A DNA stretch of 64,000 nt. It comes from Oscillospiraceae bacterium. Lineage in GTDB: Bacteria > Bacillota > Clostridia > Oscillospirales > Oscillospiraceae. The notes under the pieces were generated by a model, which had not been told where the DNA came from, ran no database searches, and worked only from the letters and a program-made list of their open reading frames with translations. The position numbers and the translations under genes were made by a program. Positions within the stretch are counted from its first letter, which is position 1. Every line of letters begins with the position of its first letter. Of this stretch, positions 1-64,000 are shown piece by piece. The DNA is taken from assembly GCA_015067615.1 (NCBI GenBank), contig SVMD01000004.1, positions 93,908 to 157,907 on the forward strand, in the 5' to 3' direction.

Positions 1-1
1 C

Positions 2-76
2 AGCATCGGCATCTACATGATCCAGAGGGGCACCCGGGAAATCAAAAAACTTCAGGAGAGAAGCAATGGAAAATAA
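2..76 (+). CDS. C-terminal end of an upstream CDS truncated by the window start (…SIGIYMIQRGTREIKKLQERSNGK*)
   Basis: Open frame 2 from the first base to TAA at 74-76; overlaps the next ATG (66) by 11 bp, as in a translationally coupled pair. Confidence 0.5.
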   Translation, partial: SIGIYMIQRGTREIKKLQERSNGK

Positions 77-452
77 CCAATCCTTTGAATATACCTACTC
101 CGCCGGACAGCGGCAGGAAATTGAAGCCATCCGCAAAAAATACCTCCCCAAAGAGGAAGACAAAATGGAGCAGCTGCGCAGGCTCCACTACTCTGCCACA
201 CAGAAAGCAAAGTCTGCTTCTATCGCCATCGGCGTTCTGGGGGCGCTGATTCTGGGTACCGGCATGAGTATGTGTATGACGGACCTGGGCTCGGCGCTGG
301 GGCACTGGGCCATGGTGATCGGTATTCTGGTGGGGATTCTGGGGCTGATCCTGGTGGCCCTGGCATATCCGTTATACAACAGTGTATTAAGAAAAGAACG
401 TCAGCGGATTGCTCCGGAGATTTTGCGGCTGTCGGAAGAATTACTCAGATAA
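66..452 (+). CDS. Small two-TM membrane protein of unknown function
   Basis: 128-aa ORF with two hydrophobic stretches; ends just before a hairpin at 459-489. Confidence 0.6.
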   Translation: MENNQSFEYTYSAGQRQEIEAIRKKYLPKEEDKMEQLRRLHYSATQKAKSASIAIGVLGALILGTGMSMCMTDLGSALGHWAMVIGILVGILGLILVALAYPLYNSVLRKERQRIAPEILRLSEELLR

Positions 453-458
453 ACAGGC

Positions 459-490
459 AGGGATTTAAGATTATTCTTAAATCCCTGCTT
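459..490 (+). terminator. Rho-independent terminator
   Basis: GCAGGGATTTAAGA-ttat-TCTTAAATCCCTGC followed by TTTTAAT. Confidence 0.8.
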
Positions 491-584
491 TTAATATTTT
501 GGAAACATAAGGAAAACAATCCAAAAATGACAGGAAATTAGAATAAAGCCATACAATCACAAACAGGAAAGGAAATGATTATTT

Positions 585-1874
585 ATGGCATTACCCAAGA
601 TCATCAAGGCGGGCGGCGGTGAGCGCGGTCAGTTCATCCTCCGGGAGTTTAATGACAACACGGTTCGCTTTGTGCTGAATTACCCCGGTATCGTAGATGT
701 GGATGTCCTCCGCAAGGCCATTAAGGCCGTGGTGGAGAGCGTGGATGTACTCCACGGCACCTTTTTCACCGAGGGTATCGGCGCCCACTGGAAGCTGAAT
801 GAGAATGTGGACGAGAGCAACTATTTTCTCTTCGTGGAAACCGACGGCGATCCTGCGGTGACTGCTAATTCCCTGTCCCTGCTGCCTGTATACTCCGAGG
901 ATAAGGTGCAGATTCACTGCACCCTGGTTCAGAGCAAGGAAAAAAGCTCCGTGGTTGTCCGTATGAGCCACCTGGTGGTGGACGGCGGCGACGGCAAATA
1001 TCTGCTTGCCAAGCTGGCTGAGGCTTACAATATGATCGTCCAAACCGGCAACACCGATGCTCTGGAGATCAAGAACGGCAGCCGGGCCCCGGAAAAGGTC
1101 TATGATAAGGTCAGCAAGGAGGACATGAAGAAGCTGCAGAAGTCCTCCCCCTCTTCCAGCGATGTCCGATCCTTCTATCCCTACCCCAATGAAGAGCCGG
1201 GCCGGAACCGTCTGGTACTGGCCAAGATCCCTGCCGATGTGATGAATACCGCCCGGAAGAAGGCCAAGGGCGTAGGCGCTTCCGTCAACGATATGATGAT
1301 CGCCGCTACTTACCATGCCTACGCCAGGATGGAAGGCATTGATGCGGCTGCTCCTATGTGCATGAACTCCACCATGGACCTGCGCCGCCACTGCGTGGAC
1401 GGCGAATCCGAGGGCCTGTGCAATATGTCAGGCTCCTTTATGACCCTGTTGGAAAACGGTGTCCGGCAGAACTTCGCCGAAACTCTGGCAATTATTGCGG
1501 AACAGACCACCAAGATCAAGGAAAATCCCCTGGCGGGCCTGGAAGGTATGCCCATCGTCCACTCTCTGGCACGGAATATGCCCATCGGCCTGCTGCTGGA
1601 GATCATGGGCAAGGTCTACGGTACCGCTCCTGTGGGCGTCACCAACCTGGGTAATCTGAAGTGTGCCGATTTCGCCCTGGGCGGCATCGTTCCCAATGGA
1701 GGTATCTTCGGAGGCCCGCTGGAGAAGAAGCCCGGCATGCAGATCAGTATCATCAGCTTCGACGGCGAATGTGTGCTGGCAGTGGCCGTTCAGTGTACGG
1801 ACGAGGATGTGGCGGTCCTTCAGAAGACCCTGGACGATATGGCCGCGGAGATCGCAGCCTACGCGGCAGAATAA
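585..1874 (+). CDS. Condensation-domain / alcohol-acyltransferase-like protein
   Basis: 429 aa; contains MSHLVVDGGDG, resembling the HHxxxDG catalytic motif of the CoA-dependent acyltransferase/condensation superfamily, and a DFALGG-like C-terminal region. Confidence 0.6.
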   Translation: MALPKIIKAGGGERGQFILREFNDNTVRFVLNYPGIVDVDVLRKAIKAVVESVDVLHGTFFTEGIGAHWKLNENVDESNYFLFVETDGDPAVTANSLSLLPVYSEDKVQIHCTLVQSKEKSSVVVRMSHLVVDGGDGKYLLAKLAEAYNMIVQTGNTDALEIKNGSRAPEKVYDKVSKEDMKKLQKSSPSSSDVRSFYPYPNEEPGRNRLVLAKIPADVMNTARKKAKGVGASVNDMMIAATYHAYARMEGIDAAAPMCMNSTMDLRRHCVDGESEGLCNMSGSFMTLLENGVRQNFAETLAIIAEQTTKIKENPLAGLEGMPIVHSLARNMPIGLLLEIMGKVYGTAPVGVTNLGNLKCADFALGGIVPNGGIFGGPLEKKPGMQISIISFDGECVLAVAVQCTDEDVAVLQKTLDDMAAEIAAYAAE

Positions 1875-1892
1875 GAGGGAGAAAAGAAAAAT

Positions 1893-2666
1893 ATGCTGTA
1901 CATTGTGTATATTCTGGCAGGTCTGGCCGGTGGTGTCCTGACCGGCATGGCGGGTCTGACTGCCGCCATGGTCCTGACCCCCATCCTGTGCAGCGTCTGC
2001 GGCTGGAGCGCCTATGACGCCGTGACCCTTTCCCTGATCGCCAATGTTCCCTCCGCCATGGTCACCTGCTGGACCTTTTACAGAAACGGCAATATCGAGA
2101 TGAAGAAGGGTGCTCCCATGGCGGGTGTTGCCTTTGCCGGTGCCGTCGCAGGCAGCTACTTGGGCTACCTGTTCAGCATGGTTTCTGAGAACGGTATCAG
2201 CTATTTCGTCATCATCAGTAATCTGTTTATGGCCGTGAAGTTCTTCATGCCCACCAAGCCCAAGAAGGAGAACCTGACTGCCGCCGAGGAAAAGAAGGCT
2301 CAGCGTAAGACTGTGATTGCTCTGATTCTGGGTTTCCTGATCGGCGTGGAGTGCGGCTTCATGGGCAGCGCCGGCGGAGCATTGATGCTGATGGTGCTGA
2401 CCATGGTGATGGGCATGGATACCAAGCTGGCCGTTGGCACCAGCTCCATGATCATGACCCTGGTTGCCCTCACCGGTGCCGTCAGCCATGTAGCCATGGG
2501 TGCTTCCGTTGACTGGATTCCCGGAATCGTGGTGACGGCCATGTGTACCATCGGCGCGGTGGTCTCTGCCCGGTTTGCCAATCAGGTCAGCGAGCGGAAG
2601 CTGAATCTGACAGCCGGTGCTGTGCTGATTCTGGTCAGCGTTGTCTCCTGGGTGTTGAGCGCATAA
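1893..2666 (+). CDS. TSUP-family (TauE/SafE-like) membrane transporter
   Basis: 257 aa, multi-TM; N-terminal GLAGGVLTGMAGLTAAMVLTPIL and GVECGFMGSAGGALMLMVLT typical of the duplicated TauE/SafE fold. Confidence 0.75.
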   Translation: MLYIVYILAGLAGGVLTGMAGLTAAMVLTPILCSVCGWSAYDAVTLSLIANVPSAMVTCWTFYRNGNIEMKKGAPMAGVAFAGAVAGSYLGYLFSMVSENGISYFVIISNLFMAVKFFMPTKPKKENLTAAEEKKAQRKTVIALILGFLIGVECGFMGSAGGALMLMVLTMVMGMDTKLAVGTSSMIMTLVALTGAVSHVAMGASVDWIPGIVVTAMCTIGAVVSARFANQVSERKLNLTAGAVLILVSVVSWVLSA

Positions 2667-2704
2667 GTAAACATGTAAGGCACCCCTTCGGTACCCTGCA
2701 ACAT

Positions 2705-2737
2705 AAAGGACGACATCCTGGCGGATGTCGTCCTTTT
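2705..2737. terminator. Bidirectional terminator between convergent genes
   Basis: AAAGGACGACATCC-tggc-GGATGTCGTCCTTTT. Confidence 0.85.
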
Positions 2738-2795
2738 CTGTACATTTTTGCAGCAAATATGCAGGCAACGCCTGTTTCACAGACTGTGCTGATTT

Positions 2796-5213
2796 TTATC
2801 GGATACTGTACACACTTCTTACAGTCACTTCGGAAGGTGTTCCCCGGAGGATCTTCACCCGGCGGACGCCGCCGTCCATGTCGAAGTAGTTGTCCTCCAA
2901 CAGCACATCGGCGCCGGCCATAATCTCCACGCTCCGGGCGTAGGCGGAAGCGGTGACGATGATCTCGTCCCTATCCACAAAGGCGCTGAGCTGAGGATCG
3001 ATGAAGTTAAAGTGCTTGGGCGCGCAGAACAGGACGCTGCCCTGACCCACTTCGCATCCCATTTCGTCCAGCAGCTGATAGGAATAGTAGCAGTCGTAGG
3101 TGCCGTAGTGGGAGAAGTCCTGCTTGGGCAGCCACACGGCGCTGAGGGCGGGGCAGCTGACCGGGAATTCGCCCTCATCGATGACCGAGGCGTCGGGGCG
3201 GCGCAGGGACCATTTCGCGGTGCCCCGGAAGTCCTTCAGGGTCTCATTGCTGACGTTCAGGTGGGTGCTCTTTTCCAGGGCAAAGGGCTCCGCGTTGACG
3301 TTGGTGTTCTGGCTCAGGATGCCCTCTTCGTGACAGGAGATCAGCACGGGAGCGAAGAACCGCTTTTCGTAGTAGTGCAGGGCCTTCCAGCGGCCATAGT
3401 AGTCGATACTTGCCCAGGAAGCCACGGGCCAGCAGTCATTCAGCTGCCAGACCACGGCACCCATGCAGCGGCCCCGGTTCCGGCGCCAGTGCTCCACGCC
3501 GTACTGCATGGCCTGGGCCTGCAGCAGCTGGGAAGCGTAGACCAGATCAGTCATCTCCCTGGGGTACAGGTACATCTGGGACAGGTAGGAAACGATCCGG
3601 CCGTTGGCGGAGGCGTTGCGCTGGTGCTTCTCCATCACATAGGAGAATACGTTCCGGTCCTCCGGCTCCGTGAAGCTCTCAATGGTCTCCATGCAGGGGA
3701 AGCTCTGGAAGCCGAACTCGGAGACGTAGCGGAACAGGTGGTTGCGGTAGTCGGTGAAGGGCAGCAATCCGTGCCAGACCATCCAGTAGTGGACATCGCC
3801 CCGGTTGGGATCCTGGGGATTGTCGAAGGAGCCGCCGGAGGAGGGGGAGGCGGGCCAGTAGAAGGCCTGGGGATCCTCGGTCTTTAACACCTTGGGGATG
3901 ATGTATTCGTACATCTTAATATAGTCCGCCTTCTGACGGTGGCAGGCCACCCACTCGCCCTTGTCCACGAAGTCCTCCATCTCGTTGTTGCCGCACCAGA
4001 GGGCCAGGGAGGGATGGTGGCGGAGACGGCGGACGTTGTCGATGAACTCGGCGGTGATATTCTCCTCAAATTCCTCCGTCAGGTTATACACGGCGCAGGC
4101 GAACATGAAGTCCTGCCACACCAGCAGACCCAGCTCGTCGCAGGCATCGTAGAAGAAGTCATCGGGATAGTAGCCGCCGCCCCAGACGCGGATGCAGTTC
4201 ATGTTGGCGGCCCGGGCATCCTCCAGCAGACGGCGGGTCCGCTCCGGATTCACTCTGGGCAGCAGGTTGTCCTCGGGGATGTAGTCGGCGCCCATGGCGA
4301 AAATGTCGATGCCGTTGACGCAGTGGGCGAAGCTCTCGCCCCATTCATCCTTCTTCCGGGTGACGGTCATGGTCCGCAGGCCGATGCGCCGCTCCCAGGC
4401 ATCCAGATCGCCCAGTTTCACGGAAACGGTGTACAGATTCTGTTCACCGAAGCCGGCGGGCCACCAGAGCTGAGGATCTTCGATCTCAATGACAGCCTTT
4501 TCGCCCTCAGCGGTCCAGGTTTTTCCGCAGGGGCCGGTGACGGTGACAGACACAGGGGCGGTACCGGTTACCTGACTGATATGGGTATTGACCTCCAGGG
4601 TCACCTTGTTCTCCTGGTGGTGCTGCAGCACATGGACATCCCGGATCCGGGCCACATCCACGCCCAGGATCATGATATCCCGCCAGATGCCCGCATCGGG
4701 CAGTCGGGGACCCCAGTCCCAGCCGAACATGCAGTGGGCCTTGCGGATATGGGGGAAGCCCACCATGGCGTCGGAAGAACCGTCCGCGACAGACTTTGCA
4801 TACTGCTCTTTGATATATTTGGTGGGGGAGGCAAAGCGGATGGAAATGGTGTTTTCGCCGGGGTGCAGATCTTTCTTTACGTCGAATTCCCAGATCCGGT
4901 GCATATTGTTGGCCAGACCCACCACTTCGCCGTTGATGCGGACCGTAGCGATGGTGTCCAGGCCCTCGCAGCGCAGCAGCACAGCGTCGGAATTCAGCAG
5001 CTCATCGCTGACCGTAAAGCTGCGGCTGTAGACAAAATCATTGTCCATGAGGGCCAGGGCCTTCATTTCGTTGTCCCGGTAGAAGGGGTCCTCCATGAGG
5101 CCGTTTTGAAGAAGATCGTGGTATACAGAGCCGGGAACCGAAGCCGGAACCTGTCCAAATGCGCTCTCAGGAATCTCCAGCGTCCATGTACCGTTCAGCA
5201 ATAGTTTTTTCAT
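2796..5213 (-). CDS. GH2 beta-mannosidase-like glycoside hydrolase
   Basis: 805 aa; MFGWDWGPRLPDAGIWRDI, RVWGGGYYPDDFFYDACDELGLLVWQDFMFACAVY, WCGNNEMEDF acid/base motif, VSEFGFQSFPCMETI nucleophile motif; matches the beta-mannosidase branch of GH2. Confidence 0.9.
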   Translation of the reverse strand: MKKLLLNGTWTLEIPESAFGQVPASVPGSVYHDLLQNGLMEDPFYRDNEMKALALMDNDFVYSRSFTVSDELLNSDAVLLRCEGLDTIATVRINGEVVGLANNMHRIWEFDVKKDLHPGENTISIRFASPTKYIKEQYAKSVADGSSDAMVGFPHIRKAHCMFGWDWGPRLPDAGIWRDIMILGVDVARIRDVHVLQHHQENKVTLEVNTHISQVTGTAPVSVTVTGPCGKTWTAEGEKAVIEIEDPQLWWPAGFGEQNLYTVSVKLGDLDAWERRIGLRTMTVTRKKDEWGESFAHCVNGIDIFAMGADYIPEDNLLPRVNPERTRRLLEDARAANMNCIRVWGGGYYPDDFFYDACDELGLLVWQDFMFACAVYNLTEEFEENITAEFIDNVRRLRHHPSLALWCGNNEMEDFVDKGEWVACHRQKADYIKMYEYIIPKVLKTEDPQAFYWPASPSSGGSFDNPQDPNRGDVHYWMVWHGLLPFTDYRNHLFRYVSEFGFQSFPCMETIESFTEPEDRNVFSYVMEKHQRNASANGRIVSYLSQMYLYPREMTDLVYASQLLQAQAMQYGVEHWRRNRGRCMGAVVWQLNDCWPVASWASIDYYGRWKALHYYEKRFFAPVLISCHEEGILSQNTNVNAEPFALEKSTHLNVSNETLKDFRGTAKWSLRRPDASVIDEGEFPVSCPALSAVWLPKQDFSHYGTYDCYYSYQLLDEMGCEVGQGSVLFCAPKHFNFIDPQLSAFVDRDEIIVTASAYARSVEIMAGADVLLEDNYFDMDGGVRRVKILRGTPSEVTVRSVYSIR

Positions 5214-5352
5214 AAGCAGTCCCTCCGTTTTTCATTATGCTTGTCAGTTTTAAAGGATTGATTTTGTGCTCGGCAAGGGTATTTTCTTCGCATTTTCCCG
5301 CCTGGAAATGATTAAGCAAGCAGGCGCGTAATCATTGCGCTTTCTGAACTAT

Positions 5353-5364
5353 CAAGCGCCCTTG
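5353..5364. promoter_or_regulatory. Candidate LacI-family operator CAAGCGCCCTTG
   Basis: Imperfect palindrome in the divergent GH2/lacI-type intergenic region; near-identical CAAGCGCCTTTG at 30488-30499. Confidence 0.4.
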
Positions 5365-5497
5365 TGCGCAAAAACCAGTGTTACATGCCTGAAAACTTTA
5401 TGTTTATGCCCATCTGTCACTTGACGGAATCGGCATAATTTACTATAATTTAATCAGCTATTTACCTAAAAATATACGTGATTCGGGAGATGATGAC

Positions 5498-6499
5498 ATG
5501 GATAAAAAAGTGCGTATGGCAGACATCGCACAGCAGCTTGGAATCAGCGTTGTTTCCGTGTCCAAAGCGCTTTCCGGCAAAGAGGGCGTCAGCGATGCCA
5601 CCCGGGCAAAGGTTCTGGAGCTTGCCAGAAAGATGGACTATGTTCCCCTGCGATCCAAAGAAAGTACCGCACCGGAGCCCCGCAGCCACTCCGGAAACAT
5701 CGGAATTTTGATGGCTGACCTGTTCTTTGAGGACAACACCTTCTACTCCAATATGTACCGGCAGTTGGTCAAATGCTGCAACGAAAACGGATACTCCGTG
5801 ATGCTGGAGCTTGTGACAGCGGAAAACGAGGAAAGTCTGACCGTTCCCACCATGGTGCAGGGTCAGAAGGTAGACGGCCTGATCTTCATGGGTGAGTTCA
5901 ACAAAGAATACATTCACAGTGTTGCTCAGTCGCAGCTTCCTTTCATCCTGCTCGATTCCTATCATGAGGATCTGAACGCGGACAGCATCACCAGCGATAA
6001 TGTGGCAGGTGGTTACCGGATGACAAAGCACCTGCTGCAATCCGGACGCACCAGGATCGGGTTTGTCGGAAGCATTCTGTCCACCAGTTCCATCATGGAC
6101 CGGTTCCTGGGTTACAGCAAAGCACTGCTGCAGGCAGGTATCGAGGTGCGGATGGACTGGGTACTGGAGGACCGGGTTGGTAAAACCACGCCCACCATAC
6201 CCAAACTGCCGGAGGATATGCCGGAAGCATTTATCTGCAGCTGTGACGATACCGCCTATAACCTGGTAGAGCTTCTGAAGCGCAGCGGCTACCGGATCCC
6301 CCAGGACGTGGCAGTGGCCGGATATGACGACTATCACATCGCCCAGTTCTGCACGCCCCAGTTGACCACGTATCGGGTCAATGTGCAGGCTATGGCCCGC
6401 CACGCGGCAGCACAGCTGATCCGCAGGATCAAAAAGAAGCCCATCACTCACGGCAACATGGTGGTATGCGGAGAAGTGATTCTCCGGGAATCCACCTGA
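5498..6499 (+). CDS. LacI-family transcriptional regulator
   Basis: MADIAQQLGISVVSVSKALSGKEGVSDATRAKVLELA HTH plus periplasmic-binding-like sensor domain. Confidence 0.93.
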   Translation: MDKKVRMADIAQQLGISVVSVSKALSGKEGVSDATRAKVLELARKMDYVPLRSKESTAPEPRSHSGNIGILMADLFFEDNTFYSNMYRQLVKCCNENGYSVMLELVTAENEESLTVPTMVQGQKVDGLIFMGEFNKEYIHSVAQSQLPFILLDSYHEDLNADSITSDNVAGGYRMTKHLLQSGRTRIGFVGSILSTSSIMDRFLGYSKALLQAGIEVRMDWVLEDRVGKTTPTIPKLPEDMPEAFICSCDDTAYNLVELLKRSGYRIPQDVAVAGYDDYHIAQFCTPQLTTYRVNVQAMARHAAAQLIRRIKKKPITHGNMVVCGEVILREST

Positions 6500-6510
6500 G
6501 GAGGAAGCCT

Positions 6511-7695
6511 ATGAAAAGAATTTCCGAAGCAGCCAGACTCCATCTGGAGAACGTCATTCTCCCCTTCTGGATGGGCCTTAAGGATGATCAGCACGGGGGC
6601 TATTACGGCTACATGGGCCAGGACCTGATGCTGGACAAGCAGGCCGAAAAGGGCTGCATTCTCAACAGCCGCATTTTGTGGTTCTTTTCCGAAGCGGCCA
6701 TGGCACTGGAAAGAGAGGATCTGAGAAGCTACGCCGATCATGCCTACCGCTTCATGACCGATCACTGCATCGACCAAACCCACGGCGGTATCTTCTGGAG
6801 CATGACCTATGACGGACAGCCTCTGGATACCACGAAGCACACCTATAATCAGGCCTTTGCCATTTACGCTCTGGCTTCCTATTACCGCCTGACCGGAAAG
6901 GCCGAGGCCCTTGCTCTGGCAAAGGAGCTGTTTCGTCTGATCGAGCAGCACTGTACTGACGACGTGGGGTATCTGGAAGCCTTTACCGCCGACTGGAATC
7001 CCGAATCCAACGAAAAGCTCAGCGAAAACGGCATCCTGGCGGACAAGACCATGAATACGCTGCTCCATGTATTTGAAGGGTATTCCGGTCTGTATCAGGC
7101 AGGCCCGGACGCAGAACTCCGAACCGCTCTGGAACGGATTCTGGACATCTACGCAGACAAGATCTACGATCCTGAGCTGCACCGGCAGAAGGTCTTCTTT
7201 GATGCGGATTATCATTCCATTCTGGATCTATACAGCTATGGACATGATATTGAATCCAGCTGGCTGATGGACTGGGGCTGTGATTTACTGAAAGATCCCG
7301 CCCGCAGCGAAAAAATCCATAACATCAATCTGGAAATCGGCAAGGCAGTCTATGAAGCCGCCTATTCCCACCGCTCCCTGGCCAACGAGTGTGACCGGGG
7401 TGAGGTCAACGAAATGCGCATCTGGTGGGTCCAGGCGGAAACCGTCGTGGGACTGGTCCACCTGTGGAGCAAGCTGCCCCGGGAAACACAATACCGGGAT
7501 GCGGCAGCGGATACCTTCCGCTTCATCGGGGAACACATGGTGGATAAACGCTCCGGCAGCGAATGGTTCTGGGCCGTGGATAAATTCGGCGCTCCCTGGC
7601 CGGACAAGCCCATTCTGGAACCCTGGAAATGCCCCTATCACAACGGACGCATGTGCATGGAACTGATGCGCAGAGATCCGGAAATCTATGTTTGA
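6511..7695 (+). CDS. AGE-family (N-acylglucosamine/cellobiose-type) 2-epimerase, probably acting on mannobiose/cellobiose
   Basis: LENVILPFWMGLKDDQHGGYYGYM, NSRILWFFSEA, KHTYNQAFAIYALASYY, EWFWAVD...PWKCPYHNGRMCMEL; start chosen after GAGGAGG RBS. Confidence 0.88.
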   Translation: MKRISEAARLHLENVILPFWMGLKDDQHGGYYGYMGQDLMLDKQAEKGCILNSRILWFFSEAAMALEREDLRSYADHAYRFMTDHCIDQTHGGIFWSMTYDGQPLDTTKHTYNQAFAIYALASYYRLTGKAEALALAKELFRLIEQHCTDDVGYLEAFTADWNPESNEKLSENGILADKTMNTLLHVFEGYSGLYQAGPDAELRTALERILDIYADKIYDPELHRQKVFFDADYHSILDLYSYGHDIESSWLMDWGCDLLKDPARSEKIHNINLEIGKAVYEAAYSHRSLANECDRGEVNEMRIWWVQAETVVGLVHLWSKLPRETQYRDAAADTFRFIGEHMVDKRSGSEWFWAVDKFGAPWPDKPILEPWKCPYHNGRMCMELMRRDPEIYV

Positions 7696-7704
7696 GTCCC
7701 TGCC

Positions 7705-7738
7705 CGGGCCGTGGTGATCACGGCCCGGGTTTTGATTT
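7705..7738. terminator. Bidirectional terminator
   Basis: GCCCGGGCCGTGG-tgat-CACGGCCCGGG followed by TTTTGATTTTA. Confidence 0.8.
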
Positions 7739-8739
7739 TATTCCTTAAAAGACGGCAGTTCCTCCCGGGTGATGACGTAGTCGCTGTTATACAGCGCCTT
7801 CAGCGCTTCAACGGTATTTTCTTCCGTTACATAATTCGTATGCCAGGTCATAAACCAGGCCCAGGGCGTGGTTTTCAGCTCCGTATCCGTGGGATTGGTG
7901 CCGCACTCGTGGAAGGCAAAGGGCTTGGCCTGGGTCACAGCAGTGAGCTTTATATACAGTCCCTTCTGGACACCGCCGCCATAGCTGTCCGCGCCGATGA
8001 TATCCACATATTCATCTCCCGGATACCAGCCGGAATAATTGATGCCATTACCGGAGTAGCCCAGAACCCAGATCAGGTTGTTCAACCCCCAATGGTTGGT
8101 ATAGCGGTCATACATCATGCGCCACAGCTTCACAAAGGTGTCGCTTCCATCCTTGCCCCACCAGAACCATTTGCCGTCGAACTCATGGAATGGCCGCCAG
8201 AGAACGGTCACGCCGGCCTCCTGAAGCTCCAAAAGGGCCTCCGCAGCTTTATCCATGCCTTTCAGGAATTCAATATTTTCGTGGGTGCCTTCGGTAAAGA
8301 CCGCATCCCAGTCTTCAACAGCGGTTTCCAGCGCATGCTTCCATTCTCCGCTGAAATCCGCGCCGGTATGCCAGCAGATGGTAACCAAGCCGCCCTCGTT
8401 CCACCACTTGATCGCCCGCTCATTGACACCGGAGAAGTCGTCGTGCATATAATCCAGTCCCCGGATGGCAGGCAGCTTCCCTGTGGCTTCCAGCAGATAA
8501 TCCATTTCATAATCCACACTGCCCATCCAGGTGGATTCCTGCTGGGCGCTTAAGGTGCCGGTGGTACCCAGCGTGCAGATGTAATCATACACCTTCCGGG
8601 TTGTTTCGGTGGCGTTGGGATTGGAAAGATTGCAGTGCTTCATCTGTTTTTCCTCCGTTCTGTGTCCAAAATATATACCGAGGACCGCCAGCATTATCAG
8701 AATCAATATCAGGGCAATGCTTTTGATATATCGCTTCAT
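7738..8739 (-). CDS. GH26 endo-beta-mannanase-like, N-terminally membrane anchored
   Basis: VTVLWRPFHEFDGKWFWWG (GH26 acid/base WRPxHE), KPFAFHECG; N-terminal TM helix. Confidence 0.88.
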   Translation of the reverse strand: MKRYIKSIALILILIMLAVLGIYFGHRTEEKQMKHCNLSNPNATETTRKVYDYICTLGTTGTLSAQQESTWMGSVDYEMDYLLEATGKLPAIRGLDYMHDDFSGVNERAIKWWNEGGLVTICWHTGADFSGEWKHALETAVEDWDAVFTEGTHENIEFLKGMDKAAEALLELQEAGVTVLWRPFHEFDGKWFWWGKDGSDTFVKLWRMMYDRYTNHWGLNNLIWVLGYSGNGINYSGWYPGDEYVDIIGADSYGGGVQKGLYIKLTAVTQAKPFAFHECGTNPTDTELKTTPWAWFMTWHTNYVTEENTVEALKALYNSDYVITREELPSFKE

Positions 8740-8740
8740 T

Positions 8741-10750
8741 TCAGTTCTCCTGTTTTATCAGAACTGTCACCTGGTAAGGTGCCAGACAGACGCGGTCGGC
8801 ATGAAATTGTCCCGTGAGAATATCCAGATACCGTCCATCCAGTTCCAGTACGCCGCAGCTTCCGCCGTATTCCGCGGCTGATATCCCCCGGATTCCTTCC
8901 CCCTCCCGGTATGCAGCCGCCACCGTACCTTCAATGGGACAACACGTTGCGCCACAACCGTTCACGGCCAGTTTCAGCAGGCGTTTCCCGTCCTCCGGCG
9001 TCGGAAGTGTGCCCAGGACAATGATGGTGCCCTTCCCCAGTTTTTTCTCAAAAACCAGTGCTTTTCCCGCAAGGGTGGAATAATAACCCTCTGCCGTTGC
9101 CAGGACCTTCGCATCCGCAGGTACATCGAACAGCTGCAGCCATTTTTCCGCCCGGAAGGGGCTGCCGTCACTCCAGCTGCAGGGAACCCGATGCTCCCCA
9201 TCAGGAACCTGGTACAAAAGCTTCGCTCCGGTGAGCCGTTCCAGGATGCCGGTTTCCCGGTCCCGATAGTGGGCGCCGATGTCATCCCGGATGTCCGTCA
9301 TGGGACCGGCGATCCAGGTTCCGCCGTTTCTGACCCAGGCTTCAATCCGTTCCGGCAGTCCCGGCTCCTCCAGTGTCAGCATAAAGGGGGTGTACAAAAG
9401 CTTGTATTTTGTCAGGTCTTTCCCCGGCGGGATCACATCCGGCCGGATGCCCAGAGCTGCCATGGGCTCGTAGGCCTTGTACAGCCGTTTGGTGTAGGCG
9501 GTTTCCCAGGCATGGCTTCCCTCCTCCCAGACCACCGCCTGCTCTTTCATCAGGTAGTCGTTCCGGGAAGATACCATCATGGCAACATCCGTTCGGATCC
9601 GGGTATTGGACAGGAATTCCCCGCAGATTTCGTACTCTTCTGCGGTCTGCCGGACCTCCGGGAAGATGTGCATAGGCTGCCCCGACGCATACAGCACCGC
9701 ACCGTGCATCAGTTCATGTCCCGCCCAGTGCTGCCGCCAGAGCCAGTACAGGTTTGCCTCCGCGCCCAGCTCCACAGGGAGCCAGGAATTCAGGCGGCAG
9801 AAGCCTTCGGCACGGAGATTGGAAGGGGTGCTGGTGGCGCCGTTCCAGCAGGTGGCCGTTTCCGTGACCCAGAAGGGCCGGTCTTTCAGGCCCCGCATAT
9901 AGTCGAACCAGAACAGCTCCCGCCGGATACTCTGCTCGTCGTCATAATGATTGTACTGCACCACATCCAGGAAGGCATTCATCTGCTCGTAATCCTGGTT
10001 GAATACCGGCATCATGTCCGTTCCAACCGGCGCGGATGTGTATTGGTGCAGAATATCCGCCTGCATCTTCACAAAATCAGTGTGGGACTGGGCCAGGAAC
10101 CGGTTCCACTCAAATTTCAGGTGGGGAGAATGCCATGTATGGGGCAATGGCCTTGGAATCTGATCAAACCGGTCATAGGCCTGGCTGAACAAATTCAGAT
10201 TCCACCGGTCATTCAGGTTTTCAATGGTGCCGTACCGTTTTTCCAGGTACTCAGCAAAACCTTTCCGGCAGTGGCTGCACCAGCAGCCGTCAAAGGCCGC
10301 GATCTCGTTGTCGATCTGCCAGCCGATGACGTTGGGATGCTTCCCAAATTCCCGGACCAGCCGTTCCGCGATCCGGGCACTGTAATGACGGTAGGTGGGA
10401 TTGTTGGAGCAGCAGTGACGGCGGCCGCCGTGCTGCATGGCCATGCCGTTTTCCTTGATCATCCGCATTTCCGGGTCCAGCTCTTCCAGCCACAGGGGCG
10501 GTGTTGCGGAGGGGGTTCCGAGAATGACCCGAATTCCGGCATCTGCCAGCCTGCCGATCACCCGGTGAAGCCACAAAAAGTCAAATTCACCATTTCGGGG
10601 CTCCATCTTCTTCCAGGCAAACTCTCCGATGCGAACCACCGTGATCCCCGCCTGTTTCATCATGGCTATGTCCTGGGCCTGGGCGTCCTCCGGCCAGGCT
10701 TCCGGGTAATAGGCTGCGCCCAGCATGGGCATTTTCATGGTCTTTGTCAT
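8741..10750 (-). CDS. GH42-family beta-galactosidase-like
   Basis: LGAAYYPEAWPED, RIGEFAWKKMEPRNGEFDF, WQIDNEIAAFDGCWCSHCRKGF, WVTETATCWN; start inferred at ATG 10750 (ORF opens at 10786). Confidence 0.85.
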   Translation of the reverse strand: MTKTMKMPMLGAAYYPEAWPEDAQAQDIAMMKQAGITVVRIGEFAWKKMEPRNGEFDFLWLHRVIGRLADAGIRVILGTPSATPPLWLEELDPEMRMIKENGMAMQHGGRRHCCSNNPTYRHYSARIAERLVREFGKHPNVIGWQIDNEIAAFDGCWCSHCRKGFAEYLEKRYGTIENLNDRWNLNLFSQAYDRFDQIPRPLPHTWHSPHLKFEWNRFLAQSHTDFVKMQADILHQYTSAPVGTDMMPVFNQDYEQMNAFLDVVQYNHYDDEQSIRRELFWFDYMRGLKDRPFWVTETATCWNGATSTPSNLRAEGFCRLNSWLPVELGAEANLYWLWRQHWAGHELMHGAVLYASGQPMHIFPEVRQTAEEYEICGEFLSNTRIRTDVAMMVSSRNDYLMKEQAVVWEEGSHAWETAYTKRLYKAYEPMAALGIRPDVIPPGKDLTKYKLLYTPFMLTLEEPGLPERIEAWVRNGGTWIAGPMTDIRDDIGAHYRDRETGILERLTGAKLLYQVPDGEHRVPCSWSDGSPFRAEKWLQLFDVPADAKVLATAEGYYSTLAGKALVFEKKLGKGTIIVLGTLPTPEDGKRLLKLAVNGCGATCCPIEGTVAAAYREGEGIRGISAAEYGGSCGVLELDGRYLDILTGQFHADRVCLAPYQVTVLIKQEN

Positions 10751-10789
10751 ATCCGTTTTATCCCTCCCCACCGTACTGTGATCCAAAAG

Positions 10790-11878
10790 TTACCTGGATC
10801 CGATGACGCTTACCAGATAAAAGGGTACCGCGTCGTTTTCGTGAGCTTCGGCAATGCGAATCTCCACCCTGCGCCGTTTCAGCTCTCCGTGAGTCAGAAT
10901 GGTATCGATATACAGGCAGTCACCCCAGTCCTCCCGGAAATTGGCGTCCAGCAGGACAGGGCTTTCCACACCGTCCACATACACCTTCGCAATGGGCGCG
11001 GGCTTTCTGACGGATTTGCGGTACTGCACAGCGATGCCGGTGCTTTCGATCTCAAATGTAATGCTGTCCCCTGCTTTCCAGGCTGTAAAGCCTCGGCGGA
11101 ACATCTGGGTAATGTGCTCCTGGGGCGCAGGATCCGGGACAAAGCCCGCCAGAATGGGTGCGGCGTTGTGGTTCTGGTAACGAACGCTGTGCTCGTATTC
11201 ATTTCGGGTCAGGGCCGGCGGCAGGGAAACCGGGTGAGAACCGGCTTCTGTTTCCTCCCGGATCCGGTCCAGAAGGCGGGTAACGACTCCTGCCACCAGT
11301 GCGTGGCCCGCATCATTGGGATGCAGGTCATCCGGAGTGATGTCCCGGTTGGGGATCTCCCCGGAGAGTATCTTCTGATAGATGGTGCTGCGCATGCTGA
11401 CGCAGGGAATATCATAGTACTTTCCGATTCTCAGATGCACATCCTCGGCGCTGAAGCCGTTATCATAGCAGACATTATGGATCAGAACCGGAGCACTGCC
11501 AGAGGCCAGCACACACCGCACCAGGCCCTCATAGGTTTCTTCAAACTGCTCCGTGGGGGAATCGTTGACGCTGAACTCTATAAACACCACATCGGGCCTG
11601 AACCGAAGCAGATCCTCCTCCACCCGGGCCACGCCGAACTGGGACGTGGTACCGCCGATTCCGGCATTGATATAGCGCACCTTGGGGAATTTCTCCGCCC
11701 ACCAGCGGTAGACCAGATAGGCGTAGCAGGTTTCCGGGGTGGAAGAGAGGGAGCCCTGGGTGATGGAGCCGCCGATGAAGCCGATGGTGACTTCCTCCCC
11801 CGCCGCGGCGCGGGTCATAACGCCCCTCACCGCCGCCGGATTGCCGGGATTTACGATACCCTTTTCAAAATCAACCAT
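10790..11878 (-). CDS. SGNH-fold carbohydrate esterase with C-terminal CBM-like domain (CE17-like)
   Basis: GFIGGSITQG (block I), GIGGTTSQFG, FIEFSVND, DLHPNDAGH; about 130-aa beta-rich C-terminus. CE17 assignment rests on recalled architecture (SGNH + CBM35). Confidence 0.7.
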   Translation of the reverse strand: MVDFEKGIVNPGNPAAVRGVMTRAAAGEEVTIGFIGGSITQGSLSSTPETCYAYLVYRWWAEKFPKVRYINAGIGGTTSQFGVARVEEDLLRFRPDVVFIEFSVNDSPTEQFEETYEGLVRCVLASGSAPVLIHNVCYDNGFSAEDVHLRIGKYYDIPCVSMRSTIYQKILSGEIPNRDITPDDLHPNDAGHALVAGVVTRLLDRIREETEAGSHPVSLPPALTRNEYEHSVRYQNHNAAPILAGFVPDPAPQEHITQMFRRGFTAWKAGDSITFEIESTGIAVQYRKSVRKPAPIAKVYVDGVESPVLLDANFREDWGDCLYIDTILTHGELKRRRVEIRIAEAHENDAVPFYLVSVIGSR

Positions 11879-11879
11879 G

Positions 11880-12941
11880 TCAGTCCTCCCAGATTTCAGG
11901 TCCCAGGGACTCGATGAAGGCGCTCAGCTCCCTGCCCATCTGCTCCGCTTCGGGTACGCGGATGTGGCCATGGGTGCCGCAGCCGTTATTGCTGTACAGG
12001 AAGTGATGGATATTGGGGTCATTCAGCTCCTGCCAGACCTCATGGATGGACTTATCCCAGTTTTCCCAGTGGTTGAGGATGGTGGTGGAGAGAATGATCA
12101 CTGCCTTCGGGTAGCGGCTGCGCAGCTGACGGATGAACGCAGCGTAGTGCGCCCGCCATTTTTTTGCCTTGGGATGGTCATAGTTGTCCCACATATAGTC
12201 ATGGGGGTGGTTGTCGTTCTGTCCGATGGCCACGATGACCACATGGGGGGTATAGCGGGAGAAATCCCAGGGTTTTTCCGGAGCGATCTGGGTATTGTAC
12301 TGAATTTTGTCATACATGTATTCCATGCCCAGATAATCCGGCGCATGGAAATAGCCGGTGCCCTCCAGCAGGGCGATACCACCCTGGGCAATGTTGTGCA
12401 GTTGGGAATTCAGCATCCGGGCGGTGTACCAGGCATAGGAGTAGTAGCTGTTGGAGAATTCTCCGTTATGGGGCGGATCCGCCAGGCCGCAGTATTCCAC
12501 CGCTTCAGACACTTCTCCGGCGGAAACGCTGTCACCGTATACCTCGATCCTGCGGTCGGGCAGGGGCTCCGGTGGAAAAACGTCCGCGTTTTCATCGATG
12601 ATCAGGCCGTGTAAGATCAGCTGGTGGCAGGAATCCATCCGTTTGAACAGGAGCAGCTCATGTTCCCGGTCCTCAAGACCGGCAGCCAGAAGGATTTCCT
12701 GCCGGCCCTCCGGCTTCAGCAGAATTTTGCTCTCTTCCCCATCCACGATAACGCCGAGATAATTGTCCCAGCAGCCGCGCATGTTGGTAACCAGGGCGGA
12801 AATTCCGGTGCCGGTAAAGCGGACTTTCACATAAGTGGAGGGAAATACCCAGACAGGTTTTTGGGGATCTTCAAAGTCGATGCGGCCCATATACTGCAGG
12901 GCAGGGTGATCGGGACGGATCCATTTTTTTTGCATTTCCAT
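11880..12941 (-). CDS. CE2-like acetylesterase (N-terminal beta-sandwich + SGNH)
   Basis: IEVYGDSVSAGE, AQGGIALLEG, IVAIGQNDNHP, THGHIRVPEAEQMG; start placed at 12941/12935 after GAAAGGAAG because a terminator hairpin lies at 12951-12982, inside the longer ORF. Confidence 0.75.
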   Translation of the reverse strand: MEMQKKWIRPDHPALQYMGRIDFEDPQKPVWVFPSTYVKVRFTGTGISALVTNMRGCWDNYLGVIVDGEESKILLKPEGRQEILLAAGLEDREHELLLFKRMDSCHQLILHGLIIDENADVFPPEPLPDRRIEVYGDSVSAGEVSEAVEYCGLADPPHNGEFSNSYYSYAWYTARMLNSQLHNIAQGGIALLEGTGYFHAPDYLGMEYMYDKIQYNTQIAPEKPWDFSRYTPHVVIVAIGQNDNHPHDYMWDNYDHPKAKKWRAHYAAFIRQLRSRYPKAVIILSTTILNHWENWDKSIHEVWQELNDPNIHHFLYSNNGCGTHGHIRVPEAEQMGRELSAFIESLGPEIWED

Positions 12942-12950
12942 CTTCCTTTC

Positions 12951-12984
12951 AAAAAACGGGCTTGCACCGCAAGCCCGTTTTATC
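12951..12984 (-). terminator. Internal terminator/attenuator between the DUF624 gene and the esterase
   Basis: AAAAAACGGGCTTGC-acc-GCAAGCCCGTTTTA. Confidence 0.7.
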
Positions 12985-13067
12985 ATGATTCGTATCATCC
13001 AATCTCCGATTCACTTTCCGATTGAGATGATGTTCGTCTCAAGGATAATCGTGCAGGGGTCAGAAAA

Positions 13068-13709
13068 TTATTGAAAATACCATTTCTCCGCTTCTTCCGG
13101 CGTGGCCGGTTTGGGGGAATTCTGAAGCAGAATTTTCTCCATCAGAAAGGTCTGCAGCCAGAACATGCATCCCGGAAAAACCAGAATGCCCCAGGGCATC
13201 AACCAGGTGCCAAAAAGAAGAGCCAGCAGAAGCAGAAACAGCAGAATTGTCGTAATCAGGTGGCGGAATGTGAGGATAACCGCCATTTTAATCAGCGCAG
13301 AATTGGGTTTTGCAAATCTGGAAAGGCAGGGCCAGAGATACATGGTGCAGCTCACCGCCGCTGCCAGGAGAAAATAGAACAGGTACAGCACAGCAAGGGG
13401 AATCCCCGGATCGCTGTAGAGATAGATACATTCAAAAGCCAGCAGGATAATCAGGAAGCCCCAAAGCAGGGTGCACATGGCAGCCTGCCGGAAATTGAGA
13501 CGAAAGGCGGAGAAAAACTCCGGCACCACCTTGCCGGTGTGGCGGCGGACGCATTTGGCGGCGGCGTAATAAGCCGCGGTGGACGCGGCGCCGATGGTAA
13601 ACACAGGGATGCAGCACACAGCCCAGAGAACACTGATCACCAGCATATTCCAAAGCCAGTTCATTGCCCTGGCGTAGGGACCGTTCAGCGAGAACAGCTC
13701 TTCCAGCAT
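13068..13709 (-). CDS. DUF624 (YesL-like) membrane protein
   Basis: LFSLNGPYARAMNWLWNMLVISVLWAVCCIPVFTIGAASTAAYYAAAKCVR is characteristic of DUF624 proteins in carbohydrate ABC loci. Confidence 0.85.
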   Translation of the reverse strand: MLEELFSLNGPYARAMNWLWNMLVISVLWAVCCIPVFTIGAASTAAYYAAAKCVRRHTGKVVPEFFSAFRLNFRQAAMCTLLWGFLIILLAFECIYLYSDPGIPLAVLYLFYFLLAAAVSCTMYLWPCLSRFAKPNSALIKMAVILTFRHLITTILLFLLLLALLFGTWLMPWGILVFPGCMFWLQTFLMEKILLQNSPKPATPEEAEKWYFQ

Positions 13710-13793
13710 AGGTACTCTCCCCTCTTTTTCTTGGGTCCGCACCCGGAACCGGGTGCGGACCCTTTGGTTAGTCAGGAAATGACTGTTGTCAGC

Positions 13794-15233
13794 TTAGCCG
13801 AAGTAAGCGTCGATGGCTGCCTGGAATTCCTGGCGATAGGTCTCCTGGAACTGAGCGGCAGTCATGGTGCCGAAGATCAGAGCTTCCAGATCCCATGCGA
13901 CGCCCAGGCTCTGGTAAACGTCGAACTGCTCGCGGGAGCCGATGTCGAACATGGTCTCAAAGTTTTCCACCTGAATATCGGGATCGGATGCGGTGGTTGC
14001 ATACCACCACCACATGGTCTCCTGATCGTCACGGACGCTGACATCGTCCAGATACCAGTTGGACAGAGCCTCGAAGGCATTGTAGACCAGCTCGGGATTC
14101 TCAATGCCGTTGGGGATGAACCAGAAGGAGCCGGAGGTCAGCTTGCCCTTGTTGGTCTCAGCGCTGCCGCTGGGGCCCACGGGCCACTGGACATAGGCAG
14201 TCTGGAACTCCAGAGTGGAGCCCACGGAGCCGTCCCAGTCGTAGTCGGCGTTGGAGGAAGCGATCCAGGCGGCGCCGGGCCAGAAGCCGATGTTGCCGTC
14301 TCTGTAGGCAAAACGGGTCACATCGCCGTTGTCCTCAGCGGGATAGGGAGCGCAGACATTGTAGGTGTTGTACAGGTCAGCGTAGAACTGCAGAGCTTCG
14401 CCGGTGGCGGAGGAGCTCAGGCCCTCGGTGGTGCCGGCAGCGATGTTGGCACCGTTGGCCATCAGCAGCTGGGAAACAACGTCTTCCTTGAAGCCGTTGA
14501 AGCCGTACTGGTCGTTGACGCCGTCGCCGTCGGTATCCTGGGTCAGAACCTGGCAGTACTCAACGAACTTGTCCCAGGTCCACTCGCCGCGCTTGTACAG
14601 CTCACGGGGATCTTCCAGGTTGTTGTCTTCCAGCATTTCCACATTGAATGCCAGGGGGTAGGTGGCCTCGACCACGTTCTGGCCCAGAACCTGCTTCATC
14701 AGGCAGACCTTGCCGTCGCCCAGATCCAGATAGCTCAGGACGCCCTGATCGGTCAGGATATCAGCATCGGCGGGCAGGACGGTGCTCAGGTCAACGGCCA
14801 GGCCGTTCAGAGCGGCGGGAATACCCATGGTCAGGTCGCACAGGTAGATATCGCACTCGGGGGTGCCGGCCAGGATGGAGGTGTTGATGGACTCGGTAAT
14901 GCCGGTGTAGGTCAGGTTGACGTACTCAAACTCCACGTTGTACTTCTCCTCGACCAGCTTGACCACGTCAAAACGCATCTGGTCAGCCAGGGAGCCAACA
15001 TAGGCGGGGTCGTCTTCCAGGGCTTCGTGGGTGGAGTCGTAGTAGATATCCCACCACACGCCGATGGTGATCTTACGCTTCTCACCGGAGGGAGCAGGGG
15101 GATTGGTGGTCTGAGCGCTGTCATCCTTGGGTGCTTCGGTTTCCTTGGGCGCGGTTTCGCCGCCGCAGGCTGCCAGGGACAGAACCATGACCAGAGCCAG
15201 GACGATGGCCAGGAGCTTCTTAAAGGTTGTCAT
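13794..15233 (-). CDS. Carbohydrate ABC transporter solute-binding lipoprotein
   Basis: Lipobox LSLAACGGE; family-1 SBP features (TSGSFWFIPNGIENPE); next to DUF624 and two permeases. Confidence 0.85.
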   Translation of the reverse strand: MTTFKKLLAIVLALVMVLSLAACGGETAPKETEAPKDDSAQTTNPPAPSGEKRKITIGVWWDIYYDSTHEALEDDPAYVGSLADQMRFDVVKLVEEKYNVEFEYVNLTYTGITESINTSILAGTPECDIYLCDLTMGIPAALNGLAVDLSTVLPADADILTDQGVLSYLDLGDGKVCLMKQVLGQNVVEATYPLAFNVEMLEDNNLEDPRELYKRGEWTWDKFVEYCQVLTQDTDGDGVNDQYGFNGFKEDVVSQLLMANGANIAAGTTEGLSSSATGEALQFYADLYNTYNVCAPYPAEDNGDVTRFAYRDGNIGFWPGAAWIASSNADYDWDGSVGSTLEFQTAYVQWPVGPSGSAETNKGKLTSGSFWFIPNGIENPELVYNAFEALSNWYLDDVSVRDDQETMWWWYATTASDPDIQVENFETMFDIGSREQFDVYQSLGVAWDLEALIFGTMTAAQFQETYRQEFQAAIDAYFG

Positions 15234-15359
15234 TTTTATTTCCTCCTATTGATTCATTTCGCTGTTTCAATGGTGGGAACCTGTTTGGGCCTCCAAGGGG
15301 CAGCGGTCGTACGCACCGCCACCCCAAAAACAAGGAGGCAACTTCAGGTAAAGCGCAAA

Positions 15360-17192
15360 TTATTCGGCTGCGGTACCGATGGAGACGGAGAAGACTTCCC
15401 AGTCACCGCTGGCCTCAAACTGCAGCATGGTGCCCCAGGTGGAGACATCCTCGCCGCAGACTGCGGCCATCTGCTCATAGGTCACCTGCAGGGTGGAGCC
15501 GTCGTAAATGGGGGTGATGCCATTGTCGGCATTGATGCGCATCCAGCCGGCTGCGGACCAGGGCAGCAGTGCCCACAGGTCGCCGTTGGCGGAGCTGTAC
15601 TGAACCGTCAGCACGGTGCCGGGCTGGAACATTGCCCACTGCTCGGCAGTCAGCTCGAAGCCGTTCTGGGCCCAGCCGCCGCCGGTGCAGGCGAAGCCTT
15701 CCACGGCCACATTGTTGGCGGTGTTCACGAAGGAACCGGTGCAGATGGAGACAGCAAAGACCTCCCAGTCGCCGCTGGCCTCAAACTGCAGCATGGTGCC
15801 CCACTTGGACACGTCCTCGCCGCAGACTGCGGCAAACTGCTCGTAAGGCACCTGCAGGGTGGCGCCGTCACAGATGGGGGTAACACCGTTGTCGCCGTTA
15901 ATACGCATCCAGCCGGCCTCGGACCAGGGCAGCAGCGCCCACAGGTCGCCGTTGGCGGAGGTGTAGCTGACCTCCAGGATGGTACCGGGCTGGAACATTG
16001 CCCACTGCTCGGCAGTCAGCTCGAAGCCGTTCTGGGCCCAGCCGCCGCCGGTGCAGGCGAAGCCGTCAACCAGAGTTTTGCCGGCAGTTCTCACCAGACC
16101 GGAGTTCTGGCCCACCTTCACGGAGTAGACCTCCCAGTCGCCGCTGGCCTCACACTGCAGCCGGGCGCCCCAGGTGGAGGTATCTTCGCCCAGGACCAGT
16201 GCAAACTGCTCGTAGGTGATCTGGGCAATATTCTTGGAGTTGTTGTAGTTGACGGTTGCGCCGTTTTCGGAGTTGATGCGCTTCCAGCCGGCAGCGGAAT
16301 CGGGCATGACGACCCAGATATCGCCGGTGGCGGAGGCGTACTCGATCTCGACCACAGCGCCGGGAACCATGGCAGCCAGGAAGTCCTCGGTCATGTCCAC
16401 ACCGTTCTGAGCCCATGCGCCGCCGGTGATACCGGACATGCCGTCCAGGGAAACGGTGGCAGCGGCCAGGTAGGACAGGTTGGACATATCCTTGTCACCG
16501 CCGAAGCCATTGGGGGCAGCGAAGGCAACAGAGGTATCGGCAGCGATCAGATTGCCGGAGGCATCCAGGAAGCGGATGTCGTCGATGAAGAAGTTGGCAT
16601 TTGCCTTGCCGGCGGTTGCTCCGTTGTCGGTGCTCAGAGTAACCACCATCAGAGGTGCGGTTTCAGCGGAGAAGGCCTGATCCTTCAGAACAACAGACGC
16701 CACCTTGGGGTTCTTGTTCTCCAGATACACGGACCAGCCGTAGGCGACCTTGCTCAGGCCCTTGTCTTCCCACAGCTTGACTTCGCCGGAACAGGCGTAG
16801 AACTCGCCGTCGGGATTCTCGATGCCCATGGTCATCTCAACGGATGCCACGTTGGCAGCGTTTTCACCCAGCAGGCTCCACACGTCGAAGGCCACATAGG
16901 GGACCTTGCCGGAGCCGTTAGTAACCTTCAGAGCCTTGCTGCCGTTGTAATCCACGATCTCAACGGTGGAGGCGTCTGCATTGGCCATGCCGTCGTAAAC
17001 GGCCACGTAACCCAGATTGCCGTCTTCAAAGTCGACGCTGACTTCGGCCTTGACGGGTTCAGTGACGACGGGGGGCTCGGTTGCGTTGGTAGGTGCCTGG
17101 GTTGTTTCGGGGGTAGTTTCGCCACCGCATGCTGCCAGAGACAGGAGCATGACGATGCTCATTACCAGGGCTAACATTTTTCTTGCTTTCAC
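15360..17192 (-). CDS. Non-catalytic lipoprotein with an N-terminal CBM-like domain and three tandem CBM-like repeats
   Basis: Lipobox LSLAACGGE; N-terminal domain with FFIDDIRFLDASGN; three repeats GGxWAQNGxxxT…GDxWxxxPxSxAGWxRINxxNG…CGEDxSxWGxxLQxEASGDWEVxxVxxG. Confidence 0.75.
   Translation of the reverse strand: MKARKMLALVMSIVMLLSLAACGGETTPETTQAPTNATEPPVVTEPVKAEVSVDFEDGNLGYVAVYDGMANADASTVEIVDYNGSKALKVTNGSGKVPYVAFDVWSLLGENAANVASVEMTMGIENPDGEFYACSGEVKLWEDKGLSKVAYGWSVYLENKNPKVASVVLKDQAFSAETAPLMVVTLSTDNGATAGKANANFFIDDIRFLDASGNLIAADTSVAFAAPNGFGGDKDMSNLSYLAAATVSLDGMSGITGGAWAQNGVDMTEDFLAAMVPGAVVEIEYASATGDIWVVMPDSAAGWKRINSENGATVNYNNSKNIAQITYEQFALVLGEDTSTWGARLQCEASGDWEVYSVKVGQNSGLVRTAGKTLVDGFACTGGGWAQNGFELTAEQWAMFQPGTILEVSYTSANGDLWALLPWSEAGWMRINGDNGVTPICDGATLQVPYEQFAAVCGEDVSKWGTMLQFEASGDWEVFAVSICTGSFVNTANNVAVEGFACTGGGWAQNGFELTAEQWAMFQPGTVLTVQYSSANGDLWALLPWSAAGWMRINADNGITPIYDGSTLQVTYEQMAAVCGEDVSTWGTMLQFEASGDWEVFSVSIGTAAE
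15368..16450 (-). repeat. Three in-frame tandem coding repeats (about 340-370 bp each)
   Basis: The stretch 'gccgttctgggcccagccgccgccggtgcaggcgaagcc' occurs at 15661-15699 and 16027-16065; the third copy (16109-16450) has diverged. Confidence 0.8.
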
Positions 17193-17313
17193 TTTTCTGT
17201 CCTCCTTGAAATAATTGTGGTTTTGCCAGGAGCGCGAAAGGGATGTGCTGTCATATTTCCGGGACCTTCCTCCCCTCTTGTTGAAATGTATCAGTTATCG
17301 AGCAAAAGCGGAT

Positions 17314-18312
17314 TTATCCGACAATACCGCTTCGCTCCACACCTTCGATGAAATGCTTCTGCAGCAGCACATAGATCAGGACCACCGGGATCATCATCAG
17401 CACGATACCCGCATCCAGATACAGGTTCTGAATGGTCTTGTCCATGATCTGATACTGGTTGGCGATATTGGCCACCAGAGACGAGATCCGGATGCCGATG
17501 GACTGGTCCTGGGGAATCAGGAACAGCTTGGCAAAGAAGGTATCGTTATACTGCCAGACCAGGGAGAACACCGCCACGGTGATCACGGAGGGCACCGCGT
17601 TGGGAAGCATCACCCGGAAATAGGTATACCAGATGCCCGCGCCGTCCACCAGCGCCGCTTCCTCGATCTCCTTGGGCAGTCCCCGGAAGAACTGGTTGAA
17701 AATGTAGATGTACAGGCCGGACCGGAGACCGCAGCCGAAAAGGGTCATAATGTACATGGGAACCGGCGTGCCCATGAAGGACAGGGGCTGACCGAAAATC
17801 AGGGTACACAGTCCGAAGGGATCGAACAGCCGGAAGGTCATGTACAGCGGCAGCATGATGGTATGGGTGGGGATGACGATCATGATCACCACGCAGCCAA
17901 ATAGCAGGCCCTTCAGGGGAAAATCAAACCTGGCAAAGCCGTAGCCCACCATGGAGCAGGTGAAGATCTGCATCAGCATCAGGATCAGGGAAAATACCAG
18001 GGACTTGATCATGGTGGGCAGGTAATCCAGAATCTCAACGGCCATCTCATAGCGTTCCAGGGTGGGATCCTGGGGGATCAGGTACACCATGGGATTATAG
18101 GCGTCCTTATTGGAGAAGAAGGAGTTGGAGATGATGCCGAACACCGGCGCCAGGATCATATAGCAGATTCCCAGGATGATGATAAACCGGAACAGTCCCA
18201 TCAGGAATTCCTTGAAGGAATTTGCCAGGGCCTGCCGCTCGTTCATGGCAGTGGCTTCGTCGCTCAGGGAGGAAAGATGCTTTTTCAGAAAGCGCTTTAT
18301 AAACTGGATCAT
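17314..18312 (-). CDS. Carbohydrate ABC transporter permease (MalG-like)
   Basis: Multi-TM; EEAALVDGAGIWYTYFRVMLPNAVPSVITV = EAAxxDGA EAA loop. Confidence 0.88.
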   Translation of the reverse strand: MIQFIKRFLKKHLSSLSDEATAMNERQALANSFKEFLMGLFRFIIILGICYMILAPVFGIISNSFFSNKDAYNPMVYLIPQDPTLERYEMAVEILDYLPTMIKSLVFSLILMLMQIFTCSMVGYGFARFDFPLKGLLFGCVVIMIVIPTHTIMLPLYMTFRLFDPFGLCTLIFGQPLSFMGTPVPMYIMTLFGCGLRSGLYIYIFNQFFRGLPKEIEEAALVDGAGIWYTYFRVMLPNAVPSVITVAVFSLVWQYNDTFFAKLFLIPQDQSIGIRISSLVANIANQYQIMDKTIQNLYLDAGIVLMMIPVVLIYVLLQKHFIEGVERSGIVG

Positions 18313-18330
18313 GGTTCCACTCTCCTTTCC

Positions 18331-19242
18331 TCAATTGTAATAGAAGGTCTTTTTCTGGATGAAGCTGACCACCAACGCCAGGATCGCGCAGGTCACCAGG
18401 GTGCTGACCAGACTGAATACGGAGCTGAGACCGTAGTTGAAGTCAGAGAAGGCTGTGGTATAGGCCAGGTTGACCACATCACTGTCAATAAAGCTGTCCA
18501 CTACGGTGTAGACCACATTGGTAATGATGTGGGGCATCACCATGGGGAAGGTGACCTTCCAGAAGGTCTCATAGGCGGTGGCGCCTTCGATCTTGGCAAC
18601 CTCATAGAGCGATCCGGGGATGGACTGGAGCGCCGCGATGAAGATGACGATCTGCACACCGGAGGCGGAGATGATGCTGGTGATCCGGTCCACCGCACCC
18701 ACGATATACCCCAGCAGCTGCTTGGGGATCATCAGGTTACCGAACAGGTCGATGTAGTAGGACATGCCCATGCCCACCGTCTCGGCGGCCATTTCCTGGC
18801 TGGAGGCGCTGACACCGGTGGCAACCATCATGGTGGCGGTTTCCACCGCGTCCACAATGGCTTCGGCATTCAGGATCACGGGCAGGAAGAAGATGGCCCG
18901 GACCAGGGTTCTGCCGGGGAATTTCCGGTTGAGCATCAGTGCCATGAACAGGCTGAAAAAGATGATCAGTGGTACATCGATGACCATGTCCATGACGGAG
19001 GTGGTCAGGATCTGCTTGAAGCTGCCGTGGGCGGTGAAGGCGTAGAGGAAATTCTTCAGGCCCACAAATTCCAGGGTATAGCCGCCGTTGACCACATCCA
19101 TGGTTAGCTCCGACAGGGAAAACTGGGTGGTCATGAACAGGCTTCTGACATAGAACACCAGAAAGCCGATAAACCAGGGCAGAATGAACAGATAACCGCT
19201 CAGGGTTCGCTTCTGACTTAGGGTCAGTTTACGCTTTTTCAC
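18331..19242 (-). CDS. Carbohydrate ABC transporter permease (MalF-like)
   Basis: Multi-TM; YEVAKIEGATAYETFWKVTFPMVMPHI EAA loop. Confidence 0.88.
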   Translation of the reverse strand: MKKRKLTLSQKRTLSGYLFILPWFIGFLVFYVRSLFMTTQFSLSELTMDVVNGGYTLEFVGLKNFLYAFTAHGSFKQILTTSVMDMVIDVPLIIFFSLFMALMLNRKFPGRTLVRAIFFLPVILNAEAIVDAVETATMMVATGVSASSQEMAAETVGMGMSYYIDLFGNLMIPKQLLGYIVGAVDRITSIISASGVQIVIFIAALQSIPGSLYEVAKIEGATAYETFWKVTFPMVMPHIITNVVYTVVDSFIDSDVVNLAYTTAFSDFNYGLSSVFSLVSTLVTCAILALVVSFIQKKTFYYN

Positions 19243-19254
19243 ATCTGCACCTCC

Positions 19255-21843
19255 TTATCTGACTTCGCAGCTCATGGCGCCGACCCGGATGCCATCGGCA
19301 CTGAGTGCGGTGCCGGTGTAATTGACATAGATGGTCACACCGTTGCTGTAGACGATTTTTCTGATGCCGTTGGCCAGGATCTCATGGGATTCCATGGTGG
19401 CTCCGGAAACCCGGCTCAGAACACCGTTCACCTCAGCATACACCTCCGCGGCCTTGTCAGCCCAGGTGGCGAAGGTGGTTGCGTAATTGCTGTTCATGCC
19501 GGAATACTTCATGTCCGTGGTGGGCTTCCAGGTGAACAGGAAGTGGGGCGCGGCGCCGTATTCGATCATGGTCAGAACCTGCATCCGCTCGTCGGACACA
19601 TCCGTCAGGTTGAACACATTACCGCAGTAGTCGATGGAGCCATGGACGATCATCTCATACAGGGGGATGTTGGCATCCACGATCACATAGTCGTTGTCAT
19701 TCAGCGGAAGATTGATGATATCATCGGAAACGGCCCAGGCGTAATCGTTGGCCTGGCTGACCAGCACATTCTTCTGCGTGGCGGAGATGGTTTCCAGCAT
19801 GGCTTCCACCACATCCAGAGCCGCTTCCCGGTGGATCTGATTGCTGCGCTTCTTGTCCGAGTGGATGGCGGAGCCCAAATCTCTCAGGGAAATGCCGTCC
19901 ACATCGTAGCCTGCGAATCTGTCGGCAAACTCCGTTACATACCGGACCAGGAATTTGGGGGAGATCAGGTCGTACATGGTCTCGCTGTAGCCCATGGAGG
20001 AGGTCTGCCGGAGAGTGACCGGATTGACCTGGCCGAAGGAAGCCACATAGCCGCTGCCGTAATACTTGGCGCTTTCCGCCTGATAGTTGTAGCGCTTGCT
20101 GTTGTAGGTCACCTTCTGGAAGGCCACGTCCGAATAAAGGGTGCCGCCGTTTTCCGCAACCGCGGCGTTCAGCGCTTCCAGGCCCCGCTTGCCGCCCAGC
20201 TTGTGGGAAATGCGGATCTTATTTGGCACATCGTGGTAGTAGCCGCCGTTGAACCAGCCCTGCAGATTCATGACCTGATTGGAAATGCCCGCCTCGGCCA
20301 GAGTATCGGAGATCTGCTGAGCCTCCTCAAAGGTGGTCATGGCGGTGAGGCCCATGTACTGCTTGCCCAGGAAGAATTCCGTCATCTCCACACCTGCGAT
20401 CACATCGTAGTAGAACTTGATGCTTTCCGCTTCGGTTTTGGGTTTGAGAACGCCCTCCTGAATCAGGCGGTCACGGTAGTAATTGGCAATGCCGGTATAT
20501 CCCTGATGCGCACGGTCAAGGAACGTATAGCGAACCGTTAGATTGTGATCGTAGGGATTCGGTTCCACAATGGGAAGGGCCGCTTCGTTGCCGGTGGTGC
20601 CGAACATCTCCAGGGTTTCGCTGCCCCGGATGACAAAGGTAGTATAGGCGTAATTGTAATTGTTGACCTTACCCGCAATGCCCGCGGTGATATGGGCCAG
20701 GGACGCGCCGTCTTCCACGGTGGCCAGAATGGTTCCCCGCTCCTTGGCAAGTCCGAACAGGGCCATAGCTGCGTTGTGGGAGGATTCCATCACCGTGTAG
20801 TCCGCAGCTAGCATATCGATGCCGTAGATATACTGGGAATAGTTTCCGGCAGCGGTTTTGCCGTTATTGAAGTTGATAATGGAGCCGTCGCCGTTGGGAA
20901 CGACGATGTAGCCGCTTTCACTGTCATCCGCCGCAGCAAAGCTGCGCAGAAGCTGGATCCGGAAAATGGACGCGCCGCCATTTTCCTCAATGGCGCTGAC
21001 AGGTACCGAAACGTCCAGATGATCATCTGTCAGGCGGTATTCCAGTGCCACCTTGAAGGAAACGGGAACGGTTACATTGGAGCCGGCCAGGGCCATCTGG
21101 GCCACATAGTCCTCTTCCGTAAATCCGGCGGATTCCAGCATGGCCTGGATCTTTGCCTGCACATTGCGGTTATTCCGGGCTGTTTTCAGCAGCTGACGCA
21201 TACCGGACACATCGGAATTGGCGGTGTAGTACCGGCCAAAGGCGGCTGCATCGGTTTCGGACAGCACTGCCGCGATTTCTTCAAATTTCTCTTCCGACAT
21301 ATACTGGGGAACGATGCCGGTGGCATTGGAGAAATCTCCCAGCTCATAGATCACCCGCAGACCGTTTTCGATCTTTTCATAGCTGAACTGCTTCCGCTCC
21401 ACGGACATGGACCAGGAATCGTAGATACCCTCTGTCCGGGAAGCGTTGAAATAGTTGATGATCAGATGGGATTTTAAGTAATCCTTGTTCACGGCGTTGG
21501 CCACCGGATCATCATCCGCTTCGGGAGGTACCGCGAAGGTGATCTCTCCGGTGCGCTTGTCGCGAACCGCCACGTCGGTGGTATCTTCATTCAGATACAG
21601 CTGCAAATCGTCGCTTTCGGTGACAAGCAGGTAATCCTCATAGCCCGGAAGCGCCTGCTTCTGAAGCTTCAGTTCGGTTCCTTCTGCCACGGTGTAGGTG
21701 GACAGGTAATCCCGGTACTGGTTAAAGAAGGTGAAGCGCACCAGGTAATAGCCCAGGTAGACTGTGCCGATGACAAGTGCCAGAACAACCAGAGCGATGA
21801 GCAGTTTTTGTCCGATGCTGAGAGGCTTTCTTGTTTTTTTCAT
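19255..21843 (-). CDS. DUF5696-like membrane-anchored protein
   Basis: 862 aa, N-terminal TM; located in a carbohydrate ABC locus. DUF5696 call from recalled family features, not searched. Confidence 0.65.
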   Translation of the reverse strand: MKKTRKPLSIGQKLLIALVVLALVIGTVYLGYYLVRFTFFNQYRDYLSTYTVAEGTELKLQKQALPGYEDYLLVTESDDLQLYLNEDTTDVAVRDKRTGEITFAVPPEADDDPVANAVNKDYLKSHLIINYFNASRTEGIYDSWSMSVERKQFSYEKIENGLRVIYELGDFSNATGIVPQYMSEEKFEEIAAVLSETDAAAFGRYYTANSDVSGMRQLLKTARNNRNVQAKIQAMLESAGFTEEDYVAQMALAGSNVTVPVSFKVALEYRLTDDHLDVSVPVSAIEENGGASIFRIQLLRSFAAADDSESGYIVVPNGDGSIINFNNGKTAAGNYSQYIYGIDMLAADYTVMESSHNAAMALFGLAKERGTILATVEDGASLAHITAGIAGKVNNYNYAYTTFVIRGSETLEMFGTTGNEAALPIVEPNPYDHNLTVRYTFLDRAHQGYTGIANYYRDRLIQEGVLKPKTEAESIKFYYDVIAGVEMTEFFLGKQYMGLTAMTTFEEAQQISDTLAEAGISNQVMNLQGWFNGGYYHDVPNKIRISHKLGGKRGLEALNAAVAENGGTLYSDVAFQKVTYNSKRYNYQAESAKYYGSGYVASFGQVNPVTLRQTSSMGYSETMYDLISPKFLVRYVTEFADRFAGYDVDGISLRDLGSAIHSDKKRSNQIHREAALDVVEAMLETISATQKNVLVSQANDYAWAVSDDIINLPLNDNDYVIVDANIPLYEMIVHGSIDYCGNVFNLTDVSDERMQVLTMIEYGAAPHFLFTWKPTTDMKYSGMNSNYATTFATWADKAAEVYAEVNGVLSRVSGATMESHEILANGIRKIVYSNGVTIYVNYTGTALSADGIRVGAMSCEVR

Positions 21844-21854
21844 AACCGCACCTC

Positions 21855-22487
21855 CTACATCCGGAATATAATCTCGGTGTACAGGGATCTGAGGAAATTA
21901 TATACCTGTCCGATGAGATCTGCCAGCAGAAGGCCCACAAAAATGATGATCAGGATCGCCACAAAGGTAAGCAGCAGTGTCAGCAGCGTTCTGCCCAGGG
22001 TGTAATTGTGCACCTGCATAATGCCGATCAGCATCAGGGCAACGGCATAGGCGATGCCCACACCGATGATCAGGGTATAGAACGCGGCCTCCTCCTCGGT
22101 GATCACATGGCTCATGGCGGTGGCAAGCAGGAACACGGGGATCAGCGGTGCGCAGCCGTAGCCGATGGCAATGGCAATGTCCTTCATCCGTCCCTCGCCG
22201 TTCATCAGGCAGGTGATGGACCAGTTGGACACGCACAGCAGTGCATACAGCAGCAGCACGCCGGAAAGCTCTTCCAGAGAGTCCACCGTTGTGGGCTCCA
22301 CATCATTGACGATGAAATTCGCGCCGATGCGGTTCAGGGAGAAACAGAGGGAGAAGCCGATGACCAGCAGAATGGCGATGGGCACGCTGCCCCGGTCCTG
22401 ATGCCGGATCCAGTAAAAACCGTCAACAGGGTGGCTCATGGTGTAAAGCAGATACTGCCACTTTTCCCTGGAGAAGTACTTTTTCAT
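21855..22487 (-). CDS. Yip1-like multi-TM membrane protein
   Basis: Hydrophobic 210-aa protein; MKKYFSREKWQYLLYTMSHPVDGFYWIRHQDRGS N-terminus typical of Yip1-domain proteins in such loci. Confidence 0.65.
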   Translation of the reverse strand: MKKYFSREKWQYLLYTMSHPVDGFYWIRHQDRGSVPIAILLVIGFSLCFSLNRIGANFIVNDVEPTTVDSLEELSGVLLLYALLCVSNWSITCLMNGEGRMKDIAIAIGYGCAPLIPVFLLATAMSHVITEEEAAFYTLIIGVGIAYAVALMLIGIMQVHNYTLGRTLLTLLLTFVAILIIIFVGLLLADLIGQVYNFLRSLYTEIIFRM

Positions 22488-23953
22488 TTCCCGCTGCCCC
22501 CTTCCCTGCTGTATTCTTTTCTTTCACGGATCTTCAGGAAGACCCAGATACCGGCAGTGATGACCACCGCGCCGGTGAGGACCTGTCCTAAGTACCGGCG
22601 GAGGATCTCACTGCGGTAGCGCTTGAAGGCCACGGAGTAGTAATCCCGGTTCATACCCAGTTTCAGGTATTTCATCGCCATCTCGTTGTCGCCCGCGGAG
22701 AGATAGGCCTTGCCGATGCCGGTATTGGCCAGCTCGTTGTTTTCATCCAGTTCCAGCACCCGCTGCCACAGTTCAACAGCCAGTGCTTCATCGCCGTCAT
22801 GCCGAAGAGCCACCGCCTCGTTGATCAGACTGCCGTATTCCGTAGGCGCGAAGCAGTAGATCTCATTGCGGGTGGCATCCAGCACCAGCAGCTGATTGTT
22901 CCACTGCTCGATGGCGGAGGGGGTGTTGAAGGTACCGGCCTGGGTTCCCAGACCGCCGAAAATGTACAGCAGATTGCCTTCGTGGTCGTAGGTGAAGACG
23001 CGGCCGCGCTTGCGGTCCAGCAGCGAGTAGATGCCGTGGCCCCGATAGACCACGTCCGTGATCTGGCTGGGACCTGCATAGGCGCCGGAGCCGCCGCTCC
23101 ACAGGTCGCCGCCCACATGCTCGTTACGGCCCTTCTTGATCACGTCCTCGCCCCGGGGATTCAGGCGTCTGACGCCCTGCTCGCCGGTCTCGTCGATGTT
23201 GGTGGCGTATACAAAGCCATCCTCATCAATGTCCATGCCGGTAAATTCGGTGGCGATGTAAAGGGTCTGGTTTTCACGCTCTTCCTTGGTAGCCACCTTC
23301 TTCCAGAACTTCTCCCACAGGCTCAGGTTCACATTGATGGTGCCGAAAAAGCCGGAAAACTGGCCTTCGGTCTCAAAAACCATAATGCCCTGGAACATAT
23401 TCTGGGCGATGCAGTAGATTCGGTCGGCGTAGTCAACGGATACCTTCAGGGGTTTGAATACGAAGTTGTCGCCCAGTACGTCGGACTGGGGATTTTCCAC
23501 GATCTTCACCAGGGTTCCGTCCAGCTCCAGCACCACGATCCGCTTATTTTCACGGTCCGCGATGTACAGCTGGTTGTTTTCGGATACGCAGACGCCTGTA
23601 GGGGCGTTGAAGGTATCCTCCGCACCGGAATTGTCAAAGGAATCAATGACCCGGACAACCTCCAGTGTGTTTTCTTCCACCACAACAATGCGGTTATTGC
23701 CGGTATCGGCAATGTACAGGTCACCATCCGGCGCCACACAGATATCCTGGGGCTTGGAGAAAGCGCCGATGTCCAGGCTGATGCCGGAAATCACGCTGTC
23801 CGGCACATAGGGGGCCGGGGTCTGGACCACATTTTCCCAGTAGTCGTAATTGTAGCTGTCATAGGGCACCGCCCCCGCCTGCACCGGGAAGGACAGCAGG
23901 AACAGCACCAGAGCCAGCAGCAGGGTAAAGGTTCGTTTGATGATATGTTTCAT
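22484..23953 (-). CDS. Secreted NHL-repeat protein with TPR-like segment and C-terminal TM helix
   Basis: Repeats FSKPQDICVAPDGDLYIADTGNNRIVVVE, FNAPTGVCVSENNQLYIADRENKRIVVLE; ALRHDGDEALAVELWQRVLELDENNELANTGIGKAYLSAGDNEMAMKYLKLG; terminal TM. Confidence 0.82.
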   Translation of the reverse strand: MKHIIKRTFTLLLALVLFLLSFPVQAGAVPYDSYNYDYWENVVQTPAPYVPDSVISGISLDIGAFSKPQDICVAPDGDLYIADTGNNRIVVVEENTLEVVRVIDSFDNSGAEDTFNAPTGVCVSENNQLYIADRENKRIVVLELDGTLVKIVENPQSDVLGDNFVFKPLKVSVDYADRIYCIAQNMFQGIMVFETEGQFSGFFGTINVNLSLWEKFWKKVATKEERENQTLYIATEFTGMDIDEDGFVYATNIDETGEQGVRRLNPRGEDVIKKGRNEHVGGDLWSGGSGAYAGPSQITDVVYRGHGIYSLLDRKRGRVFTYDHEGNLLYIFGGLGTQAGTFNTPSAIEQWNNQLLVLDATRNEIYCFAPTEYGSLINEAVALRHDGDEALAVELWQRVLELDENNELANTGIGKAYLSAGDNEMAMKYLKLGMNRDYYSVAFKRYRSEILRRYLGQVLTGAVVITAGIWVFLKIRERKEYSREGGSGK

Positions 23954-23965
23954 GGCACTTCCCTC

Positions 23966-24832
23966 CTATTCCTTCATACCGGAGGTGGTCATGGTTTCCA
24001 GAACGTTGCTCTGACAGATCAGGAAGAACGTAATGGGAATGGCCGCAATGATAAAGGTGACGGCCGCGCTGGCGCCTGCCCGGGCAGTGCCGCCTGCGGC
24101 GATCTGCTGCAGGGCAAACTGCAAAGGCTTCAGCTCCTCATCCCGCAGGAACATGGCGCCGGTATTGCCCCACATCTGCTGGAACTGGAAGATCGCCAGG
24201 GTCAGCCAGGCGGGCTTGACGTTGGGCATGACAATGGTCATAAACACCCGGAATTCACTGGCGCCGTCCAGGCGGGCGGACTCCATCAGGGAATTGGGCA
24301 GCTGATCGATGAACTGCTTCATGAGGTACAGGCCCATGCCGTAGGAGCAGGCAGGCAGGATCAGAGCCAGATAGGTGTTGTTGATGCCCAGCCAGGAGAT
24401 GATCATGTAGTTGGGGATCTGGGTAACTGTCCAGGAGAACATCATGGACAAAACCACCATGTTAAACAGGGTATCCCGGCCCTTGAACCGGTGCTTGGAC
24501 AGAGGGTAGGCCGCCAGGGACGCCAGGATCACATGGCCCACGGTGCCGCCGACGGTGATGATGACCGTATTGAGCAGGTACCGGGAGAAGGGCACCCAGG
24601 AGGAATTCATGGCCACAAACAGATCCACGAAATTATCCAGGGTGGGATTCCGGACGAACAGCTTAGGCGGATACTGGAACAGCTCGTCCAGGGGTTTCAG
24701 GGCGTTGTTGACGATCATCACCAGAGGCAGGGCCATCAGAACGCCGAAAATACCCATCAGGAAGAACAGAAGACCGTTGCCCGCCACGGAGCGGTTCAGC
24801 TTCTGGGTCTTGAATATTTTCATTCTTTTCAT
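23966..24832 (-). CDS. Carbohydrate ABC transporter permease (MalG-like)
   Basis: Multi-TM; MESARLDGASEFRVFMTIVMPNVKPAWLTL. Confidence 0.88.
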   Translation of the reverse strand: MKRMKIFKTQKLNRSVAGNGLLFFLMGIFGVLMALPLVMIVNNALKPLDELFQYPPKLFVRNPTLDNFVDLFVAMNSSWVPFSRYLLNTVIITVGGTVGHVILASLAAYPLSKHRFKGRDTLFNMVVLSMMFSWTVTQIPNYMIISWLGINNTYLALILPACSYGMGLYLMKQFIDQLPNSLMESARLDGASEFRVFMTIVMPNVKPAWLTLAIFQFQQMWGNTGAMFLRDEELKPLQFALQQIAAGGTARAGASAAVTFIIAAIPITFFLICQSNVLETMTTSGMKE

Positions 24833-25758
24833 TCGCCGACCCTCCTCAGAAGCTTCTGAACCAGCTTGTTGGTGCCCACCATCAGCAGGAACAGAATGGT
24901 CGCAATGGCTGAGGCATAGCCCATCTCAAACCGGACGGTACCGTAGTCCAGTAGGTGGGTAACCACCGTGGAACCGGCATAGTTCACCGACGGGTTGCCC
25001 GCCAGCTGAATGGAGATATCCGCGATGGCAAAGGACTGGGTGATCTGCATCACGGCACCGAACATCAGCTGGGGCTTCATGGCGGGCAGGGTAATGTACC
25101 ACAGCTCCTGCCAGCGGTTTTTCACACCGTCCAGCACCGCGGCTTCGTACATATTCTTGTCCACGGTCTGCAAGCCCGCGATGAAGGACAGGAAGCCGGT
25201 GCCAAGGCTGAGCCACAGCTGAACCACGATCAGCATGGGCATCACATATTTTTCCGTCTTCATCCAGATGATGGCTTCGTTGATGATGTCCCACTCCAGC
25301 AGGATACCGTTCAGGAAACCATAGCGGTCGCCGGTGAGGATGATCTGCCAGATCATGTAGGCATTGCCGCAGATGGAGGGGGCATAGAAGATCAGGGTCA
25401 GAAAAGCTCTTAATTTGCCGGAGAACTCATTGATGATCCAGGCGAACAGCAGGCACATCATATAGCTGACAGGGCCCGTGATCACCGCGAAGAGCAGGGT
25501 ATTCTTCAGGGCCACGATGAACAGGTCATCGTTGACCAGCAGCCGGATGTAGTTGGTCCAGCCGGTGAATTCCGGCCATTCCAGCATATTGAAATCCGTA
25601 AAGCTCAGCACGATGGAGGCCAGAACCGGGAGCACCGTAAAGAAGAAGAAGAGAATGAAGTATGGGGCGATCATCAGGTAGGAAGGCATGCTCTTTTTCA
25701 GCTCCGCGTTCAGCCGCAGGGCCGGTGCTTTCTTCTGTTTCAGTTGTACCATACTCAC
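24829..25758 (-). CDS. Carbohydrate ABC transporter permease (MalF-like)
   Basis: Multi-TM; MYEAAVLDGVKNRWQELWYITLPAMKPQLMFG; 4-bp overlap with the downstream permease gene. Confidence 0.88.
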   Translation of the reverse strand: MSMVQLKQKKAPALRLNAELKKSMPSYLMIAPYFILFFFFTVLPVLASIVLSFTDFNMLEWPEFTGWTNYIRLLVNDDLFIVALKNTLLFAVITGPVSYMMCLLFAWIINEFSGKLRAFLTLIFYAPSICGNAYMIWQIILTGDRYGFLNGILLEWDIINEAIIWMKTEKYVMPMLIVVQLWLSLGTGFLSFIAGLQTVDKNMYEAAVLDGVKNRWQELWYITLPAMKPQLMFGAVMQITQSFAIADISIQLAGNPSVNYAGSTVVTHLLDYGTVRFEMGYASAIATILFLLMVGTNKLVQKLLRRVGE

Positions 25759-28757
25759 TCACCTCCCTGGGCCTGACCGATCAGTTCGAATTCTTCCCAT
25801 TTGTACTGCAGCTCCTCGTTGATCAGAACCACCTTGTCCATCAGTTCCTCTCTGGGAGATGCGGTATCCGTGTCTGTCGTGACGGTATAGAACGCGTTGT
25901 TAACATTACGCCAGGAATAGTAGCCGCCGGGGACCTGGGGGATGCCCATGACCCAGTCGTACTGCTCCAAAAGTGCTTCCATGTCGGAAGCCTTCCAGGC
26001 AAGATTGGCAAAGGCCTGCAGGTTTGCGGTGGGCACGCGGCCGGCTTCACCCTGGAGGCTCTCCATTTCGTAGCCGAAATTGGTCTGAACCTCGGTGGAG
26101 GTCCACCACTTCAGGAATTCCCAGCAGGCCTTCGGCTCATCGGTGGCAGACATGATCAGACTGGTCAGTCCCGTGGAGCCGACGCTTCTGTCAATGGTGC
26201 CGTCCTCCTTCCCGGTACCGGGAACCGGGGCGATGCCCCAGAGGCCGTCGATATCCGGAGCGGAGACCTGAAGATTGTTGTACAGGGTATAGTCCGCGAT
26301 GATGATGGGACACTCGCCTGTGCGGAAGCGCTGGTCCACGCTGGTTTCCTTGTCCAGCTTGTAGTCGGTATAGTACTCACAGTACTGCTTGAAGGTATTG
26401 ACCGCTTCCTCAGAATCCAGGGCGGAGCGGCTGCCGTCGGCGTTGTAGTAGGCACCGCCGTTCTGATACAGCAGCATGGCGAACACCTGCTCGCTGGGAA
26501 GCATGCCGAATTCCATCTGGTTCTTGGCAAGCACCGTCATGGCAACCTTCACATCGTCCCAGGTCTGGGGAATTTCCAGACCCAGCTCCGACAGGATATC
26601 CTTGCGGTAGAACATCATGGGGAAGGTCTGGGTTTCGGGCAGGCCGTAGGTGGCGCCGTCGAACCGAAGCTGCACCATAGCGCTGTCGGAGAAGCGGGTC
26701 ACCACATCGTCGTAGTCAGGGAACTGGGTCAGATCCAGAACCGCGTTGCGGATGCCGTAGTTCACCGCGGAGTCATTGCCGGTGGAAAGGACGGATCCGG
26801 CGATGCCGTTGGTATTGGGAACCTGGATTGCCACATCAGGTCCCTGTCCGGCCAGGGTGGCCCGGAGCAGGGTGTTCATATCCACCAGCTGGACATTCAC
26901 ATTGATTCCGGATTCGGGGGTGAAGGTGGCATCGATCATGGATTTGATCACGTTGGCCTGATCCCGGCCGGTGCCGATCCAGAGGGTAATGGAAGTGGCA
27001 TCCTCATCCGTGCTCACATTGCCAATCTGGTTGTAGTCGATAATAAAGGAATAGAACAGGCGGCAGATCTCATGCCAGAGGCCCGGGAAGAACCCGGTCT
27101 TTTCAATTTGAATGGCTTCATCGGGGGAATAGACATAGATTCTGTCCAGCTGCAGGGGCTGATCAATAACCTGGGTGATCCAGGTTGCCGTGGCACGGAC
27201 ATTGACCTTGAAGGAGGCCATGACCTCCGTAAAACGTTCCTGGTCAAAGATCAGCTCATCCAGCTGGTCGCTCATGGTGAGCAGGACGCTTTCCTTGTCG
27301 CTGTTCTCGCCGATCAGTGCCCGCAGACTGACAATGGCCGTATCCAGCTCCTCCTTGACCTGGATCAGCTGGCCTTCCAGCTCCGGCAGATTGTCTTCGA
27401 TCTCATAGTCCCGGTACTGGTCCGGAGCCACGCCGGTAATGCGGATGACGCTGCGGTAGATGGCGTTGAGCTGGGTCACGCAGCTTTGCACATCGCTGAT
27501 GATATCGGCGAACTCGCCCAGAACCACTTCCATGCGGAGGGTATGGGTGCCCTCCTCCAGGTAGAAGCTGTAGGGATTGTTTTCGCTGTCGGACAGCACA
27601 TCCTGCCGCCAGCCGGAGGCATAGGTAAAGCCATAGTCCTCCATCTCTTCGAAGGGCACCTGGCCGTCGATGGAGATCCGCCGGGAAACATAGATGCCCT
27701 TGACAAAATTCTGCTTGGCAAAAAGGGCAATGTTATAGTAGCCGCTTTCGGGAACCTCGAATTCCCACTCGATCCACTGGCCGTTGAGCCGCCAGGAGTT
27801 GCCGCCGATGGTATTGTTCAGCAGTTCCTTGGCGCTGGCAGGGTATACGGCGGGAGAACTCTGGTCCTGCTGGGCATAGAGCATCTGGGAGGAGGTCTTG
27901 GAGGCATTTTCCGCCTCGATCCGGATCACATGGCCGGATGTGGCGGCATAGCCCCGGGCATCGCCGGCAGCTTTCACCTGGGCATAGCTTTCCGCGCTCT
28001 GCACATTGGACAGGATCAGCTTGCGCAGGAGCATGGGCTCCCGCAGGCCGGTGACGGTGATGGTATGATCACCCTCCGTCAGATAGAGGGCCATCTGGGT
28101 GGTGATATAGCCCTCGCTGTCATAGACGTAGCTCTGGATCCATTCCGGAATCTCCACAGTGCCGGGCTTCAGGTCATTGCCCTGGTTGTCCTTAATCCAG
28201 GTGCGGACCTCCACACCGTTTTCATCCAGCATGGTTTCCCGGGTGTCAACGGTCCAGACCCGGTGGAATTCCACCAGAGAAAGCTCCTCATAGGGAAGCT
28301 CGCCGTCCAGGAAAATGCTGCGCTGAACTGACGAGTTCTTGCCGGCAACGGGATAATACAGGAAAGACAGGTCATAGAATCCGGTTTCCGGAACCGTCAC
28401 TTCAAATTCGATCAGAGAGTTTTCAGCGGTCAGAACGCTCACGCCGGGCATCCCCTCAAAGTCAGAGAACATGTCAGGATCGACCTGCCGGGAGCCTTCC
28501 TCGTAACGGACATAATCCTCCGCTTCCATCTCCACAACCACGTCCGGACGATGCGCCCCGTGCAGCTGTGCATACTCCTCGTAGCCCAGGCCGGTTTTAG
28601 AGGTGGCATACCGGCTGACGATCTGCTCGTAATCCTCCCGGCTGTGCTCCGTCAGCGCGTCCGCGCTTACAGATGCCGGCAGGATCAGGGAGAGCAGCAT
28701 GCAAAAGGCCAGTATGCGGGCAATCCATGCTGTGTTGGATCTGATCATTCTTGACAT
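25755..28757 (-). CDS. 1000-aa secreted fusion: CBM-like domains + ABC solute-binding domain
   Basis: Signal peptide; VVVEMEAEDYVRYEEGS…VPETGFYDLSFLYYP and VIRIEAENASK…EWEFEVPESGYYNIALFAKQ (CBM35/CBM6-like); C-terminal LATLAGQGPDVAIQVPN-type SBP family-1 domain (LRATLAGQGPDVAIQVPNTNGIAG). Confidence 0.8.
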   Translation of the reverse strand: MSRMIRSNTAWIARILAFCMLLSLILPASVSADALTEHSREDYEQIVSRYATSKTGLGYEEYAQLHGAHRPDVVVEMEAEDYVRYEEGSRQVDPDMFSDFEGMPGVSVLTAENSLIEFEVTVPETGFYDLSFLYYPVAGKNSSVQRSIFLDGELPYEELSLVEFHRVWTVDTRETMLDENGVEVRTWIKDNQGNDLKPGTVEIPEWIQSYVYDSEGYITTQMALYLTEGDHTITVTGLREPMLLRKLILSNVQSAESYAQVKAAGDARGYAATSGHVIRIEAENASKTSSQMLYAQQDQSSPAVYPASAKELLNNTIGGNSWRLNGQWIEWEFEVPESGYYNIALFAKQNFVKGIYVSRRISIDGQVPFEEMEDYGFTYASGWRQDVLSDSENNPYSFYLEEGTHTLRMEVVLGEFADIISDVQSCVTQLNAIYRSVIRITGVAPDQYRDYEIEDNLPELEGQLIQVKEELDTAIVSLRALIGENSDKESVLLTMSDQLDELIFDQERFTEVMASFKVNVRATATWITQVIDQPLQLDRIYVYSPDEAIQIEKTGFFPGLWHEICRLFYSFIIDYNQIGNVSTDEDATSITLWIGTGRDQANVIKSMIDATFTPESGINVNVQLVDMNTLLRATLAGQGPDVAIQVPNTNGIAGSVLSTGNDSAVNYGIRNAVLDLTQFPDYDDVVTRFSDSAMVQLRFDGATYGLPETQTFPMMFYRKDILSELGLEIPQTWDDVKVAMTVLAKNQMEFGMLPSEQVFAMLLYQNGGAYYNADGSRSALDSEEAVNTFKQYCEYYTDYKLDKETSVDQRFRTGECPIIIADYTLYNNLQVSAPDIDGLWGIAPVPGTGKEDGTIDRSVGSTGLTSLIMSATDEPKACWEFLKWWTSTEVQTNFGYEMESLQGEAGRVPTANLQAFANLAWKASDMEALLEQYDWVMGIPQVPGGYYSWRNVNNAFYTVTTDTDTASPREELMDKVVLINEELQYKWEEFELIGQAQGGE

Positions 28758-28796
28758 AATCTCACACCCTCTTAAAAATCTAAATGCCAGGCGATA

Positions 28797-30281
28797 TCAT
28801 TGGGCCTCTTCCCGGATGGGATAGCTGTGAAGGTCCGGCAGCTCATCCCGGGTGATCACATATTCGCTGTTATAGACCTTCGTAAGCATTTCAACATCGG
28901 TATACTGCTCGGAATAGGTCTTGCGGATGCCATCGTTCATCACGAATTCTCCGCTCCAGGTACAGAAGTATCCCCACATGGCCCGGTCACGGACGGACAG
29001 CTCCGGGTCGATCATGGTGCCGTTTTCGCTGAGCACCACCATTTTCTTACTCTGGCTGTAGCCAAGGTTGGTCATGAACCGGTCAATCTGGGAGGTGTAG
29101 ACCCGCTCACCCGCGTAAATATCCATGCCCACAATATCCACATATTCATCGCCGGGATACCAATCCCCGTCCTGACCGTTCCAGACCCAGATCAGGTTGT
29201 TGAGCCCGTATTCATTGGTCAGGGTATCGTAGAGCAGGATATAGAGCTTTTTGTAAGTCTCGGCACCTTCCGCACCCCACCAGAACCAGCCGCCGCTGGC
29301 TTCGTGGAGGGGACGCCAGAGAACCGGCACACCCGCTTCCTGCATGGCAAGCAGCTGCTTTGCAATATTGTCGATGTCTTTTTTCAGAAGTTCCAGGCCC
29401 TCGGCATCTTCGCCGTTCATAATGGCGGTCAGATCCATGGACACCTCTTCCGGCCGGAAGGCGCTGTACCAGGTGCCGGTTATGTACCTTTCGGGGGCCA
29501 GCCAGTGCCAGCAGAGGGTGACGATGCCGCCCTTTTCCCAGTAGGCGATGGCCTGCTCCGTGGTCTTGATCTCCACGCCGTGGTCAACGCCGGTCTGGGA
29601 ATAGTAGCCCACGTCCAGGCCCAGAATGGCAGGATATTTTCCGCCGTTATTTTCGGCGATCTTCAGGTTCTCCCAGCCGTTGGCGCCGGTATCACAGTAC
29701 TGGCCGGAAAGGATGTACTTGCCATAGCTGTCACAGAGGTAGCTGAACAGCCGCTTTGCGTTGTCGGTGGCATTTTCATTCACCAGCCGGGGAGAAACCT
29801 GAAATACGGACTCGTCGAAGGGCCGGCTGGTCAGCACCGTGACCTTATCCCAGTGGATATAGCCCCAGTACTTCGCCACGGTGATCTCATGGCTGCCCGG
29901 ATCCAGGAATACTCTGCGGATGGTGCTCCGCTGGAATTTTTCTCCGTCGGCGCTGATGGTTCCCACCCGCTGGCCGTCTACCAGAACGTAGTTTTCCTTG
30001 TAGCCGCCGATGGCCTTGATCAGAAATTCCAGATCGTAAAAGCCGGCTTCGGGGATATCCGCGGTGATGGTGCAAAGATCCGTGTCCTGCTCAAAGCCGG
30101 TAACATATCCGCTGTTTTCCACTTTGACCTGGCCATGAAGGCTTCCCGCTTCCGCCTCGTAAACGCCAACTGTCTCGGCAGCCCACTGAGTTTCCTCCTT
30201 CGGTCCAGTTTCCGTGGTCTGGCCCGTGCACCCGGCGAGCAGAAACGCAGCAATCAGAAGCAATGCAGTCAGCCTTTTCAT
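28797..30281 (-). CDS. GH26 mannanase-like lipoprotein with N-terminal CBM35-like domain
   Basis: Lipobox LLAGCTG; VYEAEAGSLHGQV…GFYDLEFLIKA; GVPVLWRPLHEASGGWFWWG; WVWNGQDGDWYPGDEYVDIVGMDIY. Confidence 0.9.
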   Translation of the reverse strand: MKRLTALLLIAAFLLAGCTGQTTETGPKEETQWAAETVGVYEAEAGSLHGQVKVENSGYVTGFEQDTDLCTITADIPEAGFYDLEFLIKAIGGYKENYVLVDGQRVGTISADGEKFQRSTIRRVFLDPGSHEITVAKYWGYIHWDKVTVLTSRPFDESVFQVSPRLVNENATDNAKRLFSYLCDSYGKYILSGQYCDTGANGWENLKIAENNGGKYPAILGLDVGYYSQTGVDHGVEIKTTEQAIAYWEKGGIVTLCWHWLAPERYITGTWYSAFRPEEVSMDLTAIMNGEDAEGLELLKKDIDNIAKQLLAMQEAGVPVLWRPLHEASGGWFWWGAEGAETYKKLYILLYDTLTNEYGLNNLIWVWNGQDGDWYPGDEYVDIVGMDIYAGERVYTSQIDRFMTNLGYSQSKKMVVLSENGTMIDPELSVRDRAMWGYFCTWSGEFVMNDGIRKTYSEQYTDVEMLTKVYNSEYVITRDELPDLHSYPIREEAQ

Positions 30282-30487
30282 ACAGACACGTCCTCTCTGT
30301 GGCAATCAGGGCGTTATTCTGCTGATTTTAAGCAGCAGACGGCGGGATATCCCGCCTGACCGGCCCAGTCCGGGAACTAAATAAACAATTTAAGTAATTT
30401 CACTTAATTAATCAGCACGTTATACAGGAATTACTGTGACAGCAATTTTAAATGATAGTTAATTTTACTGTATCTGATTGCCTTTTA

Positions 30488-30499
30488 CAAGCGCCTTTG
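30488..30499. promoter_or_regulatory. Candidate LacI-family operator CAAGCGCCTTTG
   Basis: Within TTTACAAGCGCCTTTGTAAA, upstream of the GH26-led operon; shares the core with 5353-5364. Confidence 0.4.
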
Positions 30500-30589
30500 T
30501 AAATTTTGTCTGATTACACGAAATGCATAGCTTATTTTTAGATAAGTCACCAATCGTTTCACTTAAATTAATTAACTTAATTAAGTAGG

Positions 30590-32797
30590 TTAATTATTTT
30601 TCGCCACCCGAACCAAAGAAATCAGTCCGGAACGGAAATCTCCCCACATATTTTCCATGGAGAGCCCCGCGTACATCAGGGTATCACCGCCGAAAATCCG
30701 GTCCGTCCCCTGGATCCGATAGCACGCATCCGGATCCAGGCCCTGAAGTCTCAGAACCCGGGAATGGTAATTCGCCCTGCCAAGCACCTGAACAAAGGTC
30801 ACAAGCGCTTGTTTTCTGTCTTTGGACACCACCTGCCAGCAGTCGAATTCATGGTTCTCCCGGTAGGAGGCAATGCGGTAATAGTCACCTTCCCGCACAA
30901 GGTCATTGTACCGGTGGTAAAGTTCCACCTGCCTGGGGATCATATCCCGGTCCTGTTGGGACAGTCTGGTGATATCCAGCTCATAGCCGAAGGTTCCGGC
31001 CAGGGCCACATGTCCTCTGGTTTCAAAGGGGGTGATCCGGCCAACCGTGTGATTGGGACAGTCGGAGACATGGGCGCCGATGGTGGACAGGGGATAGATC
31101 AGCGCGGTACCCTCCTGAATGGCCAGCCGCTCGATGGCATCCGTATCGTCGGAACACCAGATCTGGGGGCTGTAATAGAGCATGCCGGGGTCAAACCGGG
31201 CACCGCCGCCGGAGCAGTTCTCCAGCAGGATCTCCGGGAACTCCCTGTGAAGCCGTTCCTGCAGCTCATACACCGCCAGAACATACCTGTGGTACAGTTC
31301 CCCCTGCCGGTCAGATTCCAGCGCGAAGCTGCCCAGGTCCGCCAGCTGGCGGTTCATATCCCATTTCACATATTCGATGTGGGCGCTTTTCAAAATGGCA
31401 CAGATGCGCTCCCACACATATTCCAGGATCTCCGGCCGGGTCAGGTCCAGCACATACTGGTTCCGGCACAGGCCGGCCCGGCGGCCGGGAACCTGAATGG
31501 CCCAGTCCGGGTGGGCCCTGTAGAGGTCTGAGTCAGGCGAAACCATTTCCGGCTCCATCCAGATACCGAATTTCATACCCAGCCTGTTAATCTCATCGGC
31601 CAGATATTTCAGCCCACCGGGGAGCTTCTGCTCATTGACAAACCAGTCACCCAGGGCTCGGTTGTCGTCAAACCGGTTGCCGAACCAGCCGTCATCCATC
31701 ACCAGCATCTCAATGCCCAGCTCCGCGGCACCCCGGGCAATGGCCAGCAGCTTTTCCGTGTTGAAATCAAAATAGGTGCCTTCCCAGTTATTGATGAGAA
31801 TGGGGCGCTTCCTGTCTTTCCAGGCGCTGCGGATCAGGTGGTTCCGGTACAGGTCGTGGTAGGTTCTGGTCATGTGGCCCAGACCTTCGCCGGAATAGAC
31901 CATGACCACCTCGGGGGCCTGAAACGCTTCGCCGCTTCTCAGTTTCCAGCAGAAATTGTAAGGGTTGATGCCCATGACGGTGCGGGTAACCCCAAACTGG
32001 TCCACGCCGGTCTGGGCTTCAAAATTACCGGAGTAGACAAAATGGAAGCCGTAGACCTCACCGCCGGTCTGGGTCACATTGGGACTGGTCAGGGCGATAA
32101 AGGGATGGTCCTGGTGGCTTGTCTCACCCCGCTCGGAGAAGACGCCCTGGCGCCCGATGCCCAGCTTCCGGTACTGCATCCGCCGCTCCCGGGCCCAGGC
32201 GCCGTGGAGCGACAGCATGGAGTAGTCCTGATTGTCCATATCCAGACAGGCGGAAAGCACCTTGGTCAGGAAGATCACATTTTCCTTTGTTCCCAGGTTC
32301 GTGACCTTAACGCTGCGGGTGATTACATCCAGATGGGTAAAGGCCGTGTACAGCAGCTCCACCTCCAGGCCCAGCAGCTCATCGGAGAGGATAATGCTCA
32401 GGCTTTCGCAGTCCGCTTCCGTGCCGAAGGTGGCGGGAAGCCCGGGCAGGCTCTGCTTTCCCCTGCGGATGCTGTGGCTCCGGTAGCTCAGCTCCACCGC
32501 GTTATGACCCCCCTCGGTTCTGATCTCCAGGCAGTGCTCCCGGAAATCGCCGATGCCGCCGGTGGGATACTCAAAGGGGGCCGCGTCCAGAAAACTCAGC
32601 TTGTCCCGGTCGTTGCGCTCCGGGGTATAGGGAGGCTCCCAGGTCCGGGCCAGGTGGGATACATCCGGCTGATTCAGCTTTTTTCCGTAGTAATAGTGAA
32701 GCAGATATCCAGCCTGATCCTGAATGCCCATGATATAGCTGGTATTGGGGGTATCCAGCTTAAAGGTTTTCTGATTTTCAAAATACGTAACAGCCAT
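30590..32797 (-). CDS. GH36 alpha-galactosidase
   Basis: WEGTYFDFNTEKLLAIARGAAELGIEMLVMDDGWFGNRFDDNRALGDW, EYVKWDMNRQLAD (nucleophile), ENCSGGGARFDPGMLYYSPQIWCSDDTDAIER (acid/base); start at ATG 32797. Confidence 0.93.
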   Translation of the reverse strand: MAVTYFENQKTFKLDTPNTSYIMGIQDQAGYLLHYYYGKKLNQPDVSHLARTWEPPYTPERNDRDKLSFLDAAPFEYPTGGIGDFREHCLEIRTEGGHNAVELSYRSHSIRRGKQSLPGLPATFGTEADCESLSIILSDELLGLEVELLYTAFTHLDVITRSVKVTNLGTKENVIFLTKVLSACLDMDNQDYSMLSLHGAWARERRMQYRKLGIGRQGVFSERGETSHQDHPFIALTSPNVTQTGGEVYGFHFVYSGNFEAQTGVDQFGVTRTVMGINPYNFCWKLRSGEAFQAPEVVMVYSGEGLGHMTRTYHDLYRNHLIRSAWKDRKRPILINNWEGTYFDFNTEKLLAIARGAAELGIEMLVMDDGWFGNRFDDNRALGDWFVNEQKLPGGLKYLADEINRLGMKFGIWMEPEMVSPDSDLYRAHPDWAIQVPGRRAGLCRNQYVLDLTRPEILEYVWERICAILKSAHIEYVKWDMNRQLADLGSFALESDRQGELYHRYVLAVYELQERLHREFPEILLENCSGGGARFDPGMLYYSPQIWCSDDTDAIERLAIQEGTALIYPLSTIGAHVSDCPNHTVGRITPFETRGHVALAGTFGYELDITRLSQQDRDMIPRQVELYHRYNDLVREGDYYRIASYRENHEFDCWQVVSKDRKQALVTFVQVLGRANYHSRVLRLQGLDPDACYRIQGTDRIFGGDTLMYAGLSMENMWGDFRSGLISLVRVAKNN

Positions 32798-32855
32798 AGC
32801 GCTTCTCCTTACACAAAGTGAGCCCCGGAGGCAGTATTGCATCCGGGGCTGTCCA

Positions 32856-34034
32856 TTATTCTTCCGTCAGTCCGTCCATCAGCCCCTGATAGGCAGACAG
32901 CGATTCTTCGTATACTTCCAGCTTTCTTCTGTTGATCAGGCCAAAGTTTTCACCGGAGCCGTTGATCTCGCCGTTATCCCACCAAACGCAGGGCATGCCG
33001 TATTCCGCCGCGGCAGAAATATAGGCCTTGGCCCAGGCATAGCGGGCATCGGGATTATCCTTGTTGATACAGCCCATTTCATCGATGACCACCGGAATCC
33101 CCTTCTGAACGAACCGGTAATCCACACTCTTGAGAAACTTTTTGATCTCGGTCAGCTGGGTCAGTGTGAACTGGTCGTCAGGAGACCTGGTATTCAGGCA
33201 CAGATTGTAGGGGGTATAGGCGTGGATGGAAACGACCAGCTTGCCCTGGGCGCTGTCCTCCGGAAGCCGGAAGGCGCTGACGGTGGCTGCCTGCGGATTG
33301 GCGGCATAGGGGGAAACGATCACAAACCGGTCAGCATTCCTGCCGCCGGTGGCCCGGATGGCATCCAGGGCAGCCTGGTTCAGTTCATTCACAACCTCCA
33401 CAGCGGCCATGCAGTCGTCATTTCGGGTGTCGATGTTCCACTCATAGGCGCTTCCCACCACCCGTGGCTCATTCATGGTCTGGAAGATCAGCCGGTAGTC
33501 CGCATCCCGGAACCGCTGGCCCACCTGGGTCCAGATGGCCTGCAGATATTCCATGCCCCGCTCCCGGTTGCCGGGGGTGGGCATATAGATCTCGTTGTCA
33601 TGGTGGGAATTGATGATCACATACAGGCCCGCATCCAGGGCGTCCTGCACAACCGTCTCCACCCGATTCAGAAAATCCGCATCGATGGTATATTCCGGCG
33701 CTTCAGACACATGTTTTCCCCAGGAAATGGGGATCCGGATGGTTCCGAAGCCCAGCTCCTTCACCTTCTCCAGCAGTTCCTTCGTAGTCAGGGGATTGCC
33801 CCAGGAGGTCTCCCCATCAGGGGCGTCAAAGGTATTGCCCAGATTCCAGCCGATTCTCAGTTCCTTCATAAGCTCTTCTCCTGTCATAGTGTTCGGCACC
33901 GGGCTTGGCGAAGTGGACTCGCCCTCCGGTCCGGATCGTTCTCCCTGAGCGCAGCCTGCCATGGTCAGCAGCAGCACCAGAGCGGCAAGCAGGCTGCCGC
34001 CGCGTTTCAACAGACAATACGCTTTTTTGTCCAT
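32856..34034 (-). CDS. GH5-family endoglucanase/mannanase-like lipoprotein
   Basis: Lipobox LTMAGCAQG; LRIGWNLGNTFDAP, FGTIRIPISWGKH, FQTMNEPRVVG, IPVVIDEMGCINKDN. Confidence 0.88.
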   Translation of the reverse strand: MDKKAYCLLKRGGSLLAALVLLLTMAGCAQGERSGPEGESTSPSPVPNTMTGEELMKELRIGWNLGNTFDAPDGETSWGNPLTTKELLEKVKELGFGTIRIPISWGKHVSEAPEYTIDADFLNRVETVVQDALDAGLYVIINSHHDNEIYMPTPGNRERGMEYLQAIWTQVGQRFRDADYRLIFQTMNEPRVVGSAYEWNIDTRNDDCMAAVEVVNELNQAALDAIRATGGRNADRFVIVSPYAANPQAATVSAFRLPEDSAQGKLVVSIHAYTPYNLCLNTRSPDDQFTLTQLTEIKKFLKSVDYRFVQKGIPVVIDEMGCINKDNPDARYAWAKAYISAAAEYGMPCVWWDNGEINGSGENFGLINRRKLEVYEESLSAYQGLMDGLTEE

Positions 34035-34302
34035 TGGTGTCCCCTCCCAGCATGGATTTGTTTTCAATATATACTCCCAACCGCGGCTTTTCAAGTTTGC
34101 AACAGTGCGCGGAATGATTTTTGGCGATATAACCGACAGGCGACTTGCGAATTTATTGAACTTGCTTAATCGTTTTCAGCACTCATTTTTCAGGAGAATC
34201 CCCATGGATCCGGCGCAGCTTACTGCATTTGTTTTTGTGAAAGGCGCTGTTTTTATGCCGGGACCGTTGAAGCGGGCTTACGAGAACCCCTCTGATACAA
34301 AA

Positions 34303-34333
34303 AATCCCCGGTATTGAACCGGGGATTTATCAT
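34303..34333. terminator. Bidirectional terminator
   Basis: AAATCCCCGGT-attga-ACCGGGGATTT. Confidence 0.75.
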
Positions 34334-34373
34334 ACACTGCGATAGCGGGCAGATGCGCAGGGCTCCTCTGCCA

Positions 34374-34814
34374 TTATACCTGGGACGCCTTTTTGCCCAG
34401 CATTTTGTAAAGAATACGGTACAGCAGGGCTGCCTCCTCCGGCTCCAGATTGGAGCACCTGGCAATTTCCGCCGGAACGGTCACAGCCTTTTCTTTCAGC
34501 GCTTCGCCGGCTTCCGTGATGGTAACCACCAGATTCCGCTCATCGGCGGCGCTGCGCTGGCGGGTGATCAGCCCTTTGCTTTCCAGTTTCTTAAGAACCG
34601 GGGTCAGTGTGCCGGAGTCCAGGAACAGAATCTCACCCATGGCCTTCACATTCATGGTCCTATGCTCCCACAGAACCATCATGGCGATATACTGGGTGTA
34701 GGTCAGATCGATCTCATCCAGAAAGGGCTTATACTGCTTGATGATCTCCCGGGAACAGGCATACAGCGGGAAACAGAGCTGATTTTCGATTTTCAGGGCA
34801 TCATACTGACTCAT
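34374..34814 (-). CDS. ohrR: MarR-family regulator, OhrR-like
   Basis: LKIENQLCFPLYACSREIIKQYKPFLDEIDLTYTQYIAMMVLWEH…LFLDSGTLTPVLKKLESKGLITRQRSAADERN, with the peroxide-sensing Cys in LCFPLYACSRE as in OhrR. Confidence 0.85.
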   Translation of the reverse strand: MSQYDALKIENQLCFPLYACSREIIKQYKPFLDEIDLTYTQYIAMMVLWEHRTMNVKAMGEILFLDSGTLTPVLKKLESKGLITRQRSAADERNLVVTITEAGEALKEKAVTVPAEIARCSNLEPEEAALLYRILYKMLGKKASQV

Positions 34815-34834
34815 GGTGCGCCCTCCTTGCGGCG

Positions 34835-34862
34835 GATTATGCTATTTAATTTAGCACAATCC
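34835..34862. promoter_or_regulatory. Candidate OhrR operator upstream of ohrR
   Basis: Minus strand ATTGTGCTAAATTAAATAGCAT; shares ATTGTGCT(A/C)AATT with 35438-35464. Confidence 0.5.
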
Positions 34863-34881
34863 GTCCTGATTTGCAACCGGA

Positions 34882-35424
34882 TTACAGTGCGGCTCTGACC
34901 TTTTCCAGAACCGTCTTCATGGGAACGGTGGGCTCAAACCGGGCGATAATCTCACCGTCCCGGCTGATGAGGAACTTGGTGAAGTTCCATTTCACATTGC
35001 CGTTCTTCTTGAAATCCTTGTCCATCTTCTTGGCGATGCCGTTCATAGCCAGAGCCATGGGGCTCATGCCGAAGCCTTCAAATTTGCTGTTCTCAGCCAG
35101 CCACTTGTACAGAGGAATGGCATTCTCGCCCAGCACATCGATCCTGGAGAACTGGGGGAAGGTGATGCCGAAGCGTCCGGTGCAGAAGGAATGGATTTCT
35201 TCATCATCACCGGGTGCCTGGTCACCGAACTGGTTGCAGGGGAAGTCCAGGATCTCCAGCCCCCGGTCATGGCAATTATCGTACAGCTCCTGCAGCTGCG
35301 TGTACTGGGGGGTGAAGCCGCAGCCGGTGGCTGTGTTGACGATCAGCAGCACCTGGCCCCTGTAGTCGGACAGGGAAACCTCGCTGCCGTCCTGTGCCGT
35401 TACCTTAAAATCATAAATGCACAT
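34882..35424 (-). CDS. Glutathione peroxidase family (Cys-type)
   Basis: YDFKVTAQDGSEVSLSDYRGQVLLIVNTATGCGFTPQYTQLQELY, LDFPCNQFGDQAPG, WNFTKFLISRDGEIIARFEPTVPM. Confidence 0.92.
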   Translation of the reverse strand: MCIYDFKVTAQDGSEVSLSDYRGQVLLIVNTATGCGFTPQYTQLQELYDNCHDRGLEILDFPCNQFGDQAPGDDEEIHSFCTGRFGITFPQFSRIDVLGENAIPLYKWLAENSKFEGFGMSPMALAMNGIAKKMDKDFKKNGNVKWNFTKFLISRDGEIIARFEPTVPMKTVLEKVRAAL

Positions 35425-35437
35425 AATCGTTCCTCCT

Positions 35438-35464
35438 AAATTAAATTGAGCACAATTTAATTAT
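35438..35464. promoter_or_regulatory. Candidate OhrR operator upstream of the GPx gene
   Basis: AAATTAAATTGAGCACAATTTAATT near-palindrome directly upstream of the GPx RBS/start. Confidence 0.5.
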
Positions 35465-35507
35465 ACACAAACGAGCATTTTTGTCAATAGCGGTTTCCTT
35501 TACAAAT

Positions 35508-35543
35508 AAAGGCACCTGCCGTGTTTCCGGCAGGTGCCTTTTA
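35508..35543. terminator. Terminator
   Basis: AAAGGCACCTGCCG-tgttt-CCGGCAGGTGCCTTTT. Confidence 0.75.
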
Positions 35544-35557
35544 TATTATGGACTATC

Positions 35558-37822
35558 TTACTCGATCAGGTCAAACTTGTTCAGCTGCTTGTTCAGCATC
35601 TTCTTGGCGGACTCCGGCACATCGCCGCCGCCCATGCCCATCAGCATCTCGAAGTTGAAGTTCTGAACCATGTTCCACATGGGATGGTCGGGGCCCATCT
35701 TGCCGCCCATCATCTTGCTCACAAGGGCCCAGGCCTCGGGATTCTTGTGGATCTCGGCCATGGTGGACTTGATGCTCAGCTTGCCCTCGGGGAATTCCAT
35801 GAGGCCGTCGTCCAGGTCCACAGAGCCCATGGCGGTGAACCAGTTGGCAGCGCCCTCGTTGCCGTCGTCTTCCACGGGCAGGGTGTAGATCTCAGGCTCT
35901 GCTTCCACCTTCTCGATGGTCATGGTGTCCTTCACATTGCCGGCAACAGCCAGGAAGATGTTCTGGCCCTGGTTCAGCGCAACGTCGAAACGGCAGATGT
36001 GGTCAACGGCTTCCTGCTCGCCCACCAAGGTACCGTTGCAGTACAGGGTGACGGAGGGCTGGTTGGTGTAGACCTTGATCTCTCTGGTCTCGCCGGCACG
36101 CTGGGCATAGCGCTTGCCGCAGAGGTAGACCATGGGCTCGGTATTCCAGTAGGACTTGCAGATGTAGTAGGCATCCTTCTTGGTCTTCCGGTCCATGCCG
36201 ATGAGGCCCTTGTTGTTCCGGCCTGCCACGCCACCCTCGTCACGGGCTGCACAGCCGAAGTCGAACATGTTCCACAGATGGGAAGCCCAGACCCAGGGAC
36301 GCTCATCCAGGACCTTGCACATATGCTCGTGGTAGACAGCCTGGTAGTCCTCGCTGTAGTCCTTGACCTTGGGGTTGGGGCCGTGGTAGGTCATGACGCC
36401 CTCGCAGCCGTACTCGGAAATACCGATGGGGATGTTGGGATGGACGTTATGGAAGTTATCCAGCCAGGGGCCGTTCTGCTCCAGCTTGCCGCCGTACCAG
36501 CCGAAATAGTGATTGTAGCTCTCCAGGTCGGTGATATAGTGCATGGGGCCGTCGATGGGGGTGAAGGAAACGTGGGCAATGGTGCTCAGGCGGGTGGGAT
36601 CCATTTCCTTGACCAGTGCGTTCAGATCCTTGTGGTTTTCCACCAGCTGCTCGGAGATGCCGCCGATGAGGATCTCATTGGACAGGCCCCAGAACATGAT
36701 GGAGGGGTGGTTGTAGTTCTGGACGATCAGCTCCTTCATCTGCTGACGGCAGTTTTCGTGGGCAGCGGGATTCTTGCTCATGACGGAAATGAAGGGGATC
36801 TCTGCCCAGATGGCGAAGCCCAGCTCGTCGCAGGCATCGTAGAAATGCTGGTTGTGCTGGTAATGGGCCAGACGGATGGTGTTGGCGCCCAGCTCCTTGA
36901 TCAGGCAGGCATCGTCGTAATGCTCCTCGGCATCCAGTGCGTTGCCAATGTACATCCGGTCCTGATGACGGGCCACACCGCGCAGGGGCGTCAGGACGCC
37001 GTTGAGGTAGAAGCCCTTCTGGGGATCCACGGAGAAGCTGCGGACACCGACGCGGGTATCGATCTCGTCATAGACTTCGTTTCTTCTCAGCAGCTCCGCC
37101 ACCACGGTGTACAGGTAGGGATTCTCGAAGTCCCACAGCTGGGCATCGGGCAGGAAGATGGTGGTCTTGGGGGCGGAAGCGGGACGGGAAGCGTAGGCGA
37201 CCTCCTTGCCCTCCTCGTCCAGAATGGTGTACTGGACGGTGAAGTTCTCGTCGGCGTTCTTCACGAAAGCTTCCACTTCAAAGGTGGCGCCACCGCAATC
37301 GCAGGGCTTGGGGGTGACCATGATACCGGGGCCGCCGTAGTATTCCAGATCAAAGTGGGCATCAGGAACGGAAATGATGTTCACACCACGGTACAGACCG
37401 CCGTAGAAGGTAAAGTCTGCGTTCTGAGGATACACAAAGTCGTTGGCGATGTTGGAGCAGGCCACCACCAGCAGGTTTTCGCCCTCAGCCCTGCACAGGT
37501 CGGTGATGTCAGCCCGGAAGCAGGAATAGCCGCCCTCGTGATAGATGACCTCGGTACCATTGACATAAACGGTAGCTTCGGAGCTGGCTGCCAGGATCTC
37601 CACAAAGACCCGGCCGCCCTTCAGGGGCTGCACGGGAGTCTCGAAGGTCTTGGCATACCAGCACTTGCCCCGGTAGTAGCTGCCGTTGCCGTCGTTGCCG
37701 TCCACGGCGTTCCAGGTGTGGGGCAGGTTTACGTCCTGCCAGTTTGCGGGATAGGCACCGGGCAGGCCGGCATCCTCCCGGATGAATTTCCAGTTTTCGT
37801 TGATGTTGATGATATTTCTCAT
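35558..37822 (-). CDS. GH2 beta-galactosidase/beta-glucuronidase-like
   Basis: NLPHTWNAVDGNDG, MFWGLSNEILIGG acid/base, GISEYGCEG nucleophile, RNNKGLIGMDRKTKKDAYYICKSYW; unusual Met-rich C-terminus. Confidence 0.87.
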   Translation of the reverse strand: MRNIININENWKFIREDAGLPGAYPANWQDVNLPHTWNAVDGNDGNGSYYRGKCWYAKTFETPVQPLKGGRVFVEILAASSEATVYVNGTEVIYHEGGYSCFRADITDLCRAEGENLLVVACSNIANDFVYPQNADFTFYGGLYRGVNIISVPDAHFDLEYYGGPGIMVTPKPCDCGGATFEVEAFVKNADENFTVQYTILDEEGKEVAYASRPASAPKTTIFLPDAQLWDFENPYLYTVVAELLRRNEVYDEIDTRVGVRSFSVDPQKGFYLNGVLTPLRGVARHQDRMYIGNALDAEEHYDDACLIKELGANTIRLAHYQHNQHFYDACDELGFAIWAEIPFISVMSKNPAAHENCRQQMKELIVQNYNHPSIMFWGLSNEILIGGISEQLVENHKDLNALVKEMDPTRLSTIAHVSFTPIDGPMHYITDLESYNHYFGWYGGKLEQNGPWLDNFHNVHPNIPIGISEYGCEGVMTYHGPNPKVKDYSEDYQAVYHEHMCKVLDERPWVWASHLWNMFDFGCAARDEGGVAGRNNKGLIGMDRKTKKDAYYICKSYWNTEPMVYLCGKRYAQRAGETREIKVYTNQPSVTLYCNGTLVGEQEAVDHICRFDVALNQGQNIFLAVAGNVKDTMTIEKVEAEPEIYTLPVEDDGNEGAANWFTAMGSVDLDDGLMEFPEGKLSIKSTMAEIHKNPEAWALVSKMMGGKMGPDHPMWNMVQNFNFEMLMGMGGGDVPESAKKMLNKQLNKFDLIE

Positions 37823-37966
37823 AGGGGTCCCCTTTCTGATTCTGTATCCATTACAGTATATCATAGCAGCAGGGCAACAGGTATGTACAAAAGCACCACT
37901 TTTGTACATAATGCTCCCAAAAATAAAATCCCCAATCCCGGCAATTTGACAGGATCGGGGAATACT

Positions 37967-38506
37967 TTATTTGATCAGGGGCTTCTGCATCAGCTGGGCG
38001 ATGAGGGACACCATCTGCTCCGGGCTTTTTTCAAAGCCGGAATCGTGCCACCGGAATACCAGTCCCATGATGCCGCTGAGGTTGAAAATCAGAATGTCCT
38101 CCCGGTTTTCCGGATCCTCTGCCCGAAGCCACTGCCACACATCGTAGTCCTCCCGCAGGACGCTGGTGACCATCCGTTCCAGCAGAATGCTCCACAGGTT
38201 ATGCGCCCGCATGGCATCCAGCAGCGGCTTCTGCTCCTTCCAGTACAGGAAAAACCGCAGGGCCATATTGGAAATATCGGGACGGAAGCTCTCGATGTCC
38301 AGGATCCGGTGGTCGATCAGCCCATACAGCGCGTCCTGCTTGCTGCCGAACAGATGATAAAAAATACGGCGGGAAATACCGGCTTCCCCGCAGATTTGGG
38401 TAATCGTAATCTGCTCATAGGGCAGTTTTTCCATCAGCGCCAGAAAGGCGTTCTCCAGTGCCCGCTGATTCTGCGCGGAACGCTCTGTTGTGCATTTTCG
38501 GTACAT
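37967..38506 (-). CDS. TetR/AcrR-family regulator
   Basis: RALENAFLALMEKLPYEQITITQICGEAGISRRIFYHLFGSKQDALY HTH. Confidence 0.85.
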   Translation of the reverse strand: MYRKCTTERSAQNQRALENAFLALMEKLPYEQITITQICGEAGISRRIFYHLFGSKQDALYGLIDHRILDIESFRPDISNMALRFFLYWKEQKPLLDAMRAHNLWSILLERMVTSVLREDYDVWQWLRAEDPENREDILIFNLSGIMGLVFRWHDSGFEKSPEQMVSLIAQLMQKPLIK

Positions 38507-38541
38507 GCCGCTTCCTCCCGGTCCGTATTATGTAGAAATCA

Positions 38542-39123
38542 TTATTTTTCCTGCCGGGGCGGCTCCGGGTCATATCCAAAGCCGCGCAAACCCGAGTCGA
38601 TGATGCTTGTCAGCGTCTGCTTCAGGAGAAACTCATCCTTCATGCCATCAGCAAACCACTGCCGCAGCAATTCCCGGAAGCCGTTGACCAGAAACAGGTA
38701 GATCCAGTGGGCCTGCTCCGGGCTGACCCTTCCGCCCCGGGTCAGTCGTTCGGTAGTGTCATCCTCGATACCCTGCAGCAGCAGAGCGAGCCCTTTGCCC
38801 GTGACCCGGGTGTTCAGGAAGATGTCCCGCATCACCGGATGCTCCTTCAGATATTTCAGGACCCCATCGATCACTTTGGCGGTGTCGCCACCCCGGGGCT
38901 TATTTAAGGTCTCAAACAGCTCCCGGCTTTTCTCCACCTCGATCTCCTCCAACAGCGCCACCAGGGTATCGTAGTGGGCGTAAAATGTGGCCCGGTTGAT
39001 ATCCGCCCTGGCACACAGCTCCTTGACGGTGATTTGTTCCACCGGGGTCTCCTGCATCAGTTCAAACAGGCTGTCCTTCAGTACCTGCTTGGTATAGCGT
39101 ATTCTCCGGTCGCTGCCTGCCAT
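38542..39123 (-). CDS. TetR/AcrR-family regulator
   Basis: LKDSLFELMQETPVEQITVKELCARADINRATFYAHYDTLVALLEEIE HTH. Confidence 0.87.
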   Translation of the reverse strand: MAGSDRRIRYTKQVLKDSLFELMQETPVEQITVKELCARADINRATFYAHYDTLVALLEEIEVEKSRELFETLNKPRGGDTAKVIDGVLKYLKEHPVMRDIFLNTRVTGKGLALLLQGIEDDTTERLTRGGRVSPEQAHWIYLFLVNGFRELLRQWFADGMKDEFLLKQTLTSIIDSGLRGFGYDPEPPRQEK

Positions 39124-39140
39124 ATGCTTTCCCTCTAAAA

Positions 39141-39165
39141 CCGACACATTTCCATTCGGTGTCGG
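39141..39165. promoter_or_regulatory. Candidate TetR operator (inverted repeat)
   Basis: CCGACAC-N11-GTGTCGG between the divergent TetR and MFS genes. Confidence 0.5.
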
Positions 39166-39310
39166 ATATATTACACACTATTTTTTCTGTTGGTTGCAAC
39201 TGATTATCGTGTTTATTATACTGGACACAGGAAAGAAAATCAACATGTGTTATGTGCGGATTTGTATATCCGGGTGGGATACACACCCTGAAATAAAGGA
39301 GGAAAACTCT

Positions 39311-40756
39311 ATGAAAAAACCTGTCCAACTGGACGAAAAGGGTCATCCGAAGTTTGGCATGATCGATAAGATCGCCTATGCTGCCGGTGACTTCGGCTGC
39401 AACATGAGCTTCGGCCTGAAGGGCACTGTCCAGACCTTCTGGCTGACCTACATGATGCTGGAGACCGGCCTGCTGTCCGTTCTGCTCCTGCTGGTGCAGA
39501 TCTGGGACGCTGTTAACGACCCCATCATCGGTGCCGTCATCGATGCGGACACCAAGCGGTACAAGCGCGGCAAGTTCAAGAGCTACATTCTGGTGGGTGC
39601 CATCGGCCTGATCCTGGGCGGTGCCGCCGTGTTCCTGCCCTTCCCCAATGCCTCCACCTTCGTGAAGGCCATGCTCTTCATCGTGGGCTACGTGATCTGG
39701 GACGCTGCCTACACCATGGCAAATGTGCCCTACGGCGCCATGATGTCCCTGGTTACCGAGGACGCCGGTGAGCGGGCACAGCTGTCCACCTGGCGTTCCG
39801 TGGGCGGTATGGTCGGCGGCATGCTGCCCGGCATGATCCTGCCCATGCTGATCTGGAAGAACGTCTATGATGCCAACGGCCAGCTGCTGGGCCAGGAGCT
39901 GCAGGGCATGAATGTCTTTGTGGCCGCTCTGCTGATGGGCGTTGTGGGCTTCGTGGCCTTCCTGTTCATGATCAAGAAGATCACCCTCCGGGTGGACGAA
40001 TACTCCGTCAAGACCGGCGAGGATGCACCCAAGTTCAACGTGGTCACTGCCTTCGTCAACTTCATGAAGAACCGCCCCGCCGTTGGTGCCACCATTGCTG
40101 CCATGGGTATGTTCCTGGGCATGCAGTCCGCCACCACTGCCAACGCCATCATGTTTGCCACCTACTTCAAGAACGCACAGCTGTCCGGTCTTGTGATGAT
40201 GATCGGCTTCCTGCCCATGTTCCTGTTCATGCCCTTCATCAAGAAGCTGGTCAACCGCTTCGGCAAGAAGGAAGCCGCCACTGCCGGCTCCCTGGTTTCT
40301 GTCGCAGGCGGTGCCGTCATGATGGTATTCCCCATGGTTCCCCAGAGCGTCGCATTGCCCGTCTACATGGCCGGTCTGCTGATGTTTGGTCTGGGCATGG
40401 GCGTCTACACCTGTGTTTCCTGGGCTCTGATGGCTGACGCCATCGACTACAGCGAGTGGAAGACCGGCAAGCGCGAGGAGGGCACCGTGTACTCCCTGCA
40501 CTCCTTCTTCCGTAAGCTGGCCCAGGGCGTTGGCCCCTCCATCGTCATCGCCCTGCTGGGCGTGCTGGGCTATGTGTCCGAGCTGGGCACCACCGGTCAG
40601 TCCGCCGAGGTGGCCCACAGAGCCTGCTGGCTGGTTGCCGGCCTGTACCTGTTCTCCGCTGTGATGCAGTTCGTGGGCATCGGCGTCATCTTCAACCTGG
40701 ACAAGAAGACCCTGGCCAAGATGAACGACGAGCTGAACGCACGCAGAGGCAAGTAA
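39311..40756 (+). CDS. GPH-family (glycoside-pentoside-hexuronide) MFS symporter
   Basis: GMIDKIAYAAGDFGCNMSFGLKGTVQTFWLTY, WDAVNDPIIGAVIDADTKRYKRGKFKSYIL, 12-TM pattern. Confidence 0.92.
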   Translation: MKKPVQLDEKGHPKFGMIDKIAYAAGDFGCNMSFGLKGTVQTFWLTYMMLETGLLSVLLLLVQIWDAVNDPIIGAVIDADTKRYKRGKFKSYILVGAIGLILGGAAVFLPFPNASTFVKAMLFIVGYVIWDAAYTMANVPYGAMMSLVTEDAGERAQLSTWRSVGGMVGGMLPGMILPMLIWKNVYDANGQLLGQELQGMNVFVAALLMGVVGFVAFLFMIKKITLRVDEYSVKTGEDAPKFNVVTAFVNFMKNRPAVGATIAAMGMFLGMQSATTANAIMFATYFKNAQLSGLVMMIGFLPMFLFMPFIKKLVNRFGKKEAATAGSLVSVAGGAVMMVFPMVPQSVALPVYMAGLLMFGLGMGVYTCVSWALMADAIDYSEWKTGKREEGTVYSLHSFFRKLAQGVGPSIVIALLGVLGYVSELGTTGQSAEVAHRACWLVAGLYLFSAVMQFVGIGVIFNLDKKTLAKMNDELNARRGK

Positions 40757-40847
40757 TTCACAAGTATCCCAAGAAGCCCTTCCTCCGGATTGCCGTCTGA
40801 AAGGAAATCTGAAACGCTGTCAGACCTTTCTGTCCGGCATAAAAAGA

Positions 40848-40874
40848 AATCCCCGGCTTTGGCCGGGGATTTTT
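40848..40874. terminator. Bidirectional terminator
   Basis: AAATCCCCGGC-ttt-GGCCGGGGATTTTTT. Confidence 0.8.
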
Positions 40875-41341
40875 TACGTTCTCAGGGTTGCCCGGAGGCG
40901 GTTGGGCTTGCACAGCAGGTCCAGGGCGTCGTCGATGGAGGTGACCACCACGTCGCAGTGGCTCAGCAGCGCACCGCAGCAGCCCTCCTTGCCCATGACG
41001 CAGATGGACAGGTCCGCCGCGTCGCTCATCTGGATGTCATTAAAGCCGTTTCCGATGGTCACCACGCCGCCGGAGAGCTTTCTAGCTTCCTGGGCTTTGA
41101 TTTCGCCCACCTGGGTGGTGGGGAAGGTCAGCACCTGCAGGGGCAGTCCCGCGCAGCGCTGGGCGGCGGTGCCGTGAGTATCGGCGGTGATGACGTAGAT
41201 GGAAAGGTCCTTGCTTAAGCTTTCCAGCCGGGGCCGGATGGACTCGATGATGGCGCCGTCCTCGGCGATGGTGCCGTTGTAGTCCAGGATCAGATGACTT
41301 AAAGTCATTTCCTCCCGGCCGGGAATGTTGATTTTCAGCAT
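40874..41341 (-). CDS. Small HAD-family hydrolase (soluble P-type-ATPase-like)
   Basis: LILDYNGTIAEDG (motif I DxNGT), VITADTHGTA, VVTIGNGFNDIQMSDAADLSICVMGKEG. Confidence 0.8.
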   Translation of the reverse strand: MLKINIPGREEMTLSHLILDYNGTIAEDGAIIESIRPRLESLSKDLSIYVITADTHGTAAQRCAGLPLQVLTFPTTQVGEIKAQEARKLSGGVVTIGNGFNDIQMSDAADLSICVMGKEGCCGALLSHCDVVVTSIDDALDLLCKPNRLRATLRT

Positions 41342-41351
41342 ATTTCCTCCC

Positions 41352-42101
41352 TCAGGCGTAGACGCCCTGTAAATAGTCTTTGGTTTCCTGACGCTGGGGA
41401 TTGTTAAAAAGTTCCTCGGTGGTATTCTGCTCCCAGATTTCCCCGTTCAGCATGAAGATGCAGTTATCCGCAATCCGCCGGGCCTGGAACAGGTTATGGG
41501 TGACGATGACGATGGTGTATGTTTCCTTCAGCTTCAGCAGCAGTTCCTCAATGGTCTGGGTGCTTTTCACATCCAGGGCGGAGCAGGGCTCGTCCAGCAG
41601 CAGGATCTCAGGATTAGCGGTCAATGCCCGGGCGATGCACAGCCGCTGCTGCTGACCGCCGGAGAGCTTCAGGGCGCTTTTGTTCAGCTCGTCCTTCACT
41701 TCCTCCCAAAGGCCCGTGACCTCCAGGTTTTCCCGGACGATTTTGTCCAGCTTCTGTCTGCCCCGGACGCCGTAGTACAGCGGCGCGTAGGTCATGTTCT
41801 TGTAGATGGACATGGGAAAGGGGGTGGGCGTCTGGAACACCATGCCCACCTTCCGGCGCAGCTCCTCGGCAGGAATGGTGTGGATATCCTTTCCGTTTAT
41901 GTGGATGCTGCCTTGTATGTCCGCGTCGGTCTCCAGCTCCAGCATCCGGTTGATAGCTTTTAAGAGGGTGGATTTGCCGCAGCCGGAGGGACCGATGATA
42001 GCCGTGATCTGCCCCGCCGGAATGGCGGCGTTGATACCGGACAGGACGGTTTTCTTTTCGTAGGCTGCTCCAAAATCGTGGAGCGTAATGGCGTTGCTCA
42101 T
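41352..42101 (-). CDS. pstB: Phosphate-type ABC transporter ATP-binding protein
   Basis: IIGPSGCGKSTLLKAINRMLELETDADIQGSIHINGKDI, VGMVFQTPTPFPMSIYKNMTYAP, LSGGQQQRLCIARAL; start at 42101 after an RBS. Confidence 0.88.
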   Translation of the reverse strand: MSNAITLHDFGAAYEKKTVLSGINAAIPAGQITAIIGPSGCGKSTLLKAINRMLELETDADIQGSIHINGKDIHTIPAEELRRKVGMVFQTPTPFPMSIYKNMTYAPLYYGVRGRQKLDKIVRENLEVTGLWEEVKDELNKSALKLSGGQQQRLCIARALTANPEILLLDEPCSALDVKSTQTIEELLLKLKETYTIVIVTHNLFQARRIADNCIFMLNGEIWEQNTTEELFNNPQRQETKDYLQGVYA

Positions 42102-42922
42102 TTCTTTCTCCTCCATGCGAACCAGGTGGCCAGGGTGTTGGTGATGAGGACCACGATCATCATCACGAAGGCGGTGCCGTAGGCATTCTCCGCCGAGGTG
42201 CCTTGGGTCAGCAGCATATACAGGTGGTACGGCAGGGCCATGGCAGGCTTCATCACGTCCTTGGGCACCTTGGACATGATCACGGCGCCGGTGAAGATCA
42301 GCGGCGCGCAAGCGCCCATGGCGTAGCAGCCGCCCAAAATCACGCCGGAAACCAGCTGAGGCAGGCACCGGGGGATCACAATGCGGCGGATGGTATAGGC
42401 CCGGGAGGCACCCATGGCGTAGGAGGCCTTCACCAGAGCGGGGTCCACCTCCCGCAGGGCCTTCTCCGCCCGGACCTGGATGAAGGGCAGGATCATGATG
42501 CCCTGGGTGATGCCGCCGGCCAGAACGCACTTGCCCCAGCCCAGGGCATGAACCAGCAGGCTGTAGCCAAACAGACCCATGACGATGGAGGGGACACCGG
42601 CCATACACTGCATGACCATGGCAATGCCCTGGGCCAGCCGGTCATGCTTGCAGTAGTAGACCTGGTAGATGGCGGTGGCGATGCCCAGGACCGTTGCGAA
42701 CAGGCAGGCGATGCCGGTATACCAGGCGGAGCCCACGATGGCGGGCAGGATGCCGCCCTCGGTGCCGATGATCAGGCCCTTGGGCACCTCCGTCAGGAAT
42801 TCCCAGGTAATGGCCCCGGCGCCCTTGACGAAGATCCAGGCAAAGAGGAAGAAGATGATGCCGAAGGTCAGACAGCAGGCGGAAACCGCCCAGATCTTAA
42901 TAAGAAATGTCTTGATTTTCAT
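42098..42922 (-). CDS. pstA: Phosphate-type ABC transporter permease PstA
   Basis: LTEVPKGLIIGTEGGILPAIVGSAW, VKASYAMGASRAYTIRRIVIPRCLPQLVSGVILG; 4-bp overlap with pstB and pstC. Confidence 0.88.
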   Translation of the reverse strand: MKIKTFLIKIWAVSACCLTFGIIFFLFAWIFVKGAGAITWEFLTEVPKGLIIGTEGGILPAIVGSAWYTGIACLFATVLGIATAIYQVYYCKHDRLAQGIAMVMQCMAGVPSIVMGLFGYSLLVHALGWGKCVLAGGITQGIMILPFIQVRAEKALREVDPALVKASYAMGASRAYTIRRIVIPRCLPQLVSGVILGGCYAMGACAPLIFTGAVIMSKVPKDVMKPAMALPYHLYMLLTQGTSAENAYGTAFVMMIVVLITNTLATWFAWRRKK

Positions 42923-43797
42923 ACCCAGCCGCCTCCTTTCAGCTTCCGCTTCAGGGCCTCGAAGCCTAAATTGATGGCGAACAGCAGGATCATCAGCACA
43001 AATCCCGCGGTGTACAGGGCGCTGTAGTGGGTGGAGCCCACCACGGCAATGCCCATTTCCATGGCGATGAGGGCGGAGATGGTCTCGCCCTTGCCCAGAA
43101 GGGTGGGTACGCCGATGGCATTGCCCATGACCATCATGACGGCCATGGTCTCGCCCATGGCCCGGCCGGTGGCCAGGGCCATGCTGATCAGGATGCCCCG
43201 GAGGGAAGCGGGCAGCACCATCTGCCCGGCCATGTACCATTTGGACACGCCCATAGCGTGGGAGGCGGCACGGTAACGGTTGCAGATGCGCACCATGGTG
43301 TCGCAGCAGGAGGAGATCATGTAGGGCAGGATCATGACGGACAGGACGATGCCGCCTGCCAGCACCGATTCTCCCGTGGCCATGCCGCATGTTTCGAAGA
43401 ATTTCACCACGATGTACAGTCCCACGAAGCCGTAGACCACGGAAGGGATGCTGGCCAGCAGGTCGATGTAGGGCATCACCAGGGTCCGCTGCCGCTCCGT
43501 GGCGGCGCAGGCCAGGTAGAGCGCGCAGCCCACGCCCACGATCAGGGCAAAGAACACCGCCAGGGCGGAAACGTACAGGGTGGAGAGGATCATATTCCGG
43601 AAGCCGAAGCTGGGGGCGTCGGAATAGATGATGGGCCGCCAGGAGTCCCCCAGCAGCAGCGCCTTCAGCCCCACCTCCCGGATGGCAGGCAGGCTCTCCC
43701 GGAAGATAAAGAAGATCAAAAAGGCCAGAAGCAGCACCGTAATGAGGGTCAGGGCTCCCAAAAGGAGCTGAATCAGCCGATCCTCCGCTTTTCGCAC
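42919..43797 (-). CDS. pstC: Phosphate-type ABC transporter permease PstC
   Basis: LLASIPSVVYGFVGLYIVVKFFE, MGVSKWYMAGQMVLPASLRGILISMALATGRAMGETMAVMMVMGN. Confidence 0.88.
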   Translation of the reverse strand: MRKAEDRLIQLLLGALTLITVLLLAFLIFFIFRESLPAIREVGLKALLLGDSWRPIIYSDAPSFGFRNMILSTLYVSALAVFFALIVGVGCALYLACAATERQRTLVMPYIDLLASIPSVVYGFVGLYIVVKFFETCGMATGESVLAGGIVLSVMILPYMISSCCDTMVRICNRYRAASHAMGVSKWYMAGQMVLPASLRGILISMALATGRAMGETMAVMMVMGNAIGVPTLLGKGETISALIAMEMGIAVVGSTHYSALYTAGFVLMILLFAINLGFEALKRKLKGGGWV

Positions 43798-43837
43798 AGG
43801 TCATCCCCTCTTTCTGTCAGATAAGGTTAGAATACCA

Positions 43838-43875
43838 AAAAGGCTGCCATGCCGTCAAGACATGGCAGCCAAATC
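43838..43875 (-). terminator. Hairpin between pstS-like and pstC
   Basis: GGCTGCCATG-ccgtcaaga-CATGGCAGCC. Confidence 0.5.
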
Positions 43876-43885
43876 GGCGGATAAA

Positions 43886-45556
43886 TTAGTAAGCGGGGAT
43901 GTAGCCGTTCTCGATAACGATGGCACGGCCGGTGTCGGAGAAGATGTAGTCCACGAAGGCCTTCTCAGCGGCATCCAGCTCCCGGTTGATCACGAACAGA
44001 ACGGGGCGCTGGATCTTGTAGCTGCCGTTCAGGATGTTCTCTTCGCTGGGCTCCACGCCGTCCACCTTGAAGGCGTACAGGCCGTCCTGGTTCTGGTTGT
44101 AGACACCGTAGCCGGCGTAGCCGATGGCGTACTCATTCTCCATGATCTTGGCAGCCAGAGCACCCATGGAGGGAGTCTGGATGGCGTTCTCGGAGATGGG
44201 AGTGCCCTGCATCACGTTCTTTTCGAAGACCTCGGCGGCGCCGCCGGACAGGTCACGGATGACAACGACGATCTCCTTGTGCTCCAGGGAGGCGTCCAGC
44301 TCGTCCCAGTAGCCGATCTCGCCGGAGAAGATCTTGCGGATGGTGTCGGTGTCCAGATCCTCGATCAGAGCGCAGATGGGGTTATTCTTGTTGACGGAGA
44401 TGGTCAGAGCATCGGAGGCGACCATGAACTCGGTGTAGCCGGCGCCCAGGGAGTCCTTCTCGGAATCCTTCACGGCACGGGCCAGCATGCCAAAGTCGGC
44501 AGTGCCGTCGATGACGCTCTTGGGGCCGTCGCCGGAGCCGCCGGAGGTGACGGCGATGTCGATCTCCTCAGCGGGGAAAGCGGGGTTGACCTTGTCCCAG
44601 GTGCCGTACTCAGCCTGGTAGGCAACGCCGATGGAGGCGATGACGGGAGCCAGGGTGGAGGAGCCGGCAAAGTGGATCTGGGGGTCGATCTCACCCACAG
44701 GAGCGGGCTCGATGGTGTCGGGGTAGGTCTCGGACCAGGCGGTGAAGCCGCCCTCCAGGGTGTAGACCTTGCTCATGTCGTAGCCCAGAGCGGACAGCAC
44801 ATTGGTGGTAGCCTGGGCATAGCGCTTGCCGGAGTAGCAGATGACAACGATGTTCTTATCCAGATCACGGGTGGCAACCTGCATGGTGGCAACACCGGCA
44901 TTGAAGTCGCCTTCCTTGGCGGCGTCCATGTCGAAGCCCTTGGCGCCGGGGATGTGGGCGGTCTCGTAGTCGGCGGCCTTACGGACGTCGAAGAACACAT
45001 AGCCCTCGTCGTTCAGCACAGCCAGAGCGTCGGCGGGGGTGATGTACTGCATGGCCACGTCCTCAGCGGGGGCCACGATCTCGGTAGAGACCTCCACCTT
45101 GTCGGGGTAGGTCTCGGTCCAGGCAGTGTAGCCGCCCTCCAGGGTGTACACCTTGGTCATGTCGTAACCCAAAGCAGCCAGCACATTGGTGGTGGCCTGA
45201 GCGTAGCGCTTGCCGGAGTAGCAGATGATGACGATGTTCTTGTCCAGATCCTGGGTGGCGGTCTTCATGGTAGCCACGCCGGCGGCGAAGTCGCCTTCCT
45301 TGGCGGCGTCCATATCGTGACCCTCAGCACCGGGGATGTGGGAGGTCTGGTGATCGGCGGCCTTACGGACGTCGAAGAAGATGTAGCTGTCGTCCTCCAG
45401 AACGGCCAGGGCGTCAGCGACAGAGATGTACTGCATGGCCACATCTTCGGCGGGAGCAGTGACATCCACAGGATTCTCAGCGGGAGCCTTGTTGCAGCCG
45501 GCGAAGACGGGCAGGACCATCAGCACGCACAGCAGCAGAGCAATGAACTTTTTCAT
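43886..45556 (-). CDS. Lipoprotein fusion: two tandem rhodanese domains + PstS-type phosphate-binding domain
   Basis: Lipobox LPVFAGCNK; two copies of …FFDVRKAADxxTxHIPGAxGxDMDAAKEGDF…IVxICYSGKRYAQATTNVL…YTLEGGxTAWxETYPD; then IHFAGSSTLAPVIASIG…VTSGGSGDGPKSVIDGTADFGMLAR…VIRDLSGGAAEVF. Confidence 0.9.
   Translation of the reverse strand: MKKFIALLLCVLMVLPVFAGCNKAPAENPVDVTAPAEDVAMQYISVADALAVLEDDSYIFFDVRKAADHQTSHIPGAEGHDMDAAKEGDFAAGVATMKTATQDLDKNIVIICYSGKRYAQATTNVLAALGYDMTKVYTLEGGYTAWTETYPDKVEVSTEIVAPAEDVAMQYITPADALAVLNDEGYVFFDVRKAADYETAHIPGAKGFDMDAAKEGDFNAGVATMQVATRDLDKNIVVICYSGKRYAQATTNVLSALGYDMSKVYTLEGGFTAWSETYPDTIEPAPVGEIDPQIHFAGSSTLAPVIASIGVAYQAEYGTWDKVNPAFPAEEIDIAVTSGGSGDGPKSVIDGTADFGMLARAVKDSEKDSLGAGYTEFMVASDALTISVNKNNPICALIEDLDTDTIRKIFSGEIGYWDELDASLEHKEIVVVIRDLSGGAAEVFEKNVMQGTPISENAIQTPSMGALAAKIMENEYAIGYAGYGVYNQNQDGLYAFKVDGVEPSEENILNGSYKIQRPVLFVINRELDAAEKAFVDYIFSDTGRAIVIENGYIPAY
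44745..45450 (-). repeat. Tandem duplication of the rhodanese-encoding segment
   Basis: Shared DNA such as cagcacattggtggt(a/g)gcctg(g/a)gc(a/g)tagcgcttgccggagtagcagatga at about 44797 and 45180. Confidence 0.75.
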
Positions 45557-45695
45557 GTCTTTCCTCCATAAATGATAATTTAAGCCATTTTTCATAGCTT
45601 TGACCATGGTAGCACCCCTTTGCTTTTCTTGTCAACGAAATCGGCCTTATCATCGCAAATCAAGAATATACCGCCTTTTTATCGGTTTTTTCGGT

Positions 45696-45724
45696 TTGAC
45701 ATTTTCTGGCTCTTTCGGGACAAT
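45696..45724 (+). promoter_or_regulatory. Sigma-A-type promoter of the TVP38 operon
   Basis: TTGACA-17 bp-GACAAT, followed by AAGGAGG at 45744-45750. Confidence 0.6.
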
Positions 45725-45758
45725 ATTTTATAATATATTTTCCAAGGAGGGATCGGAT

Positions 45759-46427
45759 ATCAGGGATTCCTTAAAAAAGAAGCTGCTGACCGGGATTGTC
45801 CTTGCCGTATTTGTCCTGCTGAGCTGGTACGCGGCCACTGTCGTGACGCCGGAACAGCTGCAACGGGCGCTGGAAGCCCTGGGTCCCCTGGCAGCAGCGG
45901 GCTATATCGGCGCGTTTACCATCCTGCCTGCCTTTTTCTTCCCGGTGGCAGTGCTGGCCCTGGCCGGAGGACTGCTGTTCGAGCTGTTTTGGGGCAGCAT
46001 TTATACCTTTATCGGCGCGATCCTCAACTGCGCCCTGATGTTTCTGCTGGCCAGGACTCTGGGCCGCAGGCAGGTTCAGCAGCTGGTGCGCAAAAAGCTG
46101 CCTGTCCAATGGCAAAAACGTCTGGAGGGTCTGGGCGGAAAAGAGGGTGCACTGCTGCTTGTCATTCTGCGTCTGATCCCGGCGGTGCCCTACAATCTCA
46201 TTAACTACGCCTTCGGCCTGACGGAAATGAAGCTATCCACCTATCTGCTGTTTTCCGCCGTCGGCATCATCCCCGGTACGTTGGCCTTCATCAACATCGG
46301 CGACAAGGCCCTCTCCCCCGGGTCCCCGGATTTCTGGCTCGCTGTCGGCCTGCTGGTTGCGCTGCTGGCTGTCACCGCCCTGCTGGGCAAAAAATGTTTC
46401 CCAAAGGAGAAAGATCATGAACAATAA
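45759..46427 (+). CDS. TVP38/TMEM64 (DedA/SNARE-associated-like) membrane protein
   Basis: AFTILPAFFFPVAVLALAGGLLFELFWGSIYTFIGAILNCALMFLLARTLGRR, LLLVILRLIPAVPYNLINYAFGLTEMKLSTYLLFSAVGIIPGTLAFINIG. The track start (45600) is upstream of the promoter; probable start is a non-canonical ATC at 45759 after the RBS. Confidence 0.8.
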   Translation: MRDSLKKKLLTGIVLAVFVLLSWYAATVVTPEQLQRALEALGPLAAAGYIGAFTILPAFFFPVAVLALAGGLLFELFWGSIYTFIGAILNCALMFLLARTLGRRQVQQLVRKKLPVQWQKRLEGLGGKEGALLLVILRLIPAVPYNLINYAFGLTEMKLSTYLLFSAVGIIPGTLAFINIGDKALSPGSPDFWLAVGLLVALLAVTALLGKKCFPKEKDHEQ

Positions 46428-47127
46428 GAAAACTGTCCGTAAATACAGCCGCCTGCTGATCCTGCTCTGCGTTGCTGTGCTGCTGATCGTCTATCTGGCC
46501 GTTCCCGGCGTCAACAGCGCCGTGACCGAGGCGGTGGCGGTGCTGGGCTCTGCCAACCTGGATAAGGTGGCCGCCTATATCCGCTCCTTCGGCGGCTGGG
46601 CCATGGCCTTCTCCTTTGCGCTGATGGTCTTTTCCTCTCTCATCGCCCCCCTGCCCGCCTTTATGATCACCCTCTCCAACGCCGCTATCTTCGGCTGGTG
46701 GCAGGGCGCCATCCTCTCCTGGTCCAGCGCCATGGTGGGCGCCGCCCTGTGCTTCGGCATCAGCCGGGCCCTGGGCCGCGACGTGGTGGAAAAGTTCGCC
46801 GGAAAGGGCGCTCTGGCTTCCGTGGAGGGCTACTTTGAAAAATACGGCACCCGGACCATCCTGATCTGCCGGCTGCTGCCCTTCGTGTCCTTCGACGCGG
46901 TGAGCTATTTTGCAGGTCTGACCCCCATGGGCTTTATCCCCTTCTTCATCGCCACCGGCATCGGCCAGACCCCCGCCACCATCGTCTATTCCTATGTGGG
47001 CGGCATGCTCACCGGCGGTGCCAAATTCCTGATGATCGGTCTGCTGTGCCTGTTCTCCCTGGCGATCCTGGCCTCCATCATCAAGCAGATCTATACCGAC
47101 CACCAGAAGAGGAAAGCCAATGTCTAA
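46417..47127 (+). CDS. Second TVP38/TMEM64-family membrane protein
   Basis: MVFSSLIAPLPAFMITLSNAAIFGWWQGAILSWSSAMVGAALCFGISRALGRD, RTILICRLLPFVSFDAVSYFAGLTPMGFIPFFIATGIGQTPATIVYSYVG; start MNNKKTVRKYSRLL at 46417. Confidence 0.85.
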   Translation: MNNKKTVRKYSRLLILLCVAVLLIVYLAVPGVNSAVTEAVAVLGSANLDKVAAYIRSFGGWAMAFSFALMVFSSLIAPLPAFMITLSNAAIFGWWQGAILSWSSAMVGAALCFGISRALGRDVVEKFAGKGALASVEGYFEKYGTRTILICRLLPFVSFDAVSYFAGLTPMGFIPFFIATGIGQTPATIVYSYVGGMLTGGAKFLMIGLLCLFSLAILASIIKQIYTDHQKRKANV

Positions 47128-47884
47128 GCGGGGTAACATGGTGGTGCGGATCCACCAGGCGGTTTCCTTCCATGCTTTCATGACCCGGATCCCCAGGACG
47201 GAGGCGGTATTCTGGCCCGGCTGCGCCCTGATGACGCTGGACCCGGCAATTCTGAACAGAACTCTGGAAGTGCTGAAACGGGCTGAGCCGGGGATCCAAA
47301 TGGCTGCGGCCTGCTGCGGCAATCCCACAGCCAGCCTGTTCCCGGAAGCACTGAATCAGCGGAAGCAGAAGCTGCTGACGCTGCTTGAAAGCAAAGGTGT
47401 AAAGCGGATCTACACCGCCTGTCCCAACTGCACCTTGCAGCTGCGAAAGTTTGGTCTGGAGGTTATTCCCATCTGGCAGGTTTTGGCGGAATGCCTCACT
47501 GCTGACGATCTTTCAGCCCTCAGCGGCAGCTACGTCTGGCACGATCCCTGCCCCACCCGAAACGATCATTTACAGCAGGAAGCGGTACGGAAGATTCTTG
47601 CCCTTCGTGGCTGCGACTGCACCGAGCCCATCCACACCGGCTGCAAAACCCTCTGCTGCGGCAACCGGAAGATGCTTCACTGCACCAATCCGGAAGCCAG
47701 CCGGAAAATCCGGGAGAAGCGGCTGGCGGAATTTCCGGAGGACCGGACCATTGCCAGCTCCTGCGAGGGCTGCCTGTCCGCTTTCCGGGGCGCAGGCCGG
47801 GATACGGCCCACCTGCTGGAAATCCTCTTCGGAAAAAGCAAATCCCGGGGCTGGGGCAACCGGATCAAAAACACCTGGAAATAA
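47120..47884 (+). CDS. CCG-domain (heterodisulfide reductase B/GlpC-like) Fe-S/thiol-disulfide protein
   Basis: Cys motifs ACCGNP, CPNC, HDPCP, CCGNRK, SSCEGC; about 8-bp overlap with the upstream TVP38 gene. Confidence 0.78.
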   Translation: MSKRGNMVVRIHQAVSFHAFMTRIPRTEAVFWPGCALMTLDPAILNRTLEVLKRAEPGIQMAAACCGNPTASLFPEALNQRKQKLLTLLESKGVKRIYTACPNCTLQLRKFGLEVIPIWQVLAECLTADDLSALSGSYVWHDPCPTRNDHLQQEAVRKILALRGCDCTEPIHTGCKTLCCGNRKMLHCTNPEASRKIREKRLAEFPEDRTIASSCEGCLSAFRGAGRDTAHLLEILFGKSKSRGWGNRIKNTWK

Positions 47885-47917
47885 CAAAAACGGCACCAAA
47901 ATGGTGCCGTTTTTCGT
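47884..47917 (+). terminator. Terminator
   Basis: AAAAACGGCACCA-aaa-TGGTGCCGTTTTT. Confidence 0.85.
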
Positions 47918-47935
47918 ATTCTGAGCAGGTAAAAT

Positions 47936-48115
47936 ATCGTTTAGCGTCTTAAGGCCCCCTTGCCTAAAGGGGGCTGTCAGCGAAGCTGACTGGGGGATAT
48001 TGTGCCGCGTTAGCGGCACATCGCCCTTCGGGCGAGAATCCCTCCGCCCCTTCGGGGCACCTCCCTTTAGGCAAGGGAGGCTTTGGTGCGATGCTGACTT
48101 CTAAAGCTAAACGAT
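47936..48115. mobile_element. MITE-like palindromic repeat element A (about 180 bp)
   Basis: 10-bp perfect terminal inverted repeats ATCGTTTAGC…GCTAAACGAT; internal hairpins CCTTGCCTAAAGGG…CCCTTTAGGCAAGG, GTGCCGC-GTTA-GCGGCAC, CGCCCTTCGGGCG. Confidence 0.75.
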
Positions 48116-48134
48116 CATTTATCTCGCTACATGC

Positions 48135-48803
48135 TCACCGGATATCCCGGTATCTGCGGGCGATCTCCCGGATATCCACGCCGCTGCGGTAGAGGCAGCG
48201 GAGATAAAACATCTGCCACATGGTGATCAGGGGGCAGCGCTTTTCATAGCGCCGGCCGGAGGTGATGATGGTTCCGGGCAGCTGGCAGATGGGGATTCCC
48301 TTCATCCGCCGGGAAAACTCGTAGTCCTCCATAATGGGCAGGTCCGGGAAGCCGCCCTTTTCCCCGAACAGCGATTTGGTGACCCAGATGCCCTGATCGC
48401 CGAAGGCAATGCCTTTTCTGGCCCGGCGGTTGGACAGATAGGTGTTGCAGCCCATGAAAGGCCCCTGATAGTCGAAGCCGATATGAAAGCATCCCCACCG
48501 GGCACCGGTTTCCACAGCGGCGGAAATCTGGCAGTGGGCCTCCACAGGGATCCGACTGTCGCAGTGGACAAACCACAGCACATCGGCGGAAGCCTGTTTC
48601 GCGGCAAAATTCATCTGATTGGCCCGGCCTTTGGGACACTTCAAAACCGGGTAGCGGCTGCCGATTTTGGCAAGGGTGTCGTCGGTGCTGCCGCCGTCGG
48701 CAAAGAGGATCTCCCAGTCCCCGGGCAGGGCATCCAGCTGACGCAGCATCGCTTCGATGGTGCTGCTCTCATTATAAATAGGGATGATCAGGGAAATCTT
48801 CAT
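48135..48803 (-). CDS. Family-2 glycosyltransferase, TIGR04283-like (rSAM/selenodomain-associated transferase 2)
   Basis: ISLIIPIYNESSTIEAML…ILFADGGSTDDT…GRANQMNFAAK…GDQGIWVTKSLFGEKGGFPDLPIMEDYEFSRRMK…TSGRRYEKR. Confidence 0.82.
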   Translation of the reverse strand: MKISLIIPIYNESSTIEAMLRQLDALPGDWEILFADGGSTDDTLAKIGSRYPVLKCPKGRANQMNFAAKQASADVLWFVHCDSRIPVEAHCQISAAVETGARWGCFHIGFDYQGPFMGCNTYLSNRRARKGIAFGDQGIWVTKSLFGEKGGFPDLPIMEDYEFSRRMKGIPICQLPGTIITSGRRYEKRCPLITMWQMFYLRCLYRSGVDIREIARRYRDIR

Positions 48804-49798
48804 GCCAGGAAGTCCTTTCTGACGTAGTTTTCCAGGATATTCTCCAGGAAGGCGGGCTCTAAGTAGGCCTTCAGCTTATGAAAGGTGTCGGAGTTGGTCA
48901 GCTGCCGTCCCGGCTGGCAGTACTCCCGATAGGCCATAGCGCACCAGGTGACGCCCCGGAGGCAGGTGACCGTGAAGTACAGGGGCAGCCGTGCAGGCAG
49001 CGTGGAGCAATCCATCCGATCCCCCACAGCAGCCACATAGTCCGCCGCAAACTGCTTCACCTGCTCCGGCGTTAAGATCACGTCGGTTTTCCAGAAGGTG
49101 GTGGTGGGGGCCAGGAAATGGCCCAGGTCCTGGGCAGGCTCTGAAATCAGGGGCTTCTCCCAGTCCACCAGGTAGCTCTGTCCGCCCTCGTTGATCAGAA
49201 AATTGCCGGAATTCAGCTCCGTGTTCACCATGCAGGCCGGGGCATCGGAGGGCTCTGACAGAGGCAGCTTTCCGATTTCCGCCACCAGGGTTTTCAGCAG
49301 GGAAATAACCTGGGGATCGGCAGCCTCCCAGTCATAGTAGTGCTGCACCATTTCCAGGCACTCCTGATAGATGGCCAGGGCCGGAGCCTCCGGGCGGACA
49401 AGGCGGGAGGAAGCCGGAATGGGCGTACTGTGGATATCCGCCAGAATCTGGGCGGCGATGGACATATCCGTTTCGTAGCGCAGGGCACGGCCGGGAAGGT
49501 ATTCCATCACCAGCATACCCTGCTCCGGGAAACAGACAATAGGCTTCGGGGTCCTTCCGCTGACGGCCAGGCCCTCCAGCGCGGAAAATTCGTAGCTGAT
49601 CTGATCCTCCAGATGCATCTGGCTGCCGGTATTGATCCGCAGCACCAGCTTTTTACTGGAAATCGGATGGGTGAATACGTAATTTAAATTGTATTCCCCC
49701 TGGCCCAGGACGGAAAAATCCAGCGTGGTTCCCTCCGGAATGCCAAGAGGAGCCAGAAAGGCTTCGCTGTTCAGAAAGGGCAGATATTGGGTGATCAC
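48800..49798 (-). CDS. APH/choline-kinase-like phosphotransferase
   Basis: LGQGEYNLNYVFTHPISSKKLVLRINTGSQMHL, LVMEYLPGRALRYE, CMVNTELNSGNFLINEGGQSYLVDWEKPLISEPAQDLGHFL. Confidence 0.82.
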   Translation of the reverse strand: MITQYLPFLNSEAFLAPLGIPEGTTLDFSVLGQGEYNLNYVFTHPISSKKLVLRINTGSQMHLEDQISYEFSALEGLAVSGRTPKPIVCFPEQGMLVMEYLPGRALRYETDMSIAAQILADIHSTPIPASSRLVRPEAPALAIYQECLEMVQHYYDWEAADPQVISLLKTLVAEIGKLPLSEPSDAPACMVNTELNSGNFLINEGGQSYLVDWEKPLISEPAQDLGHFLAPTTTFWKTDVILTPEQVKQFAADYVAAVGDRMDCSTLPARLPLYFTVTCLRGVTWCAMAYREYCQPGRQLTNSDTFHKLKAYLEPAFLENILENYVRKDFLA

Positions 49799-50448
49799 AG
49801 GGCTGTTCCCTCCTCTTTAAATTCCGCCAGGCACCGGGCGGTGGCAGTGTCCTGCGCCGGGCGCAGGTTTTTCAGGTCCTCCGGCGTATCCACATCGGCA
49901 CAGGGCAACGCCGGAGCAACGGTCAATCCGGCAGCCCGGATGGCCGCCAGCGTATTTTCGTACACGGTAGCGCCGCCGTAATTGGTCACGTGAAAAGGCG
50001 CTTCATGGGCCTGCTTCATGCCGATGAGGTAATAGCCCCCATCCGGGGTGGCACCGATGGCGATATCCGCATCCGCCAGGGCCTCAAAGCCCCTTTCCAG
50101 ATGGGCAGCGCGCATTTGGGGCAGGTCCGTGCCGGTGAGTACCACCCGGTCATAGCCCAGGGCCAGCACTTTGGCAATGGCATTGTACATTTTTTCTCCC
50201 AGGTCCGCCCCCTCCTGGGGGAAGTACCCTGCGGCATAGGGAAATACCGCCGCCAGATTCACCCATTCCGGGTCCGGGGTGTAGGCCACGAACAGGTCCG
50301 CATCCACCGAAGGGTAGATCTTTGCCAGGTCCCGCAGGAAGGCCCAGTGAAGCCGGGCGCACTGCTCCGGTGTCAAAAGTCCCAGCAGCCGGGTCTTGGT
50401 CAAGCCGGGCCTGGGCACCCGGGTAAAGCAGATGACAGCCTGTTTCAT
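49795..50448 (-). CDS. TIGR04282-like / DUF2064 transferase (rSAM/selenodomain-associated transferase 1)
   Basis: AVICFTRVPRPGLTKTRLLGLLTPEQCARLHWAFLRD, VLTGTDLPQM, DADIAIGATPDGGYYLIGM, CADVDTPEDL; start at 50448. Confidence 0.85.
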   Translation of the reverse strand: MKQAVICFTRVPRPGLTKTRLLGLLTPEQCARLHWAFLRDLAKIYPSVDADLFVAYTPDPEWVNLAAVFPYAAGYFPQEGADLGEKMYNAIAKVLALGYDRVVLTGTDLPQMRAAHLERGFEALADADIAIGATPDGGYYLIGMKQAHEAPFHVTNYGGATVYENTLAAIRAAGLTVAPALPCADVDTPEDLKNLRPAQDTATARCLAEFKEEGTAL

Positions 50449-51317
50449 GGCATTTCCTCCCGGCAGAACCGCTCCCAGCCACGATACATCTCTTCCCGGT
50501 ACCGAACCATGTCCGTTACCCGGGGCAGATTCAGCAGACTGGTGTCCGGCGCTTCCTCCGTCACTCCCAGCCATCCGCTGTGCATACCCTTTTCCGTCAC
50601 ATAGCAGTGGGCAAAATGGTCCTCAAACAGCTCCGGGTGCAGCAGATACACCGCCGCCACCACATCCCAGCAGTAGGAAATGGCATTGCCGTAGCGCTTT
50701 TTCTGGTCATCGAACCGGTAGCCGCATTTTTCGGCAATGTAGCTGCCGCCCATTTTCCGGATAAATTCCTCCTTGGGCAAATACGAAGGGCCCAGGGTGT
50801 TGTTGCCGGTGAGAATGGAGATGTTTTGTCCCCGATTCAGGACCCACGCAGCCGCCTTGGGATTGACGGAGAAATTCAGCTCGTCCAGATGTTTTCCATG
50901 GTACAGTACCGGCGCGGTGTAGCCGCCCATGAGGACGATCTCCCTGACCTTGGAGAACAGGGTGTTATCCAGCAGATACGCCCCATACAGGTTCGTCAGG
51001 GAGCCGATGGCTACCAGGGATATCTCACCGGGGTGGGCGTTGACGGTATCCGCGATAAACCGGGCCGCATCGCTGACCGGGTCCTCCCCCCGGTCGGCGC
51101 CGGGCAGCAGGGGGATATCGGTCCTGCGGATCTCTTCCAGAAACTGCTTCGTGGAGGCATATACCTCCCGGGCGCTGCCGTTGGCGAAGGTGCAGGTGAT
51201 GCCCAGCACTTTGCATCTGTCCGGGTTTCCCAGCAGATACAGCAGCGCCAGCACGTCATCCATGGGCTTGCCCGGCAGGCCAACGGTGCTGTCGCAGTCA
51301 AAAATGATATGTTTCAT
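50445..51317 (-). CDS. Inosine-uridine-preferring nucleoside hydrolase family protein
   Basis: IIFDCDSTVGLPGKPMDDVLALLYLLGNP, VLGITCTFANG, IVLMGGYTAPV, ELNFSVNPKAAAWVLN. Confidence 0.82.
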   Translation of the reverse strand: MKHIIFDCDSTVGLPGKPMDDVLALLYLLGNPDRCKVLGITCTFANGSAREVYASTKQFLEEIRRTDIPLLPGADRGEDPVSDAARFIADTVNAHPGEISLVAIGSLTNLYGAYLLDNTLFSKVREIVLMGGYTAPVLYHGKHLDELNFSVNPKAAAWVLNRGQNISILTGNNTLGPSYLPKEEFIRKMGGSYIAEKCGYRFDDQKKRYGNAISYCWDVVAAVYLLHPELFEDHFAHCYVTEKGMHSGWLGVTEEAPDTSLLNLPRVTDMVRYREEMYRGWERFCREEMP

Positions 51318-51444
51318 GGCGTTCTCCTTGGCAGATTTTCTTCATTATAGCCCAGGTTCCGGGGCAAGTCCAGTGCGCCCAATGATCGATAGTTTCCCGA
51401 ATTTTCACATATGATTCTGATTATAGATGGAAAACTCCCATGAA

Positions 51445-51473
51445 TTGACATTTTTCGGTCTGTTCGGTATGAT
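51445..51473 (+). promoter_or_regulatory. Sigma-A-type promoter of the YnjBCD-like operon
   Basis: TTGACA-17 bp-TATGAT upstream of GAAAGGAAGGAG and ATG 51507. Confidence 0.7.
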
Positions 51474-51506
51474 GGCAGAAGCTAACTGAAAGGAAGGAGA
51501 ACCCCT

Positions 51507-52727
51507 ATGAAAAGAATGATCGCGTTTGTGCTTGCCTGTCTGATGGTGCTGCCCCTCTTTGGCTGCGGCAGCAAAGCCGAAGAAATCGACCTGACTAACG
51601 CCTCCTGGGAGGAAATCCTGGATACCGCCAGGGGTACCACCGTCATCTTCTACGGCTGGGGCGGCGACGAGAACCGCAACAACTGGCTGAACACCACCGT
51701 GGCCCAATACGTTAAGGAAAACTATGACATTACCCTGGAAGTGGTGGGCATGAATATTGACGATATCCTGGCCAAGCTCTCCGGCGAGAAGCAGGCCTGT
51801 GCCAGCAGCGGCAGTATCGACATGATCTGGATCAACGGCGAGAATTTCTACTCCGCCAAGGAAAACGGCCTGCTCTGGGGCCCCTTTACGGACAAGCTTC
51901 CCAACATGGCCGCCTACATCGATCTGGAGGATCCGGAAACCCTGAACGATTTCTGTATGCCCATCGAAGGCTTCGAGGCTCCCTATGCCAAGGCCCAGAT
52001 GGTCATGTACGCCGACACCGCTGTGACTCCCGACCTGCCCGGCTCCTCGGAAGAGCTGATGGCATTCTGCCAGGCCAACCCCGGCAAGGTCACCTACCCC
52101 GCCCTGCCCGATTTCACCGGCAGCGCCTTCGTGCGCAACATCATTTACGAAATCTGCGGCTGGGAGCAGTTCCAGACCATGGCTGCGGACTACGACACCG
52201 TCAAGGCTGCCATTGAGCCCGCGCTGGAATACCTGCGGCAGCTGAACCCCTACCTGTGGAACGAGGGCAAAACCTTTCCCGATTCCTCCACCACCCTGGA
52301 TGCCATGTTCTCCGACGGTGAGCTGGTGATGAACATGAGCTACAGCCCCTTCACCGTGGCCAGCGGCATCGCCGACGGCATCTACACCGAAACCACCCAG
52401 ACCTTTGTCTTTGATAATGGCACCATCGGCAATACCAACTACATGGCCATCGCCTACAATTCCCCCAACAAGGCCGGTGCCATGGTGGTGATCAATGCCA
52501 TCATTTCCGGCCAGATCCAGCTGACCCAGTACGCCCAGCTCCGGGAGCTGCCCGTTGTGGCAACCGGCAAGCTCAGCGCGGAGGAGCTGGCAGCCTTTGA
52601 GTCCGTGGACCTGGGCAAGGGCATTCTGTCCCAGGCGGAGCTCTTGAGCCACCGGCTGCCGGAAATGCCCGCCAGCCTGGTGCCCATTATTGAGCAGATC
52701 TGGCTGAACGAAGTGGTGGGTAAATAA
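51507..52727 (+). CDS. YnjB-like ABC transporter substrate-binding lipoprotein
   Basis: Lipobox LPLFGCGSK; WEEILDTARGTTVIFYGWGGDENRNNWLN, SIDMIWINGENFYSAKENGLLWGPF, VPTEG-like MPIEGFEAPYAKAQMVMYAD. Confidence 0.8.
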   Translation: MKRMIAFVLACLMVLPLFGCGSKAEEIDLTNASWEEILDTARGTTVIFYGWGGDENRNNWLNTTVAQYVKENYDITLEVVGMNIDDILAKLSGEKQACASSGSIDMIWINGENFYSAKENGLLWGPFTDKLPNMAAYIDLEDPETLNDFCMPIEGFEAPYAKAQMVMYADTAVTPDLPGSSEELMAFCQANPGKVTYPALPDFTGSAFVRNIIYEICGWEQFQTMAADYDTVKAAIEPALEYLRQLNPYLWNEGKTFPDSSTTLDAMFSDGELVMNMSYSPFTVASGIADGIYTETTQTFVFDNGTIGNTNYMAIAYNSPNKAGAMVVINAIISGQIQLTQYAQLRELPVVATGKLSAEELAAFESVDLGKGILSQAELLSHRLPEMPASLVPIIEQIWLNEVVGK

Positions 52728-52737
52728 GAACCACAGG

Positions 52738-52764
52738 CGGCACGGCAGAGGCCGTGCCGCTTTC
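52738..52764 (+). terminator. Hairpin terminator downstream of the ynjB-like gene
   Basis: GCGGCACGGC-agag-GCCGTGCCGC followed by TTTCGT. Confidence 0.6.
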
Positions 52765-52781
52765 GTCTGTTGGCAATGGAA

Positions 52782-52942
52782 ATTATCCCAAAGGCTCCCC
52801 TTGAGGGGAGCTGGCACGGCGTAGCCGTGACTGAGGGGTGAAAGGTTAGCGTTATCAAGGGTTTGGGGATTTCACCCCTCCGGCCCTACGGGCCACCTCC
52901 CCGAAGGGGAGGGCATCGCGGCTTACGCCGCTAAACGATAAT
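52782..52942. mobile_element. MITE-like palindromic repeat element B (about 160 bp), inside the YnjBCD-like operon
   Basis: Ends ATTATC…GATAAT; same GCTAAACGAT right terminus as element A (52930-52939); internal GGCTCCCCTTGAGGGGAGC, CACGGCGTAGCCGTG, CTCCCCGAAGGGGAG. Confidence 0.72.
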
Positions 52943-52975
52943 ATACCGCACACCCCTATCAGAAAGGAGGCTATT

Positions 52976-53845
52976 ATGCGAAAACAGAGAACGGTTTTTC
53001 TGCTGTTGCTGCCGTTTCTTGCCGTCACAGCGCTGGTCCTTGTTTCGGTCTGGAATGTGCTGGTCCAGAGCTTCGGCTATATTCCTGCCTTTGGTCTGAC
53101 ACAGCCTACGCTGTCGTACTACAAGGCGGTGTTCACCAATCCGGATTTTCTCAGTGCCCTGAGGGTCAGCCTGAAAATCGCCCTGTGGTCAGCGGCGCTG
53201 GCCTGCATTCTGGGCGTTGCCCTTTCCATGGCCCTGATCCGGCTGAAGAAAACCAGGGGCAGAGCGGTCTATCTGGTGCGCTTCCCCATTCTGATCCCCC
53301 ACGCAGTGGTGGCTGTGTTCATGATCCAGCTTTTCAGCCAGACCGGTCTCCTTGCCCGGGCGGGCTATGCCCTGGGCCTGGTTGAGGACTATACCCGGTT
53401 CCCCCAGCTGCTCTATACCCCCGGCTACGGCGGTACCATCGCCGCCTACCTGTGGAAGGAGATCCCCTTCGTAGCCTATTTTGTCCTGGCCTTTATGGGC
53501 TCCATTTCCGACAGTCTGGGCCAGGCTGCGGAAAACTTAGGGGCTTCCTCTGCCCGGAGCTTCTGGGAGGTGACGCTGCCGCTGAGCATCCCGGTGATCG
53601 CCCGGGCCTTTCTGATCATCTTTATCTTCGCCTTCGGCGGCTATGAGCTGCCGCTGCTTCTGGGTGCTACAATGCCCAAGGCCCTGCCGGTTCAGGCCTA
53701 CCTTGCCTACATGAACCCGGACCTGCGGCAGCGGCCCCTGGCCATGGCTATGAACGGCGTGATTCTGCTGCTGAGCATCCTGATGTCCGCCGCCTATTGG
53801 TATCTGGTCCGCCGGGCCAGCCGGAGAATGGAGGGTAGTGCATGA
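52976..53845 (+). CDS. ABC transporter permease (YnjC N-half/PotB-like)
   Basis: Multi-TM; AAENLGASSARSFWEVTLPLSIPVIARAFLIIFIFAFGGYELPLLLG. Confidence 0.82.
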   Translation: MRKQRTVFLLLLPFLAVTALVLVSVWNVLVQSFGYIPAFGLTQPTLSYYKAVFTNPDFLSALRVSLKIALWSAALACILGVALSMALIRLKKTRGRAVYLVRFPILIPHAVVAVFMIQLFSQTGLLARAGYALGLVEDYTRFPQLLYTPGYGGTIAAYLWKEIPFVAYFVLAFMGSISDSLGQAAENLGASSARSFWEVTLPLSIPVIARAFLIIFIFAFGGYELPLLLGATMPKALPVQAYLAYMNPDLRQRPLAMAMNGVILLLSILMSAAYWYLVRRASRRMEGSA

Positions 53846-54639
53846 GAAAATTCCGGTTCTGGAAGCTGTTTCTGGCTGTGACGGCTTTCTGCATTCTCCT
53901 GCCCGCCGCCCAGCTGCTGCTTTGGAGCATCGCGGAGCGGTGGCCCTGGCCGGGGCTGCTGCCGGAAAGCTGCAGCCTGCGCACCGTGAAGGAGCTGCTC
54001 TTCGGCTCGGCGAAGCTGCCTCAGCTGCTGCTGAGCAGCATCACCCTGGGACTGACCGTGGCTGCCCTGGGAACTCTGGCGGGCATCCTCACCGCAAGAG
54101 CCACGGAATTGTACGATTTCCCCGGCAAGGGCCTTGTGACCTTCGGTGCCTTTCTGCCCCTGCTGGTACCGGGCACGGTTTTTGCCATGGGTATTCAGAT
54201 CACCCTGATCCGGCTGGGGCTTTCCGACACCCTGGCCGGTGTGGTGATCGTCCACCTCATTGCCGCGGTGCCCTACTGCATCACCATCATGACCGACGTG
54301 ACCCGGGCCGTGGGAAACAAGCTGGAGCAGCAGGCCATGGTACTGGGGGCCAGCCCCCTTCGGGCCTTTTTTCAGGGCAGCTTCCCTCAGCTGCTGCCGG
54401 GGATCCTGTCCTCCATGAGCATGGGCTTTGTGCTGTCCTACAGCCAGTATTTTACCACCCTGATGGCCGGTGGCGGCCGGGTAAAGACCCTGGCACTGGT
54501 GCTGATTCCCTACATCCAGAGCGGCGACCGAGCCCTGGCCAGCGTATACAGCGTGACCTTCGCGGGCTCCGCGCTGCTGGTATTTTTCCTCTTTGAAGGG
54601 CTGATCCATTTCATCGAAAAGCGAGGTGACGGGGCATGA
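53842..54639 (+). CDS. ABC transporter permease (YnjC C-half/PotC-like)
   Basis: Multi-TM; EQQAMVLGASPLRAFFQGSFPQLLPGILSSMSMGFVLSYSQYFTTLMAGGG; 4-bp overlaps on both sides. Confidence 0.82.
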   Translation: MRKFRFWKLFLAVTAFCILLPAAQLLLWSIAERWPWPGLLPESCSLRTVKELLFGSAKLPQLLLSSITLGLTVAALGTLAGILTARATELYDFPGKGLVTFGAFLPLLVPGTVFAMGIQITLIRLGLSDTLAGVVIVHLIAAVPYCITIMTDVTRAVGNKLEQQAMVLGASPLRAFFQGSFPQLLPGILSSMSMGFVLSYSQYFTTLMAGGGRVKTLALVLIPYIQSGDRALASVYSVTFAGSALLVFFLFEGLIHFIEKRGDGA

Positions 54640-55691
54640 AGCTGAAAATTGAAAATCTCACCGCCGGGTATGACACCGGCGTTGTGCTGGAAAATCTCTC
54701 ATTGAGCCTTGCGGCCGGGGAATTTCTCTCCTTGTTGGGTCCCTCCGGCTGCGGCAAGTCCACACTGATGAAAACCATCGCCGGAATCCTCCCGGCCCAG
54801 TCCGGCCGGATCACGCTGGATGGGGTGGATATCACCCACCTACCCATCCATAAGCGGGGCACCGTTGTGGTTTTTCAGGATATGCGGCTGTTTCCCCATC
54901 TGAGTGTGGCGGAAAATGTGGCCTTTCCCCTGAAAATGCAGGGCGTTCCCAAAACCGAACGGCTGCGGCAGGCGCAGGCGCTTCTGGAAAAGGTGCAGAT
55001 GTCCGGTTACGGCAGCCGCAAGCCCGCCGCCCTCTCCGGCGGACAGCAGCAACGGATCGCCCTGGCCCGGGCCCTGGCGGCCCAGCCGAAGCTGCTTCTG
55101 CTGGACGAACCCTTCTCGGCCCTGGATGAAAACCTCCGGGAAGATATGCGCAATCTGGTTCTGTCGCTGCAACAGGAGTTTGACATGACCGTGATTCTGG
55201 TGACCCACGACCGGGAGGAGGCCCTGAGCATGTCCCACCGGGTGGCCATGATGTTCGGCGGCCGCATCGTTCAGACCGATACGCCCCGGCAGGTTTACGG
55301 TGCCCCCGCCACCCGGCAGGTGGCCGATTACTTCGGCGGCTGCGTCTACCTTTCCGGGCAGGTCAGACAGGGCATTTTCTCAGCCTCTGGCATCTCCTGC
55401 GCCGCACAGGTTCCGGATGGGGACTACGACCTTATGCTGCGGCCTGAAGCCCTGGACACGGACTGCCCCGGGAACTACCGGCTGACCGTGGAAAGCGTCA
55501 GCTTCCGGGGCACCGATACCCTGGTGACCTTCCGGGCCCAGGACGGAACCCTCTGGAAAAAGCCGTATCCTGCCTGTATCACCCTCCAGCCGGGCGATGC
55601 GGTTCAGGCCGGAGTGTACCTTGCTGATCCGGTTCTGTTTGCGCAGACAAATTCCACGGAATCACCGCTCGACTATTCGGCGACTTTATGA
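54636..55691 (+). CDS. ABC transporter ATP-binding protein (YnjD/PotA-like) with C-terminal TOBE-like domain
   Basis: LLGPSGCGKSTLMKTIAG, ALSGGQQQRIALARALAAQPKLLLLDEPFSALD, VTHDREEALSMS. Confidence 0.88.
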   Translation: MKLKIENLTAGYDTGVVLENLSLSLAAGEFLSLLGPSGCGKSTLMKTIAGILPAQSGRITLDGVDITHLPIHKRGTVVVFQDMRLFPHLSVAENVAFPLKMQGVPKTERLRQAQALLEKVQMSGYGSRKPAALSGGQQQRIALARALAAQPKLLLLDEPFSALDENLREDMRNLVLSLQQEFDMTVILVTHDREEALSMSHRVAMMFGGRIVQTDTPRQVYGAPATRQVADYFGGCVYLSGQVRQGIFSASGISCAAQVPDGDYDLMLRPEALDTDCPGNYRLTVESVSFRGTDTLVTFRAQDGTLWKKPYPACITLQPGDAVQAGVYLADPVLFAQTNSTESPLDYSATL

Positions 55692-55726
55692 TATAATACG
55701 GAATATCTTTCGTTGGAGGCAAAGTC

Positions 55727-58261
55727 ATGGGCACACAGCCGAACAAACAGAATATCAGCATCGGTCTGCTGGCTCATGTGGACGCGGGCAAGACTACCCT
55801 TTCGGAGGCGCTGCTGTATGTCAGCGGCACCCGGCGCACTTACGGCCGGGTGGACCACAAGGACGCGTTCCTGGACACCCACGCCCTGGAGCGCAGCCGG
55901 GGCATCACCATTTTCTCCAAGCAGGCCCTGCTGGAAACGGAAACCAGAGCGGTGACTCTGGTGGACACCCCGGGCCACGTGGATTTTTCCACCGAGGCGG
56001 AGCGGATCATGCCCATTCTGGACTGCGCCGTGCTGGTGATTTCCGGCACCGACGGCGTCCAGGCCCACACGGTGACGCTGTGGAAGCTTCTGGAGCGCTA
56101 CAGTGTGCCCACCTTCCTGTTTATTAACAAAATGGATCTGCCAGGCACGGAAAAGGACAAGCTCCTGGCTGATTTGCAGAGTCAGCTGTCAAGCGGCTGC
56201 ATCGATTTCGGCGGCGACAGCGATGAAATTCAGGAAGCCTGCGCCATGTGCGACGAGGCCCTGCTGGAAAGCTATCTGGAAACCGGCGAAGTGACGGTCG
56301 GTAACATCCGTGGGCTGATTCGCGGCCGGAAAGTCTTCCCCTGCTGCTTCGGCTCGGCCCTGAAAATTCAGGGTGTGGAGGAACTGCTGACCACACTGGA
56401 CACCTACGCTCCCGAGCGCGAATATCCGGCGGATTTTGCCGCCCGGGTCTACAAGATCACCCGGGACCTCCAGGGGAACCGGCTCACCTGGCTGAAGGTC
56501 ACCGGCGGCAGCCTGAAAGTCCGTTCTGTAATAAGTTATGTAAACCAAAAAGGCGAGCAGCTGGAGGAAAAGGCCGTTCAGCTGCGGCTGTACTCCGCAG
56601 AAAAATTCACTCCTGCTGAGGAAGTATTCGCCGGAGGGCTCTGCGCCGTCACCGGCCTTTCCGCCACCTTTGCCGGTCAGGCTTTGGGCGCCGAGACCGA
56701 GGGTCTGCCCTGTGCTCTGGAGCCCGTCATGACCTACCGGGTGAATCCGCCCAAGGGTGCGGACCCGGCAGTAGTCCTGCCCAAGCTGCGGCAATTGGAG
56801 GAGGAGGACCCCCAGCTGCACCTGATCAGCCGGGGCAGCCAGATCCATGTGCAGATCATGGGCAAGGTCCAGATGGAGGTGTTCCGCAGTCTGGTTCAGG
56901 AGCGCTTCGGCCTGGAGATCACGCTGGACGACGAAAGGATTTTCTACAAGGAGACCATCGCCAATACCGTGGAGGGCGTGGGCCATTTCGAGCCCCTGCG
57001 GCACTATGCCGAGGTCCATGTGCTGCTGGAGCCCCTGGAACGGGGCAGCGGCATTGTCACGGACACCGTCTGTTCTCCCGACGTGCTGGATATGGTGTAT
57101 CAGAAGCTGATCCTTTCCCACATGGAGGAGAAGATCCACCGGGGTGTTCTCACGGGAGCCCCCATCACCGATATCAAGATCACCCTGCTGGTGGGCAAGG
57201 CCCACTTAAAACACACGGAAGGCGGCGACATGCGACAGGCCACCTACCGGGCCATCCGTCAGGGTCTGATGCAGGCAAAATCCGTGCTGCTGGAGCCCTG
57301 GTACGACTTCCAGCTGACCATGCCCACCGAGTATATCGGCCGGGCCATTACGGATATCCGCACTATGGGCGGCGAATTTGACGCCCCGGAGGCCATCGGC
57401 ACCAACTCAACGCTGAAAGGCCTTGTCCCGGCCTCTGAGCTGCGGGACTACGCCGACACGGTGGCCGCCTATACCCAGGGCCGGGGCCGCCTGCAGCTGA
57501 CGCTCCACGGGTATCTGCCCTGCCACAACCAGGAGGAAGTGGTTGCGGCGCTGGGCTACGACCCGGAGGCGGATCTGGAAAACACCCCCGACTCCGTATT
57601 CTGCGCCCACGGCGCGGGCTTCACTGTCAAGTGGCACCAGGTGAAGGACTACATGCACCTGGAGAGCGGTCTGAAGGAAAAGAAGGCCCCGGAGATCATC
57701 ACCCGGAACTATCAGGCAGAGGACAAAACGTTGGAGCAGATCATGCTCCGGGAGTTCGGACCCCAGACCACCACCCTCTACCGCTCTCCCGCCAACCGCC
57801 CCGCCACGGAAAAGCTCACCATCAAGCCCCTGAAGCCCAAATATATTATTGTAGACGGCTACAATATTATATTCAGCTGGGACGAGCTCCGGGCTCTGGC
57901 CCAGGGAGATATCGATGCCGCCCGCCGGCGGCTCTGCGACATCCTCAGCTCCTACGCAGGCTTCACCAAGGTCAAATTGGTGGTGGTCTTTGACGGCTAC
58001 AAGCGGGCGGGTAATCCCGGTGAAAAGAGCCAGTTCCACAACATCCAGGTGGTCTACACCAAGGAGGGCGAGACCGGCGACGCCTACATCGAAGCCCTGG
58101 TCCACGACATCGGCGGCAACTACGCTGTCCGGGTGGCCACCTCCGACAATCTGGTGCAGCTAAGCTCCTTCCGCAGCGGCGTTCTGCGGATGTCCGCCAG
58201 GGAGCTGGAACTGGAAGTGGAGGCCGCCAGAAAAGAAATGGGCGAGCATTTTAAGAAATAA
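55727..58261 (+). CDS. TetM/EF-G-like translational GTPase fused to a C-terminal YacP/Rae1-type NYN ribonuclease domain
   Basis: G1 AHVDAGKTT, G2 RGIT, G3 DTPGHVDF, G4 NKMD; domain IV/V with LTLHGYLPCHNQEEV; from about 57826 KYIIVDGYNIIFSWDELRALAQGDIDAARRRLCDILSSYAGFTKVKLVVVFDGYKRAG…YTKEGETGDAYIEALVHDIG…VRVATSDNLVQLSSFRSGVLRMSARELELEVE matches the YacP-type NYN pattern. Confidence 0.9.
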   Translation: MGTQPNKQNISIGLLAHVDAGKTTLSEALLYVSGTRRTYGRVDHKDAFLDTHALERSRGITIFSKQALLETETRAVTLVDTPGHVDFSTEAERIMPILDCAVLVISGTDGVQAHTVTLWKLLERYSVPTFLFINKMDLPGTEKDKLLADLQSQLSSGCIDFGGDSDEIQEACAMCDEALLESYLETGEVTVGNIRGLIRGRKVFPCCFGSALKIQGVEELLTTLDTYAPEREYPADFAARVYKITRDLQGNRLTWLKVTGGSLKVRSVISYVNQKGEQLEEKAVQLRLYSAEKFTPAEEVFAGGLCAVTGLSATFAGQALGAETEGLPCALEPVMTYRVNPPKGADPAVVLPKLRQLEEEDPQLHLISRGSQIHVQIMGKVQMEVFRSLVQERFGLEITLDDERIFYKETIANTVEGVGHFEPLRHYAEVHVLLEPLERGSGIVTDTVCSPDVLDMVYQKLILSHMEEKIHRGVLTGAPITDIKITLLVGKAHLKHTEGGDMRQATYRAIRQGLMQAKSVLLEPWYDFQLTMPTEYIGRAITDIRTMGGEFDAPEAIGTNSTLKGLVPASELRDYADTVAAYTQGRGRLQLTLHGYLPCHNQEEVVAALGYDPEADLENTPDSVFCAHGAGFTVKWHQVKDYMHLESGLKEKKAPEIITRNYQAEDKTLEQIMLREFGPQTTTLYRSPANRPATEKLTIKPLKPKYIIVDGYNIIFSWDELRALAQGDIDAARRRLCDILSSYAGFTKVKLVVVFDGYKRAGNPGEKSQFHNIQVVYTKEGETGDAYIEALVHDIGGNYAVRVATSDNLVQLSSFRSGVLRMSARELELEVEAARKEMGEHFKK

Positions 58262-58264
58262 CAA

Positions 58265-58297
58265 AGCAGCGGCAGGGAGATTCCCTGCCGCATTATT
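58265..58297 (+). terminator. Terminator of the GTPase-NYN gene
   Basis: GCGGCAGGGA-gat-TCCCTGCCGC followed by ATTATTTT. Confidence 0.7.
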
Positions 58298-58315
58298 TTC
58301 CACCCTGACACAAAA

Positions 58316-58346
58316 AATCCGGGACACAATCGTGTCCCGGATTCCT
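58316..58346 (-). terminator. Terminator downstream of RNase Y
   Basis: AATCCGGGACACAA-TCG-TGTCCCGGATT. Confidence 0.65.
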
Positions 58347-58348
58347 GT

Positions 58349-59890
58349 TTACTTTGCGTATTCCACAGCCTTGGTCTCGCGGATAACATTGACCTTGATC
58401 TGGCCGGGGTATTCCAGCTCGGCTTCGATCTTCTTGGCAATGTCCCGGGCCAGGATGATCATGTTGTCCTCGGTGACCACCTCGGGCTTGACCATGATGC
58501 GGACCTCGCGGCCTGCCTGGATGGCGAAGGCCTTGTCCACGCCGGGATAGGAGCCGGTGAGCTCCTCCAGCTTCTGCAGGCGGCGGATATAATTCTCCAC
58601 GTTCTCGCGGCGGGCGCCGGGACGGGCAGCGGAGATGGCATCGGCGGCCTGGACCAGCACGGCGATGACGGTCTTGGGCTCCACGTCGCCGTGGTGAGCC
58701 TCGATGGCATTGACGATGACGGGATTCTCCTTGTACTTCCGGGCCAGATCCGCGCCCAGCTGCACATGGGAGCCTTCCACCTCGTGGTCGATGGCCTTGC
58801 CCAGGTCATGCAGCAGACCTGCACGCTTGGCCAGAGCCACATCCACGCCCAGCTCGGAGGCCATGAGGCCGGCGATGTGGGAAACCTCGATGGAGTGGTT
58901 CAGCACGTTCTGACCGTAGGAGGTACGGTACTTCTGACGGCCCAGGATCTTGATCAGCTCGGGGTTCAGGTTGTGAACGCCGGTCTCGTAGCAGGCCCGC
59001 TCGCCTTCCTCCCGGATGGTGCGGTCCACTTCCTTCTTGGCCTTCTCCACCATGTCCTCGATGCGGGTGGGATGGATACGGCCGTCGGTGATGAGCTTTT
59101 CCAGTGCCAGTCTTGCGATCTCCCGGCGGACGGGGTCGAAGGAGGACACGGTAATGGCTTCGGGGGTATCGTCGATGATCAGGTCGACGCCGGTGATGGT
59201 CTCCAGGGTCCGGATATTCCGGCCCTCACGGCCGATGATGCGGCCCTTCATCTCGTCGTTGGGCAGAGCCACAACGGAGACGGTGACTTCCGCGGCGTGG
59301 TCGGCAGCGCAGCGCTGGATGGCGGTGGAGATGACCTCCCGGGCCTTGTCCTCGGCCTCGTCCTTCAGCTGCTGCTCGATCTCCTTGATCTTCATGGCGG
59401 CCTCGTGGCGGACCTCATCCTCCACGGACTTCAGAAGATACGTCTTTGCCTGGTCCTGGGTCAGCTCGGAGATCTCCTCCAGCTTCTTCAGCTGGGCGTT
59501 CTTCAGCTCGTCGGCGGCGGCCTGGGTCTCAGAGACCTTGGCCAGGCGCTTGTTCAGCTCCTCTTCCTTCCGCTCGAAGGCTTCGGTTTTGCGGTCCAGG
59601 GTGGTTTCCTTCTGCTCTAAGCGGCGCTCCTGCTTAGACAGCTCAGCGCGGCGCTCTTTGACTTCCTTGTCGTGTTCTGTGCGTGATCTATGGATTTCAT
59701 CCTTGGCTTCCAGGAGCATTTCCTTCTTCCGGTTCTCACCGCTGCGGATGGCCTCGTTAATCAGGCGGGTAGCCTCCATCTCGGCAGAGCCGATCTCCTT
59801 TTCCGCCACCTTCTTGCGGTACATCATGCCCACGAAGAAACCAATGGCAAGTCCTACCAAAATTCCAACAATGGCATAAACAAATTCCAT
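58349..59890 (-). CDS. rny: Ribonuclease Y
   Basis: N-terminal TM and coiled coil, KH domain ([47 protein letters not shown]), HD domain ([33 protein letters not shown]), C-terminal [46 protein letters not shown]; start at 59890. Confidence 0.97.
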
Positions 59891-60281
59891 AAAAAAACAG
59901 CACACCTCCTTCTTGAAAAATAGGGGCGCAGAAGGGGGTGTGGGCATAGTAAACCTATGTGATTTTGTGCATAACGACCAGCCGGAAACCCGGCTTTTTC
60001 CACGAAAACACCGCCAAAAGCATACTTTTGGCGTCCATGAATCTATCGGTTAAGCAAAATAAACGCCACATTCAGGCGTATAAAACCCATTCCCCCGGCC
60101 TTGCGCCGGTTATCATGAAACGCTGCGCTCCGGAAATGTCCCCGGCCAGCGTACACCATACCGCATATATTTTACTCACACTATCCGGGAATGTCAAGTA
60201 CAAATGCACAAATTTTACGTTTCTGAACCCGCAATTTCGTTCATCAGAACAAAATCCGCAAAAACCTCCCCTCTCCCTCCG

Positions 60282-60310
60282 TTGACAAGCCCCCGCCGCC
60301 GTGTTAAAAT
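60282..60310 (+). promoter_or_regulatory. Sigma-A-type promoter
   Basis: TTGACA-17 bp-TAAAAT upstream of the 86-aa ORF. Confidence 0.7.
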
Positions 60311-60352
60311 AGCAAATACACGCGGAAGGAAAGTTCGCCGGGAGGGATTTGC

Positions 60353-60613
60353 GTGAAGTGGAAAGAGAAAACCACATTCTTCAAAATCATGGATGTGGTC
60401 ATGTATCTGGCTTTTCTTGCGTTCCTGGTCCTGGCGACACTGGAACTGACGGGTATCCTGTCTGTGCAGTATATTTCCACGCTGGCTCTGGCCGTTTATC
60501 TGCTGTGCTTCGGTGTCTCCTACTGGAATACCAACCGCAACCTGGCAAAGACCTACCTGATTCTGGCCGGTTTGTTCGTGGTTCTGGCACTTTTGCGGAT
60601 TCTGTCCTCCTGA
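60353..60613 (+). CDS. Small two/three-TM membrane protein, GTG start
   Basis: 86 aa, hydrophobic; promoter 60282-60310 and RBS-like GGGAGGG upstream. Confidence 0.6.
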   Translation: MKWKEKTTFFKIMDVVMYLAFLAFLVLATLELTGILSVQYISTLALAVYLLCFGVSYWNTNRNLAKTYLILAGLFVVLALLRILSS

Positions 60614-60630
60614 AAAAGTTAATTTCATAT

Positions 60631-60713
60631 GCGGGCATGGTGGAATTGGTAGACTCGGTGGATTTAGGTTCCATTGCGCAAGCGTGCAGGTTCGAGTCCT
60701 GTTGCCCGCACCA
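60631..60713 (+). tRNA. tRNA-Leu (anticodon UAG), CCA encoded
   Basis: Acceptor GCGGGCA/TGCCCGC + A + CCA; anticodon loop TTTAGGT closed by GTGGA/TCCAT; variable arm; TΨC arm GGTTCGAGTCC. Confidence 0.93.
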
Positions 60714-60762
60714 TCTCCGTATGGAATCATTGATACAATGGTTCCATACGGAGTTTTCTCTT
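60714..60762 (+). terminator. Terminator after tRNA-Leu
   Basis: CTCCGTATGGAA-tcattgatacaatgg-TTCCATACGGAG followed by TTTTCTCTTTT. Confidence 0.8.
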
Positions 60763-60833
60763 TTGGTAGAAATCTGTATTTGCATATGATATAATCAATT
60801 TAGAACACTTCATCTGACGGGAGCGTATGTGGA

Positions 60834-61622
60834 ATGATAAGTATCAATCATACCAATTTACTGAAAAATGCTCTGCAAGGAACAGGGTTTGTACGCCGTG
60901 GCTCTGCTTTCTTTAGGGTATGGGGTGACGGTGTCTTACAGGTGCTAAAATTTGAACGTCAACGTGGTGACAGAGTGCATGATTTGAGTGTTGGCGTTTT
61001 CTCTATGTACGGAAGACTATACCCAGAATGGTTTACTTCCAGTGGGTGCATTCCAAGAGCAAGTATTGCCTGTTTTATTGACCTTCGTTTTGTGGACTAT
61101 TATCTTTCTCCAAATCGATTCACAAAGACTGATAATGGGCAATTTCTCTATGATGGTTTTCCTGTGATGGTTGAACCAAAACAGTGGTTACGGGACGAAA
61201 ATGGAGAGCGTTGGAAATACTATTTCACTCCTGAACAGCAAGTACATATCTTAACAGAGAAAGTGCTACCGTGGCTGAATGATATGATAAGCCAATCCTT
61301 GGCAGCCAAGGCAATGTATAAAATAACACCTGTCCCTGACGATAGTCTGCGATTCGACGCACACTTAGCTGCTGGCGAATGGATAGAAGCAGAGCAGACC
61401 ATGTCTGCAATCTTGAAGCAACATGCTGATGCGCACGCAAGTTGGAAACGAACCTTTTCTGAGGATAAGTATGCAGAGATGGTGGCTCGGCAAGAAGTGA
61501 GAGATGTCCCGCTCAAAGCAGCTCATAAAATGGTACAGGAACAGGATGAATATGCTATTTCCAGCTACTTGAGAGAAAACTATAAGAGAAACTGTGAGTT
61601 TGCAAAATTCTGTATGAAGTAA
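60834..61622 (+). CDS. Hypothetical protein, possibly DUF4304-like; low-GC island gene
   Basis: 262 aa; LLKNALQGTGFVRRGSAFFRVWGDGVLQVLKFERQRG N-terminus; composition visibly more AT-rich than its neighbours. Confidence 0.55.
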   Translation: MISINHTNLLKNALQGTGFVRRGSAFFRVWGDGVLQVLKFERQRGDRVHDLSVGVFSMYGRLYPEWFTSSGCIPRASIACFIDLRFVDYYLSPNRFTKTDNGQFLYDGFPVMVEPKQWLRDENGERWKYYFTPEQQVHILTEKVLPWLNDMISQSLAAKAMYKITPVPDDSLRFDAHLAAGEWIEAEQTMSAILKQHADAHASWKRTFSEDKYAEMVARQEVRDVPLKAAHKMVQEQDEYAISSYLRENYKRNCEFAKFCMK

Positions 61623-61743
61623 GGTCATGGTTGCATTTTTCTATGCGGTTACAAAAGTAAGTGCTGGGTTACATCTTAACCTCAACGGTTACAAAATTCA
61701 GGGTGCGGTTACATTGTATCCATAATCACCACCAAACCCAACA

Positions 61744-61778
61744 AGGAAAGCACCCCTTTCGGGGTGCTTTCCTCATTG
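61744..61778. terminator. Bidirectional terminator
   Basis: AAGGAAAGCACCCC-tttc-GGGGTGCTTTCCT. Confidence 0.8.
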
Positions 61779-63119
61779 TATCGGTATTCCGCCGCTTCCG
61801 ACGGAAAAAGCTATGCTTTTGGTTCCGCTGTCCATATCGTCCAGAATCAGCCGACTGGGATCCGTGGGCACAAGAAACCGATTATCGGTGAGCCAGGCGG
61901 GGCTGACATTGGCCTCACCGGACTTTGTCACACTGCCGTCATCATTCAGGCGCAAAACCATCAGGTGCATTCCACGCATGCCCTCATCAAAATCCTCAAA
62001 AAACAAGTACAGATAGTGGCCGTCAGCGGCTTTCACATAGTAAGGGTGGAGCTCGTGGGCATAACATTCTTCATACCAGCAGCCGTCCTGATTTGTGTAG
62101 ACACCGAAATCCAGATAGCAGTTACGCTCGTTGTCATAGCAGCCGGACACGGAGATGGCCTCCTGCTGGCTGTCCCCATTCAGATCCGCAAAGAAAGAGA
62201 TGTCCAGGGGCATTTCCACGGCGTACTGCTGAGGCACCTCCGTATATTTTTCGTTGAACAGCTCCGGGTACTCGGCAAATGTTACCGTCGCCGTCATGGA
62301 ACCGCCCTCGCAGAACTGACCGGGGGCGAAATAGAAGGTCACGCCGGTATAGTCCAGGGTCCAGCTGAAGCCGTTGTAGGGGGTATCGGCGAAGTAGTTC
62401 TGAACTGCATACTCGGAGTGGAAAGCCTCTGCGTACATCTGCTCCAGCAGCTCCTGCTCCACCGCCAGGGCAAGGTCGTTGTTCACATCCACCACCTCAT
62501 TGAGCAGGATCTCCCGGCCGGTTTGGGTATCGTAATTGCTGCCGTGATAAACGCGGTAATACTGTATCTGGCCGTAATGGGAATAGGAATCGGACAGCAA
62601 ACTGACGACCAGGCTGTCCGCCCGGCGCACCTGCACATCCAGGGTGGATACATAGGCTTCAAAGCCTGCACCGGCCCAGCTTTGTTCCTCCCGGGCAAAG
62701 CTGACCAGGTTGTCAAATTCCTCCAGCATGGCGTTTTCCTGCATGACGGCGATTTGGCTGAGTACCTGGGCCATTTCGGGATAGGTCTCGGCATCCTCAC
62801 CACCCAGGGTCACGGTGGAATGCTCGCTGCGGACCAGGGCACCGGGCAGCTCGTCCGCCCATTCATAATAGGTGTGCAGGGCCTTTTCCACAGTCAGCAG
62901 CCGGATTGACCCCTCGTTCTTCTGCGGTTCTGCAGCTTCCGTGGAAGCCTGGGTCTCCACAGGTGCCGGGGGCTCCGTGGGAAGCTGCGTCTGTGTGGGC
63001 GCCTGCGTTTCAGCAGAAGCTGTGCTTTCCGGTGCCGCGGTCGGTTCCGAATCCTTCCCGCAGGCAGCAAGGCACAGGAGAATACAGACAGAAAGCATCA
63101 CACAAATGATTCGTTTCAT
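61773..63119 (-). CDS. Lipoprotein of unknown function with low-complexity Thr/Pro/Glu linker
   Basis: MKRIICVMLSVCILLCLAACGKDSEPTAAPESTASAETQAPTQTQLPTEPPAP; lipobox CLAACG; start chosen at 63119. Confidence 0.75.
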   Translation of the reverse strand: MKRIICVMLSVCILLCLAACGKDSEPTAAPESTASAETQAPTQTQLPTEPPAPVETQASTEAAEPQKNEGSIRLLTVEKALHTYYEWADELPGALVRSEHSTVTLGGEDAETYPEMAQVLSQIAVMQENAMLEEFDNLVSFAREEQSWAGAGFEAYVSTLDVQVRRADSLVVSLLSDSYSHYGQIQYYRVYHGSNYDTQTGREILLNEVVDVNNDLALAVEQELLEQMYAEAFHSEYAVQNYFADTPYNGFSWTLDYTGVTFYFAPGQFCEGGSMTATVTFAEYPELFNEKYTEVPQQYAVEMPLDISFFADLNGDSQQEAISVSGCYDNERNCYLDFGVYTNQDGCWYEECYAHELHPYYVKAADGHYLYLFFEDFDEGMRGMHLMVLRLNDDGSVTKSGEANVSPAWLTDNRFLVPTDPSRLILDDMDSGTKSIAFSVGSGGIPIQ

Positions 63120-63189
63120 AACCATTCCTTTCTGAAGACAAGAGGTGAACAGGAGAAAAGCCCTGTTCACCCCCTGCGGAAACGATTTC

Positions 63190-64000
63190 TTACTTGCGGA
63201 CAAGCGGCATATCGGTGACGGCGGAGTTGGTGATCAGTATGGTATTCTCATCCTGAACGGTGATCCAGAAGCCGCCCCTGTCACCGTCGTCATAGTAAAT
63301 GTCCACAGAGTCATCTTCGCAGATATCATAGGTGAAGGTGTACTCCCACACTCCGCCATCGACGAAGGTGTACAGACCGGTACCGTCCTTGTTAAAGGTA
63401 AAGGTTTCCTTATATGCGGTTTCCCGGTCCTCCCAGGTACCGATGAGGAAATCAGCCAGAACGATTTCCGCTTCGGCAGGCTCAGTGGTCTCAGGCTGGT
63501 CATTCTCCGGTTCGGTCGCTTCTTCTGCTTGCTTATCCAGCAGCAGTTCATCGCCCCACTTGTCGATCATGGTCAGCAGATCGCCGTCCACGGTGATGGT
63601 GAATTCTTCCTGATCTCCGTCATCATAGGTCAGCATGAGAACGTCACCGTCGACAGCATAGGTAAAAGGATACTCAGGACCGCTGATCACAACACCGGTG
63701 CCATCCGCATTGAAAATGAAAGTGTCATCCCAGTCGCTGTCACGCTGCAGCCAGGTGCCAACCAGAGCCTTTCTCGCTGCGGCTTCCGCTGCTGTGGCGG
63801 CTTCTGCGGCAGCCTGATCTGCTGCGGCAGCTGCTTCAAGCAGAGCCTTCACATCAAAGCGGGCGCCCAAACGCAGCTCAGCGTTCACATTCTCGATAAC
63901 CGCTTCCACAGGATTTTGGTTGCGGGGATAGAACAAGGCGCTGCATTCCACGGTTTCACCGGGGTACAGATCCTCTTCATAGGCGATATCCCCATCGGTA
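63190..64000 (-). CDS. Partial CDS (5' end beyond the window): protein with two lipocalin-like/DUF5640-like repeats
   Basis: Frame stays open past the ATG at 63951 to the window end (…TDGDIAYEEDLYPGETVECSALFYPRNQ…); two repeats LVGTWLQRDSDWDDTFIFNADGTG / LIGTWEDRETAYKETFTFNKDGTG. Confidence 0.65.
   Translation of the reverse strand, partial: TDGDIAYEEDLYPGETVECSALFYPRNQNPVEAVIENVNAELRLGARFDVKALLEAAAAADQAAAEAATAAEAAARKALVGTWLQRDSDWDDTFIFNADGTGVVISGPEYPFTYAVDGDVLMLTYDDGDQEEFTITVDGDLLTMIDKWGDELLLDKQAEEATEPENDQPETTEPAEAEIVLADFLIGTWEDRETAYKETFTFNKDGTGLYTFVDGGVWEYTFTYDICEDDSVDIYYDDGDRGGFWITVQDENTILITNSAVTDMPLVRK

Follow-up and report, generated by a model that had tools for sequence, protein, structure and literature searches.

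Systems related to the locus

PstSCAB phosphate importers consist of a lipoprotein receptor (family TIGR02136; structure 4gd5 of Clostridium perfringens), two permeases and one ATPase. Yeast and plant phosphate transporters also import selenite, and those of E. coli are implicated in the same activity (PMC9312934). According to reviews from 2022 (PMC9312934) and 2026 (PMC13188914), prokaryotes have no identified high-affinity transport system that is specific for selenium. In Methanococcus maripaludis, a protein annotated as PstS was found to be upregulated upon selenium depletion, and no clear phenotype resulted when it was deleted (PMC11097638). YedF, the subunits of 2-hydroxyglutaryl-CoA dehydratase and a transglutaminase-like protein were described as selenium-linked (Lin et al., 2015; PMC5322559). 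As cited in PMC8538045, rhodanese can take selenium from selenite and glutathione in vitro and hold it as a perselenide (Ogasawara, 2001).

The locus described here lies in a 64-kb stretch of DNA from an Oscillospiraceae bacterium of the gut, referred to below as the window. It shares with PstSCAB the fold and lipoprotein nature of the receptor, the set of two permeases and one ATPase, the gene order and the anion-binding Arg. Unlike PstSCAB, it has GGA in place of GSGT and Leu-Ala-Arg in place of Ser-Ser-Arg, its receptor belongs to a separate clade (the GGA clade), phoU is missing, and a HAD-like gene and rhodanese domains have been added. The single-domain rhodanese GlpE (1gmx) matches the rhodanese domains of the locus in its fold and in having a Cys loop of six residues. 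However, GlpE is a free cytosolic protein, whereas the rhodanese found here is duplicated, fused to a binding protein, and predicted to be exported and lipid-anchored.

Three selenium-related systems offer further comparisons. In the ext cluster of Geobacter, the rhodanese ExtH is likewise encoded next to a system for the entry and reduction of selenite and tellurite, but it is not fused to a binding protein and its partners are an outer-membrane porin and cytochromes (PMC5877670). A rhodanese from a related locus (L067) scored 39.9 bits on the model NF040901, far below the cut-off of 200. The YedE/YedF system shows the same co-occurrence with SelD, and YedF adjoins the GGA-clade importer in three loci; YedE, however, is a ten-helix membrane protein and no ABC importer (PMC5322559). 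The Sao system (SaoX/SaoB/SaoP) also ties ABC importer parts to selenium biology, although its transporter parts contain selenocysteine and its permease family is different (PMC13188914). A search of open-licence full texts found nothing relevant on rhodanese-binding-protein fusions, a Pst-type selenium importer or the GGA clade.

Architecture of the fusion protein

The original prediction, a PstS domain fused to two rhodanese domains in one lipoprotein, was confirmed by the open reading frame, Pfam matches and lipobox at 43886-45556. Both repeats were located where they had been placed, between the lipobox and the PBP_like_2 domain that runs to the C-terminal end, with their CYSGKR loops intact. 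The gene and its parts are as follows:

43886..45556, minus strand: gene for the rhodanese-rhodanese-PstS lipoprotein, 556 aa
45494..45556, minus strand: signal peptide with lipobox, ending at Cys21 (MKKFIALLLCVLMVLPVFAGC); lipidation predicted from the sequence
45092..45442, minus strand: rhodanese domain 1, loop CYSGKR, Cys112 (Pfam, repeat comparison, GlpE alignment)
44702..45058, minus strand: rhodanese domain 2, loop CYSGKR, Cys240 (Pfam, repeat comparison, GlpE alignment)
43889..44698, minus strand: PstS-type (PBP_like_2) domain of the GGA clade, loops GSSTL, SGGSGDG, DFGMLAR and RDLSGGA

The start codon is the ATG at 45556, with a GGAGGA site just 5' of it; the longer open reading frame from 45607 has no GGAGGA-type site before its start. 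Pfam identified Rhodanese in two stretches (E=2.6e-34) and PBP_like_2 (E=4.6e-28). Both rhodanese domains score above the Pfam cut-off and are 81% identical to each other, and in both the CYSGKR loop aligns with the Cys loop of GlpE. Apart from the lipid anchor and the two catalytic residues, the mature protein contains one more Cys, in the PstS part, and no others. The AlphaFold model has a mean pLDDT of 88.9 and consists of three folded domains; only in the linker at residues 19-28 does pLDDT fall below 50. With the fold and intact catalytic Cys loop of an active rhodanese, the protein is predicted to have sulfurtransferase activity. The best fold matches of the PstS part are phosphate receptors such as 4gd5, and no specific NCBIfam model claims the protein, the best match being the general PstS family TIGR02136 at 192.1 bits, under the cut-off of 206.6.

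The operon and its surroundings

The predicted pstS-pstC-pstA-pstB order was borne out by family scores (TIGR02138, TIGR00974 and TIGR00972). Beyond that prediction, the operon was found to contain a fifth, HAD-like gene and two hairpins with T runs:

43842..43870, minus strand: hairpin of 12 pairs followed by a T run, between pstS and pstC (consensus match only)
42919..43797, minus strand: pstC-like permease (TIGR02138, 233.7 bits, above cut-off)
42098..42925, minus strand: pstA-like permease (TIGR00974, 199.5 bits, above cut-off)
41352..42101, minus strand: pstB-like ATPase (TIGR00972, 334.7 bits, slightly below the cut-off of 343.2)
40874..41341, minus strand: small HAD-like protein, fifth gene of the operon (sub-threshold HAD Pfam matches only)
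40847..40872, minus strand: terminator-like hairpin with T run at the operon end, after the HAD-like gene
45600..46427, plus strand: divergent VTT-domain (TVP38/DedA-type) membrane protein 1 (PF09335, 2.6e-29); true start probably further in
46357..47127, plus strand: VTT-domain membrane protein 2 (PF09335, 1e-23)
47120..47884, plus strand: CCG-domain (cysteine-rich) protein (PF02754, 4.4e-17; NF045663, 122 bits, below the cut-off of 530)
48135..51317, minus strand: block of TIGR04283 glycosyltransferase, APH-type kinase, TIGR04282 and nucleoside hydrolase (same block in L077)
51507..55691, plus strand: YnjBCD-type ABC importer, with binding protein, two permeases and ATPase (NF008633, 434.9 bits)

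The hairpin between pstS and pstC is a possible attenuator that would lower permease expression. The HAD-like gene is retained beside the GGA-clade pst operon in most clade members; in the window its product has DYNGT in place of DxDGT and is above no Pfam or NCBIfam cut-off. Among the open reading frames of the window, no phoU and no PhoB/PhoR were found with the fusion operon, and the genome carries a separate canonical pstSCAB-phoU-phoBR locus on contig C12. An Rfam scan of the window returned one tRNA and no riboswitch.

VTT membrane protein 1 is also kept in L037, L038, L067 and L077, and both L067 and L077 have a homologue of the YnjB-type binding protein in the corresponding neighbourhood. 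The CCG protein most resembles the dicluster part of NF045663. The block at 48135-51317 corresponds to an 'arsenosugar' set in a genome that lacks ArsS.

A distinct clade of PstS proteins with an altered anion pocket

Canonical PstS paralogues from the same genome and from sister genomes contain the loops GSTSM, GTGSGTG, D[IL]G[LM][SA]SR and RExGSGT. In the alignment of the GGA clade, these are replaced by GS[ST][ST][LM], [GA]GSGxG, [DSN]FGM[LVI][AS]R and RD[LIV]xGGA. The third loop mostly begins with DFGM, and its [AS] position is Ala in every clade row except one. A comparison of the oxyanion pocket had been proposed with the original prediction. The pocket aligns without gaps to phosphate-bound 4gd5, and the changed positions correspond to Asp56, Ser139 and Thr141 of E. 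coli PstS, which are established phosphate contacts. The position of Asp56 is Ser in Clostridia receptors and Ala in the clade, and the GSGT phosphate loop is changed to GGA in all intact clade members seen; the fusion protein, with RDLSGGA, thus lacks it as well. The anion-binding Arg is retained. Judged by its pocket residues, the PstS domain of the fusion is probably no ordinary phosphate receptor.

Phylogenetic analysis placed the 47 rows with these features in one monophyletic clade (support 100/100) with a long stem, which spans four phyla: Bacillota, Spirochaetota, Actinomycetota and Thermodesulfobacteriota. Search scores are split in the same way, above 350 bits for sequences with GGA and below 175 bits for those with GSGT, with a gap in between.

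Relatives and spread of the fusion

When 84,980 species genomes were scanned with an alignment of three members, 43 loci were obtained, and 38 of them contain an intact relative with an identity of at least 47%. Two of these, from sheep colon (L039) and water buffalo rectum (L040) and both labelled Oscillospiraceae, have one rhodanese before the PstS domain in the same operon. The fusion is therefore not an assembly artefact, and a chimera was rejected as its origin. In the remaining intact loci of the scan, which form the majority, no rhodanese is fused to PstS, so the fusion is known in three species only. In the tree, the fused sequences and two unfused ones make up a single group of five rows (100/100), which points to a recent and local fusion. 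The closest relatives (L041 and L042), whose PstS domains are 86-87% identical, are without the fusion, from which it follows that the rhodanese is dispensable.

The rhodanese type is itself rare, being present in three of the 251 genomes sampled from the family of the window, all three with SelD. Genome G005, which carries a rhodanese-PstS fusion, has a second copy of this rhodanese joined to a NikA/Opp-type binding protein that heads a dppBCDF-like operon (L035:12539-14410). In L037 and L038, a rhodanese lipoprotein lies beside a VTT pair with no importer nearby; the L038 protein (L038:3868-8366, genome G078) is a twin-rhodanese lipoprotein clustered with VTT, VTT, CCG, AhpD-like TIGR04169, ArsS and TIGR04283. 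A close relative of the window (L077:9956-11535) keeps the whole neighbourhood around a pst operon that lacks the rhodanese and is eroded by internal deletions, which could be a fault of low-coverage assembly.

Co-occurrence with selenium genes

In the scan set of 84,980 genomes, SelD was found above cut-off in 38 of the 40 genomes that hold the clade, against a background of 93 of 393 genomes (24%) in the class (p=1.2e-19). This association is not circular, because sequence, and not selenium genes, served to seed the scan from which the 40 genomes came. The class sample taken alone shows the same pattern, with SelD in 10/10 clade genomes and in 83/383 others (p=3.7e-7). Combining the 40 genomes of the scan with the 10 of the class sample, which have the genome of the window in common, gives 49 clade genomes, and 47 of them contain SelD. 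YedF is above cut-off in 43 of the 49. Of the two genomes that lack SelD, one is among these 43, and the other (L071) has neither protein above cut-off. In the genome of the window, one contig encodes selD, a SirA-like protein, selA, selB and tRNA-Sec, and a second contig encodes yedF; selA and selB were identified by reading the sequence and not by a family search.

The selenium link is strong between families and weak within them. In the class sample, SelD is already common in the families that hold the clade. In the family of the window, the clade occurs in 3 of 251 sampled genomes, all three with SelD, compared with 101/251 overall (p=0.064). Clade genomes labelled Oscillospiraceae have SelD in 8/8 cases against a family background of 98/248 (40%; p=7e-4), a comparison in which the genomes so labelled and the family that was sampled may differ somewhat in extent. 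In the genus of the window, the species itself has both the clade and SelD, and six sister species have neither. The distribution of the clade thus follows SelD, as for a selenium-utilisation gene set, and a function in selenium transport is predicted.

Gene neighbourhoods in relatives

Most clade members are not adjacent to selenium genes. YedF is encoded directly upstream of the GGA-clade pstS in L067, L068 and L072 only, and not in the window; double-cubane reductases are found near the importer in L040, L042, L059, L068 and L072. Among 107 pooled flanking proteins, no other recurrent locus-specific family was found. L067 combines YedF with a transglutaminase-domain protein, and L068 and L072 combine it with a dehydratase-type reductase.

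The most extensive of these neighbourhoods is that of L067, where 14 kb in one direction encode a rhodanese-transglutaminase-rhodanese protein, VTT, VTT, CCG, YnjBCD, Mop, YedF, PstSCAB and HAD. The gene set of the window is nearly the same, except that its rhodanese is part of the PstS protein and that yedF lies at another place in the genome. Rhodanese is therefore tied to the importer twice, as a fusion and as an unfused protein near the importer, and the likeness supports a working link between the two. L105 also has a separate rhodanese protein close to the importer. The large protein that heads L067 (L067:1-2055) has an N-terminal rhodanese part like that of the window, a transglutaminase core and further rhodanese domains.

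Proposed role and alternative explanations

The reading that we prefer, and rate at slightly above an even chance, is that the fusion protein is the surface receptor of a Pst-derived ABC importer for a selenium oxyanion, most likely selenite, with the rhodanese domains acting as carriers of selenium or sulfane sulfur. The PstS-type domain, which has kept the Arg and lost the phosphate-holding Ser, Ser and Thr side chains, would capture the anion and hand it to the PstC/PstA/PstB-like channel. Since phosphate transporters take up selenite (PMC9312934), tuning a phosphate receptor to selenite would be a short step. The two rhodanese domains would sit on the N-terminal tether beside the PstS domain, at the outer face of the membrane, where each could carry selenium or sulfane sulfur on its one catalytic Cys as a perselenide or persulfide. 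Most likely they would trap reduced selenium, such as the thiol-bound selenium formed from selenite and gut thiols or sulfide, prevent its loss, and deliver it to the importer or, alternatively, to the VTT membrane proteins of the divergent genes. The domain architecture, the operon, the altered pocket, the monophyly of the clade, the co-occurrence with selenium genes and the proximity to yedF and double-cubane reductases are observed. The identity of the ligand, its transport, the activity of the rhodanese domains and transfer between the domains are the steps that we infer, and the rhodanese step is the weakest among them.

A broader form of this proposal is more tentative and falls short of an even chance: the GGA clade would be a dedicated high-affinity selenium importer of anaerobes, of which the window holds a form that joins perselenide capture and import in one surface protein. 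Pst-type ABC importers and rhodaneses are known kinds of protein, and the novelty lies in this branch, in its proposed substrate and in the fusion. This PstS branch, almost confined to selenium-using bacteria, is a candidate for the long-missing bacterial selenium importer. Being defined, recognisable by sequence and represented by cultured members, it makes the question directly testable, and the fusion provides a clue to possible handling of selenium at the cell surface.

An unlikely but still sizeable alternative accepts a selenium-linked PstS part and regards the rhodanese as a general surface thiol/sulfane module without a selenium role; its probability overlaps that of the preferred reading, the importer half being common to both. 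The fusion of the same rhodanese to a NikA/Opp-type receptor in G005 favours a general thiol/sulfane function, which it could have, and warns against a strictly selenium-specific one, as does the rhodanese-free majority of the clade; conversely, all three family genomes with this rhodanese type have SelD, and L067 and L105 keep a separate rhodanese near the importer. Ordinary phosphate uptake is distinctly less probable. The operon would then be a second, divergent phosphate importer in which the pocket changes affect affinity only and the rhodanese is an accidental add-on. Although the nearest solved structures are all phosphate-binding PstS proteins and PstC and PstA lie above the phosphate-family cut-offs, both PstS (192 against 206.6) and PstB fall below theirs, the loss of the phosphate-binding Ser/Thr is conserved over four phyla, and tracking with SelD is not expected of a phosphate importer. 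Simple phosphate import, already doubted in the original prediction, is thus disfavoured by the pocket, the phylogenetic profile, the separate pst-pho locus and the absence of phoU from the operon. Slightly less probable again is a sulfur or mixed S/Se anion (thiosulfate, selenosulfate or sulfite) as the ligand, split by the rhodanese at the surface so that PstS takes the remaining oxyanion. Rhodaneses classically act on thiosulfate, the nearest rhodanese of solved structure is the thiosulfate sulfurtransferase GlpE, and sulfite-sensing YeiE domains are among the distant fold matches, though type II binding proteins share this fold in general. However, the importer works without the rhodanese, because most clade members have none, and a plain sulfur anion leaves the link to SelD and YedF unexplained; selenosulfate as the ligand would be a variant of the preferred reading.

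Among the chemistries originally proposed, selenium is strongly favoured by the phylogenetic profile and the neighbourhood, and arsenate is disfavoured. An arsenate importer or receptor could feed an arsenosugar-like pathway of the neighbouring TIGR04283/TIGR04282 transferases and nucleoside hydrolase, which carry the NCBIfam name 'arsenosugar biosynthesis', and the L038 cluster joins the twin-rhodanese lipoprotein with ArsS and TIGR04283. This is very improbable given the distribution of ArsS, which is absent from the genome of the window and above cut-off in only 9 of the 49 clade genomes and not in the other 40. Moreover, the window and L077 are the only clade loci in which the TIGR04282/TIGR04283 pair adjoins the importer. 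Least credible of all is import of molybdate or tungstate, with the SelD correlation arising only through selenium-containing formate dehydrogenase. A Mop-domain gene does lie near the operon in L067 and L068, but MoaA is present in just 21-23 of the 49 clade genomes and, at E<=1e-30, has no match in the genome of the window or in its closest clade relatives (G151-G154), and molybdate/tungstate import was rejected as the main reading on this distribution. With MoaA in 21 and ArsS in 9 of the 49 clade genomes, neither molybdenum or tungsten nor arsenic accounts for the pattern.

Variation among clade members

In Brachyspira, the clade is present in 7 of the 26 species of the genus, and three genomes (G157, G158 and G732) have two GGA-clade PstS copies each. 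In L104 and L106, a threonine-dehydratase-like PLP enzyme is encoded directly before the GGA-clade pstS.

Follow-up and report, generated by a model that had tools for sequence, protein, structure and literature searches.

The closest described relatives of the gene analysed here are a nuclease, a group of translational GTPases and an earlier report of the two joined. Rae1 is an endoribonuclease of the ribosomal A site (PMC6613710; PMC10100781), and its substrate is translated mRNA (PMC10100781). A loss-of-function suppressor recovered in B. subtilis carries the substitution R166P in this enzyme (PMC6613710). Atkinson (2015, PMC4342817) reported that the Tet proteins of ten Clostridiales have gained an NYN RNase domain resembling YacP, and proposed a connection with antibiotic resistance. 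The GTPase-NYN architecture is therefore known since 2015, as a sequence-only reading of the present DNA had thought possible. In the literature searched, no experiment or biochemistry on the fusion was found, and the main Rae1 papers may still mention it. The NCBI name of the relative in Monoglobus is 'translation factor GTPase family protein'.

The fusion gene and its surroundings

The window, i.e. the whole analysed stretch of 64,000 nucleotides from an Oscillospiraceae bacterium, carries one gene in which an EF-G-like GTPase, a C-terminal extension (CTE), a linker and a Rae1/YacP NYN domain follow each other (Table 1). The single uninterrupted 844-codon frame claimed by the sequence-only reading was borne out by the open reading frame, which has no internal stop, by its Pfam domains and by relatives with the same domain order. 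A frame artefact was ruled out, as 62 relatives from separate genomes and the Monoglobus record have this order in a single open frame. The nearest named genomes for the protein belong to Faecousia (74% over the C-terminal part), and several further proteins of the source genome contain PF00009.

Table 1. Position of the fusion gene, its predicted signals and the parts of its product in the window
Feature	Position	Strand	Basis
CDS of the GTPase-CTE-linker-NYN fusion, 844 aa plus stop	55727..58261	+	ORF read, Pfam, AlphaFold
Predicted sigma-70 promoter, TCGACT-17-TATAAT, TG ahead of the -10 box	55669..55697	+	promoter prediction; similar promoter in many genus relatives
Shine-Dalgarno, GGAGG	55715..55719	+	seen directly in the sequence
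Predicted intrinsic terminator, 10-bp stem, common to the fusion gene and the convergent RNase Y gene	58269..58291	+
G domain, residues 8-230, AHVDAGKTT, RGIT, DTPGH, NKMD	55748..56416	+	Pfam, motif alignment
Domain II, residues 236-322	56432..56692	+	Pfam, AlphaFold
Domain III, residues 330-402	56714..56932	+	Pfam, AlphaFold
Domain IV, residues 403-520	56933..57286	+	Pfam, identity comparison
Domain IV loop III region, residues 488-503, KHTEGGDFR-type conserved motif replacing TetM YYSPVST	57188..57235	+	alignment
Domain V, residues 521-602	57287..57532	+	Pfam, AlphaFold
CTE, residues 603-646, helix-hairpin-helix, SVFCxHGxGFxVxW...MH motif	57533..57664	+	alignment, AlphaFold
Linker, residues 647-704, mostly disordered	57665..57838	+	AlphaFold, alignment
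Short linker helix, residues 666-677, motif DKxLExIMxREFG	57722..57757	+	AlphaFold, motif pattern
Rae1/YacP NYN nuclease domain, residues 705-843, without C-terminal RRG tail	57839..58255	+	Pfam, Rae1 alignment
Catalytic Asp D710, aligned with Rae1 D7	57854..57856	+	Rae1 alignment
Catalytic Asp D756	57992..57994	+	Rae1 alignment
Catalytic Asp D785	58079..58081	+	Rae1 alignment
Catalytic Asp D807	58145..58147	+	Rae1 alignment

The Pfam analysis gave 170.1 bits for GTP_EFTU (residues 8-229), 61.7 for EFG_IV and 66.3 for EFG_C, with EFG_III and EF-G_D2 slightly under their cut-offs. About 100 residues after the EF-G domains, NYN_YacP (residues 707-843) reached 144.6 bits (cut-off 24.6), which confirmed the proposed YacP/Rae1 identity of this domain. 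The AlphaFold model, built from 68 sequences, had a mean pLDDT of 86.9. It was confident for the GTPase, the CTE and the NYN domain, lower for the linker helix, and low only at residues 1-3, 652-664 and 681-699. With a pTM of 0.66 and a linker pLDDT below 50, the model does not reliably show how the NYN domain is placed against the GTPase. A Foldseek search with the model matched EF-G structures (E 7e-54). The linker motif was detected in 60 of the 64 fused proteins by pattern and in 62 by eye; variants of the ELxxIFERTYGPxKR or LEEIxxIINxTYYxNQGKK types were seen among the fused proteins.

Based on the predicted promoter, the GGAGG site and the predicted terminator, the fusion gene is predicted to form its own transcription unit. 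An ABC transporter gene on the same strand ends 35 nt 5' of it. On the other side lies an RNase Y gene (58349-59947, minus strand), convergent with the fusion gene, and the predicted terminator is bidirectional and common to both. RNase Y was considered as a kept partner and rejected, because it is not among the conserved neighbours in relatives; the adjacency is taken as local. Clustering of the flanking ORFs of 115 loci revealed no gene kept beside the fusion except among close relatives, and the search for an RNA leader gave no Rfam match near the gene. In one genome assembled as a single contig (G514), a TAG stop interrupts the fusion gene between the G domain and the remainder (L065:3544-6264).

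The 5' end of the gene is duplicated in some relatives. Away from the full gene, short copies were found in which the promoter and some 22 codons are followed by GAGAACCACA and usually by a terminator (L226, 1500-1640; L227; L228; L232). A large serine recombinase gene is located 120-150 nt upstream of the full gene at L003, L008, L009 and L108 and is partial at L013; L237 is among the loci noted upstream of the fusion gene with a 5'-end duplication beside large serine recombinase genes or mobile-element ends. In genome G801, a 43-kb interval that contains a relaxase gene and cobalamin genes separates the short copy from the full gene. The same interval encodes a 1024-aa protein (L236:14532-17603) that weakly matches PF05183, eukaryotic-type RNA-dependent RNA polymerase (E 6e-10). 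Elements may thus insert near codon 22, in the P-loop region, and substitute their own promoter and 5' end, which would make this site an integration hotspot in several genus relatives. The copy in the window looks uninterrupted, since the ABC transporter gene lies upstream and no recombinase match was found there.

In genus relatives (e.g., L008, L020 and L034), the -10 box ahead of the fusion gene is surrounded by an inverted repeat of 12-15 bp. Its arms vary by species yet remain complementary, scoring 9-12 where the 95th percentile of shuffled sequence is 6. This palindrome was rejected as a regulated promoter of the fusion gene, because it belongs to the repeated 5' segment tied to integrated elements. 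The window copy has no clear palindrome at the -10 box.

The GTPase half

The window protein falls within the EF-G/Tet superfamily, having GTP_EFTU with its G motifs followed by EF-G domains II-V. The G motifs are intact, as had been read from the sequence, and their residues are invariant or nearly so in the alignment of 68 proteins. TetM and TetO, the nearest well-studied factors, are 28-30% identical to the GTPase. This likeness, together with the published classification as Tet (PMC4342817), speaks for an antibiotic ribosome-protection protein, whose domain IV would expel tetracycline or another A-site drug and whose nuclease would clear mRNA of ribosomes that are still blocked.

Several results argue against this explanation. 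With the curated model of tetracycline protection proteins, NF012153, the window protein scored 386.7 bits against a cut-off of 775, whereas the positive control, a true Tet-type protein of the same sampling (L224), scored 1000.8 bits. In the alignment, the TetM loop III and C-terminal helix sequences were not found in the window protein; TetM YYSPVST aligns gap-free with a different conserved loop of the KHTEGGDFR type, which reads KAHLKHTEGGD in the window protein and has K495 at TetM P509. In the GTPase tree, obtained by a quick method with SH-aLRT support only, all fused proteins group in a single clade (99), the unfused sisters are placed next to it (83), and both are apart from TetM, TetO and other Tet-type proteins (100). 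The leader from the predicted promoter to the ATG, of about 25 nt, is too short for a TetM-type leader peptide. Moreover, among the relatives from the same genus, the fused gene occurs in 12 of the 12 with a completeness of 90% or more, which is not the pattern of an acquired resistance gene; it is absent from eight less complete ones.

The TetM-like function proposed in the sequence-only reading is thus not supported by score, loop or clade, none of which gives an indication of drug removal. The objection to drug removal is weakened by the TetM triple mutant S508A/P509A/V510A, reported to be active (PMC4750697), i.e. TetM tolerates an altered loop III without functional loss. Taken together, we consider drug protection quite unlikely.

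Unfused sister GTPases, retrieved with an unfused relative as the query, have 645-671 residues and end directly after the CTE; loops I, II and III and the CTE motif are common to them and the fused proteins. No domain of the family is better conserved than domain IV. Its median pairwise identity is 72% within the fused group, where the G domain has 56%; for pairs of one fused and one unfused protein, the values are 59% for domain IV and 44% for the G domain. Domain IV of the fused proteins is only 27% identical to that of Tet proteins and 25% to that of EF-G. Thirty signature positions are common to fused and unfused proteins and absent in other factors, 16 of them in domain IV and eight in the CTE. 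Domain IV identity and the location of 24 of the 30 signature positions in domain IV or the CTE therefore indicate that the constraint is centred on parts which face the decoding centre in TetM and EF-G. Judging from the alignments and the tree, the GTPase is a distinct EF-G-like subfamily, neither EF-G nor TetM-type.

The nuclease half and the history of the fusion

The NYN domain of the window protein aligns with Rae1 (PDB 5mq8/5mq9) at E 6e-21, keeping D710, D756, D785 and D807. These four aspartates are invariant in the alignment of 64 fused and 25 free NYN domains, so the degenerate acidic residues that would have spoken against a nuclease were not encountered. The domain had been called complete: this stands for the catalytic core, but the NYN_YacP model is covered only at positions 1-139 of 166, and the last 27 or so are missing. 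The conserved tail of free Rae1 falls in this absent region. Its LEKxRRG-type motif was found in 17 of the 25 free Rae1 proteins and in none of the 64 fused domains, and by alignment R166 of B. subtilis Rae1 sits in this motif. Invariant aspartates, the loss of the motif and the inactivating effect of R166P suggest that the fused NYN domain has kept its catalytic residues and lost a functional tail. Weak NYN matches are also present in phage records.

Some EF-G-like GTPases act in ribosome assembly, which counts for a ribosome-assembly or rRNA/tRNA-processing factor, whose GTPase would dock on immature or idle ribosomes while the NYN domain trims stable RNA. Such a role of the NYN domain was proposed, as cited in PMC4342817, before Rae1 was characterised. 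However, Rae1, the nearest characterised nuclease, acts on translated mRNA (PMC10100781), and it is the domain IV tip and the CTE, both facing the decoding centre in TetM/EF-G, that are constrained most strongly. This is the least probable of the explanations that we weighed.

The fusion occurs in scores of genomes and in many families. In the NYN tree, the fused domains form one clade against 24 free ones (99/98), and the GTPase and NYN halves co-diverge (Mantel r 0.84, 0 of 2000 permutations). The monophyly of the fused proteins in both trees and the co-divergence of their halves fit one ancient fusion event whose product was passed on as a unit. The only relative from the plasmid collection is on a 518-kb Monoglobus replicon.

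Carriers of the fusion largely lack a free YacP. In the source genome, the profile search found a single YacP domain, that of the fusion, and no free Rae1. YacP is present in 132 of the 299 genomes sampled from the order, none of them clearly free; nearly all are in frames of more than 830 residues, and the others resemble fragments that are broken or sit at a contig edge (G164, G194, G320 and G330 were classed by position). The phylum sample contained 12 fused and about 97 free proteins and no genome with both. In the class sample, G600 is the only genome where fused and free Rae1 occur together; G448, G499 and G530 were rejected as further carriers of both, as their second YacP match was under the cut-off. 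Fused and free Rae1 thus appear almost to exclude each other. As the gene is missing in over half of the sampled genomes of the order, its role is dispensable.

The unfused GTPase was found in 15 genomes, eight with free Rae1 and seven without any YacP domain; the latter indicate that the GTPase has a role independent of the nuclease. The eight genomes that keep the two as separate genes, and the long, mostly disordered linker, would fit mere co-delivery, i.e. a GTPase with its own role and an NYN domain acting as an ordinary Rae1 free of GTPase control. We regard this as unlikely, since one fusion has been kept over many families with its halves co-diverging, and the loss of the Rae1 tail and the conserved linker motif suggest functional coupling.

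Proposed mechanism and comparison with known systems

On balance, we favour, with moderate confidence, a translational GTPase dedicated to stalled ribosomes, on which it cuts mRNA in a GTP-gated manner with the Rae1 endonuclease that forms its C-terminal domain. Its architecture, intact active sites, distinct subfamily, single-clade origin, exclusion of free Rae1, tail loss and domain IV-centred constraint are supported by the sequences and the model. Ribosome binding, GTP-gated cleavage, the order of the steps and the physiological trigger are put forward here conditionally, and the same holds for the nuclease in the A site under GTPase control envisaged in the sequence-only reading.

The GTPase would bind the factor site of ribosomes whose A site is open, and the conserved domain IV tip and the CTE would probe the decoding centre. 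GTP hydrolysis would withdraw domain IV, and the NYN domain, tethered by the flexible linker of about 60 residues, would then cleave the mRNA within the A site or close to it; alternatively, cleavage may take place just downstream, at the mRNA entry. The cut would permit rescue of the stalled ribosome and destroy the message. The GTPase would thereby assume the ribosome targeting that free Rae1 does itself, in place of the lost Rae1 tail. Domain IV, which fills the A site, and the Rae1 domain cannot share this site at once, so that the two have to be assumed to act one after the other. The cut would most likely come after GTP hydrolysis, once domain IV has been withdrawn, or else fall just downstream at the mRNA entry.

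A more specific reading, to which we give somewhat less than even credence, is that a GTPase subfamily unrelated to drug resistance uses decoding-centre loops of its own to sense stalled ribosomes, to which it brings an mRNA endonuclease that is part of the same protein. Gut Clostridia would thus have a GTP-gated, one-protein equivalent of no-go decay that arose once via the capture of Rae1.

The fusion bears on how bacteria pick stalled ribosomes for cutting and on how Rae1 reaches its targets. The natural swap of the Rae1 tail for a GTPase suggests that the targeting step is separable, and domain swaps become clear experiments. For resistance-gene surveys, it is relevant that some publications assign this family to tetracycline protection, although it probably represents a core translation factor of gut Clostridia.

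Compared with known systems, the fusion shares with Rae1/YacP of B. subtilis (PF05991) the same NYN domain, the four aspartates and the GYN motif; free Rae1, however, has about 170 residues with an RRG tail required for function, whereas the fused domain is tail-less and joined to a GTPase. TetM and TetO are likewise five-domain EF-G-like GTPases of similar length with a C-terminal extension, but their loop I, loop III and extension are unrelated to the conserved ones found here, they belong to another clade, the window protein reaches half of the curated cut-off for such proteins, and the fusion adds a nuclease. EF-G has the same fold and G motifs, with 25-28% identity and a different domain IV tip, and the fusion adds the CTE, the linker and the nuclease. 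The clostridial 'Tet'-NYN proteins of Atkinson (2015, PMC4342817) have, judged by their text description, the same domain order and come from the same bacterial group, so that the window protein is a further case of this architecture; there they are counted as tetracycline protection proteins of ten species, whereas here the GTPase belongs to a separate subfamily with unfused sisters and the fusion occurs in scores of genomes. New in the present analysis are the non-TetM GTPase clade with its own signature, the one fused clade in both trees, the near-exclusion of free Rae1 and the loss of the RRG tail. On the evidence of sequence comparison, this moves the description from a Tet protein with an extra RNase towards a distinct GTPase subfamily that captured Rae1 once.
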